From: Phytophthora quininea
Taxonomy: Eukaryota > Oomycota > Peronosporomycetes > Peronosporales > Peronosporaceae
DNA length: 64,000 bases
Assembly (NCBI GenBank): GCA_011947345.1
Contig: JAAVTG010000246.1
Span: 62,001-126,000, forward strand
Reading direction: 5' to 3'
Shown: positions 1 to 64,000 of the stretch, piece by piece
Numbering within the stretch: the stretch's first letter is position 1
Layout of the letters: each line of letters begins with the position of its first letter
Translations under genes and position numbers: made by a program
The notes under the pieces: generated by a model
Seen by the model: only the letters and a program-made list of their open reading frames with translations
Database searches by the model: none
What the model was told of the DNA's origin: nothing

Positions 1-1
1 G

Positions 2-2629
2 TTGAAGTGGTATCAAGACACTTTGGCAACTGCTGGGGAGGCCAAGCGCGCCAACCGTGACTTCCGTGGTGCCCTGGAGACTAAGGACCGTGCTGAAGTA
101 AACTCCGTGGTGTTGGAGGGTGATACGGAAAGTGTGAATGGAAACGTTAAGGCCGTCTGTGAACGGTGTGCGATTGACGGTGTTCCTCGAGTTACCGGCT
201 CGGAGCACGTCGCCGAATATGAACAGGACACGGAACTAGACTGGCCGTACCCGGACCCTCCGTCTAAGCTGCCCCATCGATGGCGAGGGGTGGCCAGACA
301 AGCTGTCTATGAGTTGATTTGCGATGAAGTAAAAGTGTCGCCGCAGCACGAATCAAAGCCTCAAGGTCTGCACGCTGTGGTGGACCCCGACGGGACGGAC
401 TGTTTCGATGAAGTGCTGGCTGCCGATCACCTAAGGCGACTCAGTGGTTCCATTCCTGACCGCTTGTGGGACACTATTATGAAGTACATGGAGTCAATCT
501 TCTGGGAGAACGTTGCGATGATCTGCGCCAAGATCAAACTACGACGCGGCATTAAGGAGTTTGCGACTGAAGTTACCATTCCCGACCTGGACTGTTCTAG
601 TCTATACACGGAACTCGATAGTAAGTGCGAACGGAAGCCTGGTCTACTCGAGTGGAAACCTGCTAGGAGTTCTGAGCCTAAGCGTGCCAACTCGAAAGGG
701 AAGCGTTTCGTGTGCTCGATCCGAGGCGTGAAGGGTATCGAGGCTACCTCAGTAGGCTATTTAGACTGCCTCCCAGCCGAGATGCTGATAGATACGGGTG
801 CTTTTGGCAGCTTACTCAACCGTAAGATGCTGAAACGGTTAGGACTCCGCAATGTCCCGCTGCGACCGTACCACCGTGGTCTCACTAGTGCTTCGGGACA
901 TGGTATCAAGATTCTTGGTGAACTCGACCTTCCGTTGCGGCTTGGTTCTGTGGAAATGGTAGTTACGTTCGTGGTCGCGGAAGATTTGCATATCGACGCG
1001 ATCCTAGGGACGGACATCCTGGCTGCCTTCCGTGCGGTGATCGACATGGAGGAGCGAACCATGACGCTGAAGTCGAGTGGTGAAGTGTTCTGGTTGGGTG
1101 TGGAACAGGTGATTGATTCGCACCTGGTCCGAGCTACGGCACCTACCTTGCTTCTGCCCGGTCACCAAGTGCTGCTGGCTACCCAGGTGGACGGTGACAT
1201 CGAGTCTGGAGCCGTGGTTCTTGTGGAGCGCAGCCTGGAAGCAAACAGTCGGCTGCGGGTGGCCCGTTCGGTGTGTACCGTGCAGGACAATCAAGTGGTG
1301 GTCGAACTGTGTAATGCAACTACGAAAGAGATCTTGATAGAAAGGGGCTCCGTGGTGGCGAATACTACCGTTTTACCCGACTCGGCGTTCGCGTGGGAGC
1401 GGCCAGGGCCGTCCCCTGCCAACGTTGAACGGACTTCGATGGATAAGCCGGTTGGCAAAGTGAGCTCCGTGATCGGCCGAGTAACTACGGACGCTGACCC
1501 CGTAGCAGAAATGCCTGGTCTGACGAAAAGAGATGTGCACGAAAACAATGACGACCTAGAAGTAGATTTCTCTGGCTCAAAGCTGACGGAGGAACAGCGT
1601 GCAATCCTGCGTAAGGAACTAAACGCTTTCCGTGATCTCTTTGTGGAGACATCCAAGAAACCTGGGCGAACGGACCTCCTGGAGTTCTCGATTGACACTG
1701 GGACGCAACAGCCTATCAAGCAGCGCCCCTACCGCGTTTCTCAGGCCGAAGGAGAAGTTATGGAAGCTGAAATCCAGCAGTACCTGGAACTCGGCATCAT
1801 CCGTCCATCAACGAGTCCGTGGGCCAGTCCTGTGCTCATGATAAGGAAGCCGGACGGAGGAATCCGTTTCTGTATTGACTACCGACGACTGAACGCTGTG
1901 ACGGTCAAGGATAGCTACCCCATGCCTCTTATCGACGACATTCTGGACGTGTTGGGCAATGCCAAGCTATTTTCCACGATGGATATTGCGTCTGGGTACT
2001 GGAACGTCCCGATGCACGCGGACAGTGTGGAGAAGACTGCGTTCACCTGCAAATACGGGTTGTATGAGTGGTTAGTCATGCCTTTTGGGCTCTGTAACGC
2101 GGTTCCTGCGTTCGAGAGGCTGATGGAGACCGTACTAGTTGATTTGAAGTGGCGAACTTGTCTCGTCTACCTGGACGACTGTGTGGTCTTCAGCACGGAC
2201 TTCCCTACGCATCTCGTGCGTCTCCGGCAGGTGCTGGAACGCTTCCGAAGCGCTGGTTTTAAGCTGAAGATGAAGAAATGTCACTGGGGACGAAGCCAAG
2301 TAGCGTTCCTAGGACACATTGTCACTCCGTCTGGGATCTTGCCCAACCCCGAAAAGGTGAAAGCAGTGATGAATGTCGGACGTCCGTGTGACTTACATAC
2401 GCTTCGTGCGTTCCTCGGGCTGACTAGCTATTTCCGGCGGTACATTCCGGGCTACGCTGGCATCTCTGCGCCGCTGGAACGGTTGAAACAAAAGGACGCC
2501 ATATTCGAGTGGAACGGAGACTGCGAGGAGGCGTTCCTCAAGCTGAAGCGTGTGCTGGTCCGACCTCCGATACTGATCTACCCGGACTTCTCTAAAAGTT
2601 CAAGCTGTTTGTTGACTCGTCTCGGATAG
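2..2629 (+). CDS. gypsy pol, part 1: aspartic protease and reverse transcriptase (partial, frameshifted)
   Basis: The frame is open from the window edge, so the true start is upstream. A retropepsin motif IDTGA lies at about residues 263-267. The reverse transcriptase follows with KPDGGIRFCIDYR, MPFGLCNA and the catalytic YLDD box (about residues 723-726, bases 2168-2179). The frame fails near 2594-2598 at TCTAAAAG, where one base appears missing from an A run. The RNase H start (FVDSS) then continues in the frame of the next ORF. The product would copy the element RNA in cytoplasmic particles. The first 250 residues resemble no domain I can name and may be the end of gag. Confidence 0.9.
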   Translation: MKWYQDTLATAGEAKRANRDFRGALETKDRAEVNSVVLEGDTESVNGNVKAVCERCAIDGVPRVTGSEHVAEYEQDTELDWPYPDPPSKLPHRWRGVARQAVYELICDEVKVSPQHESKPQGLHAVVDPDGTDCFDEVLAADHLRRLSGSIPDRLWDTIMKYMESIFWENVAMICAKIKLRRGIKEFATEVTIPDLDCSSLYTELDSKCERKPGLLEWKPARSSEPKRANSKGKRFVCSIRGVKGIEATSVGYLDCLPAEMLIDTGAFGSLLNRKMLKRLGLRNVPLRPYHRGLTSASGHGIKILGELDLPLRLGSVEMVVTFVVAEDLHIDAILGTDILAAFRAVIDMEERTMTLKSSGEVFWLGVEQVIDSHLVRATAPTLLLPGHQVLLATQVDGDIESGAVVLVERSLEANSRLRVARSVCTVQDNQVVVELCNATTKEILIERGSVVANTTVLPDSAFAWERPGPSPANVERTSMDKPVGKVSSVIGRVTTDADPVAEMPGLTKRDVHENNDDLEVDFSGSKLTEEQRAILRKELNAFRDLFVETSKKPGRTDLLEFSIDTGTQQPIKQRPYRVSQAEGEVMEAEIQQYLELGIIRPSTSPWASPVLMIRKPDGGIRFCIDYRRLNAVTVKDSYPMPLIDDILDVLGNAKLFSTMDIASGYWNVPMHADSVEKTAFTCKYGLYEWLVMPFGLCNAVPAFERLMETVLVDLKWRTCLVYLDDCVVFSTDFPTHLVRLRQVLERFRSAGFKLKMKKCHWGRSQVAFLGHIVTPSGILPNPEKVKAVMNVGRPCDLHTLRAFLGLTSYFRRYIPGYAGISAPLERLKQKDAIFEWNGDCEEAFLKLKRVLVRPPILIYPDFSKSSSCLLTRLG

Positions 2630-2646
2630 CCGTTGGTGCTTGCTTA

Positions 2647-3177
2647 ATGCAGCACGTAGACGGACACGATCGTGTGGTGGCTTACGCTAGTAAGCTCCTG
2701 GTTGGGTCAGAACGCAATTGGATCCGTCACACAGACGGCATCACAGAGATTGAGTGCTGGGGCATTGTTTGGGCCACTAGAAAGTTCCGTTGTTACCTGG
2801 ATCGGAGGGAGTTTGACCTGTACACGGATCACAAGGCGTTAACCTGGGTGTTCAGTCCCGAGAATCGAACCAGTAATGCTAAACTGGCCCGCTGGGCCAT
2901 GGAGCTATCTCAACTACGGTTCAAGGTATACCACAAGGCGGGAACGCTAATGGGGCATGCGGATGGTCTCTCGCGGATGCACCTCGCCGGTGCCCACGCA
3001 ATCACGATGCAAGATTTGCTCAACGACGAAGTAGATGCCGACCTTGACGGTCTGAGCTTGGTCGGGGAGCCTCTGTCGGCTCCCGACAACGACGATCTGC
3101 TGACTGCGACTCCTGGAGATGATTCTGGCTTGGTCGGGGAGCCTCCTATGACCCCCTTGCTCCTAAAACGACTATGA
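2647..3177 (+). CDS. gypsy pol, part 2: RNase H
   Basis: This continues pol after the shift near 2597. In this frame the protein is readable from 2599 (FKLFVDSS), upstream of the first ATG at 2647. YTDHKAL and HADGLSR are typical of gypsy RNase H, which removes RNA from the RNA/DNA hybrid. The C-terminal linker carries a repeated LVGEP motif, and a further copy sits at the start of the next ORF. The stop overlaps the next ATG (ATGA, 3174-3177), which marks a second frame change. I read it as the middle of one broken polyprotein. Confidence 0.85.
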   Translation: MQHVDGHDRVVAYASKLLVGSERNWIRHTDGITEIECWGIVWATRKFRCYLDRREFDLYTDHKALTWVFSPENRTSNAKLARWAMELSQLRFKVYHKAGTLMGHADGLSRMHLAGAHAITMQDLLNDEVDADLDGLSLVGEPLSAPDNDDLLTATPGDDSGLVGEPPMTPLLLKRL

Positions 3178-5039
3178 GCGAAGCTACGCCGGAAGCAGAT
3201 GAGAGTGAACGCTTGGTCGGGGAGCCTTCCTCGGCTCCTTCTCCCACTCGACGCGCGGGTGTTGAACGGGACGAAATGCCTCAAACCGATGAAGGAGGTG
3301 ACACGGATCAGGACCTGCCTGTGTCGAACGTCGATTTGTATGGACTCGACCGTGAGAAGTTCCGCGAGGAACAGTCGACTACTCCGTGGATCCAAGCTGT
3401 GATTGCGTTCCTGGAGAGCGGTGCGCTGGCCGTCGATCCGCAAATGCGAGTGAAGGTGCTAAGGATAGCCCCTCACTTTAAGGTGGTTGACGGGCTGCTG
3501 TATCGTAAAGTGTACTTGCAAGCGACTGGAGGTCACGCCGAGACGATTACTGTTCCCGTCATTCCGTTGGCTTTCGTGGAGACTGTACTGCACTACATGC
3601 ACAAGGACGTACTGGCGGGCCATCCAAGCTGTAACTATATGACGTACAAGGTGCGTCGTCACGCCTATTGGCACGGATGGGAGAAGGACGTGGCCGAATA
3701 TGTCCGTACCTGCGGAGAGTGCAGTGCCGCGAAGGGTCCTCGACCGTGGAGGAACGGACTGATGCAACCTATGCCAGTCCAAGAGCTCACGGGGCCATTC
3801 TCGTTGCTAGTGGTGGACGCTGTGGGACCGTTGAAGACGACGGAACGCGGCAACAAGTATATTTTGGTCTTTGTGGACTACTACACCCGATGGGCGGAAG
3901 CGTTCGCGGTGTCTTCACTGGATACCGTGACCTACGTGGATTGTATGATTAATGGAGTGATCTCACGACATGGGATCCCTGAACGGTTGTTGAGTGACCG
4001 AGGAACCAACTTCATATCGGCTCTCGCTAAGTCCTTCTATGAGACGCTTGGAATTAAAAAGTCGTTCGGTGCGGCGTACCATCCGCAGACGCAAGGCCTT
4101 GTTGAGCGCTTTAACCGGACGCTCATCGGCACGCTAAGAATGTACGTAGACGAGCATCAGTCCGACTGGGATGTGTACTTGCCGCGTGTGTTGTTCGCGT
4201 ACCGCACCTCCTACCACGAGGCTCTGGGTGACAGTCCGTTCTTCAGCCTGTACGGACGAGACGCTACGCTTCCGATGGACATTGCGTTTTTGAACACGAA
4301 CAAGAAGTGGAAGAAGAACGAGGTGGCCGAATACCGCCGCGATCTGTTCCGGTCCTTCCGTGAAAACCGCCGTTTAGTGGAGCGTCAACTCCTAAAAGCA
4401 CAAGATCGGCACGGAAAACGTCTGAGCAAGCAAGTTCCAGTGAGCTTCGAAGACGGAGATGCAGTATGGGTATACCAATTCTTCCGTGCTAAGAGTGGAG
4501 AGAAGACGACGCGCAAGCTTGCGTTCACTTGGCATGGACCTTACAGGATCACGGACAAGGTGAACGACAATGCTTACCGTGTCGCTATACCATCCCACCC
4601 TGACCGGATCGTGACGATCAACGTTAACAGACTAAAGCCGTTCCGTGGCACTTGGAGCCGCCCGCTCCGTGACGAGGCTCCTACTCTGGAATCCGACGCG
4701 TCTCTTGATGAAGGCCCGTTGCAAGAAAACGATCTGCCTGAGAACAGCTTCGCTGAGCGGCGCGTCGTGGGCGATGAGGAATTCGTGGTAACCGGCGTGA
4801 GTGAACCAATCGTGGAGGTCGTGGGGAGACGAAAGTACAAGCGTGAACTGCAGTACCTTGCGCTGCTGGCGAACTACAGTACTATTTGGCTACCCCGAAG
4901 TGAACTGGATCCGGTCGCGCACCTTGTCAATGCGTTCGATGACCAACGCTTGGCGGATGAAGGAGCCCCAGAAATGAGGAGAAACGCTCGGTTGGCAGAG
5001 GCGAACGCCGATGCTGACGACTATGGGTTGCTCTTCTAA
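3174..5039 (+). CDS. gypsy pol, part 3: integrase with chromodomain-like tail
   Basis: An HHCC zinc module comes first (about residues 145-190, ending CGECSAAKG). The integrase core DDE residues are visible in VVDAVGPL, LLSDRGTNF and GLVERFNRT. The GPY/F region follows (WHGPYRITDKVNDNAYRV). Near the C-terminus, EFVVTGVSEPI to STIWLPRSELDP has the pattern of a chromodomain, which in chromoviruses guides insertion to marked chromatin. The frame is open over all 621 codons. The start at 3174 is only the first ATG; translation probably arrives from upstream pol. Confidence 0.9.
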   Translation: MSEATPEADESERLVGEPSSAPSPTRRAGVERDEMPQTDEGGDTDQDLPVSNVDLYGLDREKFREEQSTTPWIQAVIAFLESGALAVDPQMRVKVLRIAPHFKVVDGLLYRKVYLQATGGHAETITVPVIPLAFVETVLHYMHKDVLAGHPSCNYMTYKVRRHAYWHGWEKDVAEYVRTCGECSAAKGPRPWRNGLMQPMPVQELTGPFSLLVVDAVGPLKTTERGNKYILVFVDYYTRWAEAFAVSSLDTVTYVDCMINGVISRHGIPERLLSDRGTNFISALAKSFYETLGIKKSFGAAYHPQTQGLVERFNRTLIGTLRMYVDEHQSDWDVYLPRVLFAYRTSYHEALGDSPFFSLYGRDATLPMDIAFLNTNKKWKKNEVAEYRRDLFRSFRENRRLVERQLLKAQDRHGKRLSKQVPVSFEDGDAVWVYQFFRAKSGEKTTRKLAFTWHGPYRITDKVNDNAYRVAIPSHPDRIVTINVNRLKPFRGTWSRPLRDEAPTLESDASLDEGPLQENDLPENSFAERRVVGDEEFVVTGVSEPIVEVVGRRKYKRELQYLALLANYSTIWLPRSELDPVAHLVNAFDDQRLADEGAPEMRRNARLAEANADADDYGLLF

Positions 5040-5343
5040 GTGTTGAAGCGGTGGAACGGACCGCGATTGTGCGACGTAAAGAAGGTGGTCTGTTGCGAGC
5101 GTGTGTTGAACGGAATGGTGTTGGCAGTTCGACAACGCCGAATTTGTATTTTGACCTTGAATTTTTACATATGTGGTGGTCCCCTTCTCGACCCAGTATG
5201 GCCGAGAACGGAACGGACCTTGACGAAGACAACGCTCCTATGAAGATGAACGGAAAACAACTTGATTGAGAATGGGGCTTACGGGTCAGAGCTGAAACTG
5301 AAGAACGTTGCATGGAGTACGAAGCGAATGGGGCTACCCGAAC
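5040..5343. other. non-coding spacer inside the gypsy element
   Basis: About 300 bases lie between the pol stop and the antisense ORF stop. Only short overlapping ORFs without recognisable content are present. It separates two converging reading regions. Confidence 0.5.
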
Positions 5344-6060
5344 TCACTTCGAGGACTTGGCGTTAGGGGACTTGGGCGAACGCTTGGTTGGCAACACCTT
5401 GGGAGTAGAGTCGCGGTCGTCCTCGACGTCATCCTCCTCCTCCTCGTCCTCCACGTCGCCGACCTCGTTTCCGTTCCCCTCCTCGTCCCCGCTACTGCGT
5501 TCCTCGTCGCCCGCCTCCTCTTCCTCGGACGCTCCATTGTCGGCTGCGTTCTGTTCGGTGGCGGTCTCCTCAGCGACAGACTCTTCCTCCGTGATGAGCT
5601 CTCCGTCCCCGAGTCCGTCCGGTGGAAGGGCAGTGAAGACAGGGGAATCTTCTTCCTCATAGTCCGAGAACTCAGAACCCGCGTCCTTGTTGGCGTCGAA
5701 CGGATCAGTCACGGGAGGGTCGTAGTGATCATCGCGGAGCTGTTCATCCATCTGTTCCGATAACAGACGGATGCGCTTGCTGCGCTTCAGGGCGCCCCAA
5801 GCTGCAGGATTCCCTCCGTTCTTCCAATGAGGATGGTAGCTACGAGACGACTTGATGTCCCGATAGATCCGTGCCAGTGCCCGGTCAGAGAGGCGGCCTC
5901 CTTGAAGCTTGCGTCGTGGGTCGAGAGCGTCCGTAAGAGCCAATAAGGACGGAACGTCCCGATAGCCGTCTGCGTCGATCAGCTCTGGGTCCAACGCGCT
6001 GTCAATGATCTTGCGGTACGAGGCTCTGTCCTTCAGGAAGAGCTTCCCGAGGCCCACCAT
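5344..6060 (-). CDS. antisense ORF of the gypsy element, C-terminal part (acidic)
   Basis: This is the distal half of a protein read opposite to pol. The N-terminal 130 residues are mixed and basic. The rest is strongly acidic, with runs of E and D and many Ser residues, and ends in a basic Ser/Pro/Lys tail. The break from the upstream half is near 6060: both frames overlap at the CCATGG there, so one base change would join them. No enzymatic motif is recognised. The acid-rich tail could suit a chromatin or nucleolar partner, which is only a guess. Confidence 0.55.
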   Translation of the reverse strand: MVGLGKLFLKDRASYRKIIDSALDPELIDADGYRDVPSLLALTDALDPRRKLQGGRLSDRALARIYRDIKSSRSYHPHWKNGGNPAAWGALKRSKRIRLLSEQMDEQLRDDHYDPPVTDPFDANKDAGSEFSDYEEEDSPVFTALPPDGLGDGELITEEESVAEETATEQNAADNGASEEEEAGDEERSSGDEEGNGNEVGDVEDEEEEDDVEDDRDSTPKVLPTKRSPKSPNAKSSK

Positions 6061-7187
6061 GGCCGGACCGTTACTCCCTGAGTGGACTTAGCGTCCACCG
6101 ACTTCTCTCCGGGCTGCCCTCCCATCCAGAACACCTTGTCGTGAGCAGAGTCACGCTCGAAGCGTTCCAGGAACGGATAATACCCCCAAGTTTCGATGCA
6201 AATGCTCAGGAAGGACGCTCGGGCTCGGACTGCGCTCATCTTGTGCTTCCGACGACTGCTGTAGGCGCTCTCGGAACGCAAGGGCGCGCTCACAGCCCAC
6301 TCCCAGAAGGACGGACGGAATGTCATCCAAAATCGGTAGTGTGCCCGATACACGTCTGGGTAGTCCGATGGAGAATACCACAGGCGGCGACCACTCCAAG
6401 GATAGGCGAGGCGAAAAGGCTTCTTCTTCTTTTCACTGGCTGCACGGTAGATAGCGTCCAGGTCGTCGAGAATCTCTTTAGGTGCTTCGGGGTCAACGAA
6501 CGCCGCGGCCATCGCTTTCGACAACCGTCCTGGTGAAGAACGGTCTGGTGACGAGGTCGCAGTCTTGAGCTTCTTGTTGCTGGATGGCGCGGACGTGGGC
6601 TGTGACCGCTTGGACCCAGTCGCTTTCTCCGTCGACATGGATTTCGACTTCAACTTGCCCTTGCCTGACGACTTCTTGACGAACTCAGGAGCCAGCCGCT
6701 GGTGTTGCGGAGCTGGAGCAAGCGTGACGAAGTCCAACAACGGACGCGGAGGCCGGCCAGCGATAAGATCCTCGACGATGGCGCCTATGGCGTCCAGGCC
6801 CGAGGAGCCATCGTTGACGCCCAAGATCGGACGAAGTTTGGCCCAGAGCTCGGCCTGAGCCTCTGCGGGGCTCTGCTGGTACCCTCCCGAAGCAAGGCTT
6901 GCCTGCAACTCCGCGAGGAGCTCGGCTGGTGACTTGGACGGCGACTTGGTCATCTTGGTGGCGACGGTGTCTTGTGCTGGTGGGTTCCTTTTGGAGAATG
7001 GCGTCGGCGATCTGTATTGATGGTTCTGCAGTGAGGCTCCGTCTGATGGGAGCTGACCACGGAAGAGAGCTGGCGTGGGCTGCGAAAGGGGTGAATCCGT
7101 TGGAGCAAGAAAATCTGGTCGTTCGTTGATGTGAACGGATTGACATGAACGGACTACCCGTACGGCGAGTGTGGGCGGCGTTTCCAT
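6033..7187 (-). CDS. antisense ORF of the gypsy element, N-terminal part
   Basis: 384 codons are open on the minus strand between integrase and 3' LTR. An internal Met at about 6953 (MTKSPSKSPAELLAELQ) may be the true start, because the preceding stretch is of low complexity. A Ser/Lys-rich basic segment, possibly a nuclear localisation signal, sits mid-protein. An aromatic-rich block (WSGRRLWYSPSDYPDVYRAHYRFW) follows. The length and composition argue for a maintained gene rather than a chance ORF. Function unknown. Antisense additional ORFs are known in some plant gypsy elements, but I cannot link this one to a family. Confidence 0.6.
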   Translation of the reverse strand: METPPTLAVRVVRSCQSVHINERPDFLAPTDSPLSQPTPALFRGQLPSDGASLQNHQYRSPTPFSKRNPPAQDTVATKMTKSPSKSPAELLAELQASLASGGYQQSPAEAQAELWAKLRPILGVNDGSSGLDAIGAIVEDLIAGRPPRPLLDFVTLAPAPQHQRLAPEFVKKSSGKGKLKSKSMSTEKATGSKRSQPTSAPSSNKKLKTATSSPDRSSPGRLSKAMAAAFVDPEAPKEILDDLDAIYRAASEKKKKPFRLAYPWSGRRLWYSPSDYPDVYRAHYRFWMTFRPSFWEWAVSAPLRSESAYSSRRKHKMSAVRARASFLSICIETWGYYPFLERFERDSAHDKVFWMGGQPGEKSVDAKSTQGVTVRPWWASGSSS

Positions 7188-7222
7188 ATCGGAATTGACG
7201 GCGTGCTACACACCGGACGGAC

Positions 7223-8452
7223 ATGTGGAGCCAATGGTTGAGTGCGCGGATGGACTGGCTGGTAGCCGACAGCGTGACTTGGTGGGACCGACTGACGTGG
7301 TCTACGATCTTCCTGGTGTTCTGGGTGGTGATTGGACCGATCCGTGACGTGATAGCGCGGTGTCTCTGGGTAGTGTACACGTGGATCACGGATGGTGTGT
7401 CCTTAGGGCAAGCGTGCGCTGCTCGGTACCTGGAGATCGTGAAGAGCCCGGCCGTGACTCGCTTTGAGGGCCGTGACTATGCGTGGGCGCTATTGGAGGC
7501 AACTTTCCTAGCCCCTCTTGAAGTGCTGGACGAGAAGAGGGAATATTACGGCGAGTTTGGAACTGCATGCAGTCTGTGGTTCCTGTCGATGCAATACTCG
7601 CTGTGTACCTTCGTACCCAACTCGTCTGAGCGTGGCTGGAACGGTGTGCTCGGCATCACGGATCACTTTTGCATGGCTTGCGGAGCTGCGATCCGCCGAG
7701 CATTTGACTTCTTTGTGTGGCTAGCCATCACTGTACAAGTTATCGTTGGCTTGGCGATTTTCATTCCGCTAGCGTGCTACAGCGGTTTGGAGTACATCTG
7801 CTGCGGATGGGGAGGCGTGGCCGTCGTTCTGCTATGCCTGGTGGGCTTATACTACTGGGTATTCTCGACGAGTTGGTGCTGGACCTGCATCATAGGGATA
7901 GTGATATTGGGCTGCTGCGAGCATCTCAAGCGAGCGTACAACGAGCTCGACAAGGTACCCAAGGTAGGAGCTGCGGAAGTGACGCAGCATAGCTGGAAGA
8001 CGCTCAAGCAGCGCGAATTCAACCGCGTCGCCCGAGAGCGCAAGATTGCGAGGGCAGTCGAAGCAGCTCAACGCAGAAATTGTGTGCAGCAGACCACGGT
8101 CGATCTCGAAGGCGGCCGTCATTTCGAGGAAGGTGTTCGTTCTGAAGGCCTACGAGGTGTTCAATTCAGCCTACCGCGTCGTCCTGACGGAACCTGCACA
8201 GAGCTCAGTGCGTTAATAAGCGACCATATCGTCGAGACGGAACAGAACCATGCTGCTCGTCGAGGACGCCTCGCGGTGGGTCGGGGAGGATGTCCCGGGT
8301 CGGGATGTGCAGCGCGACCCTGGGACGGATCTCGCTCCGTTCCGCCCGCTGGTTCCGTACCGACTGTTGGCTACACCCAACCTGAGTCTGAATATCGTGA
8401 GCGACAGGGCGAGGCAGTCATCCAAGGAGCAGTAGGACAAGCTGCGGGTTAG
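7223..8452 (+). CDS. multi-pass membrane ORF of the gypsy element, runs into the 3' LTR
   Basis: 409 codons start 35 bp upstream-to-downstream of the antisense gene start, so the two are divergent. Hydrophobic segments lie at about residues 26-45, 165-190, 194-214 and 218-235, with a weaker one near 105-125. They are followed by a basic helical stretch (about 250-290) and a low-complexity tail. The last 54 codons lie inside the LTR, which starts at 8291. Position after pol and reading into the LTR recall retroviral env genes, but the topology (several spans, no clear signal peptide or furin site) does not match a classic envelope. Function unknown. Confidence 0.6.
   Translation: MWSQWLSARMDWLVADSVTWWDRLTWSTIFLVFWVVIGPIRDVIARCLWVVYTWITDGVSLGQACAARYLEIVKSPAVTRFEGRDYAWALLEATFLAPLEVLDEKREYYGEFGTACSLWFLSMQYSLCTFVPNSSERGWNGVLGITDHFCMACGAAIRRAFDFFVWLAITVQVIVGLAIFIPLACYSGLEYICCGWGGVAVVLLCLVGLYYWVFSTSWCWTCIIGIVILGCCEHLKRAYNELDKVPKVGAAEVTQHSWKTLKQREFNRVARERKIARAVEAAQRRNCVQQTTVDLEGGRHFEEGVRSEGLRGVQFSLPRRPDGTCTELSALISDHIVETEQNHAARRGRLAVGRGGCPGSGCAARPWDGSRSVPPAGSVPTVGYTQPESEYRERQGEAVIQGAVGQAAG
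8283..8290 (+). other. polypurine tract before the 3' LTR
   Basis: GGGGAGGA directly precedes the LTR start TGTCCCGG, as expected for the plus-strand DNA primer of LTR elements. It lies inside the membrane ORF. Confidence 0.7.
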
Positions 8453-8947
8453 AGCGCCAGCTCGCCTCGCGCCATCTTCGGCCAAGGTCCCAAGGCGACC
8501 AAGCGTGGAGTGCGTGGGGACGCGGAGGACGGGTGGCAGGCTGCACAGCGCCCGCTGAAGGCTCAAGGTGAGGCGGGAGGTCGTTCCAAAGGACGGAAGT
8601 CGTGCTGGGGTGTGTTGCCCGTGAAGAAGGAAGGGGGACACGTGGAGAAGCCAGCGACGGCGGCTGCGCCGGCGAGAAGGACTGACACAATTCAATTTGC
8701 GCTCTAGGACCCAAGCCAGCAGAACAGCAAGAGTCAGCGACAGGAGCAGCGACAGCTAAACCAGACAACAAGCAGTTTCTTTACTTCTACTTCCGTTCCT
8801 CCGTCCCAAGTCCGACTACACACTACACGCCTCGCTTCATACCGGAGGTACTCGACCCCGAACGGATCACCGTTCTTCTGTCTCGGCGGTGGTTGAAGCC
8901 CTAGCCAAGCTCGCGGCGGCCCAACCGTCATCCCCGCCACCGGGACA
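8291..8947 (+). repeat. 3' LTR of the gypsy element
   Basis: 657 bp, begins TGTCCCGG and ends CCGGGACA (perfect 8-bp inverted ends with TG...CA). It is preceded by a purine tract and followed by GTTGTCGACGG, which matches the uninterrupted target at 11234. The partner LTR is off-window, so identity cannot be measured. Confidence 0.85.
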
Positions 8948-9022
8948 GTTGTCGACGGAAGCTTGATTCACAGCGGTAGCTTGAATTGGACCCGAGGGAG
9001 TGGATCAAGACAACGACCGCAT

Positions 9023-9481
9023 TTAGTCAGTCCGCCGAGTTTCGTTGTACCATTGGCGACGAAGCTCTTCCAACTCCGCTGCGTGCGCTATCTGCGTTCG
9101 GTACAGGTGGGCTTCGTGCCGTCGTTGCTCTGTCCTGAGCTCGCGTCGCGCGCGCCGAGCCTGCTCCTCTCTCAGTTGTTCTTGACGGGCGCGTTCAGCG
9201 TCTGTGGCAGCAGTAACGAGATCTTGTCTTCTGGCGAGCTCCGCTTGTTGTACACGCTCTTCTTGACGGACGCGGCGCCTCTCTTGATCGCGCCGGACAC
9301 GTTGGCTTCGTCGAGTTGCATGACGCACAAAAGTAGCTTGTCTTCGAGCTGCGCGCCGAGCAGCGTGGCGCATGGCGTGTACCTGGCGCTGTGCTTGGTC
9401 AATTAGTCCTGGTAGCTCACGCAGGCGACGGCGACGAGCTCGACCGTGGACTGCGGAGTTGCCGGGCTCCGCCAGCTCCAC
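9023..9481 (-). CDS. Arg-rich coiled-coil ORF, cassette copy A
   Basis: 152 codons with dense R, E, A and Q form an uninterrupted predicted helix, with clusters such as RRDQERRRVRQEE. The listed start codon is GTG. The same frame can be read upstream through one TGA to the downstream half of the GIY-YIG-like region, so this is probably the C-terminal part of a longer protein. The TGA is present in all three copies. Function unknown; a nucleic-acid-binding coil is plausible from charge alone. Confidence 0.5.
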   Translation of the reverse strand: MELAEPGNSAVHGRARRRRLRELPGLIDQAQRQVHAMRHAARRAARRQATFVRHATRRSQRVRRDQERRRVRQEERVQQAELARRQDLVTAATDAERARQEQLREEQARRARRELRTEQRRHEAHLYRTQIAHAAELEELRRQWYNETRRTD

Positions 9482-9545
9482 GCGAAGCTCTCAATCGACA
9501 GCCCGAAGCCGCTGCAGCTCTTCAGCATTTAGCTGTAGCACCAGT

Positions 9546-10277
9546 TCATGGAGAACGGCCATGAGGTGATCTCTCATAATCTCGTAGGTAAAACAAATCT
9601 GTTCGCTCAGCACGGGTGCCGAGCTCGTCAACTGTCAGTCGCATCTCTAGCTCGCCAAGTCTCTCGCGAAGCCGAGCCTCTGCTTCGACCAGGAGCCCGG
9701 GTCGAATGCCCACGACGACCACCTCGACGTAAATCCTCCGGTCGCCGTGGACGGCCAGGTACTTGCCCAGGTCGCGCTGGTGTTGAAGGGTGGCCATCCG
9801 AGCGCGCAGCGTCGTCGGCGCTGTAGTACTTGTCCTGCCGAACTTACATAGCGGCGCCGTAGCGTGCCTGCCGCGCAAGTTGATGCGCGCAACGGCCAAG
9901 TAGCGCGTCGCATGGCCTGGTAGTCTAACGACGTACAACCCAGGCTCGTCGGGGACCTGGCTGTGGTCGTCTGTGCCGCGCAGGTCCAGGAGCCTGGGCG
10001 CGAACGGAGGCGCGTCGCGGTAGTGCCCGCCGTGACCACCAGGACCGTTAGGACCATCCCCAAACCCTCCAGGACCATCCCCAAACCCTCCAGGACCATC
10101 CCCAAACCCTCCAGGCCCACCGCCTAGCCCTCCAGGCCCTCCACCCAGCCCGCCCGCTGCCAGCACTGCCGCCATGAGTCGATTCGAGTCGTAGTCGCGC
10201 CGTAGTTGGGCTTGCACAGCAAATTTTAAAGTGAACCTTGCCGGACGCACGCGAGATAGCGTGCCCGACCAATACAA
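9546..10277 (-). CDS. GIY-YIG/T5orf172-like protein with Gly-Phe-Asp-Pro repeats, cassette copy A
   Basis: A likely start is the internal Met at about 10175 (MAAVLAAGG). A Gly-rich stretch with 7-residue GGFGDGP repeats follows. Then comes a domain with the order of GIY-YIG nucleases of the T5orf172 type: GLYVVRL (GIY position), CKFGRTS (YIG position), an Arg in LRARM and a Glu in VEAEARLRERL. T5orf172 domains are typical of phages and large DNA viruses and cleave DNA or act beside DNA-binding domains. The match is by pattern only. The frame ends where a second overlapping frame carries on into the coiled coil. Confidence 0.5.
   Translation of the reverse strand: MYWSGTLSRVRPARFTLKFAVQAQLRRDYDSNRLMAAVLAAGGLGGGPGGLGGGPGGFGDGPGGFGDGPGGFGDGPNGPGGHGGHYRDAPPFAPRLLDLRGTDDHSQVPDEPGLYVVRLPGHATRYLAVARINLRGRHATAPLCKFGRTSTTAPTTLRARMATLQHQRDLGKYLAVHGDRRIYVEVVVVGIRPGLLVEAEARLRERLGELEMRLTVDELGTRAERTDLFYLRDYERSPHGRSP
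10051..10113. repeat. 21-bp tandem repeat, three units, copy A
   Basis: Three units of GGACCATCCCCAAACCCTCC plus A in a row, with diverged units after them. They encode the GGFGDGP repeats on the minus strand. Confidence 0.85.
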
Positions 10278-10311
10278 TCAAAATGAGACAGCTACATGCT
10301 AGAACGACCGT

Positions 10312-11221
10312 CTAGAGGAGATGCTCTCGCCGAGTGAACGAGGGCAACGACTCAAACAATGTAGTCACCGAAGTTGTCCGAGTGGACGTCCATCTGCGTG
10401 TCCAACTCAAAAATGCAATCTTATTTCGTTTGCAGCAGCTGACTCCAGCCTGCAGGGCAAGTCGGTGGGCAATATTCTCGATGGCAACAACGTCGCTCGG
10501 CTGAAAACGCCTCGAACCGTCAGTATTCTTTTCCGACAAGTTGAGCGCCCATCGCGGATGTATTCCGCCACGACCGATGGCCTCCTTGTATTCGTTTAGG
10601 AGCATTGGCAGCCTGCCCTTGAAGCCCTTCTGATTCCGGGTCGATCCGATCTTGTTTAGGAGTAGACCGACGCGTTCTCCAAAGCAGAATTCGAACTCAC
10701 TCAGCTCGATGAAATAACAGCAGTCGAAGGTGTCGTCGTTGTGAAGCTCCACCAGCGGGTAGATCAGGTTGCGTGGGGCGGGCGCGAATCGAATGGCCGA
10801 CGATGCATGCTGCCAGAGCTTCCCAGCTCGGCGCGAGAGCAGGTCGTCCAAGGGCTCCCACCGGACCACGGCACGGAGCTCCGCCAGGACGATGTACCGC
10901 TTGGCGTCCGGCGGCTTTAGGTGGACTTCCGTGCCGTCCAGCTGGAAGGGTCTTGTACGGGAGCTCGTACGCGGTCACCAGCGCCTCGGTCGTACCTGTG
11001 CAACAGAACTCGTCCCTGTACAGCTGCGCGACGAACGCCATGTTCACGAGAGCGACCATGTTGACGAAAAACAGGGTCGCTGTCGAGAGCACGATGTCCA
11101 GCGCGCGCAGCTGTTTCAAGGACTTGGGGTTCACGCGGGTCTTGTTCACCGTCGCGGCGATCCCGCCGTCGCTGCTCTTCTTGCGCTTCAGCCGCGCGCA
11201 CACAAGTCGTACAACGTCCAC
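10312..11221 (-). pseudogene. unknown cassette protein, copy A (frameshifted)
   Basis: Two minus-strand ORFs (10697-11221 and 10312-10869) are the halves of one protein that is continuous in copy B. The shift is one extra G near 10950 (GGAAGGGTC against GGAAGGTC). Visible content: a hydrophobic helix (FFVNMVALVNMAFVAQL), a mixed region with ELSEFEFCFG, and a basic C-terminus. The N-terminus here differs from copy B because the shared block ends at 11151. No family recognised. Confidence 0.5.
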
Positions 11222-11305
11222 ACGAAGCTGTTAGTTGTCGACGGAAGCTTGATTCACAGCGGTAGCTTGAATTGGACCCGAGGGGAGTGGATCAAGACAA
11301 CGACC
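11152..11305 (+). pseudogene. phospholipase D-type HKD motif fragment
   Basis: On the plus strand HTKLLVVDGSLIHSGSLN (11219-11272) satisfies HxK(x)4D(x)6GSxN, the catalytic motif of phospholipase D and related phosphodiesterase nucleases. WTRGEWIKTT follows. Only about 50 codons remain, with no second HKD motif nearby. The gypsy element sits inside the other copy of this motif (after codon LL, at VVD). The left half lies in the 82-bp linker and the right half in the repeated block. It is a fragment, not a working gene. Confidence 0.65.
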
Positions 11306-11309
11306 GCAT

Positions 11310-11768
11310 TTAGTCAGTCCGCCGAGTTTCGTTGTACCATTGGCGACGAAGCTCTTCCAACTCCGCTGCGTGCGCTATCTGCGTTCGGTACAGGTGAGCT
11401 TCGTGCCGTCGTTGCTCTGTCCTGAGCTCGCGTCGCGCGCGCCGAGCCTGCTCCTCTCTCAGTTGCTCTTGACGGGCGCGTTCAGCGTCTGTGGCAGCAG
11501 TAATGAGATCTTGTCTTCTGGCGAGCTCCGCTTGTTGTACACGCTCTTCTTGACGGACGCGGCGCCTCTCTTGATCGCGCCGGACACGTTGGCTTCGTCG
11601 AGTTGCATGACGCACAAAAGTAGCTTGTCTTCGAGCTGCGCGCCGAGCAGCGTGGCGCATGGCGTGTACCTGGCGCTGTGCTTGGTCAACTAGTCCTGGT
11701 AGCTCACGCAGGCGACGGCGACGAGCTCGACCGTGGACTGCGGAGTTGCCGGGCTCCGCCAGCTCCAC
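11310..11768 (-). CDS. Arg-rich coiled-coil ORF, cassette copy B
   Basis: Nearly identical to the copy A ORF at 9023-9481, with two amino-acid changes. It has the same GTG beginning and the same upstream in-frame TGA. Read as the distal part of a longer, probably decayed protein. Confidence 0.5.
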   Translation of the reverse strand: MELAEPGNSAVHGRARRRRLRELPGLVDQAQRQVHAMRHAARRAARRQATFVRHATRRSQRVRRDQERRRVRQEERVQQAELARRQDLITAATDAERARQEQLREEQARRARRELRTEQRRHEAHLYRTQIAHAAELEELRRQWYNETRRTD

Positions 11769-11832
11769 GCGAAGCTCTCAATCGATAGCCCGAAGCCGCT
11801 GCAGCTCTTCAGCATTTAGCTGTACCACCAGT

Positions 11833-12564
11833 TCATGGAGAACGGCCAGGATGTGATCTGTCATAATCTCGTAGGTAAAACAAATCTGTTCGCTCTGCAC
11901 GCGAGCCGAGCTCGTCAACTGTCAGTCGCATCTCTAGCTCGCCAAGTCTCTCGCGAAGCCGAGCCTCCACTTCGGCCAGGAGTCCGGGTCGAATGCCCAC
12001 GACGACCGCTTCAACGTAAATCCTCCGGTCGCCGTGGACGGCCAGGTACTTGCCCAGGTCGCGCTGGTGTTGAAGGGTGGCCATCCGAGCGCGCAGCGTC
12101 GTCGGCGCTGTAGTACTTGTCCTGCCAAACTTACAAAGCGGCGCCGTAGCGTGCCTGCCGCGCAAGTTGATGCGCGCAACGGCCAAGTAGCGCGTCGCAT
12201 GGCCTGGCAGTCTAACGACGTACAACCCAGGCTCGTCGGGGACCTGGCTGTGGTCGTCTGTGCCGCGCAGGTCCAGGAGCCTGGGCGCGAACGGAGGCGC
12301 GTCGCGGTAGTGCCCGCCGTGACCACCAGGACCGTTAGGACCATCCCCAAACCCTCCAGGACCATCCCCAAACCCTCCAGGACCATCCCCAAACCCTCCA
12401 GGCCCACCGCCTAGCCCTCCAGGCCCTCCACCCAGCCCGCCCGCTGCCAGCACTGCCGCCATGAGTCGATTCGAGTCGTAGTCGCGCCGTAGTTGGGCTT
12501 GCACAGCAAATTTTAAAGTGAACCTTGCCGGACGCACGCGAGATAGCGTGCCCGACCAATACAA
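11833..12564 (-). CDS. GIY-YIG/T5orf172-like protein, cassette copy B
   Basis: 243 codons, nearly identical to copy A, with the probable start at the internal Met at about 12462. GLYVVRL, CKFGRTS, LRARM and the Glu-containing helix (now EVEARLRERL) are kept. Differences are substitutions, so the open frame survived the duplication. The upstream unknown ORF ends at 12599, 137 bp away and on the same strand, which suggests one transcription unit in the original cassette. The assignment rests on motif order and needs a profile search. Confidence 0.5.
   Translation of the reverse strand: MYWSGTLSRVRPARFTLKFAVQAQLRRDYDSNRLMAAVLAAGGLGGGPGGLGGGPGGFGDGPGGFGDGPGGFGDGPNGPGGHGGHYRDAPPFAPRLLDLRGTDDHSQVPDEPGLYVVRLPGHATRYLAVARINLRGRHATAPLCKFGRTSTTAPTTLRARMATLQHQRDLGKYLAVHGDRRIYVEAVVVGIRPGLLAEVEARLRERLGELEMRLTVDELGSRAERTDLFYLRDYDRSHPGRSP
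12338..12400. repeat. 21-bp tandem repeat, three units, copy B
   Basis: Same three 21-bp units as at 10051-10113, with the same unit count in both copies. Confidence 0.85.
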
Positions 12565-12598
12565 TCAAAATGAGACAGCTACATGCTAGAACGACCGT

Positions 12599-13675
12599 CT
12601 AGAGGAGATGCTCTCGCCGAGTGAATGAGGGCAACGACTCAAACAATGTAGTCACCGAAGTTGTCCGAGTGGACGTCCATCTGCGTGTCCAACTCAAAAA
12701 TGCAATCTTATTTCGTTTGCAGCAGCTGACTCCAGCCTGCAGGGCAAGTCGGTGGGCAATATTCTCGATGGCAACAACGTCGCTCGGCTGAAAACGCCTC
12801 GAACCGTCAGTATTCTTTTCCGACAAGTTGAGCGCCCATCGCGGATGTATTCCGCCACGACCGATGGCCTCCTTGTATTCGTTTAGGAGCATTGGCAGCC
12901 TGCCCTTGAAGTCCTTCTGATTCCGGGTCGATCCGATCTTGTTCAGGAGTAGACCGGCGCCGTCTCCAAAGCAGAACTCGAACTCACTCAGCTCGATGAA
13001 ATAACAGCAGTCGAAGGTGTCGTCCTTGTGAAGCTCCACCAGCGGGTAGATCAGGTTGCGTGGGGCGGGCGCGAATCGAATGGCCGACGATGCATGCTGC
13101 CAGAGCTTCCCAGCTCGGCGCGAGAGCAGGTCGTCCAAGGGCTCCCACCGGACCACGGCACGGAGCTCCGCCAGGACGATGTACCGCTTGGCGTCCGGCG
13201 GCTTTAGGTGGACTTCCGTGCCGTCCAGCTGGAAGGTCTTGTACGGGAGCTCGTACGCGGTCACCAGCGCCTCGGTCGTACCTGTGCAACAGAACTCGTC
13301 CCTGTACAGCTGCGCGACAAACGCCATGTTCACGAGAGCGACCATGTTGACGAAAAACAGGGTCGCTGTCGAGAACACGATGTCCAGCGCGCGCAGCTGT
13401 TTCAAGGACTTGGAGTTCACGCGGGTCTTGTTCACCGGTGAGGTGTCGATGAATGGGGTCGCGCGCCGGGGTGGCTGCCATTGCCGGTTCTCGAAAATTG
13501 CGGTCGGATCGTTCGTAAATTCGCCGCCGAATTTACGATTCGAATTCGCGGGATCCCAAAAACCGTCCCCGATTTCGAATTGCAACAGCAACTTAACTGC
13601 CCGATCCCAAAATTCGAATTCGGTGGATCCCAAATTCGAATTCCGTTCTAAAATCCGTTTTTGCCTGAAAAACAT
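12599..13675 (-). CDS. unknown cassette protein, copy B (intact frame, altered N-terminus)
   Basis: 358 codons are open. Residues from VNKTRV onward (about 13435 downwards) are shared with copy A. The first 80 residues come from AT-rich unique sequence outside the block and are probably not original. A hydrophobic helix FFVNMVALVNMAF lies at about residues 110-125, then a folded-looking region (KRYIVLAELRAVVRWEPLDDLL, ELSEFEFCFGDG). A basic tail ends the frame. I do not recognise a family. Being upstream of a GIY-YIG-like ORF, it could supply the DNA-binding part, which is inference only. Confidence 0.5.
   Translation of the reverse strand: MFFRQKRILERNSNLGSTEFEFWDRAVKLLLQFEIGDGFWDPANSNRKFGGEFTNDPTAIFENRQWQPPRRATPFIDTSPVNKTRVNSKSLKQLRALDIVFSTATLFFVNMVALVNMAFVAQLYRDEFCCTGTTEALVTAYELPYKTFQLDGTEVHLKPPDAKRYIVLAELRAVVRWEPLDDLLSRRAGKLWQHASSAIRFAPAPRNLIYPLVELHKDDTFDCCYFIELSEFEFCFGDGAGLLLNKIGSTRNQKDFKGRLPMLLNEYKEAIGRGGIHPRWALNLSEKNTDGSRRFQPSDVVAIENIAHRLALQAGVSCCKRNKIAFLSWTRRWTSTRTTSVTTLFESLPSFTRREHLL
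13495..13670. repeat. cluster of short AT-rich palindromes
   Basis: Repeated ATTCGAATT and GGATCCCAAA words. They include a perfect hairpin GTAAATTCG-CCGC-CGAATTTAC at 13515-13536. No gene content is expected. Located just after the tandem block boundary. Confidence 0.6.
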
Positions 13676-13940
13676 TCATGTCCTCGTGGACATCAAACGA
13701 TGTCCATCTGCGTGTCCAACTCAAAAATGCAATCTTATTTCGTTTACTGTTGGGATCGTAACAGTCCACTTACTGGCATAGCCGGTGCTTGACTTGAACA
13801 GACGATCGGACCCGACTTCCATTTGTCCGCCGTCCATCCCGGCATCGTGTCCTCCCGAATGTCCTCCAATCAGCACAGCCGGGACACTGCCCTCAAAAAC
13901 AAATCGGACTTAAGCGAAATCACTCAAACTCTTTTAGCAG

Positions 13941-13965
13941 TGCATTTTGACTTTATTTAAGTAGA
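13941..13965 (+). promoter_or_regulatory. possible oomycete core promoter of the adenosyltransferase gene
   Basis: GCATTTTGACTTTATTT lies about 40 bp before the ATG. It resembles the oomycete initiator region (CATTTTG followed by T-rich sequence). A related CCATTTTGACC occurs in the divergent promoter at 27330-27422. Confidence 0.35.
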
Positions 13966-13981
13966 CCATCTGCTCCGATCA

Positions 13982-14641
13982 ATGCCACTGCTGCCAGCTC
14001 GCTCGATCTCTCTAGTCCTCTCTCGACGTGGCATGAAGGTCTACACCAAGACGGGCGACAAGGGCACGTCGCAGCTCTTCTCGGGCGAGCGCCGCCCCAA
14101 GAGTGACGCGGTCTTCCAGGCGCTGGGCGACACAGACGAGCTCAACGCGCAGCTCGGCGTGGCTGTGGAGCAGACGCGCCTGGCGGGCCGCAGCGCCGAG
14201 CTGCCGCCGCGGCTGGAGCAGATCCAGTCGCGGCTCTTCGACCTCGGCGCCTGCGTGGCCACGCCGCTCACCAGCGCGTCCGAGACCAAGCAGCGCCGCG
14301 CGGGCCAGTTCGACGAGGCCAACGTGGCGCAACTGGAGCGCTGGATCGACGAGATGGATGCGGAGCTGCCACCACTCAAGTCCTTCATCCTGCCGTCGGG
14401 CGGGGGCCTGGCCTCCACACACCTACACGTGGCCAGGGCCGTCTGCAGACGCGCCGAGCGTAGCGTCGTGCCGCTCGTCGCGACTGGAGACGTCGACGGC
14501 GTCGTGCAGAGATACCTGAACCGCCTCAGCGACTTCCTCTTCGTGTCGGCGCGGTTTGCCGCGCTGCGTGAGGGCAAGGAGGAGACCAAGTGGGTCAACC
14601 GGAACATCAAGCCGACCCAGAAGAGCGACGGCGACAAGTAA
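13982..14641 (+). CDS. MMAB: cob(I)alamin adenosyltransferase, PduO/MMAB type
   Basis: 219 codons, intact and without introns. It transfers the adenosyl group of ATP to cob(I)alamin to make adenosylcobalamin for methylmalonyl-CoA mutase. The ATP-binding N-terminus VYTKTGDKGTSQLFSGER is typical, as are ALGDTDELNAQLG, FILPSGGG, ARAVCRRAER and the C-terminal RYLNRLSDFLF. The first 15 residues (MPLLPARSISLVLSRRG) are basic and hydroxylated, fitting a mitochondrial presequence. Length suits the family. High GC with regular codon use contrasts with the flanking repeats. A 25-bp relative of its start region reappears inverted near 17666. Confidence 0.95.
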   Translation: MPLLPARSISLVLSRRGMKVYTKTGDKGTSQLFSGERRPKSDAVFQALGDTDELNAQLGVAVEQTRLAGRSAELPPRLEQIQSRLFDLGACVATPLTSASETKQRRAGQFDEANVAQLERWIDEMDAELPPLKSFILPSGGGLASTHLHVARAVCRRAERSVVPLVATGDVDGVVQRYLNRLSDFLFVSARFAALREGKEETKWVNRNIKPTQKSDGDK

Positions 14642-15002
14642 AGAGCTGTGAACTGGGCTAATGGGAAGTGGTTCGTGGCGTCTTCCTGCTGCCTTCAAAT
14701 TGTGTCGCTTGCACTCCTATCTAGTGGGGGCGTCGTCAAGGCGCCGCATAAACCTCTCCGTGTTGCTGTTCGTCCGGGTCAACGAATGAGTGTGTATTTC
14801 ACTCCCACGCGTGCCGACGGAATTCCGCCATAGTCTGGGCTAAGCACTGCAATGGCACTACACCGGACAAAATATTCTACCATGTCAGCACAGCCGATGA
14901 TAAGCATGTGGTACTGAAGATTGCTTCATTCGCGTCGACCCGTTGCAGGCGCCGTTGCTCCACTAACCTCACCCACTCGACAACTTACCTCGACTCGATC
15001 AA
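14642..15002. other. intergenic region, no supported feature
   Basis: Between the adenosyltransferase stop and the GH12 gene. Short ORFs only. The last 60 bp probably carry the GH12 promoter and 5' leader. Confidence 0.4.
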
Positions 15003-15749
15003 GTGTTTTATCACAACCAATTTCTCAACGATGAAGGGCTGTTCGCTGGCGTCGTCGCTGCTGCTACCATTGCATTCGCTTCCGCCGGAGACTACTGTAA
15101 TCAATGGGATTGGGCCAAGGGCACCAAGTACATCGTTTACAACAACATGTGGAATAAAGCCAAGGATTCGACGGGCACGCAGTGCACGGGTGTCAACAAG
15201 ATGACCGGCTCATCCGTCTCTTGGCACACGACACACAGCTGGGTTGGTGCCAGCACGGAGGTGATGTCTTTCCCGAACGCCGCTTTGATCTTCACCCCGA
15301 AGCAGCTTTCGAGCATCAAATCAATCCCCAGCACGTGGAAGTATTCGTACTCGTACACGGGAGCACTTGTCGCCGATGTTTCCTACGACCTGTTCACCAG
15401 CTCAAGTCCCAATGGAAGTAAGGAGTACGAGATCATGATCTGGCTGGCTGCCTACGGTGGGGCTGGTCCTATCTCCAGCACTGGCAAGGCCATCGCCACC
15501 GTCACGATCGCCGGCAATCAATTCAAGGTATTCAAGGGGCCGAACGGCAGCATGACGGTCTTCTCGTTCGTGGCAACCAAGACGATCACCAACTTCTCTG
15601 GGGACCTGCTCGGCTTCGTGAGCTACTTGGTCAGCACTCAGGGCCTGCCCTCGAGTCAATACCTGATCAAACTGGAAGCCGGCACGGAGCCGTTCAAAAG
15701 CAAGAACGCAAAGATGAAAGTGTCGTCGTTTTCGGCTTCCGTCAATTAG
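15003..15749 (+). pseudogene. GH12 xyloglucan endoglucanase-like gene, start codon out of frame
   Basis: The body is a full GH12 enzyme of the Phytophthora XEG1 type: [33 protein letters not shown] with the nucleophile Glu, and [11 protein letters not shown] with the acid/base Glu. These enzymes are secreted and cut xyloglucan in plant cell walls. The frame opens at GTG (15003) with no in-frame ATG. The natural-looking ATG at 15031 is one base out of frame with the signal peptide core [17 protein letters not shown]. So it is either a pseudogene or carries a one-base sequencing error. The paralogue at 30795 is intact, about 15 kb away on the same strand. Confidence 0.85.
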
Positions 15750-15796
15750 CGGGAAGCTGATATTGCCTACGGGGGCAACGTGTGTTGCAACATTAA

Positions 15797-16680
15797 TCAG
15801 GCAAAATAAATGTAGCGTCGCTGACATAAGCTCATCGAACGTGCTGTATCGCGTGATCGGGGGCAGATAGTCTGATGACGTCGCCCACTCCACCCCATGG
15901 GATCCTGAGCCATCAGCGAGTCGGAACTCACTTCATCTTCACTTGTCGCGTCTCCCTTCGGCTGGGTGTTTGGTCTTGACACACGCGAAGACAATACCGC
16001 TAGTCTCGCTAATGCCTGGAAGCTCACTTCGTGAATATCTCCAATCTCCCGTTTCACCGCATGTTTCAGTTTGTTTCCCATGTAAAATTTCTCGTTCGTT
16101 CCGATCGTGCACTTGTAGCTCACGCCAAGTTTCTTCAGCGGCAGGGACGCATCCTCCTGGAAATCGTGCCCCTCCGGACGATCTAGTTCATTCGCAATGG
16201 CAGGCATCATGACGCCCACGTCACTCACCGAAATGTTCCACTCGCTGCATTGCTCCATGTAACAGTTAAACACCACACGGCCATTCTCACAGCCCACCAA
16301 ATGGTGGTCGTGGTGTACCGGTCCGGTGGCAATACTCCACAAGTCCACTTTGGTATGTCCCATCAAGTTCTTGGCGTGGAACTTCCTGCTCGAAAACACC
16401 TTCACCGCCAAGTATCTTTTGGCCAGCTCATTCAGTGTGGCCTTGTACTCAAAGGCAAGCAGTAGTCCTTTAAAATTGGGGTTCAGGTCTGCCTTAATCA
16501 CGGGTGTAGCGTACGGAGCCTTCTCTTCTGGGTCGTCCCAGTAGAACTCCACAAAGGGGTCGTGTTTGCCGCCAAACATGCGGCACTGGATGCCGGAGAT
16601 GCGCACTCGAAAGAGGCACTCGGCGTCCGTCCTGGTCTCCAGCGGGTCGAAGAGTCTCTGCAGGAACTTGGGGAGCGTCG
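15797..16680 (-). pseudogene. C2-domain protein, truncated at its 5' end
   Basis: The ORF starting at 16606 is open further upstream to about 16680, where sequence of the inverted cassette begins. The readable protein (LFRVRISGIQCRMFGG, DPFVEFYW, LNPNFKG, LAVKVFSS, MGHTKVDLW) has the strands and acidic positions of a C2 membrane-binding domain. It is followed by about 90 residues of disordered C-terminus. No start Met belongs to the domain, so a rearrangement removed the promoter and N-terminus. The C-terminal end may also be shifted. C2 domains bind phospholipid, often with calcium. The original partner domains are unknown. Confidence 0.6.
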
Positions 16681-16692
16681 GGAGTTGTCTAC

Positions 16693-17046
16693 TTGGCTGT
16701 CGCGCGCATCAACTTGCGCGGCAGGCACGCTACTGCGCCGCTTTGTAAGTTCGGCAGGACAAGTACTACAGCGCCGACAACTCTGCGCGCTCGGATGGCC
16801 ACCCTTCAACACCAGCGCGACCTGGGCAAGTACCTGGCCGTCCACGGCGACCGGAGGATTTACGTCGAGGTGGTCGTCGTGGGCATTCGACCCGGGCTCC
16901 TGGTCGAAGCAGAGGCTCGGCTTCGCGAGAGACTTGGCGAGCTAGAGATGCGACTGACAGTTGACGAGCTCGGCACCCGTGCTGAGCGAACAGATTTGTT
17001 TTACCTACGAGATTATGAGAGATCACCTCATGGCCGTTCTCCATGA
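16693..17046 (+). pseudogene. GIY-YIG/T5orf172-like fragment, cassette copy C
   Basis: 117 codons retain CKFGRTS, LRARM and VEAEARLRERL, but the GIY strand and the Gly-rich N-terminus are missing. The protein ends as in copy A, so the truncation is at the 5' side only. Confidence 0.7.
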
Positions 17047-17110
17047 ACTGGTGCTACAATTAAATGCTGAGGAGCTGCGGCGGCTTCGAGCTGTCGATTG
17101 AGAGCTTCGT

Positions 17111-17569
17111 ATGGAGCTGGAGGAGCTTGGCAACTCCACGGTCCACGGACGAGCTCGTCGCCGTCGCCTGCGTGAGCTACCAGGACTAATTGACCAAGCA
17201 CAGCGCCAGGTACACGCCATGCGCCACGCTGCTCGGCGCGCAGCTCGAAGACAAGCTACTTTTGTGCGTCATGCAACTCGACGAAGCCAACGTGTCCGGC
17301 GCGATCAAGAGAGGCGCCGCGTCCGTCAAGAAGAGCGTGTACAACAAGCGGAGCTCGCCAGAAGACAAGATCTCGTTACTGCTGCCACAGACGCTGAACG
17401 CGCCCGTCAAGAACAACTGAGAGAGGAGCAGGCTCGACGCGCGCGACGCGAGCTCAGGACAGAGCAACGGCGGCACGAAGCTCACCTGTACCGAACGCAG
17501 ATAGCGCACGCAGCGGAGTTGGAAGAGCTTCGTCGCCAATGGTACAACGAAACTCGGCGGACTGACTAA
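17111..17569 (+). CDS. Arg-rich coiled-coil ORF, cassette copy C
   Basis: 152 codons, close to copies A and B, but here the first codon is a true ATG (GTG in the others). The upstream in-frame TGA is present as well. Without a known promoter it is probably not expressed. Confidence 0.45.
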   Translation: MELEELGNSTVHGRARRRRLRELPGLIDQAQRQVHAMRHAARRAARRQATFVRHATRRSQRVRRDQERRRVRQEERVQQAELARRQDLVTAATDAERARQEQLREEQARRARRELRTEQRRHEAHLYRTQIAHAAELEELRRQWYNETRRTD

Positions 17570-17586
17570 ATGCGGTCGTTGTCTAT

Positions 17587-17869
17587 AGAGTCGAGCCAAG
17601 CCAAGCCACGGCGGCGTCGGAAAGCTCGCTCTGTGTGGCAAGAAACCTCGCCTTTAGCTCTCAGCGAGTTGGCAGCAGTGGCATTGATGCGCAGGCATGC
17701 TCAAACGGGGCATTGTCGATGGGATTTGATGTAAAATGGGCAGAGTTCAAAGGGGCATTGCACAGGAAGTGTATGGAATTGCCAGAAAACCCCAAAGGGC
17801 ACAGGCTTACGCATGGAAATGTAAGTGAGGTTAGCCTACGCACGCTCTGGTGGATCAGAAACTCACTGT
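17587..17869. other. rearranged spacer with an inverted 25-bp match to the adenosyltransferase start
   Basis: GCGAGTTGGCAGCAGTGGCATTGAT (17665-17689) equals, with one mismatch, the reverse complement of the adenosyltransferase start region (13979-14003). Otherwise no coding content is supported. Confidence 0.4.
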
Positions 17870-18852
17870 TGTGCTATAACCTTCTTGCTTGACTCGAATC
17901 TGTCCGCCAGCTCCATGACTTCGAAGTATTGACGCGCTTGCAGTTCTCCTGTGGACCAGCTACACCGTTTAGCGTACTGAAATCCCCTGCCACAGTATGG
18001 GTTCCTGGAGCAATACTTGCGAGGCCAACAGCAAATTCGATGAGCGCTCCAAATTCACCACAAGGTTCGACTTTAGCCCACGCGTCTTCAAGCGACAGAT
18101 CACCTTGATCCTTCACCTTTCTGCAAACATCACGCTTTAGCTTGTATTCGTGGATCAGGTTCTTGCGCTGGCTTCAGATCTCCTCGGTTGCCGATTCACC
18201 TACGTGTTCTTGCAATTTTGCTGAATGAGCGATCAGCAGACGACGGAACGCTCCATCCGTACACTTCACGATGTCAATCGAGGCGCATCGCGGGTTTCTG
18301 CTGCAATATCGAGCTTGATATCGGTAATTCCGTCGATCATCACGGTCTGAGCTGTAGTAACAGCTTCCACCAAGTCTTGCTGACTCGTTGATTGCTGGGA
18401 TTCAGTCGGTTCATTTACTTCATTGAGTTGTGGCATGTCTTCATCCTTGTGGGAACTCGGGGTATCTTCGTCTACCATGTCTGCCAGATGCGCTGAAACT
18501 TCCAAAGCCTCCTCGCCGTCTTGATGCTCGTGGATGTTTGATTGGTCCAGAGCCATGCCAGCGAAACCCACTTCAGCTCTTTGACGACATGTATGAACAT
18601 TGTGGTGTCCCGTGGCAATCTTGTCGAAAAGGTCTCTTGAGTGAAGGCAGCATCACGGTAAATGCTCAGAGACCTTTGATGAATCGACAGTTGGCGTACC
18701 TTCGTCATTTCGCTTTCAAATGTCAACGCCAGCGATAAGTGGAGTTCATTCAGAGCAGCGTATTGTTCGCGCATAGTAACCGTTTTATTCTGCAGCTTGC
18801 GAAAGCAGGCGCGGATCTTCTCGGTCAACTTGCAGACCACAAATAGGCGCAA
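17870..18852 (-). pseudogene. hAT-like transposase-derived relic
   Basis: Three minus-strand ORFs in different frames (18472-18852, 18266-18571, 17874-18116) read as one degenerate protein. The last part, LIEFAVGLASIAPGTHTVAGDFSTLN followed in another frame by LQARQYFEVMELADRF, resembles the C-terminal dimerisation region of hAT-related proteins common in Phytophthora. The first part is helical (KIRACFRKLQNKTVTMREQY). At least two shifts separate the parts. The N-terminal zinc finger and catalytic core are not visible. Assignment is by resemblance only. Confidence 0.4.
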
Positions 18853-19123
18853 CCATCATGCGTCACTCGATTTCGTGTTAGCCTTTTCGTCTTGAGAATC
18901 CCAAGACGAACGTAGTTCTTCAACAGAAAGTGGCATGCATCGTGTACAGTGCTGCTATTAACTATAGGCGCACTCGATATGTGTTTCTCCCGCTCGACAG
19001 AAGCTGTCTTGAAAAGCGCTACACCCCACAGAACACGCTCAAGTGATGCTTCCCACGGCCCTGTATTGTATTTGCGCGAACGACAATTGTTGCAGTCACA
19101 CGATAAAAATTGACGGATTTGGG

Positions 19124-20301
19124 GGTGTTCCAAACTATAGGCGCACTAGCTTATTGGGCCAATTTTGCAAGAACTACTGCTTTTTCTTGGCTGAAAATTG
19201 CACCACTAGTTCCCCTGTTTAAGGGGCGTTGCTGACCACAATCTCGAGGCTTGGGGGCTCTCCAAAATGCCAAGGGGGCCAAGGTTGACCGAGGAGGAGA
19301 AAGGTCGCGTTTTGGCTCACCACCGAGACGGCAGAAGCAACAGGTGGATCGCGCATGAGCTCAAGCGCAGTGAACATGCTGTACGAAACGTGTTGAAGTC
19401 TCGTTCTGCTAGAAAACCATCAAAAAGGTCGGAAGGAAGGCTAAATGCACAAAGCGCATGGCCCGCCGAATTTTTCGACTCGCCACCGTGAAAAGTTTTC
19501 CTCCAAACGCGTGTCGGAGGCGATCGATGGCGTTCTACGTCCCAGTACGATTCGTAAGCTGCTCAATTCGTCTAAACTGGCCAAGTGGATCAAGCGTAAA
19601 CCGTCGCCGGCCATCAAGCCGCACCACAAGGTCGCCCGAGCAGCTTTTGCCGCTAAATTTTTAAGTAAAACCAGGATTTGGCGCCGTATTGTTTTCAGTG
19701 ACGAAAAGAAATTTAACTTGGACGGCCCTGACGGCTACCAGTACTACTGGCATGACGTCAGGAACGACCATGAACTTTCTCGAAGCGAGCGAGTGGGGAG
19801 GAAGCGTGATGGTGTGGGCGGGCATGAACTATTTTGGAAAAACTGAGATCGCTTTTCTGGAGGGGAGACAAAACTCTGAATGCTACACTAAAACGCTGGA
19901 CGCGTATCTTACGCCTTTTCTCGAAAACCTTCGTGAAAACCATGGCATTTCCAGACCGATTTTTCAACAAGATAACGCATCTATTCACGATTTACTAAGG
20001 CTCACATTGAGGCGCTGGGGATCCGTAAGCTGAAGTGGCCTTCTAAAAGTCCAGATTTGAACCCGATAGAAAACGTTTGGGGGCAGTTGGCGTGGTCTGT
20101 GTATGAAGGTGGACGGCAGTTCGATTCTAAAGAAGAATTGAAGGCTCAGATCACTCGTAGCTGGAAAAACATCAAACAAAGCTACTTACGGCATCTCGTG
20201 GATGGCATGCCCACCCGAATGGCTAACGTTGTCATCAAAAACGGCGGTCCGATCGACAAATAGGTTGGAGATTAGCATGTGCGCCTAAAGTTTAGAACAC
20301 C
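19124..20301 (+). mobile_element. Tc1/mariner transposon
   Basis: Terminal inverted repeats of about 24 bp (19124-19147 and 20278-20301) begin GGTGTTC and contain AAACT-TAGGCGCAC. They enclose a degenerate DD34E transposase. Total about 1.18 kb, normal for this superfamily. Confidence 0.8.
19267..20263 (+). pseudogene. Tc1/mariner DD34E transposase, frameshifted
   Basis: The N-terminal 70 residues form a helix-turn-helix (MPRGPRLTEEEKGRVL to HAVRNVLKSR). The catalytic triad is visible in FSDEKKFN, FQQDNASIH and SPDLNPIENVW. The protein runs through at least four frames with shifts near 19445, 19750 and 20000. The last part (20057-20263) ends NVVIKNGGPIDK. It would cut and paste the element at TA sites; in this state it is inactive. 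Confidence 0.88.
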
Positions 20302-20640
20302 TAATAGATCTGCTACATTGGTTGCCCTTTCCAAAACGAGACCACAGAGGCGTCACTCGAGCGTGTTATGGTGGGCGTGGCACTTTTCAAAAAGCCTTTA
20401 GTCGATCAGCAGCTAAAAATATTGTGTGCGCCTATAGTTAATAGCAGCACTGTATCAACTCCCAACGTGTCGGTATGTAGGTTACAGCAAATGTTGGCTG
20501 GAGAGCTCCTTCAACAGCCTAGAATCCGAGCGGCAAAATGGGCACTCCTGGAGAGGGTTTTTATGCCCCGACAGAGCATGCCTGTTGATGCGTGACTGGT
20601 ACCAGTCTGATAACGGCACAAATCGCAACCAAACTGCCCG

Positions 20641-22293
20641 ATGCCGACGGAGGAGCGACGCCCGCTGCTGCCGCCGAGGCTCGACCGCCGGCCGGCCACC
20701 TCTGCTGCAGTGGCGCACAGAGCATTCCAGCCATATAGCGGCGGCGTCTCCAAGCGCTACAACGACGCAGAAGACGCGGACAAGAGCGGCTCGAGTCTGG
20801 GCGAAGGCTACGATGCCATGATGCAGCTCTCGCAGCCGCAGAACCCGCTGCAGCACGCCAGGGTCCGGTCGCTGGCCATTTGGCTCGTCACGTCCTGCAT
20901 CCTATTCCTGACCAACCAGCTCACGACGCTGCCCGTGGGCTTCTATCCGTCCTACGCGACCAAGAAGGGCCTCATGAGCCCCGTCGAGCTCAGCGTCTTC
21001 TTCTCCGTGTACCCGCTCTGCGTCATGCTCAGCAGCCCGCTGGCGGCCTCCGTCAGCCCCACGGTGGGCAGACAGACGCTCATCTGCCTCGGCCTCATGC
21101 TCAGCGGCTCCAGCACCATCGCCTTCGCGTACGCCACCAGCTCCGCGTCCGCCTTCCTGCTGCGCGTCTTCCAAGGGCTCGGGTCGGGAGCTGCAGTCGT
21201 TGGGTCTTTCTCCATGGTCTCGGAGGAGTTCTCGTCCATCGTCGGCCAGATCTTGGCCATCCAGGAGTTCATCGTGGCAGCCGCCTTCGTCACAGCACCG
21301 CCGATCGGCAGCTTTCTCTACGAGACGCAGGGCTTTGAGATGCCCTTCCTGGCCTCGGGCGTCGCGCAGATCGTCGTAGTCATCATCGTGCCTTTCATCT
21401 TCATCGAGTATTCGCTCCCAGACGGCATCTACTCCCAGAGGACACACCCCACGACGCCGACGCTGTACAGGTCGCCGTCTTTCAGCTTCGTGCGATATCG
21501 AGACGTGCTCACTCCGACCTGCAAGATCTGCCTGGTGACAACAACCTTCGCCATGTCTTCCTTCGGCTTCATGGACCCGTATCTGGGGACGCACCTGCAC
21601 AAAGTGTTGGGGGCTCAGCACGTGGCGGTTGGTCTGGGATTCGCACTCAGCGCCTTTGTGTATTTCCTCGGCGGACTCGTGTATGCGTGGCTCAGTCGCA
21701 CTTGCGGATCCAAGCAGGTCGTCATGCTGGGGTTGGCCATGCTGTCCATCGGGTTCTTCTTCCTCGGGCCGACGCCGTTCCTCAACAGGCTCTTTCAGGA
21801 CACGAACGTGTTATGGCTCGCCCAGTACGCATCGTTGATGCTGACGGGGTGCGGCACCGCGCTGGCAATCGCCCCAGGGCTTCCGCTGACCCTCGCAAGC
21901 GTGCAGGACAAGGGCTGCCACGGCTCCAACCTTGTGATCGGACTGTTCGCCGCAGCCATCTACCTGGGGCAGGCGCTCGGCCCGTTCATGTCGTTCGTGC
22001 TCACACAAGTGCTGCCAACAACCCACGCGCTCAAGTGCGTCACCAGCGAGCAGGACCCGAGCAGCGCCGCCGTCTCGTGCGACTCGTCGCTGCCGTGGGC
22101 CTTCGCCGTGTACTCGCTGCTGACGCTGCTGCTGCTCCTCGTGGTGGCAGGGCGGCTGCCCACGAGCGAGGCGACTGCGGCGCTGCTGCGTCAAAAGCAC
22201 AAGCGCGTGCCGCTCATGAGACAGCCGTCCGAGTACGGCCAGTTCGTGTGCTTCGACGACGACGAGGAGCTCGGAGCCTGCGTAGATTTCTAA
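20641..22293 (+). CDS. major facilitator superfamily transporter, SLC18B1-like
   Basis: 550 codons without intron and without a frame break. The N-terminal 75 residues are cytosolic and hydrophilic, with an acidic-then-dileucine start (EERRPLLPP) that suggests sorting to an endomembrane. Twelve membrane spans follow in two bundles. The sequence SPTVGRQ after span 2 takes the place of the MFS loop motif. LLRVFQGLGSGAAVVGSFSMVSEEF (spans 4-5) resembles vesicular amine transporters of the DHA1 group. The C-terminus is acidic. Substrate unknown. Start chosen as the first ATG, which has MPTEE. Confidence 0.85.
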   Translation: MPTEERRPLLPPRLDRRPATSAAVAHRAFQPYSGGVSKRYNDAEDADKSGSSLGEGYDAMMQLSQPQNPLQHARVRSLAIWLVTSCILFLTNQLTTLPVGFYPSYATKKGLMSPVELSVFFSVYPLCVMLSSPLAASVSPTVGRQTLICLGLMLSGSSTIAFAYATSSASAFLLRVFQGLGSGAAVVGSFSMVSEEFSSIVGQILAIQEFIVAAAFVTAPPIGSFLYETQGFEMPFLASGVAQIVVVIIVPFIFIEYSLPDGIYSQRTHPTTPTLYRSPSFSFVRYRDVLTPTCKICLVTTTFAMSSFGFMDPYLGTHLHKVLGAQHVAVGLGFALSAFVYFLGGLVYAWLSRTCGSKQVVMLGLAMLSIGFFFLGPTPFLNRLFQDTNVLWLAQYASLMLTGCGTALAIAPGLPLTLASVQDKGCHGSNLVIGLFAAAIYLGQALGPFMSFVLTQVLPTTHALKCVTSEQDPSSAAVSCDSSLPWAFAVYSLLTLLLLLVVAGRLPTSEATAALLRQKHKRVPLMRQPSEYGQFVCFDDDEELGACVDF

Positions 22294-22363
22294 GTGGACG
22301 GAGGCGGACAACTTGTGGTTTAATGCTAGTAATTTTGCCATCTGTCACTAGCACTGGCTCACA

Positions 22364-24836
22364 ATGCCTCGGTCGACCCTCTCCAAGCCGCCGCTGCCCC
22401 AACGCGCAGGACGAGCGCCTAGGCAGCGCGAGCGAGAGGCGCCGGGCGTGGACTGGGGGCACGCGCTGCAGCACTTTGGCTCGTGCGTGCGTCTGGACCT
22501 GCAGGAGCTCAACGAGCGGTTCGTTCGGGAGGTAGGAATACATCAGCTTTAGTAAAAATGATCATGGCCGCTACTGACGGAGACTATTATCTGCAGAATG
22601 TCGTCACGTTCACGGCCTGGAAGCAACTATGGCAGACGATGAGCATGAGCGCGGCCTTCCACGTCGAGTTCTACGAGAGCACGCCCTCCGTCATCCACAA
22701 GACCATTCTGCAGCAAGCGCTAGGCGAGTTAAAGCAAACTGGGTGGCACCTCGGAGGAGAAGTTCTTGAATGCTGACTGCTGCTGCTGTGGCCGTGGTGC
22801 AGGTGAACTGATCAGCATTGAACTACATGGAGAGTTTGAGGAGGCTGCTGCCGTGGCTGCGCTCCTGGGGCGCGTATTTGCGCTGTACTGTGCCTACTCG
22901 GTGCAACTGAGCACGCCGAAACACAAATTCGATGTGAGTCCGCAAGAGTGGACGATGCTGCTCTCGATCAACCGCGTGCTCAACCGCAACGGAGTGGTCG
23001 CTACGTTTTTCCCGTCGGCGGTGCGGGAAGCCCGTGTAATTCTTCATCGGCTGGTGGTTCAAGAGAACGCTTTCCTTGGATGTCTGCAGGGCTTTGGGCG
23101 ACAGTCTTGCGGTTTAAGTGCCGCAACGGAGTCGCAGGGTCCCGGGACATGCGAAGACTTGGCTGTTGAAACCAGTGCGGCTTCAACACACACACCGGTA
23201 CAAACACCTCTTTATTGCCCTGCGAAAACATGAACGACTTACATTTCCCGTTGTTTCCAGGTAAAGCAAGCACAGCTGGAGCAGCTCCAGCGACTAGCGG
23301 CTCGATATGAGGACTTGGCAAGCCGAGCTCGACCAACTGGAGGCCGTGGCCAGATCAGTTCACCAGCTCCGCCTGGAAATGGCAAGCAAGAGCTGTCCCG
23401 CATGCTGAGCTCCTATCTCGTGTACAAAACCAATGAAGGTGCTCGGCAGATGGATCGTGTCGCGCGTGCAGGTGCAGTGCGCGAGACTGAAAGCAGCAAC
23501 ACCCTGAATCTTAGCGACCGTGAACGCGACAGGAGCTGTGTTGCCTCGATGCCTCCTAGTGTTCTATCTGCATCAAGCGTGCGTGGGTCTCGTCGTGGCA
23601 GCGGCGAGAGCAAAGCCTTTTGGAGGAGTTGGAGTCCGAATTCGTTGCTCGAAGAATACCAACCCAGCAGATCGACAAGCAATCAATAGCTTCCAGCGGA
23701 ATCAGTCTGGCAGACAGCGCCTTAGCAGACCTGGAACTCGAGCTGGAGCAGAGCCTGGATCAGCGACACATTTCCGACGGTCTGCTGAATGTAGACATGC
23801 CTTCAAAGGAGTCCGCCGCGTCAAGACTCCAGGCTACAGAACGATCTCGAATGCGTGATTGCAGGGTAAGAGCTGCCTCCGTTGCCTCCGATAGCAGCGA
23901 ATTGATCGCTGAGCTGCAGGCCGAGCTCGATTTTCCCGTTGAAACCAGCAAACCAAAGAAAACCACTAGAGTACCAACCAAGAAAATAATTCCGCGACAG
24001 GCACTTGCCCACAAGCCCAAGACACGTGCGCCCACGGCGCGCGGGCGCGCCCAAACGGGTGGCAACTACTCGTCGGTTGACAGCCAAGTTAGCGAAGCAG
24101 ACAGCGCTTTAGTCAACCTCGACCTCGAGCTGAGGCAGTCCATAGCAGTGGAGAACGTGTCAACAGCCCGTCGAAAACGCCGCCAAGATGCTCTAGCGGC
24201 AGCACGAAGTGGGGTGAAAAAGAAGACCCGTCTCGAGGGTGATAACCTGGCAAGACATATTATTGTTGATCGAGACGATTACGAGTCGTCTAGGGATGGT
24301 TTAGCGGAGCTAGTGGCCGAGCTCGATTCCTCGGTTGCTCGTCGTCAAGCGACGACGAGAAGGATTCCGCAGCCAAGCAGAACAAAATCGCAACCTGCCG
24401 TCAGGAGAACCACGAAGCAAAGGAAGAAGGATGCTGTATCTGGAGTGAACGCTCAATCTGCAGTGACCTCCCTCGTCGTGCGAAGATCTGCACGCTTGAG
24501 TTCAATTGCCTCAGAAGCTGAGAGCAGTGGGCTCGATGACCTGCTGGCTGAACTTGAGCGTGCGCCAGCTCCATCGAATGCAACCCCAAAAGCACGAGTT
24601 GAAACAAATTTGAAACAGCGAAAGACAGCACCAAGGCGGAGGGAAAAGCGCCAAGTGAACACTCGATGTACAGCACCTCGCAATCCTCGTCGTGCACGCC
24701 AAGCCAGTGCATCACCTGGAGTAGTAGACCCCCACCGGCTCGTCCGACGTTGACTGCTCCAAGCGCCCCGCAGTCGACACGGTCTAGTGAGAGTGATGGA
24801 TTGGCAGAGCTGGAGGCCGAGCTGCAAGCCGGGTAA
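22364..24836 (+). CDS. SNAPC1-like snRNA-activating complex subunit with acidic L-x-E-L repeats
   Basis: Exons I can place: 22364-22531, 22597-22723, 22803-23197, 23261-23578, then from 23671 or earlier to the stop at 24834-24836. Phases agree at the first three joins. The second intron is GC-AG (AG/GCGAGT). The N-terminal 200 residues (DWGHALQHFGSCVRLD, VVTFTAWKQLWQTM, FALYCAYSVQLSTPKHKFDVSPQEW) resemble SNAPC1, which helps RNA polymerase II and III transcribe snRNA genes. The C-terminal 370 residues are basic and hold six or seven L-x-[ED]-L-x-x-E-L motifs. One base shift at a C run near 24731 must be bridged to reach the last motif. The SNAPC1 match is moderate. Confidence 0.55.
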
Positions 24837-24885
24837 GACAAAATTGCTTCACGATCGGCGTTACGACTTGTACGTTATCAAGAGA

Positions 24886-25821
24886 ATGGGGAAGGACGAC
24901 GTCGTGGATGAAGAAAGCGCCAGCCTTGCTTGGCGTGTGGAGCTGCTACGGGCACTCATAGCTGGAGACTTGCCGAGTAAGCATTTTAAAGAAGTTCAAT
25001 CGCCCCGTTGACAAGTTGGTGCTTGCTATGTCTACAGACGTCGAGCGGGTAGTATTGGCTCACATTGAGGCGATTTCGGCGGCATTCACGGCTGCCATGC
25101 CACCCTGGACGCTTCAATGGGAAGGATTGCACTGGTGGATGCTGCAAGAAGCAACGCCATTATTCGTTGCAAGTGTGTATTCGCGGCCGGATGTCATCCG
25201 CTGGCTGCTCGTGAACGGAGCCGATCGATCAGTTAGATGCTACCTCAAGCAAACCCCGCAACAAGTTGTCGGCGAGTGTTGTACGCATGCGGTTCAGCCG
25301 GACAAAAGTCGGAGTACCCAAGCCATTGCAGCTGACAGCGCCAAGTGTGTGCGCTTGCTCTCGGAACCGCCAGCACTTCCCTCTCCACCAACTGATCCCG
25401 CTTTTGCTGGCAGCTACTCGACCGAGGTTGTGGTCACACGGCTCGGATCGACAGTGGGAAGTTCGATCCAGCAGACTCTACACAAATGTCTGCTGCGTGT
25501 TTCATGGCAAACCCTCTGTGCAACGGCGCGGTTATCGACAACTACGAGCTGCGACTCCGACGACTGGCTTCTGGAGATGAAGAGAAGAGCAGCGACAGCA
25601 GGCAGCCGACCCCAAACAGTACTGCTGTCACGTGGCGGTCGGAGCGGGTGGCCCATAACCGGAAGTCTCGCCAGCAGCAAGCCGTGATAGAAGAGCTACA
25701 GTTCAACACAATCTATGACATTATGCTGCGGTCGTCGAACACCGCGGGGAAAGGTGAATGGAGCTCAAGCTTCCGGACCCAAACGCCACTAGCACCGACA
25801 CGCTCTGTGGTTGCGTTGTAA
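24886..25821 (+). CDS. ankyrin and fibronectin type III protein
   Basis: The ATG at 24886 starts exon 1 (to 24976). A 61-bp intron (GTAAGC...CTACAG) leads in phase to 25038. An ankyrin repeat is visible: ATPLFVASVYSRPDVIRWLLVNGADRSV. A fibronectin type III domain follows, split by a one-base shift near 25455: its first strands are in one frame (STEVVVTRLG) and the rest in another (GAVIDNYELRLRRL, YDIMLRSSNTAGKGEWSS). Such combinations act as binding scaffolds. The 3' end overlaps the end of the opposite MFS gene by 33 bp. Start chosen because it gives an in-phase exon. Confidence 0.5.
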
Positions 25822-27329
25822 GCCTCTAGTCGACAGCCTTTTGGAGGATCTCCAGTTACTTTTGCCTTCAACGTTAGCAGCGTGGGAGTCGCCCACCTCT
25901 GCAAAGTGTGACGAGAAGAAGAGCCCAGCGCTGATGGCAGCCAAGCACGCTGCACCGTAAGCAGGTCCATCGATCGAGACAATGTACGTCCAGCCCGACA
26001 AGACTGCAAATAGTAGCATAATGTGAGAATTTGGGAGTACCAGTCAATCTAATGCAATCATACTTGGCCCGATCGTTCTTGAGATGGACTGCGAAACTTG
26101 AAAAGTGAGTGGATCGAGTTAACCTCACTATTTTCTCACTCTGCCTTACCGTTAATGAGGACGAGATGCCCATGAAGGCACCAACATGCTCCTGGGAAAC
26201 GAAAGTGGTCTGCAGCGCGACAGAACTGGCGCGAATAATGCTACATGAAGTGATACAGAAGTGAGCACGAAATTATTGCACAAGATGCTTTCCTAGCTTA
26301 CCTGATGGAGATAACTTGGGGCACAAGAGTCAAGTACACGGTGACGATCGATGTAGCACTAGACAGAGCGAAGAAGGTCATCACGTAAATGATTGTGGCC
26401 AGCTGCAACACCAGTCGTTCCGAGCGCATGAATTTGGTGACGAATCCCACGGAGAAGCTGCCGAAAGCGCCCAAGAAGCCCATGTAGCTCAGCACAAAAC
26501 CGCGACCGCGCGAGTCCACCCCGAACTTGTCCTCCAGCAGCACGGAGAAATGCGTGCGGTACAAGATTGCAGCCATGGACAACAGCAACCTCGCCACCAG
26601 CAGTGTCTGCGCCGGCTTGGACTCGTTGACAATGCTGCGGAAGCCCGACAGCTTATGCCATGCGTTGAGCAGTAGCTTCTTCACATCGAGCTTGGGTCTC
26701 TCGTGGTGGTGGTGGTGATAATGGTCAACGTCGCCACGCTCCGCTCTCGCTGCTATGACCTCCTTCCCACTTGGGTCGAGATAGAAGAGCGAGACGAGCA
26801 CGTAGTTGACGCCAAAAAGCGCCGTCGTGAGCATGGCCGTGTAGTTGAAGCCGTTGGGCACTGCACTCACATAGCCGCCGATCATTGGACCAACGATGAA
26901 GCCGGCGCTGGAGGCGGCGTTGAGTCTGCCAATACAAGCCGAGCGCTGCTTTGGGTCCTGTGCGTCGGTGACGGCGACCTTGATGACGTCCAGTGTGTGC
27001 TTGAAGAGAGCGGCGGGGACTCTGGAGAGCAGCACCATGTAGATGTTCCAGGACAGACCCAGCAGCAGATAGCCCGCGGAGGAACCCACGAGGCAGGACA
27101 GCAGCACGCGCTTGCGGCCGTAGTGGTCGCTCAGACTGCCCACGACGGGCGCGGCGAAGAACTGGATGAAGCCGTAGAGCGACATGAGCAGCCCGAAGAC
27201 CATCGCGCCGCCGTCCATCGCTTTGACGTACTGTGGCAGCGATGGGATGATCATGGATACGCCCAGCAGGTCCAGGAAGGACACCACGTACAGCACGCGC
27301 GCAGACAGCCAGCGCCGACGCGAGACCAT
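25789..27329 (-). CDS. major facilitator superfamily transporter, MFSD9/SLC22A18-like
   Basis: Four exons on the minus strand: 27329-26302, 26240-26150, 26088-26064 and 26003-25789. All joins are in phase with GT-AG introns of 60-61 bp, giving about 452 residues. VLYVVSFLDLLGVSMIIPSLPQ begins span 1. GSLSDHYGRKRVLL is the loop 2-3 signature of the DHA1 group. The central loop has a His run. The second half includes SSVALQTTFVSQEHVGAFMGIS and RTIGPILSGWTY, as in drug/proton antiporter-like proteins. The small 25-nt exon is unusual but restores a normal span. Substrate unknown. Confidence 0.8.
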
Positions 27330-27422
27330 CGCTCCCCCAAAAGTAACTTTCAGTTGTAGCCATTTTGACCAACCAGCAGCCAGCCACTAGAAAATCTGCC
27401 GCATCCGAGTCAAGCTCCCTCG
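27330..27422. promoter_or_regulatory. 93-bp divergent promoter of the MFS and histidyl-tRNA synthetase genes
   Basis: Start codons of the two opposite genes are 93 bp apart. The region holds AGCCATTTTGACC, close to oomycete initiator sequences, on the plus strand. Confidence 0.45.
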
Positions 27423-30079
27423 ATGGCTTCTGCGCGCGTGACCGTCAGCCCCGGCCGCCTGTCGGTGGCCGACCTCTGCTCCGTGGCGGCGCTGGGCTCC
27501 GTCGTGGCGCTGGACACGACCGTTGAGGCGTCCTCCGCTGCGGCCGCTGGCGTGTCCCTGCTGCTGGGCTCGTCCTCCACCACGCTCTCGCCTCCCGAGC
27601 GCCGCGCCGTGCTGCTGCTGGTGCTCCACCGTCTCCTGCGCCTCCACTCGCTCGAGAACGCGCAGTACCTGGCGGATATTCTCAACCAGAAGGGCACTCC
27701 CATCGACCAGGTGGACACGCTGGAGCTGCCGACTTCGCTGTCGCCTGCCGAACAGCAGACGCTGCAGAGCGCGCCGCTGGTGCTTCTCGCTCAGGCTGCG
27801 CTTGCTGTGGGCGGTGCTCGGGCACTGCTGTCGATATCAGACGCCGTGGCCGCCGTCACGTGCGAGACGCTGCGCGCCGACGCCACCGCCTTCGAGGCAG
27901 AATTCGTGGACGCCACTCGCCCGCACCGCGGCATCGTCACGTCGGCGCAGAACTTGCGGTTGATGCTGGACGGATCCAAGTTCGTTAACAGTCTGAAGGA
28001 AGGGGCCACGGAGGCGACGGCGGTGCGCTGCATCCCGCAGTACCACGGCCCCACGCGCGACGCCGTGCTAGTGGCTTACAAGACGGTGGAGGCTGAGCTC
28101 AACGGCGCTTTGGGGGACAGTGCTATTGCCAAGCGCGCGGGCGCAGGGATCCACCCGCAGGCGTTAAAGACGGCGCTGTCGGCCACCACTGAGGCCGTGC
28201 ACGTGCTGCTGCAGGGAAGTGTCGACCGTCTGCAGGTGCTTGACAGCACTGCTGCCGACGCCCCCAACGCCACGACAGTGGTGGAGCTGGTGGAGGCCAC
28301 TGCGGCTGCTCTCGCCCGCGAGTTGGCGCCGTCGTTCAAGTTTTTGAGGAGGAAGAGGCACAGCTAAAGCTTCGCCAAGCCGAGAAGAACGCCAAGGCAC
28401 AGGAGGCGGCTGCCAAAGCTGCTGCTGCCGCTGCCAAGGAGGACGAGAAGCTGGCCGCTATGCCGGAGGCACAACGCAACAAGATCCTGGAGAAGCGTCG
28501 CAAGAAACTGGAGAAGCAGAGGGAGAAGGAGAGCGCCAAGAAGAGCTCGAAGGATGAATTGAAGATTGGCCTGGGCAGCCTTGCACTGCGCCAGCACCTG
28601 CTGGCACTAGGCGATGCGTGGCAAACCAGTGTGCAGAGCTCGGCATTTGACCTGCGCGCTTCTGGCCTTTCGCAGTTCATGGATGACCTGTTCGTGCGAC
28701 TGGGCAGCGGTGGTGCTCGCCGTAAACCCAAGATTGCCAAGGGCTCGCAGGACTTCCTGCCGCAGCAGATGGCTTTGCGTGAAAAGATCTTCAACAAGAT
28801 CCGCATGGTTTTCAAGCGCCACGCTGGTGTCGAGATTGAGACGCCTGTCTTCGAGCTGAAGGAGACGCTGACCGGAAAATACGGCGAGGACAGCAAGCTG
28901 ATCTATGACCTGGCGGACCAGGGTGGCGAGCTGCTTGCTCTTCGTTATGACCTGACCGTGCCTTTCGCGCGTTTCATGGCTCTCCACAGCCCAGGCAACA
29001 TTAAGCGCTACCACATTGCGCGTGTGTACCGTCGTGACAACCCACAAATGGCCCGCGGTCGCTTCCGCGAGTTCTACCAGTGCGATTTCGACGTCGCCGG
29101 CACGTACGCGCCTATGCTTCCTGATGCCGAGGTGCTGTCCATCGGTATTGAAGTGCTGCTGCAGTTCCCCGAGCTTGGTCCTGTGAAAGTGAAATTAAGC
29201 CACCGCCTTCTACTGGATGCCATCCTTGCTATCTGCGGTGTCCCCGCTGACAAGTTCCGCACGACGTGCAGTGCCATTGACAAGCTGGACAAGGAGCCGT
29301 GGGCTAATGTGCGCCGCGAGATGGTCGAGGAGAAGGGCATCCCCGAGGAGGTGGCTGACCGCATCGAGCCGTTCGTGTGCAAGGTGGGCTCGCCGCGCGA
29401 CCTGCATGCTCAGCTTCTAAAGGAGGGCATCTTTGGCGACAATGTTAATGCGCGTCGCGCGATGGACGACCTGGCGCTGCTTTTTGACTACCTTGAGGCC
29501 ATGGGCGTGCTGGACTACATTTCGTTCGACTTGAGTCTTGCGCGTGGACTCGATTACTACATGGGCCTCATTTACGAATTTGTGCTGACCAGCCCAGAGC
29601 ACCATGTGGGCTCTATCGCCGCTGGCGGCCGCTACGACAATCTTGTTGGCATGTTTTCTGCCACCGACCAGCAGATCCCCTGCGTCGGAGTCAGTCTTGG
29701 TATCGAGCGCATCTTTGGCATTCTTCAGGCTCATGCTGAGAAGCAGGCGGCTAATGCTGCTCCGCCGTCCCAGGTCCTGGTGGCTTCTACTGGCAGCGCG
29801 TTGCTGCTGCCACGTTTAGAGCTGTGTAAGCTGCTGTGGGAGGCCAACATCTCGGCCGAGGTCATGCAGACCGAGAACCCCAAGTTCACCAAGCAGCTGC
29901 ACTACGCTCTGGAGCGCGGCACGCCGTACATGGTCGTTATTGGCGAGGACGAGCTGGCAAAGGGCGTCGTCAAGGTGAAGGATATGGCATCCAAGGACGA
30001 GGTGACTGTGCCGCGCTCTGAGGTGGTGGCCGAGCTGCTGCGCCGCGGTTGCCCCACCACCAGCACGCTCAGCATCTAA
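27423..30079 (+). CDS. HARS: histidyl-tRNA synthetase with PAL/HAL-like N-terminal region
   Basis: Two ORFs (27423-28367 and 28460-30079) form one protein of about 885 residues. The second frame is open upstream (VFEEEEAQLKLRQAEK), so a one-base shift near 28330 separates them. The C-terminal 500 residues are class II HisRS: motif 1 region GSQDFLPQQM, motif 2 with FREFYQCDFDVAG, histidine motifs LARGLDYYMG and the anticodon-binding domain. It charges tRNA-His. The N-terminal 300 residues contain RPHRGIVTSAQNLRLMLDGS and AVRCIPQYHGPTRDAV, which resemble aromatic or histidine ammonia-lyases but lack the Ala-Ser-Gly cofactor triad. A Lys/Ala/Glu helix links both parts. Confidence 0.92.
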
Positions 30080-30794
30080 GTTCGGGACTTCCGATCAATA
30101 GAATGGTTGCATTTACCGTTTATTGCCATGGTTGACACCGCTCCAGCTATTGACCTGCGGCGTTCGAGTACGATTTGACCGCCTGTAGTTAAAAGCGCCG
30201 TTGCGCGGACATGTCGGCAGGAGACACCGCAAGTAGGCCCAGCCATTGGATTCTCGACAGGAACGACACAGCTTTTGGTGTGGGCGGAGAAACGCCGATA
30301 GCGCATTGGGCATCCCAACGGTGTTGTTTGATCTAGCGCACCAGCCGGCCAAATCGCGCACGTGTCGGCGGTGACAGCAGAGCGCGAGCTTGGCCCGCCG
30401 TCGACAGGAAGTGGTCCCGCAAAATGCCATGGAGCGAGTTACTAACGTCACGCGCGAACAACACCTTGCAGTCGCAGGATGAGCTGTCAACCAGCGTGCA
30501 AATCCCTCCGTTTCTGCTGCGTCGGCATTTGTCGCCGAAAGCAGGTGTCGGCATCGTGGTCATCCTTTACGTGTGCGAGTCGAACAGCGGAGTCCCAGCC
30601 TCGATGGAATGCAAACGGCTGGACGACCGATATGATGTGATCCAGCACAGCCGGATTTGATAAACATGCTGTCGCGACGGTCAAGGAGCAAGTCGATGCA
30701 GCCGCAGCGGTTCTCGTGCCGCTCCAGGTTTGGCCAGCTCACTCTGCAATTTGCTCTGCCTCATTCAAGTACCTGCCACTCCCAAGTCTCAACC
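30080..30794. other. intergenic region with GH12 promoter
   Basis: No supported gene in 700 bp. CTCTGCCTCATTCAAGT (30753-30769) upstream of the GH12 start resembles an oomycete initiator. Confidence 0.35.
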
Positions 30795-31514
30795 ATGAAG
30801 AACCTGCTCGCTGGCGTCGTTGCTGCTGCTACCATTGCGCTCGCTTCCGCCGGAGACTACTGCGGGCAATGGGACTACGCTAAGGGCACCAAGTACATTG
30901 TCTACAACAATTTGTGGAACAAGGCCAAGGCCACCTCCGGCAGTCAATGCACGGGCGTCGACAAGCTCAGCAGCTCCTCGGTCTCCTGGCACACGTCGTA
31001 CAGCTGGGCAGGAGCGTCCACTGAGGTCAAGTCGTACTCGAACGCCGCCCTGATCTTCACCCCGAAGCAGATCAAAAGCATCTCGTCAATCCCGTCCAAG
31101 ATGGCGTACTCGTACTCGTACTCTGACACGCTCGTCGCCGATGTTTCCTACGACCTGTTCACCAGCTCCAGTTCCAGCGGCAGCAACGAGTACGAGATCA
31201 TGATCTGGCTGGCTGCCTACGGTGGGGCTGGTCCTATCTCCAGCACTGGCAAGGCCATCGCCACCGCCACGATCGGCAGCAATCAGTTCAAGCTATACAA
31301 GGGGCCGAACGGCAGCACGACGGTCTTCTCGTTCGTGGCCACCAAGACGATCACCAACTTCTCCGCAGACCTTCTCAAATTCCTGAGCTACTTGGTGAAG
31401 AACCAGGGTCTGCCTTCGAGCCAGTACCTGATCACCCTGGAGGCTGGCACAGAGCCGTTCACGGGCTCGAACGCCAAGATGAAAGTGTCGTCGTTCTCCG
31501 CCACCGTCAACTAG
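30795..31514 (+). CDS. secreted GH12 xyloglucan-specific endoglucanase, XEG1-like
   Basis: 239 residues, intact and intronless. [19 protein letters not shown] is a clear signal peptide, with mature protein from [12 protein letters not shown]. The nucleophile Glu lies in [13 protein letters not shown] and the acid/base Glu in [11 protein letters not shown]. Two Cys (after GDY and in SQCTGVD) can form the conserved disulfide. The enzyme hydrolyses xyloglucan in the plant wall outside the hypha. In Phytophthora this family is also sensed by plants as a pattern. The start is the ATG at the signal peptide; the longer upstream frame has no support. Paralogue at 15003 has a broken start. Confidence 0.95.
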
Positions 31515-31608
31515 AGCGTCAAGTAGCTAATCTTTGCGTGGGATAAAGTTTTTCGTCATTTGTTTTGCCTAGCAGTTTTCGCTTGCAACCGCCACTATAA
31601 CGTTGACC

Positions 31609-33044
31609 ATGCAGAGCAAAAGCCGCTCGAGCGTGCAGAGGTCTTGGACTCCGTCATATGCACCCGTCTCCACCCTGAAGCAGGCTCGAGTCCGCTCTGG
31701 CGTCTCGGCAAATGCTGGCAATATCCCCAACAAGCTGTGCGGTAGCATCGAAAACCCTTCCAAGGAGAGCGGTGCCGAAACTTTTGCATCGTACAGCGAT
31801 CAATTGATGGCCGCGTTCAAGCGGAAGACGCAGGAGCTGTGTGACGAGACTCGGAACCAGTACGAGCAGAGACTCGAGCGCCAGGAGGTTCAACACGAGC
31901 GCCAGTTGCAGACTCTGCAACGCCAACTTCGTGACGTGATCGGCTCCAGTGTGTCGCTGACCGAGCACGAGCAGATCATCGCCGCAGCAACAGCCGACCA
32001 GCGACGCCACCTCGAAAATACCCGCAACCACCACGCTTCTGAAATGCGAGAGTTCGAGCAGCGATGCGCGCAGTCATGGCAAGCCAAACGAACAGCGCTG
32101 GACGAGCAGCACGAGCACGCGAAGGCTGCGCTGATGCAACGCATCAAGCAGCTTGAAATGCTGCAGAGTGAGAGATCAACGGAAGTCAAGGAACGGCAGC
32201 TGTCAGAATTGCGATGGAGTGAAAAAGTGGAGGAGACTCGAAGGGCGAAAGCAGCCGTTGACAAAAGCCTCCAAGACGCGGAGAAGAAACTGCAGGACGC
32301 GTGCCATCTCATTGTATCACTCAAGACGCGCCTGCAGCAGCGGACAAAATTGGCGCGGGAATTAGAGAGTTACCGTGATACGACTCGCGACGATGTGATG
32401 AAGTGCAAGCTCGCGTACGCCGAGATGAAGGGCAACATGGAAACTCGAATGGCAGGTTTGGAGAAAGAGCTGGCCCATTTGCAGCGCGCTTTAAACGATC
32501 AGAAGGCTAACAGCGCTGCGTTCCAGGTAGGCACTACTGCAACGTGGGCAAGCTAAAGCGCTTAGCCCCGTTATTCGATCTCATAAGCTACTTTGTGGTG
32601 GTGGAGCAGGACGACATTGCAGGTCTGCGCAGGCGACTAAGACGACAGCAATGCGTTGCGGCAGAACTCTGTGCAAAAGAGGCGTTGCGAACCGAGCACC
32701 ACACGGCCGAGAAGGAGCAGCTTCAAAAGGATATACATCGCCTACAGCAAAGCTTGGTGAACGAACAACAAGCATCAAAAGACGCTGCTTCTCAAGCGAA
32801 CGAGCGGCAACTTCGATTTCAAGAGCTACAGCTTCAACACCAGGACCTTCAAACACGCTCGGAGCTTCAGAGCGCGGCGGAGTCGATGTTGAAAAAGCAG
32901 CAGCAGCACTTACAGCACAAAGTGTCCCAGTACAAACTGCTGGTCGAAAAGCTGACCGCAGAGAACAAGAAAATCGGCGACGAGGTTCGCACCCGAGATG
33001 CCTCCACCGAGGCGTGGGCGAAGAAGCTGTTTGGCCGAAGCTGA
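31609..33044 (+). CDS. coiled-coil protein
   Basis: Two exons, 31609-32526 and 32610-33044, joined in phase across an 83-bp intron (CAG/GTAGGC...GAGCAG), give 450 residues. After a Ser-rich N-terminus of about 65 residues the protein is almost wholly coiled coil (DEQHEHAKAALMQRIKQLEML, KKQQQHLQHKVSQYKLL). No other domain is visible. Centrosomal, flagellar or cytoskeletal roles are common for such proteins, but nothing here decides it. GC is lower than in the synthetase gene. Confidence 0.75.
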
Positions 33045-33228
33045 AAGCTCTTTGTGGAGATCCGATACAAACCAAGATCTTTTCCTTTTGAAGTATCTAC
33101 GCGCTATTGTTTTGTCGGGGTCAGAGTACTCCGTTCGTGATCACGACCTTGGCAAGGTCTTTCATGTTGCCACATCTGTTTACTTTAAGATCGAGGCACA
33201 GCGAGATTACTCAAGAAATGACTGGTAG
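33045..33228. other. 3' region of the coiled-coil gene
   Basis: No supported coding sequence. An AATAAA lies on the plus strand at about 33270. Confidence 0.3.
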
Positions 33229-33434
33229 CTAGAGAGCGGCTACAGGAATGTCAAGAACTCTAAGCAACAATAAAGCACTTTTCAATTTTCTCTCAAGGAA
33301 CCAAAGCTTCCTTGTTACATTAACTGCCCAGCTCTCGGCGAAAGGTGTGGTGTTGGCTTGATCAAAAGCCAGTTTCCACCACGCGTTGGTGGCATCATAG
33401 AACGAGATGTGACATCCGATTGGTATCCAGCTTG
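33229..33434 (-). pseudogene. possible gene fragment cut off at the second retroelement
   Basis: The minus-strand frame from about 33434 reads SWIPIGCHISFYDATN to LRVLDIPVAAL with protein-like composition and a stop at 33229. Upstream it meets the truncated start of the gypsy relic. The family is not recognised. It may be the last exon of a gene interrupted by the insertion. Confidence 0.25.
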
Positions 33435-33499
33435 ATATCACGGTCAGCAGCCGCATCCTGCTGGCTGCTAGTAGCAGTAGTGAGCAAGGAGAAGAAAGA

Positions 33500-34249
33500 G
33501 AGGTCGAAGGAGAGGAAGTCAACTGGACGGGCGCCTATGCCGTCGCGGACGCCAAGCGCATCTGCACCACGCAACGGCTGCCTGAGCTGCAAGGGCCCTC
33601 ACTGGGTCAAGAATTGTCCCAATCTCACGGAGGCGCGGCGCAAGGAGATGCTGGACCGCCTACAAGAGAAGAAGAACAAGCCTTCTGGCGGAGGAGGCTC
33701 TCGCGCGCTGCATCTTGGTCTAGACGCTGGGGATGAAGAAAGCACGCAGGTGCTGCTGAACGGCCTGACTACAGCGCACTCATCGCCGACAGTGGATCTG
33801 ACTGGACAATTGTCCCATCGGCTGTGCTGCAGGAGCTCCAGGCGCTGCAGCCGGAGCTGCAGGTCAAGTACTTGCCCACTACAGTGGTGACGAACCTGGC
33901 AGATGGCACGAAAGTGGACTGCACGACGAGTGCACTGCTGAACCTACAACTAGTGACGAGCGCTGGTGTTGTGAATGTGTCAGGGGTGGAGTGTTTGGTG
34001 ATGCCGACAAGCCGAGAGGAATTTTTGCTCGGCAACACAACTCTGCAGTCACTTGGTATTAATATGAACCAGCAGCTGGCACGTCTGGCTCAGATACCGA
34101 CTATCATAGAGGAGGTCGACGAGTTTCCAGCCATTGAATATGGCGATGTGGACCACACTGCAATTGACGGTGCTCTGGATGAGATGGTGCTGGGCGCAAT
34201 AAAGGAAGGTTTTGACGACGCAGAAATGAAGAACCCCGCGAGTTGCTGA
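33500..34249 (+). pseudogene. gypsy gag end (CCHC zinc knuckle) and aspartic protease
   Basis: NGCLSCKGPHWVKNCPN is a CCHC knuckle as in nucleocapsid proteins. After a frame change near 33770 the protease follows with IADSGSDWTIVPS (DSG in place of DTG) and the second motif EEFLLGNTTLQSLGI. The frame 33824-34249 ends in NPASC, one frame away from the reverse transcriptase. Confidence 0.75.
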
Positions 34250-35115
34250 AGACGTTCCGGGACACGTGGCGTGACAAGCTGGGACCGGATCCGCCAGCGA
34301 ATGTGGCTCCGTTGAAGATCACGCTACGGGAGGATGCAGTGCCATACCGTCGCCAGGCTCGCAAGTACTCGCCAGTTCAACGTCGCTTCCTGCAGGCCTA
34401 CACTCAAGAGCTGGTAAATTTCGGGTTTGTTCGGCGCAATGACAAGTCAAAATGGGCGTGTGCTGCAGTGCCTGTGCGCAAGGTGGGCAGTGCGGACAGT
34501 TTTCGCATCACCAATGACTATAGACCGGTGAACAAGCTAACAGTCCCGATCGCTGGCGTCATGCCCAACCTCGATGTGGCTCTAGATCAGGTCTCAGGCT
34601 CCTACGGGTTTGCCAAGTTCGACCTCATGAAAGGATTCTGGCAAATGCCACTTCATCCAGACTCACAAGAACTCATGTCTTTCATGACAGAAGACTCGGT
34701 TTTTACACCGCTCCGTGTTCCTCAGGGCGCCATGGATTCGTCGGTCCATTTCTAGAACCAGCTCCAAGGTGTCTTCCGTGAGTTGCTAGGGAGACACTGC
34801 TTCATCTGGATAGACGACATCATCGTCTACACGGCATCGGCCATGGAGTTCATTGCGGCTCTGCGCCGTTTCTTCGAGCTGATGCAAGAACATGGTCTCA
34901 AGCTGAACGTGAACAAGAGTGTCATTTTCTGCAAGGAGGTGGCGTGGTGCGGGCGCTTGGTGTCCGGGCATGCTGTGCGTCACGACCCGGCCAGGCTGCA
35001 GGCTCTGTCGGGTCTCCGCCGCCACCAACAATTGCTGCACTACAGCGGTTTGTGTGCTCGACGAAGTGGCTTCGGTCATCACTACCAGACTAGGCCAGAA
35101 CTGCTGCCCCGCTGA
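34243..35115 (+). pseudogene. gypsy reverse transcriptase with internal stop
   Basis: The fingers and palm are readable: DSFRITNDYRPVNKLT, FAKFDLMKGFWQMPLH, then a TAG stop at 34753-34755 inside the PQGAMDSSVHF-NQLQG region. The YxDD box is IWIDDI, at about 34807-34824. The frame is otherwise kept to 35030 and then decays. Confidence 0.85.
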
Positions 35116-35123
35116 CTACAAAG

Positions 35124-35767
35124 TTGAATGAACATCTGACTGCAGTGGGCCGGCCCAATCGCAACGCACTCCAGGCCGGCATTGACTGGACCGATCGCGA
35201 GCGCGCTGCCTTCAAAGAGGTCTGCCGGCTGATGGCCTCATCGGCCCCGCAGCACTTTCCCTCTGACGATTCGGACATCGTGGTTCTGACGGATGCTTCT
35301 CATGGAGGGTGGGGATTGATTGTTTCCCAGGTGAAACACTGGAATGAGAAGCGACCCGTGCACGAGCAAGACCACGAACTCCTCATATGCAAGGGCGGCC
35401 TCTTCAAGGGGTCATCGTTGAACTGGTCAATCGTCGAAAAAGATGCATACCTCTTTTCAAGGCCTGCACCGACCTCGAGTACCTCCTACAACGTAAGAAG
35501 GGTTTCCGCATGTACACGGACCATGCCAACCTGATGTACATCTTCAACCCAGTAATGGAGGTCAAGCGCCACGTTAGAGACAAGCTTCAGCGGTGGGCCA
35601 TGCGCTTGTGTGGGCTCAGGTACACTATTGAACACATTGATGGAACTCACAATGTCTGGGCTGACATGGTCAGCGGTGGGGTCAATCGGGCAAGCAGCAA
35701 CAAGAAACAAGGTGTCTTGCTGTTCGCACCCGCAGTGCACCAGCTGTGTCGGTGCTGCGGCCGATAG
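35124..35767 (+). pseudogene. gypsy RNase H, two frames
   Basis: DIVVLTDASHGGWGL carries the first Asp. In the second frame MYTDHANLMYIFNP and HNVWADMVS show the remaining motifs. A one-base shift near 35420-35470 separates the frames. Confidence 0.8.
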
Positions 35768-37224
35768 CAGACCCCAGTTTTGAGTGGCCTCGACTTTCTG
35801 ACATCAAGAGATGCCAACGTCAACATGCTGAGGCGCTACGCGGAATGCAGTACGAGCTGCAAGACGACATCGTCATGGTGGATGGAAAGACCTGGATACC
35901 CAATGGAGCTCGGGAGCTGCTCACACGCCTCATGGTCATTGCTCACTGTGGAAGCCATGGACACAGGAGCGAGGATCCCATGACAACGCTGCTCCGTCAA
36001 CGCTTTGACATTGATCGCGTGTCGTCCAAGGTACAGCGGTTCCTGCAAGCTTGCCTGCCCTGCAAACATATCAAGGGCGGCAGGCTGGTGCAAAGACCAT
36101 GGGGACCCTCTTTCACTGCTGAGCGACGCAATGAAGGGACCCACTGGGACTACCTTAGTCTTGGTGAGAGTTTCGGCGAGAACATGTATGTCCTGGTCGT
36201 CAAAGACGCTCTCAGACACTATTGTGAGATGTTTCCCAGCGCATCAACCTCAGCGTTCGACGCAGCCGAAGGCTTGATGGCGTGGTACATGCGGTATGGC
36301 AAGCCAGAAGTCCTGGTGTCGGACCAAGGCTCTCATTTTCGCAATGAGGTGATCGAGTTGCTGTGTGCAAGATTAAAGATGCAACAGTCGTTTACGCCTG
36401 TGTACTCGCCCTGGATAAACGGGACCATTGAGAGGGTGAACAAGGATGTGCTTCAGGTGCTACGAGCACTCCTGATCGAGTACAAGTTGGATGCGAAGGA
36501 GTGGCCCTACCTACTTCCCGTGGTCCAAGCGAACATCAACCACACTCCAGTGGAGTCTCTCGGAAATCGGTCGCCAATAGAGCTTTTCCTTGGACTACCG
36601 GCACCGTCCGTACTAGACTCCATCGTGGCCAAGGTGGATGGAAAGACGGCGATACTATCAAGGAGTGTCGGTGGCAACACTGCATCCTACATCGAGAAAC
36701 TGCGGCGTGCGCTGATGGAGATGCATAAGGATGTCACGGACAGGAAGGAGCGCAAAAGGCTTCAGGCGATGGTGAAGTCACGAGGCGCGGCGTGCAACTT
36801 CGATACCGGCGACTACGTTCTCTGGTCGAGGGTCGACAAGCGAATCAGCACGCACAAGCTTCTCGCCGGATGGGTCGGGCCCTTCAAGGTTGTGCAGCTT
36901 CTTCCCAACTCGCTCGTGATCAAGCACCTCATTACTGGCGCTGAGTATGAGGTGCATGGCACAAGGCTGAAGTTCTACAGCGATGCCAGCCTGAACATCA
37001 CGGAAGAGATCACGGAGCTGATCGCGAACCAAGATATGCTGCTTGAGTGCGCCAGCTCGTTGACCACCGTTTCAACAACGTGTTGCGTCGCTGGGAGTTT
37101 ATGGTATCATGGGCTGGGCTACCTCCATCGAAGACTCATGGGAGTCAGCTGCGGATATGCAAAAGGACGTGCCTGCGAAGGTGAGCGACTACATGGAGCG
37201 TGTGCAGGACGAGGAGCTGAGTGA
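35746..37224 (+). CDS. gypsy integrase, C-terminal chromodomain shifted out of frame
   Basis: 492 codons are open. The zinc module keeps CLPCKHIKGG. The core motifs are WDYLSLGESF (first Asp), VLVSDQGSHF and WINGTIERVNKD (Glu). A GPF/Y-like region follows (WVGPFKVVQLLPNSLVIKH). After about 37060 the natural continuation is in other frames (WEFMVSWAGL, then EDSWESAADMQKDV), which read as a chromodomain. Two indels are needed to join them. Confidence 0.85.
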   Translation: MSVLRPIADPSFEWPRLSDIKRCQRQHAEALRGMQYELQDDIVMVDGKTWIPNGARELLTRLMVIAHCGSHGHRSEDPMTTLLRQRFDIDRVSSKVQRFLQACLPCKHIKGGRLVQRPWGPSFTAERRNEGTHWDYLSLGESFGENMYVLVVKDALRHYCEMFPSASTSAFDAAEGLMAWYMRYGKPEVLVSDQGSHFRNEVIELLCARLKMQQSFTPVYSPWINGTIERVNKDVLQVLRALLIEYKLDAKEWPYLLPVVQANINHTPVESLGNRSPIELFLGLPAPSVLDSIVAKVDGKTAILSRSVGGNTASYIEKLRRALMEMHKDVTDRKERKRLQAMVKSRGAACNFDTGDYVLWSRVDKRISTHKLLAGWVGPFKVVQLLPNSLVIKHLITGAEYEVHGTRLKFYSDASLNITEEITELIANQDMLLECASSLTTVSTTCCVAGSLWYHGLGYLHRRLMGVSCGYAKGRACEGERLHGACAGRGAE

Positions 37225-37540
37225 GGCGCTGGGGGCTTCGACCGATGCGAGCTGATGGGGGCGGTGTTGACCAGGTTGGTCGGTCAGCTCGGTCGTGTCG
37301 ATTACGATGGACTCGGTTTACGCGGCGAGGAAGAAGATGCGGGCTGATTATGAAGAACCCAGGATTACGAGCACCACGATGGTTGGTCAGGAAGCGCCCG
37401 AGGCGTGAGAGCTCAGATGCTGCTAGTAGTGCTACTGTGGCACCGTTTAGGTCGCAGTATTTGTCTCTCATTAATAAACTCTCGCTCTATACGACAAGTC
37501 ACCCGGATCTGCGCGATATGGCCTCTGCTGGATCTGATTG

Positions 37541-37914
37541 ATCGTTTTGCCGAGGTCCATATCCTGCGAATCTAGCAGTCTCTGCGTCAACAGCAGTAAC
37601 CTCTTTCTGAAGTCGTGCCGACACAAGCTGTCGTTTGGGCGCAATAAACTCCGTGCTCTCCAGCTCGCACATGTTTAGAGTAGAGAGCTAGATTTGTGCG
37701 CTCCAGTTTCGCCCGTTGCTGACCGACTGGGCGCTTATCTTCTTCCTATGTTGCTGCTGTTGATGCACCGTCAGCTATTTCAGGACCGATACGTCCACTG
37801 ACTGCAGCTCAGCGGAACAGTCGTCTGCTGTCCTCTTTCTGATAAAAGTCTTCTTGGCGTTCCCGTCTCGCCAAGCACCCCCACTTTGGTGAGTCCTTCA
37901 AGATGTTCCAGCAT
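37541..37914. other. intergenic, possible short minus-strand exon
   Basis: A minus-strand ATG at about 37675 opens 48 codons (MCELESTEFIAPKRQLVSARL) running into the retroelement border. Otherwise nothing is supported. Confidence 0.25.
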
Positions 37915-38454
37915 TTATAAAACTCGGAATTCATCGTTTTCAGCCCCGTACAGCTCTACTGCTTGATGAATGACGTCCGCTGGAGATCTCCTACCCACAT
38001 CCAACCGTTCTACCTGCTTGAAGCAACCGACAAATCTCGATACAGGTCGCGAAATTGCATGGAAGCGCGACTTCAGCGAGCGGGGATTTCTTGTAGTTGT
38101 CCGAAGAATCTCTCCGGTCTGATTGGCCCCAGTTGCGGCACCACAGCTAGCATTCAGCCACGCCTCACACAACGCCTTATCCTCCCCAGTGCTGCAGTTT
38201 GCTCCTCGTTTCTCAAACATCTTGAGGACTGTTCCGCACCCCGCTGGTGCTATTTTCTGGGCCAACTTTGGCTCCTGATGTGGCCCCGACAGCCTCTGTA
38301 ATGATCTGTACGCGCAAGAGCAGATTAACGCCACATCATCAGTTGAGTTCACGCACAGAGAGCCTGGGTCGCCGACTACATACTTACCGGGTTGCGCTAG
38401 CGCTTCCTCCAACCAACCACAACCAACCAATGCATGCTCCGGACTGCGCGCCAT
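37915..38454 (-). CDS. hypothetical protein, possibly transposon-derived
   Basis: 179 codons. The C-terminal part HAISRPVSRFVGCFKQVERLDVGRRSPADVIHQAVELYGAEN recalls NAM/Myb-like DNA-binding proteins spread by Harbinger-type elements in oomycetes, which carry a 'F-GC-Q-E' and 'A-LY' pattern. The N-terminal part is Cys-rich with no recognised fold. Likely a fragment. Low certainty. Confidence 0.3.
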   Translation of the reverse strand: MARSPEHALVGCGWLEEALAQPGKYVVGDPGSLCVNSTDDVALICSCAYRSLQRLSGPHQEPKLAQKIAPAGCGTVLKMFEKRGANCSTGEDKALCEAWLNASCGAATGANQTGEILRTTTRNPRSLKSRFHAISRPVSRFVGCFKQVERLDVGRRSPADVIHQAVELYGAENDEFRVL

Positions 38455-38935
38455 GATGGCGCCCTTGGGTAGATGGATAGCACAGAATCAAACAGATAAA
38501 CCCGCCAATTCAGTTTCCAATCTACTTTTAAAGCAACAAGGACAACCAAAAGTCTTACTGCCTTAAAGCTGACACTGTTTAGCTCTTAGCCGCCCCGGTG
38601 GCGCCGTGTAATGCTTTCCTGGTGCCAAATCTGGCGTTTTGGGGCGCTAATAGCACCCCGGTTCGGTCATTCTAAGTGCTATTGTGAAGAAGCAGAAGAT
38701 AGCGCAGAAGTCTGCAAACAAAACCAGTGAGCAAATTCAAGAGCATTCTCGAATCTACGTTCTACTTCTGTAAATTTATCCCGTGACGCGTCGTCGTCAA
38801 AACCTGCATTATTTGATATTGGTGTGGCACACATAGCACGTAGCCGGTGGTAGCGAGCCACTTTCAGTTTTCCCGCGGCGTCGGTCCAGCCCCCGTGCGT
38901 ACTTGCGACTCCCTCCCCTCCAGCTCAGAGACAGC
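38455..38935. other. intergenic with Hsp110 promoter
   Basis: No gene supported. AGCCACTTTCAGTTTTCCC (38857-38875), 60-80 bp before the ATG, resembles an oomycete initiator. No heat-shock element was confirmed. Confidence 0.3.
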
Positions 38936-41433
38936 ATGTCGGTCATCGGCGTGGACTTTGGCAACGTGGACTGCGTGATCGGCCAGGCCAAGCGCGGCGG
39001 CATCGACATCATCCTCAATGAGAACTCCAACAGAAAGAACCCGTACGCCCCCCAAACTAGCTGAAATGGACTGGGGGCCACATCCACTAACCTACCTCTC
39101 GTTGCCGACAGCAACATGGTGTGCGTGCAGGGCAAGCAGCGCTTCATCGGCGAGGCGGCCATCAGCATGGCGCGCATGCACTACAAGAACACGGCCACGG
39201 ACATCAAGCGCCTGATCGGCCGCAAGTTCAAGCACCCGGAGGTGCAGCAGGAGATCGCGCAGCTCGCCTACCAGTGCGTGGAGCTCGCCAGCGGCGACGT
39301 GGGTATCGTGCTGCACTACAATGACGAGCCCGTGACCTTCTCGTGCGAGCAGGTCGTGGCCATGATCCTCAACAAGATGCAGAACATCGCGGCGGCCGCC
39401 AACGACGGCGTCAACCCGGCCTACTGCGTGCTCTCGTGCCCCGGCTTCTACACGGACGTGCAGCGCCGCGCATTGCTGAACGCCACCAAGATCGCCGGCC
39501 TCAACTGCCTGCGACTCATCAACGAGCACACGGCCATCGCGCTGGCCTACGGCATCTACAAGTCGGCCCGCAACCTCTTCCACGAGTCCGAGCCGCAGCA
39601 CGTCATGTTCATCGACCTGGGCCACGCCAGCTACACAGTGTCCATCGTGGCCTTCGTGCAGGGCCGCCTCACCGTCAAGTCGGCCGCCTTCGACCGCTTC
39701 CTCGGGGGCCGCGACTTTGACATGGTCATCGCCAAGGACGTGGCCAAAAAGTTCGCTGACAAGTACAAGACGGACCCGATGGCCCACCCCAAGTCGCGCA
39801 TCAAGCTGCTCTCGGCCTGCGAGAAGGCCAAGAAGAACCTGAGCCCCTACGGTGTCACTGCCACGCACATCAACATCGAGTGCCTAGCGGATGACCGCGA
39901 CTACAACTCGCAGGTGACGCTCGAGGAGTTCGAGGAGCTCATTGCCCCGCTGCTGCAGCGCCTGGACGATCCCATTGAGCGCGCTCTGAAGGACGCGGGC
40001 ATCGAGAAGTCACAACTGGCCAACGTGGAGATCGTCGGCGGTGGAACCCGTGTCACCAGCGTGAAGCGCCACCTCGCCGAGGTGCTGGGCCTGGACAAGG
40101 AGCAGCAGAACTACGGCCTGAGCACGACTCTGAATGCGGATGAGTCGGTTGCCCGCGGTTGCGCCCTGAACTGCGCCATCTTGTCGCCAATGTTCAAGGT
40201 CAAGGAGTTCAGCGTCACGGACCGCGTGCATCTGCCCGTGCGTGTGTCGTGGGACGGCAGCGCCTCGACGGCCACGGACGCCACCGAGGACAACGACGAG
40301 GATGTCAGCATGGAGACTCCCGCTTCGGAGGACAGCTCGCTGGTCATCTTCAACCGCAAGGACGAGTACCCCAAGACTAAGCGCGTTACATTCCGTCGCG
40401 ACAAGCCGTTCTCGATCGATGCCGTGTACGACGAGTCGGCCAAGGCCTACCTGCCTCCTGACTACGTGATGGAGCTCGGCAAGTACACGATCTCGGGCAT
40501 GCCCGCTCAGGAGGCCGGCGCGGAGGTGCCTAAGATCCGCGTCAACGTGCAGCAGGATATGAACGGCCTGTTCTCGGTGTCGTCGTCGCAGCTGATGCAG
40601 GAGGTTAAGGAGGAGGAGAAGCCCGCCGAGGAGGAAGCGAAGGAGGGCGAAGAGAAGAAGGAGGAGAAGGCCGACGAGAAGCCGGCTGAGCCCAAGAAGA
40701 AGCGTTTCCGCAAGGTCGAGCTGAAGGTGCAGGCCCAGGTTGGCGGCCTGTCGGCTGCCGACGTGACCGCTGCCACGGAGCAGGAGCTGAAGATGGCCCA
40801 GCAGGACCGCGTGATCGAGGAGACGTTCAACAAGCGTAACGAGCTGGAGAGCTTCGTGTATGAGATGCGCAACCAGATCACCGACCGCCTGGCCGGCTTC
40901 ATCACTTCTGAAGAGAAGAGCAAGCTCGAGGAGAAGCTCGTCGAGACGGAGGACTGGCTGTATACGGACGAGGGCTTCGACAGCACCAAGTCGGTGTACC
41001 AGGCCAAGCTGGACGACATGCGCAAGCTCTCGTCGCCCGTGGAGTTTCGTCTGACGGAGAGCACGGAGCGCGGCGTGGCGCAGGCCGAGCTGACGGCCGT
41101 GTTGGAGGAGTACAAGCGCATGGTGAACTCTGGCGACGACGCGTACTCGCACTGGACGGAGGACGAGAAGACGAAGCTCCGCCAAACGTGCGTGGACGCC
41201 GAGACGTGGCTGTTTGACAGCCTGACGAAGCAGGCGGACCTGAACCCGACAGACGCCCCTCCATCACCTCGGCTGCTATCCGCGCTAAGATTGTGGCGGT
41301 GCGTGCTGTGGCTCTGCCGATCACCACCAAGCCCAAGCCGATGCCGAAGGTGGAGACGCCCGCCCCGGAGCCGGCCAAGGAGGAGGCCGCCCCCGCTGAG
41401 GAGACGGAGGCTGAGAAGATGGACCTTGACTAA
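38936..41433 (+). CDS. Hsp110-family chaperone (Hsp70 superfamily)
   Basis: Exon 1 38936-39042 (MSVIGVDFGNVDCVIGQAKRGG), 69-bp intron, exon 2 from 39112, phase 2 join. About 809 residues, the usual Hsp110 length. The nucleotide-binding domain has VDFGN, GKQRFIGEAA, VMFIDLGHASYTVS and the VEIVGGGTRV signature. The long acidic loop KEEEKPAEEEAKEGEEKKEE and the extended helical C-terminus define Hsp110. It acts as nucleotide exchange factor for cytosolic Hsp70 and holds unfolded proteins. A one-base loss in a C run at about 41256-41260 shifts the last 58 codons. The alternative frame gives a Pro/Glu tail ending MDLD at 41433; the shifted frame would end at 41554. Confidence 0.93.
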
Positions 41434-41638
41434 GCGGTTCGAGACGGAGGAAGTTTGCACGAGGACGGCGCTGCACTTTCGCGAGCGGCGCTGCCATGCT
41501 TTTCGTACTAAGCTCCGAGAAGAGGCCCATAGACGCCGCGTTTTTGCGGTGTAGTTGCTAAGTCTCCATTCAAGTGTATTACCTCTGGGTTCTTGGTCAA
41601 GAAGGAATTGTTCCTCAGTTTTTGTGTCCGGGTAGATA

Positions 41639-44004
41639 TAACTAGGTTTACTCTGTTGTACCAACTCGTGCACGTTGTACGGTGTGTTTCTTCCGAGCCG
41701 GCGTCCGATGGTGCAGCCCCACTCTCCACCAGCCATTCAGCTGCACAGCCCCTCAAAAGAGTAGACCTCGCTTGCATGAAGTTATGGAGATGGCCTGCGA
41801 AGTCGCACTGGTCGCGCTCCTTCGCCGTACTGAAGCTCACACAGCGCCACATCCAAGATATTCCTCGAAGCGTTCACATCCCTGTTGACGGTTTGGCCGC
41901 AGCCACTATCTCTGCGTCGACAATGAAAGACCTTGTGCACAGCAACAGACCGCACGACGTTGTCGCGGCAGTGACGCATGGTTCTTTGGTTCACCATTCG
42001 CTCTGGACTGGGACAGCTGTGGTGCATCTGGCTCGTCAGGTACTCGTCGGTGGACTTGACGTCGCAGTAGTGAGAGAGCATGCGCTCCAAGCGCTTCACC
42101 ATTCCAGGATTTTTCTTCTTGATGATGCCCGCGGAGTTGGCGGCAGCCCAGTTCCCGAAAGCAACCAGAGTGTGCTGGCTGTTGTTGCCGGCCAGTTCGT
42201 TGCAGACCTTCTCCAGGATTTGTCGGCTAACATGCTCCGACGAAAACGCAGGTTCCTGAACGTCTTTTTCATGAAGAACGTCAGTAGTTTGTCTAGCTTG
42301 GGAACAACGTAGCGGATATGCTCCTTCAAGACCTCCAGAGAGGCCGTCTTCTTGGTTGGCACGTTCTTGAGAGTGGAGAGATTAAGGCGGAGACGGAAGT
42401 CCCAACTACAGAGGAGGTTGCCCCGAAGGCCGAGTCCGAGGCCCCGTAAAGTTTAGTCGACGGGGAATGTATCATTTTGTCAGAAAGCGTGGGTGCTGAC
42501 GTCGAATCTCGCGTCAGTAAACATGTCGATGCTGCCGGAGTCTAGGCCCCACACGACATTGTAGTCTTCGAGACGCCGAAGCGGCGGCTCTGCTGGCGCC
42601 ATAGATTTTTCCGATGCAGAGTAACACTGACACCTTTTCCATTCGTTGCCAGCTTGCAGTGAAAGTGAAGGCCGCACTTCTCGAAGCTCGCAACCCGAAA
42701 TAGGTTACGCCACCATAGTTCCGCCACTGAACCCCAAGTTTTGAAGCTCTCACCACGAGCAACCAGCTGCCTGCTCGCGGTCACCACGGTCATGCGTCCA
42801 TCCAACGTGCTACACTGAAGCAGGTCCCTCAGCACCGTCGAGTTGACGTGTGCGTAGGCACAGCGGAAACCTTGTTTCATCGGAACTAAGCTGAACGTTC
42901 GGGTGGCCTGGAACTTGTTTTTTTGCTGTTCTCTTCGTTCGCTGTCTCTACGGCAGAAAAGATGGTTGAGTAGAGCGGTAGCAACGCTTATGTGCTCCAG
43001 TTGATCTTGCCTTCGCTGTCTCGAGGAACCAGTCTTTGGACCTCGGTGGCTGCGTCGTGGTTTGACAGACAAACGGCACAGTCAGGAGGTAGAGCTTTCT
43101 TCTTGCGCTTCTTGGTGTGACAGAACTGGCACAGCCTTCTCGCGTACACTTCCCCATTGCACTTTTGACGATATCCGTTGCGTCACCGGATTTCTTGTTA
43201 TACTTAATAAAGACGTACAGTCGAAGCCGATGGCTGAGGTTCCGTGTCCACGCTGAGTCGAGTTTCCTTCGCCATTTTCTCTGCTGTTGAACCGCAAAGC
43301 CCCGGTTGATATACCTGCTGTTGATGGCACGTATATCACCTCGCAGCGCAATATACTCTTGAACTGCTGTCTCGAGGTACATGTCCTTTGCGCCCGCGTT
43401 GTTAACGGCGGCGAGATACTGCGCGGTCGTTTTGCCCACGCGTTTGGGGCCAGACAATCCAGCAAGACACTTGCGGTAGAACGGCTTGGTCAGCTTCACA
43501 AGCTGGCCGTTCGACGCCACCGTGTTGACATAAAAGTTGGCGAGGAAATATCCCTCTGCAACAACTCTATTCATCGTCTTTAGAACGTCCTCCCACGGAA
43601 GCGAGAGCGCCTCGTCCTTACAAACCGCGCGCAGTGTTGATTTTCTGCTGGCAAAGTTGTACGTTGTGTTGACCACTATCCGACGCGCTGTGTCGGGACG
43701 TGTGCCAACTCTACTTGGGTGTTCGGCTCGATTGGGTGGTGTGTTCTCGTCAGTGCGTTGACGCTTGGACTCTGGCTCGGCTTCTGTGGAAGGAGACTGC
43801 TGGCAGCCGCCACCGGAGTCGGGGATCCAGGTCAGCCTGCCATGCTCGGTGCAAATTGCAGAACGACTGAATTCGCCATCTTCGATCGAGTCCGCGCAAA
43901 CCTTCGGCTGGCTTCGTTCGAGCAGCCAGCGAAGGTTGGTGGTTGCCTTTTAAAATGGGGGTGCTAAATGACCCCCAGTGAAGCACGTCTTTCCCTGATC
44001 TATC
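41639..44004. repeat. left arm of a 2.37-kb inverted repeat
   Basis: The reverse complement of 48433-50803. Outer tips match TAACTAGG/CCTAGTTA. Near-identical over almost the whole arm, with length differences mainly in homopolymers. The last about 50 bp at the inner end are more diverged. Starts about 200 bp after the Hsp110 stop. Confidence 0.93.
41782..43676 (-). pseudogene. Fanzor (TnpB-like RuvC nuclease), copy 1
   Basis: Minus-strand ORFs 43676-42948, 43072-42542, 42677-42480, 42362-42096 and 42102-41782 read in order as one protein. RuvC-I is WGLDSGSIDMFTD, and the Cys/His zinc ribbon and RuvC-III are CGQTVNRDVNASRNI (about 41872-41886). VAFGNWAAANSAGI lies in between. This arrangement is that of Fanzor proteins, eukaryotic relatives of IS605 TnpB that cut DNA with an RNA guide. 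After RuvC-I a stop and an apparent deletion remove part of the insert region. The first zinc-ribbon Cys pair seems incomplete (CPSPERM). Probably inactive, unless errors explain the breaks. Confidence 0.85.
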
Positions 44005-44087
44005 GGTACAGCTTGGCGATCGTTTGAATTTGACTAATAAGGACTGAACAGCATCACGTGTATCGGTCTCTTACGAACGGCCAGACT

Positions 44088-44195
44088 GGACTGCTGTAGA
44101 CAATCTCAATGGAGCCTCTTGCTGATAAAGAGCTCAATTCGACCATTCAATGCTGTGGCCTGATCACTTTTCTACCGTGTGTCGCGCACTGTGGG
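44088..44195 (+). repeat. direct repeat at the left end of the spacer
   Basis: GGACTGCTGTAG, then AATGGA-CCTCTTGC and TCACTTTT, match 48113-48212 in the same orientation at roughly three quarters identity. Possibly remnants of one element's ends. Confidence 0.45.
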
Positions 44196-46189
44196 TCCCT
44201 ACGCGGGTCGGGTAGCTGTCTGTCGAGTTTGGTGAGAGGGGATTAGGAACACTAGTCACCGGTAGCCTCCAAGAACGGTCGATAGGAACGCTCGAGTAAA
44301 TGAAAACCGTCTTAGTTAGACTTTAAAACCTTCTTCTTGTCCTTGTAGGTCTTGGTCTTCGATACTCAAACGCTCTTCAAAGCCGACTTGGGGGCCGTAG
44401 GGAAATGCACAACTAGGGTCGGCTCGGTGCAGCTTGCGAGGGCGGGCTACTTGATTCTCTGGCTCATACCTTGCTCCAGCCGCCATGCTCACTGCGCCTG
44501 CCGCCAATACATAGATTCTCTGTCCACTTGGACCTTCACCTGGTCCTTACAAGCGTCCACCTCCTTGGCTACGCCAGGAATCAGCTGCTGCAGTCCTCTC
44601 GGGCACCTGCTCGACTGAAAGCTGAACCGTTCCACGGAACGGTGGGGTTCCCTGGGCCACGGTTGAGGTATCCTGTTGCTTGATCCACGCGCCGCGGTGC
44701 GGGACACGTGTCTTGGACGTCTTTGTGGTGTAGCAATTCTCCGCTATGCTGCCGCTCGATGATTGAGCCCGTTGAGGGCCTGGCGGAAGTGGAACATTAG
44801 CAGTATTGGGTGTGTCAGGGGCATACTGAAGCGGAGTCAAAACCACGCTGACGAACATCTGGAGAATGCGTCACTAAGCTGGGCTCACGAACATGGGTTT
44901 AAGATGACTGCCTAGTTCAGGACGAATCCAGACTATGTTAGGCTGGATGATCCTAGTCTCCGCAGAGAGTCGCTGAGATCCAAAACGAGCCCTGGTTCAC
45001 TGTATATTTGTGTAGGACACACTGAAAGACATGGGAGATGACAAGGCCGAAGGACCACACTAAACAGAACAGTATTTCCCCTCGATTACTCAAGCCGCAC
45101 GAGCTCCTGGACTTCCAGAGGTAAGTGTGGCGAAGGTCGATAAAACTTTTCGCCCAGGGTGTATAGTGACCACGGTAGATGGGGGATGCACCTAGGAAGT
45201 GTGTCTGGCAAACAGAACTTCCAGGAAAGATCTTGGACGCAGACCTTGATCTGAGTTCAGGAACTTGGCGTGCACCTTGTGATAATCCCTGTCGGCTCGA
45301 TCGCTAGACTCGGTAGACCGGATTTGTCACCAGGCACTCAAGGTTTGGGTCTTGCTTGTTCTTGGACGCACGTACTAGAACGCACTTGACTCCTTAACAC
45401 TCTCGAACGGCGCGGAGAGACGAGGGGGCGTGGAGCGTAGAGAGTAGAGAGAACTTCTCCACTTAAACCAACAATACAGAGAATCTGATGTGCTAAACGC
45501 AGTAATATGTAGCCGTCTCTAATTCTTTGAGACCCTTGGACGGGGGTCTATAGCTGAGTACAATCAGGAATGTGCACCCAAGACGCTCAGGTCACCTTGA
45601 GCACTCCTGGACGATCGCGCACCACCCTCAGCGAGGAAAAACACTAGGCCAGACGGGGCCTTGACACTTGAACCGGAGAACTTGACCAACCGTGGACTTC
45701 TCGGGGAGGGGGGTTGAACGCAGTTACAGTTCAGATTTGGACTCCTGCACGCTTACTACCGACGCGCACCGGAGGTGGGAAAAAATGAAATGGGTTATCG
45801 CAACGGATAGACGGTCCAACTGGGAAATGGAATGGGAGGAGCCCTGGACGCACGCGCCTTAAGATCCCCCACCCAACTTGACTTGACACGGATGGGGAGC
45901 TCCGGCGACACCTCGGGCCGTCTTGTCCTTCACGCCTTGCACACACGCGCTCTCAGGAAACCACTTCCAAAACCACTTGTGGGCTTCTTGGCAAATCGAA
46001 CTCTCTGTTTGTTTTTATCTAAGACTCTTTCTCTCTCTTCTCTCTGTGCTCTTGCGATTTTGGGTACAAATCAGGCTTCTACGCTTGTCTTGACTTGAGT
46101 ATGTGCAGGACTTGTCGCCTCGACACTTTTACTGGATTCTTTTCCAGGCTCAACCTGTGGCGCAATCATCGGCACCGAAAACAGATTCA

Positions 46190-46415
46190 CCCTGAACGCA
46201 CTTGTGTTCAGGACGCACCTTGTGCCTTGAACGCACTCCCATCTTGGATGTCACGTCTTGAACGCACTCTTGATACATCCGCATAGTGGAATCCATAGTA
46301 ACATGATGCAACCAGGGAATATCGACTTGGACTCATCTGCGTTCAGGATCTTTATTTGCGTTCAAGATATAGGGTCTGCGTTCAGGATATCTTGGACTGC
46401 GTTCGGGATAACTTC
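46190..46415. repeat. head-to-head cluster of GCGTTCAAG words
   Basis: CTGAACGCAC or CTTGAACGCACT occurs three times in one orientation (46190-46270). TGCGTTCAGGAT, TGCGTTCAAGAT, TGCGTTCAGGAT and TGCGTTCGGGAT follow in the other (46339-46412). Isolated relatives lie at about 45375. Confidence 0.6.
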
Positions 46416-46807
46416 AGTGGGGACACATTCTGGGGAGTATGTTTGACATCTGCTACGGGTGCTGCAGGGTCCTTGTTACCGACCAAGGCAAGGGCAGGTC
46501 TCCGCACAAATACGTTCCGCACGGAGATTTACACCTTAAGAGGTAACCCGCCTTCAGGACGAGGGGCGGCCGAGACTGAGTGCATATCTGCGTCCAGGGA
46601 ATTCTGCATCCTTGCGTGCACTTCTCGTACCTAAGGTCCCTCCTTGGTAGGACACCTGCATCCAGCGCAGCTGTGTTCAAACTGCCTCCTATAGTACGCA
46701 TGTGTTGTTTCCCACTTGAAATTTTCATTCACCAATCATCGCCCAGTATCTTGAGTTCAGTATACTCCACATAGAAAAATCAACTTTTACATCGTGTCGT
46801 AAGGCTT

Positions 46808-47071
46808 GTGTGTGTGCGGTTTGGATTATGCCAGTTCGGCGAACCCGGTAAGCAGTGTGTGCGAGCGTTCGTTGGTAAGGGCAAGAAGTGTGTGTTTTCC
46901 GAAAGGGATTGGTTCGCGGCGCGTGCTAAGCCGCTATATTGCCAAGGAGAGCCTATTCACCTCTGTCCAACCCCTATTAGCCGTGGCTCTGCTGCTGCGG
47001 CTCCGGAAGCGCTTCCCCGCTTTCCCCAGGCGTGGCTTCCTCTCTTTAGAGGAACCCCGGAGTTTGAGTGA
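46808..47071 (+). CDS. hypothetical short ORF in the spacer
   Basis: 87 codons from a true ATG. Five Cys, a Gly/Lys-rich N-terminus and a Pro-rich end. No family, no clear promoter. Could be chance or a retroelement remnant. Confidence 0.15.
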   Translation: MCVRFGLCQFGEPGKQCVRAFVGKGKKCVFSERDWFAARAKPLYCQGEPIHLCPTPISRGSAAAAPEALPRFPQAWLPLFRGTPEFE

Positions 47072-48112
47072 GTGTATTGTGTGGTAAGCGTCCTAACCAA
47101 AGCTCGGGGCTAGTGGCGCCGCTTGGTCGGCCGAAACACCGCAGGGGTGCGTTTGACTGGCTCTGGGTGAGTCGAGTTGGGCGTCCTTCAGGCGAAGCCT
47201 CAACTCTCGTCGAACCTTCGCAAGATGGCGAGACGTGTTGTTGTGGGCAGGGGCTACTGTATTAAGGCTACGTTGCCAAGTGGAGTAATTTCTACACCAC
47301 AACAGCATGTAGGCGCTGCCGTCCTTGCCGTCCAAGGCGCGGAGCTCCAACGGCGTCTGGTACATCAGTGAATCACCATCGTTGAGCTGGTTGGCCCTTG
47401 GTGTCGCGTCGACCCGGAGTTGTTACCAAAGAGGTAAGTTTATTAATGATGGAAAAAGCAAACAAATTTGCGGATCTGAGCTAAATCTCCTCTTGTAGTT
47501 CTCCTTGCGCTCTCGCCCAGATTCAGCGTTCATGCAGTTGTGAGCGCGTGCCTCCGCCCACTTGTAGCCTGTGCCGCGTGCACCAAGCCCCTTAGAATCC
47601 CTTGTCGTCATCCTTGTCGTGCCTCGCTAGTGCTGCGGCGCGTGCCCGATTGCATCCTGCTTCTCCTATTGGACTCCTGCCTGAGTGCACGGCAAACTAG
47701 CGCTGCTGCAGAGCCCAAGTTTGATCTTCAACCGCAATCATGGCGACACTCGAATTGGCGTGACGATGAACTTGGCTTCTTAAAAACGACCCTGGGCGTC
47801 TTCAGTGACTGGAGGCACCACCGGAAGTTGGGTTGGGATATTACCAGGGAGGTCCAGGAAGCCGGAAGCCGGCAGCCGCCGGAGTGCTGACCTTGACGAA
47901 GGAAGACCTCGTTTGCAGCTTGACGACATCGCCAAATCGGATCAGGTGCTCGACGGCGCTCACAACTGGGAGATAAAGCGAATAAGCAAACCCGTTCTCA
48001 CGTCTTTTGCGCGTTGTGGGAGAAGTTTCCTACTGAGGAGTTGCTGTAAAATCCCATTCGCAAGCCGTTATATAATTGCTCTGCTGGGTTCTTCACGCTA
48101 GCAATAGTAGGC

Positions 48113-48212
48113 GGACTGCTGTAGGCAGTAGCAATGGAACCTCTTGCCTGTGAAAGGCTCAGTCACGACCTCCATTAGTTGCCACGGTCACTTTTGCCCT
48201 GCCCTGCACAAT
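48113..48212 (+). repeat. direct repeat at the right end of the spacer
   Basis: Partner of 44088-44195, same orientation. Confidence 0.45.
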
Positions 48213-48432
48213 GCAATGGCAACTCACTTCAACTTGATACCTCCCAAATAGAGGACCCTACTCAGATCGCATCACCGGTCGAGTACTATGGTATTCTCTA
48301 CGACAACTAGAAAAGACCCGCGGCCCCAGTATGCACGTCGGTAAGAGGCCCCGCTCCCGTGACGCTGTCAGGGGAGTTTAGTGGCCAACACAACCAACTT
48401 TCAAAATGATTGGTTAAAGCTGAAGTTGTCCT

Positions 48433-50803
48433 GATAGATCAGGGAAAGGCGTGCTTCAAACACTGCACTGGGGTCATCCAGCACCCCCATTTTAAAAGGC
48501 AACCACCAACCTTCGCTGGCTGCTCGAACGAAGCCAGCCGAAGGTTTGCGCGAACTCGATCGAAGATGGCGAATTCAGTCGTTCTGCAATTTGCACCGAG
48601 CATGGCAGGCTGACCTGGATCCCCCGACTCCGGTGGCGGCTGCCAGCAGTCTCCTTCCACAGAAGCCGAGCCAGAGTCAAGCGTCAACGCACTGACGAGA
48701 ACACACCACCCAATCGAGCCGAACACCCAAGTAGAGTTGGCACACGTCCCGACACAGCGCGTCGGATAGTGGTCAACACAACGTACAACTTTGCCAGCAG
48801 AAAATCAACACTGCGCGCGGTTTGTAAGGACGAGGCGCTCTCGCTTCCGTGGGAGGACGTTCTAAAGACGATGAATAGAGTTGTTGCAGAGGGATATTTC
48901 CTCGCCAACTTTTATGTCAACACGGTGGCGTCGAACGGCCAGCTTGTGAAGCTGACCAAGCCGTTCTACCGCAAGTGTCTTGCTGGATTGTCTGGCCCCA
49001 AACGCGTGGGCAAAACGACCGCGCAGTATCTCGCCGCCGTTAACAACGCGGGCGCAAAGGACATGTACCTCGAGACAGCAGTTCAAGAGTATATTGCGCT
49101 GCGAGGTGATATACGTGCCATCAACAGCAGGTATATCAACCGGGGCTTTGCGGTTCAACAGCAGAGAAAATGGCGAAGGAAACTCGACTCAGCGTGGACA
49201 CGGAACCTCAGCCATCGGCTTCGACTGTACGTCTTTATTAAGTATAACAAGAAATCCGGTGACGCAACGGATATCGTCAAAAGTGCAATGGGGAAGTGTA
49301 CGCGAGAAGGCTGTGCCAGTTCTGTCACACCAAGAAGCGCAAGAAGAAAGCTCTACCTCCTGACTGTGCCGTTTGTCTGTCAAACCACGACGCAGCCACC
49401 GAGGTCCAAAGACTGGTTCCTCGAGACAGCGAAGGCAAGATCAACTGGAGCACATAAGCGTTGCTACCGCTCTACTCAACCATCTTTTCTGCCGTAGAGA
49501 CAGCGAACGAAGAGAACAGCAAAAAACAAGTTCCAGGCCACCCGAACGTTCAGCTTAGTTCCGATGAAACAAGGTTTCCGCTGTGCCTACGCACGTCAAC
49601 TCGACGGTGCTGAGGGACCTGCTTCAGTGTAGCACGTTGGATGGACGCATGACCGTGGTGACCGCGAGCAGGCAGCTGGTTGCTCGTGGTGAGAGCTTCA
49701 AAACTTGGGGTTCAGTGGCGGAACTATGGTGGCGTAACCTATTTCGGGTTGCGAGCTTCGAGAAGTGCGGCCTTCACTTTCACTGCAAGCTGGCAACGAA
49801 TGGAAAAGGTGTCAGTGTTACTCTGCATCGGAAAAAATCTATGGCGCCAGCAGAGCCGCCGCTTCGGCGTCTCGAAGACTACAATGTCGTGTGGGGCCTA
49901 GACTCCGGCAGCATCGACATGTTTACTGACGCGAGATTCGACGTCAGCACCCACGCTTTCTGACAAAATGATACATTCCCCGTCGACTAAACTTTACGGG
50001 GCCTCGGACTCGGCCTTCGGGGCAACCTCCTCTGTAGTTGGGACTTCCGTCTCCGTCTTAATCTCTCCACTCTCAAGAACGTGCCAACCAAGAAGATGGC
50101 CTCTCTGGAGGTCTTGAAGGAGCATATCCGCTACGTTGTTCCCAAGCTAGACAAACTACTGACGTTCTTCATGAAAAGACGTTCAGGAACCTGCGTTTTC
50201 GTCGGAGCATGTTAGCCGACAAATCCTGGAGAAGGTCTGCAACGAACTGGCCGGCAACAACAGCCAGCACACTCTGGTTGCTTTCGGGAACTGGGCTGCC
50301 GCCAACTCCGCGGGCATCATCAAGAAGAAAAATCCTGGAATGGTGAAGCGCTTGGAGCGCATGCTCTCTCACTACTGCGACGTCAAGTCCACCGACGAGT
50401 ACCTGACGAGCCAGATGCACCACAGCTGTCCCAGTCCAGAGCGAATGGTGAACCAAAGAACCATGCGTCACTGCCGCGACAACGTCGTGCGGTCTGTTGC
50501 TGTGCACAAGGTCTTTCATTGTCGACGCAGAGATAGTGGCTGCGGCCAAACCGTCAACAGGGATGTGAACGCTTCGAGGAATATCTTGGATGTGGCGCTG
50601 TGTGAGCTTCAGTACGGCGAAGGAGCGCGACCAGTGCGACTTCGCAGGCCATCTCCATAACTTCATGCAAGCGAGGTCTACTCTTTTGAGGGGCTGTGCA
50701 GCTGAATGGCTGGTGGAGAGTGGGGCTGCACCATCGGACGCCGGCTCGGAAGAAACACACCGTACAACGTGCACGAGTTGGTACAACAGAGTAAACCTAG
50801 TTA
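48433..50803. repeat. right arm of a 2.37-kb inverted repeat
   Basis: The reverse complement of 41639-44004. An insertion of about 10 bp (TTTGAAGCA region near 48455) and single-base run differences distinguish it. Confidence 0.93.
48769..50660 (+). pseudogene. Fanzor (TnpB-like RuvC nuclease), copy 2
   Basis: ORFs 48769-49497 (N-terminal helical domain), 49373-49558, 49583-49963, then 50096 onward and 50340-50660. In this copy the wedge-like part (VNSTVLRDLLQ, KCGLHFHCKLATNGKGVSV) is in frame with RuvC-I GLDSGSID (about 49895-49918), while copy 1 has a shift there. Conversely copy 2 has a shift near 49530 where copy 1 is open. RuvC-III NRDVNASRNI is at about 50553-50582. The frame is readable upstream of 48769 (KRQRTDENTPPNRAEHP), so the real start lies further 5', perhaps near 48567 (MANSVVLQFAPSMAG). 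Same stop after RuvC-I as copy 1. Confidence 0.85.
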
Positions 50804-51080
50804 AGGACACCACGGGCCATGGTTCGCCAAAATCCGCGTTATGAGTGCCGTCTTCCCCGTGCCAACCACCTAGGCGCGTAATATGAGGACTTTTTTTCTG
50901 CAGCGATTCTCTCGTTTTGAAAGCACATTCAAACAGAACGACCCTGCCACCATCAGTCGTTGACGATTGCCAACCAAATTGCTGGCTACCAGCGTACTAA
51001 CAGCAGCGTCAGCAGCACCGCTCGGCCAACCGTTCTTCAAAACCAAGCGTCGGCTTGCTCTGTTAACCTGGCCTCTCACC
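50804..51080. other. spacer between the Fanzor arm and the pogo relic
   Basis: No supported feature. It probably includes the pogo element's left end. Confidence 0.35.
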
Positions 51081-52840
51081 CTTTCGGCGGCATTCGGCAA
51101 ATTGCCTGCTCCGGCTGCAATGTCACCCAAGAAAAAGCGGAACAGCTACAACCTTCACTTCAAATAACAAGTCGCCAGCAAGTACAAGGCCAACGTCGGA
51201 GGCTGCGGTTATCATGCACTGGCTCAACAGTACAAGCTTACTTCGTCCATGGTCCATGGCTGGGTGAATCAACTTGACAAGCTCGAACAAGCACTGAGGG
51301 ACCGCCAGGTTGTTACCCGCGTGCAGCGACGCTTTCCTGGCGCCAAACGAAAACCTGCGCATGACGAACTCGAGAAGCAGCTTCACGATTGGACATCGAT
51401 CCGAAACCAAAAAGATTACGAGTCAAAGACAAATACATCCAGCTCCAAGCATTAAACCGCTCCCAACAAAACAATGACACCGTACACCATCAGCCCTTTG
51501 CCGCCTCAACAGGATGGCTTGATCGCTTTAGAACTCGGTACAACCTCGTTTCAAGGCGCCAAATTACCACGAGAACAATACCGCCGGACGCTGACGAAAC
51601 ATGTCTAGAGTTTATCGAACCAGCGCAGAAACTGATAGAGGAGCATGGAATTTTGCCTGGCAACGTGATCAACATGGACCCAATCCTCGGTATTTTGAAA
51701 CCGAACCAAACAGCACCATTACAACTCGTGACGTAAACGAAGTGCTACTTCGGAAAGGAGGAAGCAGTCACAAGAGGTTCACTGCGACGTTTGCTATCAC
51801 TAGTGACGAGGAGTTTTTAACTCCTCATCTTCTCTTCTCAAAACTGAAGCACAAACCGGCGGTCCCCAAGGGCGTTGTTGTGGATGTAAACACAACCGGT
51901 ATGTGGAACGATAAGATTCTCCTCGATTACGCGAAGACTGTCATTTGCAGCAGGAAGGAGACTCAATTTTATCGGCAGCCTGTTCTTTAGATCATTGATT
52001 CGTACGCATGCCATATCACGCTGTTCAGTGAGAAGCTGCTTCAGTGATACAATATATTTGTTCTGTTGGTGCCCTTCCACCTGACAAGTCTTCTCCAGCC
52101 TCTTGATGTAGCTGTGAATCGAAGCTTCCAAGCTTTCTACACGAACCAGCATGACGAGTACATTGGCCGAGCACTGGATGACACATCACTGCAGATGAAG
52201 TCAGGAAACACCAAAGTGCCAAGCTATTCTGTTGTTGCACAGTGGTTTTTGGACTGGATCGCTACGAGGACAGCTGATATCTGTGGTGTAGTTGGACGCT
52301 CCAGCTTTGACAAGTCCGATTTACACTCGCCGCTTCGCGATCTGGTCGACTCCAGCATCAACATGCACGAGTGGCACCTTCGGTATCAACACCTACTCAA
52401 CAACGACAACGGCGACGACGGCAGGAGGAACTCTGTATCCAGCAACCAGCTTGGTATACGCCAGAGGATATTGGCTCAAGTCTGTTCTGTTGCCTTAGGC
52501 ACTCGGTCGCTAGCTACGAATCTGACTACGTTGCCGCTCTGGCCCAGTACATGCAAGGGCTCAATGAGCTTAGCGGATTGTTCGACGATGACTACATTGC
52601 GTCAATCCGGAACGGACGAGATGGGAGCGAGCTCGGGATTTATGCAGCAGCTCAGTATCACAGATGCAACATTGAGCTTAAAACCCTTAACTACGACTGC
52701 AAGGTCGTGTCGACGTTCAAATACTTCGCAGAAGGCGTTTCTAGAACAGTTTGTATTCTTGCCAGATACAAACAAGCTAGGATGGACGTATAGAAGCAAT
52801 GTCGTACTGGTAATTACCGGTAGTGATCAGCGTTGGCATT
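51081..52840 (+). pseudogene. pogo/Tigger-like (CENP-B type) transposase relic
   Basis: The N-terminal helix-turn-helix region is readable after SPKKKRNSYN (KYKANVGGCGYHALAQQYKLTSSMVHGWV in pieces). A Tc5-type DNA-binding segment follows with STGWLDRFRTRYNLVSRRQI. The DDE core is spread over frames: [10 protein letters not shown] (first Asp), [29 protein letters not shown] (second Asp), then [20 protein letters not shown] with the third Asp. At least four frame changes and a stop. The C-terminal part (to 52842) is less certain. Inactive relic. Confidence 0.7.
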
Positions 52841-52910
52841 AAAGTTTGAGAGGGCCCAATATCTGTACCGGTATTACCGGTAGTGACCACCGGGCATTAG
52901 AAAAATGAAG
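52800..52910. repeat. ACCGGTAGTGA repeats beyond the pogo relic
   Basis: AATTACCGGTAGTGATCA and TATTACCGGTAGTGACCA occur 58 bp apart (about 52811 and 52869), the second next to ACCGGTATTACCGGT. They may be terminal repeats of a transposon. The rest to 53070 holds no gene. Confidence 0.4.
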
Positions 52911-53070
52911 TGGGTGGGCGTTTATGGGTGGGTGGGATTTCAGTATAATTAAATGCCGTCTCCAATACAAAATGCAAGATAGGTGACTAAATGGATACAG
53001 CCCAAATATTCGTGAAATACACTGGGTGGGCTTGAAAAAGCCCATAAACCTTTATCCCAGTTTGCGAACC

Positions 53071-53583
53071 ATGGCCAGGTAAGACGACGTCTCGGACGTC
53101 TCGGACGCTGCCGGTGCGCCCCCACCTTCTCCTAACGCTCGCTGCGATGCTTGTGTGTGACTGCAACCGATGGACAGCAGTGCAGCGGGCGAGTTCAAGC
53201 GTGTGCAGGAGGACGAGGAGGAGTTCCAGAAGGGCCCGCTGTCAGTCCTCATGCACAGCGTCAAGAACAACTCGCAGGTACTCATCAACGTGCGCAACAA
53301 CCACAAGTTGCTGGCTCGCGTCAAGGCCTTCGACCGCCACTGCAATATGTGAGAATATGTATCCAACTATCAGCAAGGGAAATGCTCATACCACCACCAC
53401 CAACTGTTTATTTGCTGCTGCTGCTGTAGGGTGCTGGAGAACGTCAAGGAGATGTGGACGGAGGTGCCCAAGTCCGGCAAGGGCAAGAAGGCCGCCAAGC
53501 CAGTGAATAAGGACCGCTTCGTCAGCAAAATGTTCCTGCGCGGAGACTCGGTCATCATCGTGATGCGGAACCCTCACGCTTAG
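53071..53583 (+). CDS. SNRPD2: small nuclear ribonucleoprotein SmD2
   Basis: Exons 53071-53078 (ATGGCCAG), 53181-53348 and 53430-53583 join in phase with GTAAGA and GTGAGA donors. An alternative start is the ATG at 53170 without the first intron. [52 protein letters not shown] is the Sm1 fold and the linker of SmD2. [18 protein letters not shown] is Sm2. SmD2 is part of the seven-membered Sm ring on U1, U2, U4 and U5 snRNA for splicing. About 107 residues, normal for the family. No frame damage. Confidence 0.95.
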
Positions 53584-53625
53584 AGCCAGCGATCGACAGC
53601 AGTGGCGAGTGGAGGCAGAGCGGCC

Positions 53626-53645
53626 CTCTCTCTCTCTCTCTCTCT
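53626..53645 (+). repeat. (CT)n microsatellite
   Basis: Ten CT units between SmD2 and the F-box gene. Confidence 0.9.
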
Positions 53646-53845
53646 GAAGAACAGCACACCTCGAGACAAGTTGGTAGACGCTCAAGAGAGCTACAAAAGC
53701 ACGCTTCCAGCTGGCGAAGCTGTTCGGAATAGAAGCCAAGTCTGCTTTGGCCGTGCGGTATACATGCATTTGCGCTCTTGTGGTTTGGAATCCATTTTAC
53801 CAGGTCTGCTGCGCGTCATTCCTGCGATCCCCCAGTCACACGACA

Positions 53846-54364
53846 ATGCCTGCGCTGCTGGAATTGCCGTCCGAGTTGCTGGAGCTCAATGTGTGCCAGT
53901 ACCTGGATGTCTCGAGTCTGATTCAATTGCTGCTTGTCAATCGGCGCCTGAAGGAAGAGATCACTCTCTGTTCGGAGCTCTGGGTTTCTCTAGTGGCGCG
54001 CTACTTTGGTTATGTGCACAAGCCATCAGTTCGAGTTATCGGCAGCAACGCATCACAACAGAGCTGTATCAACTGGAAAAGTGTTTTTGCCGCGGCATGG
54101 CAAGATTCCCTCGCGATTTCAGCTTCAAGCTTGCAAGAAGGAGACATGGTGCAGACTTACAACAAACGGGAAGACCATCACGAAAGGCTGCGGCCTCAAG
54201 AATCTCAGGTCCGTCAAGAACTGATGCTGATGCAGGCTTTGCGGAGGTTCCCAACGAGCGTCGACCTCGTCCACTTGTACGCAAAAGTGATTCGGCAGGC
54301 TCACCTTGTGCCGAGATCGAATGCTGCAACCACAGTGAAAGCGCTTCGCCGACTGGCGCTGTAA
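53846..54364 (+). CDS. F-box protein
   Basis: The ATG at 53846 (MPALLELPSELLELNVCQYLDVSSLIQLLLVNRRLKEEI) opens directly with an F-box, which binds Skp1 in SCF ubiquitin ligases. LWVSLVARYFGYV follows as usual. The remaining 110 residues are helical and hydrophilic (YNKREDHHERLRPQ), without WD or LRR repeats, so the target-binding part is unknown. 172 residues, intronless. The frame is open upstream to 53747, but the F-box sits at the chosen start. Confidence 0.75.
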   Translation: MPALLELPSELLELNVCQYLDVSSLIQLLLVNRRLKEEITLCSELWVSLVARYFGYVHKPSVRVIGSNASQQSCINWKSVFAAAWQDSLAISASSLQEGDMVQTYNKREDHHERLRPQESQVRQELMLMQALRRFPTSVDLVHLYAKVIRQAHLVPRSNAATTVKALRRLAL

Positions 54365-54651
54365 GGTTATTCGAGTCATTGTCAGTTCCGTTTATTTCTT
54401 TTTGTATGAAGTCGCGTTGTTCTCCGACGTCTACTCGGGCTTCTTATTGCTATCGCTCCGCCCACATTTTCTTCATGCGACGCCTTCCTCACGAAGTCCG
54501 AATTTCAGTGCCGGGCCACGGGTACACAGGCTGGAAAAATCTCACGATGTGTCGAGGAGTATCTCTGTCATGCAACACAGGGATGGCAAAGCACGGGAGC
54601 AACGCTGTTGCTTCAATCACGATAGCGGCTCCACCTTTATGCTTGGGATTC
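54365..54651. other. 3' intergenic region between convergent genes
   Basis: Between the F-box gene and the kinase gene. No feature supported. Confidence 0.4.
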
Positions 54652-57600
54652 TCACACGACTGACGAGGGTGTGAGGACGGACTTGGGCTGCTGCACCACT
54701 TGCTTCTTCGGCGAGCTCGACAATTCAATTTCTCGATCGACGTCGGAAGCGCCTGCGTGATCGCTCTCGCCATCGCTGTCACTGCTGCTAGTGCTGGTGC
54801 TATTGTGCGCGTCGAGGTCGGAAGCGCCGTTGACTTCAGCTGCGGCAGCGGCATCTGGTACTGATACATTGTGAATGGGGGTGTCGCCAATTTCGTCAAG
54901 GGCTGCCTCGACATCCCCTTGGGCCACTATCTCATTTGTATGTGCAGGAGTCGCCATGATCTCAATAGCGACCTCTGCTTGTGCACTTCGATCGTGCTTT
55001 GGCATCGAACCCTGCACAGGTGCAGACGATGGTGGCCGTCCCATGGCATCGACTGAAGTAGCTGGTATCGGAGGCACCGAGAAGGGCGCCGACGCCTGGG
55101 TCGGTGCTGATGACTGTGACGACGTTGCAATCTCGGGGGTAATCGGCGAGACCGCTACGGCAGGAGTTACTTCCGACGAAACACGGGTTGTAGGAACCGA
55201 ATTCGGAGGGAGCAGCACCACCGGGGATGGTCGTGCCTGAATTGGCGGCTGGGGAGCGCGAATGGGAGGGTGGGGCGCACGAATAAGCTCTTCCACGGCT
55301 TCGCCCTTTTGTGATGGAGCAGGTATGCTGGTTGGTGCAGCAGGGGGACTGGCGCTGGTGGCACGGACGAACCAGCTTCAGCTGATGTTGACATGCGAGC
55401 TGAAGCGGGTGCATGGCTTTTGTTCGACGATGATGATGAGATATCGTTAATCGAGCTTTGAGACCGAGTCGATACAGTATTTCCTGATGTTGGTACCGCT
55501 GGATCTGGAATTCGAGCGTCCGGATGAAACGCGCATACATCTTCGAAGATAAGCTCTTGAAGCTTTTGCTTCGTCAGGTCGGTATTTTCAAACGCAAAGT
55601 CAAACGGCGTAGGACACGTTTTCTCCACTGACCTGTCGCGAACCAGGCTCAGGTACGGGTGAGCGAGTGCCTCCTGGATCGTAATGCGCTTGCGAGGGTC
55701 AAATACCAGCATCTTCTCAAGCAAATCCAAGCACTGCGGGGTAGCACGCGGATACACCGATGAGAGCGGCACCTTCGGCTTCTTCGGTTGACGTAAAATA
55801 AAACGTTTCGCTTTCGGGTTTGTGATGAAGTCAAGAGAATCCTCCGATGGTGATCCCACGACATCCATGATGATCTTAAGCTGATGCAGATAGTCATGTC
55901 CTGGGAAAAGCGGACGGCGACCCAGCATTTCAGCGAGGATGCATCCAATCGCCCAGACATCCATCTGCTTGTCGTACTTGGAAGAAAGGAGCAGCTCCGG
56001 GGCTCGGTACCACCGCGTTACAACGTATTCCGTGAGACCCGAGTCCATGCCTTGAATACCACGAGCAAGACCAAAATCGCAAAGCTTCAGATCGCAGTCC
56101 GAGTTGACCAGGATATTGGAAGGCTTCAAGTCACGATGAAGCACTTCAGCCGAGTGCACATAGTTGATCGCCACCAGCATCTGGTACAAGAAGTACTGAA
56201 CGTGGTCATCGCTAATCGACTGGTTCGAGTGAATCACGCGGTGAAGATCAGTCTCCATAAGGTCGGTCACAATATACACATCATTGAACTCCTGAAGCGT
56301 TGGTGGGCGCAAGAGGTCCAGCAAATTCACCAAGTTCGGATGGTTCAGGTGGCGCATAAGGCGAATTTCACGCAGAATTCGCTTCGCGTCAATGAGGTCG
56401 TTAAATGCGTTCGGGATGTTTTTGATTGCAAGAGCTTGGCCGGTTTCGGTGTCGCTAGCAGCGATCACACATCCGTACGCGCCTTGGCCCACTGCCTTAA
56501 TCATTTGATATCGCTTGGGAACGTCGAAGTTCGTGTTTCCGACTCGGAATTGGTGGTTATCCCGCTTCGTGTCGCGGAATGAGCAACCGCGAGCTAGTGC
56601 GACACGGTGGCTCAATGACTGGACCATTGCCCCCGACGGACGAACCTGCGGAGTAGGCGCGTTGGGGTCCAGGCTGGGCGAGCTTTCGACCTCATCGATG
56701 CGACTGCTGGCAAGATTGGATCGTGACATCGCGGCAAACGAAGACATTGAAGCTTCAAAGCTGATACTGAGCTGCACGCGTCCACAAGTGAACTTGGTCT
56801 CATTCGCTGACAGCAGAGTGTACCATTGCGGCACAGCGCCACGAGCAATGTCGGTGTGGATAACGCTCTCTCGCACAGTTCTCGACGTGCTGGCCAGTGC
56901 CAGGAAGGGTGCCAGGTTGACCTTGGCCACGCCAACCACCCGTTCGGTGGCCTCACCATTGCCATCGCTGTCATTAATCTCCCACGCCTCGATCAGGATG
57001 AAACACGGTTTGCCTCGCGACGACCCTCCAAACGGGATTTCGTGCTTGGAGTTCCACTTGGGGTTGCGGATTTCCTCTGGATCGCAGCTTCGAGTTCGAG
57101 CGACGCAGTTTGCGGACGATGTCGGTGCATAAACATTGGTTTTGCCATCTGTGACCAGGCGAAGACCCAAAAGACACGGCGGCCGGATACCCGCTTCTCA
57201 TCTTCACCCTCGGCCACCTCAGCGTGATCCTCATCGTCGATGAAGCCTTGATCAGAGATCTGCTCGCCACGGAACACCACGACGTGGAGTTTCCCCGCCG
57301 GGTTGTCATGGGCGCTGTTACCAACGACAGCAGCCATCGGCAACGACAGGCTCGAAGTGGCGCTGCAGCCAAACACAGCCGAGGCTGCGATGGGGTCCGC
57401 CGTGATCGTGAGGCTCTTGACGCGTCCATCGGGCGCGAACTCGATCGTGTGTTGCCATTGCTGCGTAAACTTGCGCCCGTTGTCTCGGTTCTTCATGGTC
57501 TCTCTCCCAGCCACAACGGCCGTGCAGCCTTCCTTGGCCTGCGCAATATCTGTCACGAAGAACGCCGTGATCTCCACCGTCTCGTACAAGATGGAAAAGA

Positions 57601-58309
57601 AGTGCAGCACGCCGTCCAGGCCATGGTACTCCCCAGAAGGGCACTGTCGGCGCGTAGTTGGACGTGAGCACCACATCCCTCGACAGTTTGGGGAAGAACT
57701 GCGGCGACGACGAGTGCGAGATGAGCAGCTGCCTGAAGGCAAAGTAGAAGCCCCTGAGATCCACTTGTGTGGGGAGGCCTGCAACTGCAGCGCGTCCATG
57801 CCCTCGAGCGAGACGCTGTTGGGGCCGTGCCGCACCCCTTCCTCAATGGCCGCCTGCATCATCTCCACCCACATGTCCTTCTCCAGCTCAGTGGAGCAGC
57901 ACAGGTGGAAGTGCTTGTGCCCCTGCGTCTCGATGAGGAACCCGTGGGCCTTGCCGTAATTCTCCGGCCGCACTTTGCTGACGATCATGCGCCCCCGTAG
58001 GTTGCGGGCGCTGCGAGCCTCCTCCTTCGAGTTGTAGTACGTGAGCGTGGCGCCGTCCAGGATGAGGTAGCGCTCCTCCCAGCGCGGCAGCCAGTCTCCT
58101 TTCTTGCGCACGTAGCCCTCCCAGTGGACCTCGTGGGCGAGCGCGGCGGGCGTTGAGGCCGTCGAGTCCACGAGCAGGTCGTCCAGGTTCGCCGCGTCAC
58201 CGTTGGCGCTGGACAGCGCGCCCAGCAGCAGGTCGCGGCCCTGCTCCGCCGCGGACGAAGACGTCGGCGCCGCCGACGCCGACGCCGAGACGCTGCTCTC
58301 CGAGGCCAT
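54652..58309 (-). CDS. PH / NTF2-like / C2-like / MAP kinase fusion protein
   Basis: One minus-strand gene in four overlapping frames (58309-56993, 57764-57318, 57170-55167, 55296-54652). The order is: PH domain (HWEGYVRKKGDWLPRWEERYLIL, about 58140-57850); SnoaL/NTF2-like domain (FYFAFRQLLISHS to ITADPIAASAVFG); C2-like region (LHVVVFRGEQ, NPKWNSKHEIPF); a complete MAP kinase with GQGAYGCVIA, HRDLKPSNIL, CDFGLAR and an activation-loop TEY (about 56025); then a long Ser/Pro/Ala tail with an acidic stretch. About 1200 residues. The PH part would bring the kinase to phosphoinositide membranes. Shifts at G or C runs (near 57770, 57640, 57170, 55350) look like errors. Confidence 0.85.
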
Positions 58310-58486
58310 CGTCCCTTGTGCTTGACTGAATCGAAGGCCCCCGTTTCTTTCCCCTCGGCTGAAGCAAAAATAACTCGGCTATACAAACAACAAGACAACA
58401 GCCAAAAATACTCCCAAATACAAACGCCAAGTGATTTCTCGCCTCCAAAGTTGAAGTCGCTGGAAACCAAGCAGAGAGCTAGCTGC
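58310..58486. promoter_or_regulatory. 177-bp divergent promoter between kinase and the next gene
   Basis: Two start codons point away from each other. Includes AT-rich AAAATAACTCGGCTATACAAACAAC. No specific element recognised. Confidence 0.35.
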
Positions 58487-59160
58487 ATGGAGCTGCCGGA
58501 CGACGCAGACGGCGGCGCCTTCGAGGCGCTGGCGGCTGCCAATCTGCACTGGCTGGGTCGATACGCGCGTCTGCACCCGAGCTTCGGCGTGGAGCCATCG
58601 CTGCTGGAGCGCCACAGCCTCTGGATGAACGCCTTCTTCCAGAAGAGCCGCATGGTGACGTCGCCGGCGTCGGCGCAGGCCAAGGCGCTGCTCAGGAGAC
58701 ACCGAGACACAGTCAGCGAGAGGCTGCGGTGGGCACCGACGCCGCACGCCGAGTCTCCGTTCTGCACGACGCCGGTGGAGCCCATGGCGGCGCTCATGTT
58801 CGCGGCGTCGGTGGATCGCTGCCCACACGGCAATCTGGTGCGACTAAGAGGAGAAAGTGACCATGGAGGGTGTGTGCGCGCGTATATTTAATATGATTGT
58901 GGTGTTGGTACTATGTATCTATAGGAGGCTTTACTGGCCGAAGCCTGGGAGCTGTTGCAGTGCACTGCCATTCGGTCGAGCGCACTCCAGTCGGGCTTTG
59001 CTGGCTGCATCTACAGGTTCCTGACTGAGTTCACGGAGCCCCAGAAGCGCGTACGATCTGGGCTTCTGTGGATGTAAAAATGTGTCTTTTAACTGACTAT
59101 GCGTGGTGCTTCGCTGCTGTCTAGATTCCTTGCTTACGACTGCTGGTACTGCTGGCAGAG
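58487..59160 (+). CDS. hypothetical protein, N-terminal exons
   Basis: ATG at 58487 (MELPDDADGGAFEALAAANLHWLGRYARLH). Exon 1 ends at one of several GT donors between 58857 and 58875. A second exon from about 58928 reads ALLAEAWELLQCTAIRSSALQSGFAGCIYRFL to 59050. A third begins near 59125 and runs into the frame of 59176. Helical and hydrophobic-patterned, no known domain. It may be the 5' part of the TPR gene that follows. Confidence 0.45.
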
Positions 59161-59175
59161 GAGGACACTGCGGCA

Positions 59176-61616
59176 GTGGTGAACGCGTGCAAGGTCGCTG
59201 CTCAGGGCCAGTTCTGGGAGCCAAACATGTTTGTCTTGTCGCTGCAGAAGCGGCATAAGGGCAACTCCGAGCTGTGTGAACTAGCTTCGAAATTAATGAC
59301 CTTCTTCGCCGACGTGATGCCGATTCCTCAGCCGATCGTGCTAGAACGACCGTCGTTGGGGGAAAAGAGTCCACACAATGGTTATATCGACTGCACCTCG
59401 CCTCCACGCTCCCTGATAGCGGCGTTGCTCTGCCCCAGTTGGCGACCAAATATCGAATTACGGGTCCTCCGTTTTCGCCCACAACGACAATATCCAAGTT
59501 GTATCAAGAAGCGCCCTCTCCGTATTGTCCAAACATGTTGCTACCGCTGACGCGGCAACCGACATCGCCGCTTGAGCAATCTCGGCGGGCAAAGATCTTT
59601 AGTATGCCAAAACTTGCAGCAGTCGATGGACAACGGCGTTACCGTTGCTCAACGCCGAACTCTCCGATTTCGTACGCTGAGCGGAATATTGATGACGACC
59701 AAAAGGCCAGAAACCTAGATGCTGCACTTGCATCTCCGCCACAAAGCCCAGGAAGTCCAAGCAAGCCTCGTGTCAATCTCTCTGAAAAATATTCCTGGAA
59801 CCCGGAGTGCATTAATTCTGTGAGTGGATTCGAGTGGTGGTGGCGTTCACTACCACAGAACCACACAAATTTAGAGCCAACCCAGAAGCTGAAGATGGTT
59901 ACTAAAGCCGCTGTGCGCTTGCATTCGAAAGGGAGCTTCAACGTGCAATTGAACTGTATTTGTTGGCTCTATCATCGAACACGAACGATGAAGTGAAGTT
60001 TCGATTGCGGGTCAATTTGGCCTGCGCTTATGAGTCCGCAGAAGACATCTCCTCGAGTATTGCTGAATTTCGTGGCGCCTTGGAGCTAAACCCAGATGAC
60101 CCCTACGCGATTTACAAGCTTGGTAGTGCGCTAACGGCTGTCGGTGAATTTGAAGAGGCTCAAACACACTTTGAAGCTATCATTCACGAATACCCACAAG
60201 CTGCAGAAGGGTTAAAAACCTTGGAGAAGGCACAGGAAGCACACCAAAGAGGCGAAGAAGCGAGGAAAGCTGCCATCGCTGCTGCAAAAGTTCGTCGCTC
60301 GCCTCCAAAAGTCATATCTCCACGGGTGTTTGAACTGGATGCAACACCCCGAGAGCCTGTTGCGCCATCAACACCAGTACTACAATCTCCCGCACCGCAC
60401 CGAAAAAACGCCCAACCGCTAAACGAGAGCATCCAGCAGTCAGCGTTGAACCGAACGAATACACCAATGCGCCAGCGAAGTCACCGAACAAAGTTTCTCC
60501 TCCTCGAAACCCCGAGACTGCGAATGTTGCAACGTTGACAGACCATGTTGCTGCACCAAACCTGCTAGATTTGCTAGTGAAGCGCTGCCAGGAAACAGGC
60601 ATCAACATGATGGACGTCATTCGAAGACTGGATCCACAACACCGAGGTTTGATTCACAAGGAAAGCTTCATCAGTTTTCTTCGCGTAATGACTGGTGCTC
60701 ACGTCCCTCATCTGGATGATAGTACATCCCGCGAGGTGTTCGGTATTCAGACAAGTGACTGGGTAACCAAGGACGGTCAGGATTTCTTCGTCTACGATAG
60801 ATTTGTGGATACGTACGCGGCAGCATACCGAGCCGTATTGAACCAACTCAGCACAGACGAAATCTTGCGCATGAAGCAGCAGGTTGATGAACTTGTTCGA
60901 AATGATGTGGCCTTCGTGTCAAATCGCAGTGTCTCTGAGTGGGTGCGGTTGGGAAGTGCGCGTGCTCACACAGAGTTGAACGACACTTCTTCTGCTTCTG
61001 CTACCAAGCCAGAAAATGCGCTAGAAAATTGCAATCCCAGCCGACGCGAGTCAAATGACGAAACAAGTGCTCAACACCAGGCGAGACAGTCAAAAAGACT
61101 CCCAGATCTGGAGGGCGACACCCGAGACGCTCCTGATGAAAGCATAATCACCCCCAGAACACGCGTCAGGAAAGAAAAGGCGCGTGAGGAATGGCTATTG
61201 ACTGCAGAAAAGGCTCGAGTTCTTGCAAGGAGACAACAGCACTGCATCAAGTCTCTGCGAGATATCGCTGCTCGAGCGAGAACACATGTTGCATCTCGCC
61301 GTAGAGCGATCTCATTTTTGGTGGGGTTGCTCAGAACGCCCGCGAGGAATTGACTTCGAGGAGGTTACGACTGGCAACAGCTCAGCAAGAGGACCCCATG
61401 GAGCTGGAGACTACGAATTTAATGACGTCTGCTAAAGAGCTGTCCGAGCTGACATACAAGTGTGCTGTCCAAAAGGCAATGTGTCGGTTGGGTCAAATTG
61501 CTGGGCTTGAAGATGTGAAAACTGTTGCGGCTCAGTTTGCCGCGTTCTGCCAAGTCCCCATCTACTTCCTGGCGGTGCACCGCAACGACTCAGAGGAAGG
61601 TGCGCTGACCGGTTAA
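59176..61616 (+). CDS. TPR and degenerate EF-hand protein (several frame breaks)
   Basis: Consecutive plus-strand ORFs (59176-59550, 59439-59996, 59960-60538, 60535-61353, 61350-61616) appear to be one protein. The start of this part is internal: VNACKVAAQGQFWEPNMFVLSLQKRH. A Ser/Pro-rich linker follows. Then come TPR units, RAIELYLLALSSNTNDEVKFRLRVNLACAY and SSIAEFRGALELNPDDPYAIYKLGSAL. An EF-hand-like segment is VIRRLDPQHRGLIHKESFISFLRVM. A helical C-terminus ends the gene. Breaks at about 59930, 60405 (six A) and 61280-61330 must be bridged. Function unknown; TPRs mediate protein contacts. Confidence 0.55.
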
Positions 61617-61738
61617 TGCCACTAGCACACAATTTTTGCAGCCGTTGATCTCGACGCCAAGGAAATTCATTTAAATGCATACAGTACAAGGTTGTTCGGC
61701 TTCGCTGCGCAAAATACTGCGACGTCAATAGCCAGCGC

Positions 61739-63571
<1,833 letters not shown>

Positions 63572-64000
63572 CGCGGCGGGTCGAATCGGAAAGTGAGCTC
63601 GCCCAACACGCCCAAAACATGGGAATCCCGCGAGAAATCGCCGAGGATATCCGCGCGCAGATTAATGTGTGACGGAGCCGTCAGCAAGCACGGCGCTTGG
63701 TGCTTGGTGCAGATCGATCCCCGTCTCTGACGACCACACGCTGTTTGCGCGTGCCGCTCGAGAAAAGCGTGTGGGCGACTGCAACGCGTTGCAGTCGTGA
63801 CGGTTGGGGGCAATTTCACGTTGGGAACGCTCGTCAACGACGTGCCGCCTGGCGTGACGCTCGCGCTGCCGGCCCAGCTTCGGCAGCTATTGCCGCCAGC
63901 ACCAACTGGACGCGGTTTCTGGCTTGCGCTCCCAGTTCCAGATTCGCCCAGGACAACTGGAACACGACTGGAGAATGCGGCCAAGCAAGGTGCCGGCGCA
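63572..64000. other. upstream region of malic enzyme, no confident gene
   Basis: From about 63770 to the window end both strands are open for more than 70 codons because of high GC. No motif decides between them, so no gene is called. Confidence 0.3.

What the first reader, a model, noticed from the sequence alone, without database searches (positions are those of the whole stretch)
41639..50803. Two Fanzor-type RNA-guided nuclease genes in a 2.37-kb inverted repeat
Each arm carries a TnpB-like protein with RuvC-I GLDSGSID, a zinc ribbon and RuvC-III NRDVNASRNI, reading outward from a 4.4-kb spacer. Fanzors are the eukaryotic relatives of IS605 TnpB and are reported in oomycetes. What is unusual is the head-to-head pair forming the arms of what could be one foldback transposon. 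If the outer tips TAACTAGG are real ends, the nucleases would be carried inside very long terminal repeats. A guide RNA gene would be expected next to the C-terminal end of each arm (about 41640-41780 and 50660-50803).
Basis: partly seen in the sequence, partly recalled or inferred. Interest (0 to 1): 0.88.

Follow-up and report, generated by a model that had tools for sequence, protein, structure and literature searches.

The report
Foldback element armed with Fanzor genes
In an oomycete genome, two broken copies of a Fanzor (RNA-guided nuclease) gene, facing away from each other, form the arms of one long inverted repeat; the same back-to-back arrangement occurs, whole or as a remnant, at two other sites in the genome, so it is likely a foldback-type mobile element whose two arms would have been kept alike by copying from one another.

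Summary
The inverted repeat is real: arms 41639-44014 and 48423-50803, 2362 of 2386 columns identical. Each arm holds a Fanzor1-type gene reading outward. Both genes are broken (frame changes, stops), and related copies show no protein-level constraint.

The homologous contig C691 carries the same pair between the same flanks, with the spacer flipped. The arms evolve in concert: 126 sites (45 of them in one replaced stretch) separate the two haplotypes and none follows the arms. Two probable solo LTRs (2.2 kb) enlarged the spacer later. A second site (C691:70.2-72.4 kb) keeps one arm, both spacer edges in order and the start of the second arm. At a third (C551) a 6.2-kb block bounded by such arms is missing from two collinear contigs.

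So head-to-head Fanzor units behave as one foldback-like element. Transposase, target duplication and guide RNA remain unproven: TA ends are suggestive at one site, no clean duplication is seen at another, and the conserved 3' segment folds no better than shuffled sequence.

The parts
41639..44014 (-). left arm of the inverted repeat: one Fanzor unit, gene reading leftward (outward)
   Evidence: 2362/2386 columns identical to the right arm
48423..50803 (+). right arm: one Fanzor unit, gene reading rightward (outward)
41791..43700 (-). broken Fanzor1-type gene, left arm (pieces in frames -1,-2,-1,-3)
   Evidence: tblastn of a 615-aa P. nicotianae relative
48745..50657 (+). broken Fanzor1-type gene, right arm (pieces in frames 2,1,2,3,1)
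   Evidence: Pfam TNB in 50340-50657
41639..41781 (-). 3' non-coding end of left unit (where a guide RNA would be expected); outer tip TAACTAGGTTTACTCTG
50661..50803 (+). 3' non-coding end of right unit; core 50693-50753 is 94.7% conserved over four rows of other copies against a mean of 88.3% over 161 windows
   Evidence: fold not significant
44015..48422 (.). spacer between the arms; its two edges (44017-44071 and 48123-48347) are shared with locus C691:70-72 kb, where the spacer is about 0.3 kb
44180..44706 (.). probable solo LTR inserted later, 5-base duplication CGTGT; absent from the homologous locus
45125..46799 (.). second probable solo LTR inserted later, duplication GTAAG; absent from the homologous locus
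44088..44136 (.). 49-base direct repeat, left copy (78% to 48113-48161); brackets the 4-kb insert that locus C691:70 kb lacks
48113..48161 (.). 49-base direct repeat, right copy
50002..50066 (.). 65-base stretch alike to a host gene, in place of the native Fanzor sequence, right arm
42377..42441 (.). the same 65-base stretch in the left arm

Best explanation
Two Fanzor1-type units, now broken, lie head to head as the 2.4-kb arms of one inverted repeat that is likely a foldback-type transposon, in which the 3' end of each unit would serve as a transposon end. Shown: arms, broken genes, the same junction at another locus, a block-wise presence/absence difference at a third, arms that differ between haplotypes but not left from right, and a spacer in opposite orientations in the two assembled haplotypes. 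Inferred: (1) a transposase supplied in trans acts on two copies of the same 3' end, so that two units facing outward move as one block; (2) the arms pair within a chromatid, and repair of breaks copies one arm into the other (gene conversion), or, with crossover, flips the spacer; (3) later insertions (two probable solo LTRs, a dispersed repeat) swelled the spacer. The window copy is a relic: it can convert and flip by host recombination but encodes no intact nuclease.
For: Second locus: C691:70243-72394 keeps, in one order, an arm with the same 16-base tip, the right spacer edge (84%), the left spacer edge (91%) and about 56 bases of the second arm (91%); nothing else in the 10 kb fetched there matches the window. 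Third locus: C551:97806-104017 (two 2.3-kb arms 99.8% alike around 1.5 kb, outer ends CAGAGGTTC and GAACCTCTG) is missing as a block from collinear stretches of C643 and C145. Concerted evolution: of the gap-free columns, 126 separate both window arms from both C691 arms (81 outside the replaced stretch), 0 follow the arms; 18 of the 20 private differences lie at arm edges. Flip: flanks align minus, spacer plus, between the window and C691:434838-461225. The 65-base foreign stretch sits in both window arms and in none of the 6 other rows printed. Fanzor.
Against: No clean target duplication: at the window the outer TA lies inside the repeat, at C691:70 kb the same place reads CA, and at C551 the junctions carry extra bases. 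Both haplotypes carry the window pair, so its own empty site was not seen; a search with the flanks of C691:70 kb found no empty site there either. No transposase is tied to the tips; the 16-base tip occurs 4 times in the genome at up to 1 mismatch, all in these units, with 2 hits of the reversed control pattern. The C551 pair has another tip and another spacer, so it may have arisen separately. The absence in C643/C145 could be loss of a palindrome instead of absence before insertion. At C352/C570 (one shared site) and in C551 copy 1 a unit stands alone. C551 copies 1 and 2 face each other, so not every neighbouring pair is head to head.
Confidence: 0.6

Rival explanations
1. A single Fanzor transposon inserted next to the HSP70-family gene and was duplicated in inverted orientation on the spot; gene conversion then kept the arms alike. 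The pair never moved as a unit.
For: Single units exist (C352/C570, C551 copy 1). Concerted evolution and the flip need only an inverted duplication.
Against: The same arm-spacer-arm junction lies at an unrelated site (C691:70-72 kb), and another pair is present or absent as a block.
Confidence: 0.25
2. Assembly artefact: the inverted repeat, or its near-identity, was created by the assembler.
For: 2.4-kb arms 99% alike are hard to assemble; the flipped spacer in C691 could be a mis-joined orientation.
Against: The homologous contig shows the same pair with 81 consistent differences outside the replaced stretch; each locus has private arm differences, and the window spacer has two insertions with 5-base duplications against unfilled sites in C691; a second locus keeps the junction. 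The spacer orientation stays exposed to this doubt.
Confidence: 0.05
3. The two Fanzor genes are working nucleases whose paired placement boosts guide RNA or protein output.
For: Conserved core of the 3' segment.
Against: Frame changes and stops in both arms; third codon positions are no more variable than first and second (93.1 against 90.1 and 90.6% identity over four rows); the fold of the 3' segment is not better than shuffles.
Confidence: 0.02
4. The C551 pair was ancestral and the palindrome was deleted in C643 and C145, so block-wise movement is not shown there.
For: Junctions have extra bases and no clean target duplication; palindromes are prone to deletion (general knowledge, no call).
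Against: The missing block starts within 5 bases of one outer tip and ends 56 bases past the other; the three C551 units are 99.4-99.8% alike, which fits a recent origin; two contigs lack the block.
Confidence: 0.3

Closest known systems
Fanzor1-carrying DNA transposons (SPu-1 and the Tc/mariner-type PUl and PGv elements of Bao and Jurka 2013, PMC3627910; passages and section 7 seen)
   Same: Fanzor1 gene in a DNA transposon; TA next to the ends; Fanzor1 families listed for Phytophthora and Pythium
   Different: There one Fanzor gene lies between short terminal repeats (33 bp in SPu-1); here a whole Fanzor unit makes up each terminal repeat
Galileo and Tetris, foldback-like elements (PMC2775673, PMC4079207; passages seen)
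   Same: Very long inverted arms around a variable middle; in 2 of the 4 Galileo copies of Table 2 the two arms of a copy differ by under 1%; Galileo is linked to inversions
   Different: The copies described there lack coding capacity and their arms hold tandem repeats; here each arm carries a nuclease gene
Human Y palindrome P6 (PMC3723533; abstract and passages seen)
   Same: Arm-to-arm gene conversion and occasional inversion
   Different: Not a mobile element; conversion there is GC-biased, no GC bias was seen here
Solved Fanzor1 structures of Spizellomyces (8gkh) and Parasitella (9cf0)
   Same: Family profile match E 1.2e-24 and 5.7e-19
   Different: Those are intact proteins; the window genes are broken

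Membership tests
Fanzor1 | TnpB-like C-terminal zinc ribbon and RuvC-III | tested here: met
   Pfam Cas12f1-like_TNB above cut-off; NRDVNASRNI aligned with five relatives
Fanzor1 | Sequence relationship to proven Fanzor1 proteins | tested here: met
   Family profile A3 (20 sequences, with the C551 relative but not the window's own broken frames) against Spizellomyces Fanzor 1.2e-24 and Parasitella Fanzor 1 5.7e-19. Single pieces are weak: the C551 frame found Parasitella Fanzor 1 at E 0.081; the window's 106-aa piece found an unrelated hormone at 0.34 and a TnpB-like protein at 0.67
Fanzor1 | Intact nuclease frame | tested here: not met
   Frame jumps and stops in both arms
Fanzor1 | Guide RNA made from the 3' end | tested here: inconclusive
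   Conserved core but fold z-scores 0.22 and -0.76; no Rfam match; covariation not tested; no small-RNA reads available
Foldback-type transposon | Very long inverted arms around a variable middle | tested here: met
   Arms 2.4 kb; middle 4.4, about 0.3 (remnant) and 1.5 kb at three loci
Foldback-type transposon | Found as a unit at more than one site | tested here: met
   Window/C691 homologous site, C691:70 kb remnant, C551 pair; the third has its own tip and spacer and may be a separate origin
Foldback-type transposon | Target site duplication | tested here: inconclusive
   TA at both window tips but inside the repeat; CA at C691:70 kb; none clean at C551
Tc1/mariner-mobilised element | Ends shared with a transposase-encoding mariner element | tested here: inconclusive
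   The 16-base tip at up to 1 mismatch was found 4 times in the genome, all in these units, which would miss diverged ends; the neighbouring Tc5/pogo-type element has other ends

The most novel reading that the evidence does not exclude
A transposon class whose terminal repeats are complete RNA-guided nuclease loci: each end carries its own Fanzor and guide-RNA region, the element moves by any two outward-facing 3' ends, and when the genes were alive a guided cut in one arm was repaired from the other, so the nuclease itself drove the arms' copying and the spacer's flipping.
Probability: 0.12. Interest if true: 0.87.

Novelty: new variant of a known kind. Interest (0 to 1): 0.56.

Why it matters
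Fanzors are the eukaryotic RNA-guided nucleases now studied for editing, and what they do for their transposons is open. An element in which both ends are whole Fanzor units, found as pairs at several sites and homogenised arm to arm, gives a natural setting to ask whether the nuclease promotes copying between element copies. If the inferred movement is right, it also means that the 3' (guide-RNA) end alone can define both ends of an element. And it offers haplotype-resolved gene conversion inside a transposon.

Tried and rejected
Active nuclease pair: rejected. Structured guide RNA in the 3' segment: folds scored z 0.22 and -0.76, Rfam gave no match at E 0.1; covariation was not run; left undecided. 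Guide-RNA conservation: first looked strong from BLAST identities of the 3' end, but windowed counts put the segment at 90.2% against a mean of 88.3%, only the 61-base core at 94.7%; downgraded. The neighbouring pogo-type transposase as mobiliser: its terminal repeat (50815-50830 / 53061-53076) is unlike the Fanzor tip; rejected. GC-biased conversion: 56 polarised sites gave 18 GC-to-AT and 6 AT-to-GC changes on the window branch, 15 and 12 on the C691 branch; no GC bias. The count of 126 locus sites includes 45 from one replaced stretch. Empty site of the C691:70-kb unit: searched with its flanks, none found. Solved-structure searches with single pieces gave only weak hits. 'Ragged 5' ends' as a rule was weakened on checking: by BLAST against the window the 5' ends of C551 copies 3 and 2 and of C570 fall at 43957, 43938 and 43965, close together; only C551 copy 1 (43876) and C352 (43375) lie further in.
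Full report
THE OBSERVATION. The arms are 41639-44014 and 48423-50803; 2362 of 2386 alignment columns agree, 99.49% of 2371 gap-free columns in the multiple alignment. Each arm reads outward. The 23-base tip is found exactly twice in the window, 0 expected in 100 shuffles.

IDENTITY OF THE GENE. The 106-aa C-terminal frame passes Pfam's TNB (zinc ribbon) cut-off with E 1e-6. A 300-aa open frame from a related unit (C551) finds 10 proteins: four with names, from Phytophthora or Nothophytophthora (40, 40, 39 and 33% identity), and six without or with generic names, up to 54% over 46% of the query. A 519-aa Fanzor frame from the same genome finds 65 proteins, many of 550-660 aa, including P. nicotianae and P. 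capsici. A profile of 20 such sequences matches the Fanzors of Spizellomyces (E 1.2e-24) and Parasitella (5.7e-19), the only two solved sequences at E 0.01. The host is taken to be an oomycete of the Phytophthora group: the flanking HSP70-family protein is 87-89% identical to eleven named Phytophthora entries (82% to P. boehmeriae) and 91% to an unnamed one in the 120 listed of 7633. Species not determined.

THE GENES ARE BROKEN. A 615-aa relative aligns to the right arm in frames 2,1,2,3,1 and to the left arm in -1,-2,-1,-3; stops lie inside. C551 copy 1 also changes frame (2,1,3,2). Over four rows (C691 right arm, C551 copy 3, C352, C570), identity at codon positions 1, 2 and 3 is 90.1, 90.6 and 93.1%, so protein-level selection is not seen between these copies.

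THE SAME LOCUS IN THE OTHER HAPLOTYPE. Window 37519-44014 matches C691:461225-454716 (95.2%, minus) and 52758-64000 matches C691:446092-434838 (97.9%, minus), while the spacer with its adjoining arm (44707-45125, 46799-50799) matches in plus. So the segment between the arms is inverted relative to its flanks. C691 lacks 44180-44706 and 45125-46799; the joints show 5-base duplications CGTGT and GTAAG against unfilled sites in C691. Copies of the first stretch lie about 12.5 kb apart on five contigs, copies of the second about 15.6 kb apart on four (best candidates only), as expected of LTRs; 'solo LTR' is inferred from this. Window 31000-33119 lies at C691:393658-395783 in plus at 98%, so the contigs are taken as homologous chromosomes that differ by a larger inversion too.

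CONCERTED EVOLUTION. In the four-way comparison of arms (2 window, 2 C691), 2214 columns are identical, 126 separate the loci, none separates left from right arms in either phase, 20 are private; 97 columns with gaps were set aside, 36 of them with the locus pattern. 45 of the 126 lie in one stretch where both window arms carry 65 bases 94-97% identical to C333:76415-76479 and C571:665547-665611 in place of about 70 native bases, leaving 81 sites. Of 12 window arm-to-arm substitutions, 10 lie in the innermost 131 bases; all 8 of C691 lie in the outermost 33. This is what arm-to-arm gene conversion leaves behind: a homogenised core and frayed edges. The replaced stretch suggests one break repaired with a host-gene patch, then copied to the other arm (inference).

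OTHER SITES. A whole-genome search with the 3' half of the arm gave 13 matches, two of them only the 65-base host stretch. The other 11 form four loci. (A) Window and C691:446-461 kb. (B) C691:70243-72394: arm, right spacer edge 72035-72254 (84% to 48347-48123), left spacer edge 72264-72318 (91% to 44071-44017), then 72339-72394, an inverted copy (91%) of the arm's inner end 71942-71995. The order is that of the window without its 4-kb insert; nothing else in the 10 kb fetched there matches the window, apart from a few bases next to the tip. No empty site was found for it. (C) C352 and C570: single units at one site (3' flanks 96.7% over 3294 columns, 53 identical bases 5'). (D) C551: three units 99.4-99.8% alike, of which 97810-100109 (minus) and 101647-103961 (plus) are head to head around 1.5 kb that includes 0.9 kb 91% like C752 and C401. 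In the stretches fetched, C643 and C145 are collinear with C551 up to 97805 and again from 104018, with 35 other bases between: the pair is missing as a block. C145 also lacks copy 1. In 3 of the 5 units of C and D (C551 copies 2 and 3, C570) the 3' end is the same (GAACCTCTG); copy 1 and C352 do not keep it. The 5' ends of those three lie within 27 bases of each other but are not identical; copy 1 and C352 start further in.

MECHANISM. Shown: structure, recurrence, block-wise presence/absence, homogenised arms, opposite spacer orientation in the two assembled haplotypes. Inferred: mobility as a foldback element through two copies of one end, transposase in trans, conversion by break repair. 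The window tips carry TA on both sides, as mariner-type elements do (PMC3627910), but TA is inside the repeat, locus B reads CA and locus D has no clean duplication, so the transposase class stays open.

GUIDE RNA. The 3' segment 50661-50787 is 90.2% conserved over four rows, its core 50693-50753 94.7%, against 88.3% (sd 4.2) over 161 windows; several coding windows score as high. Folding is no better than shuffles; Rfam has nothing at E 0.1. A former guide-RNA region is plausible, not shown.

AGAINST KNOWN THINGS. Fanzor1 transposons are known with a single gene between short repeats, and Fanzor1 families are listed for Phytophthora and Pythium (PMC3627910, passages and section 7; also passages of PMC10432273 and PMC10711439). 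Foldback elements with long arms, and recombination between their copies, are known (PMC2775673, PMC4079207, passages). I saw no report of Fanzor units as the arms of such an element in searches; these cover open-access papers only, and I saw their listings (40 of 82, 7, 15 of 27 and 12 of 18 papers) and the passages named, not whole papers.

VERDICT. A real, unusual arrangement and a relic; new variant of a known kind.

Noticed in passing
window 50815-53076: A pogo/Tc5-type transposase gene (HTH_Tnp_Tc5, E 5.8e-7, in 51389-51733) inside a 16-base inverted terminal repeat (50815-50830 / 53061-53076), starting about 12 bases outside the right Fanzor arm; the stretch is also present in the C691 haplotype.
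   Followed up: partly
window 33-37.5 kb against C691:395-461 kb: The homologous contig is inverted relative to the window from about 37.5 kb on, while 31.0-33.1 kb is in the same orientation: a large inversion between haplotypes or a mis-join.
   Followed up: partly
C691:450102-451832 (L009): A 1.7-kb insertion with inverted ends CAGACAACGACGAATTAATCCGGCA in one arm of the C691 pair only.
   Followed up: no
genome G000: 102 protein-level matches to the Fanzor C-terminus, fragments included, several in long open frames (519 aa at C669:246 kb); outside this subfamily I saw no two matches of opposite strand within 20 kb in that list.
   Followed up: partly
C551:93-97 kb and C145, C643: Three related tandem genes, DNase I/exonuclease-like by my reading of the frames (not searched), lie between Fanzor copies 1 and 2.
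   Followed up: no
window 41240-41554: The C-terminal end of the HSP70-family frame next to the left arm departs from relatives (at most 94% of the frame covered in the listed matches), and the C691 frame reads alike: a small intron or a shared frame change.
   Followed up: no
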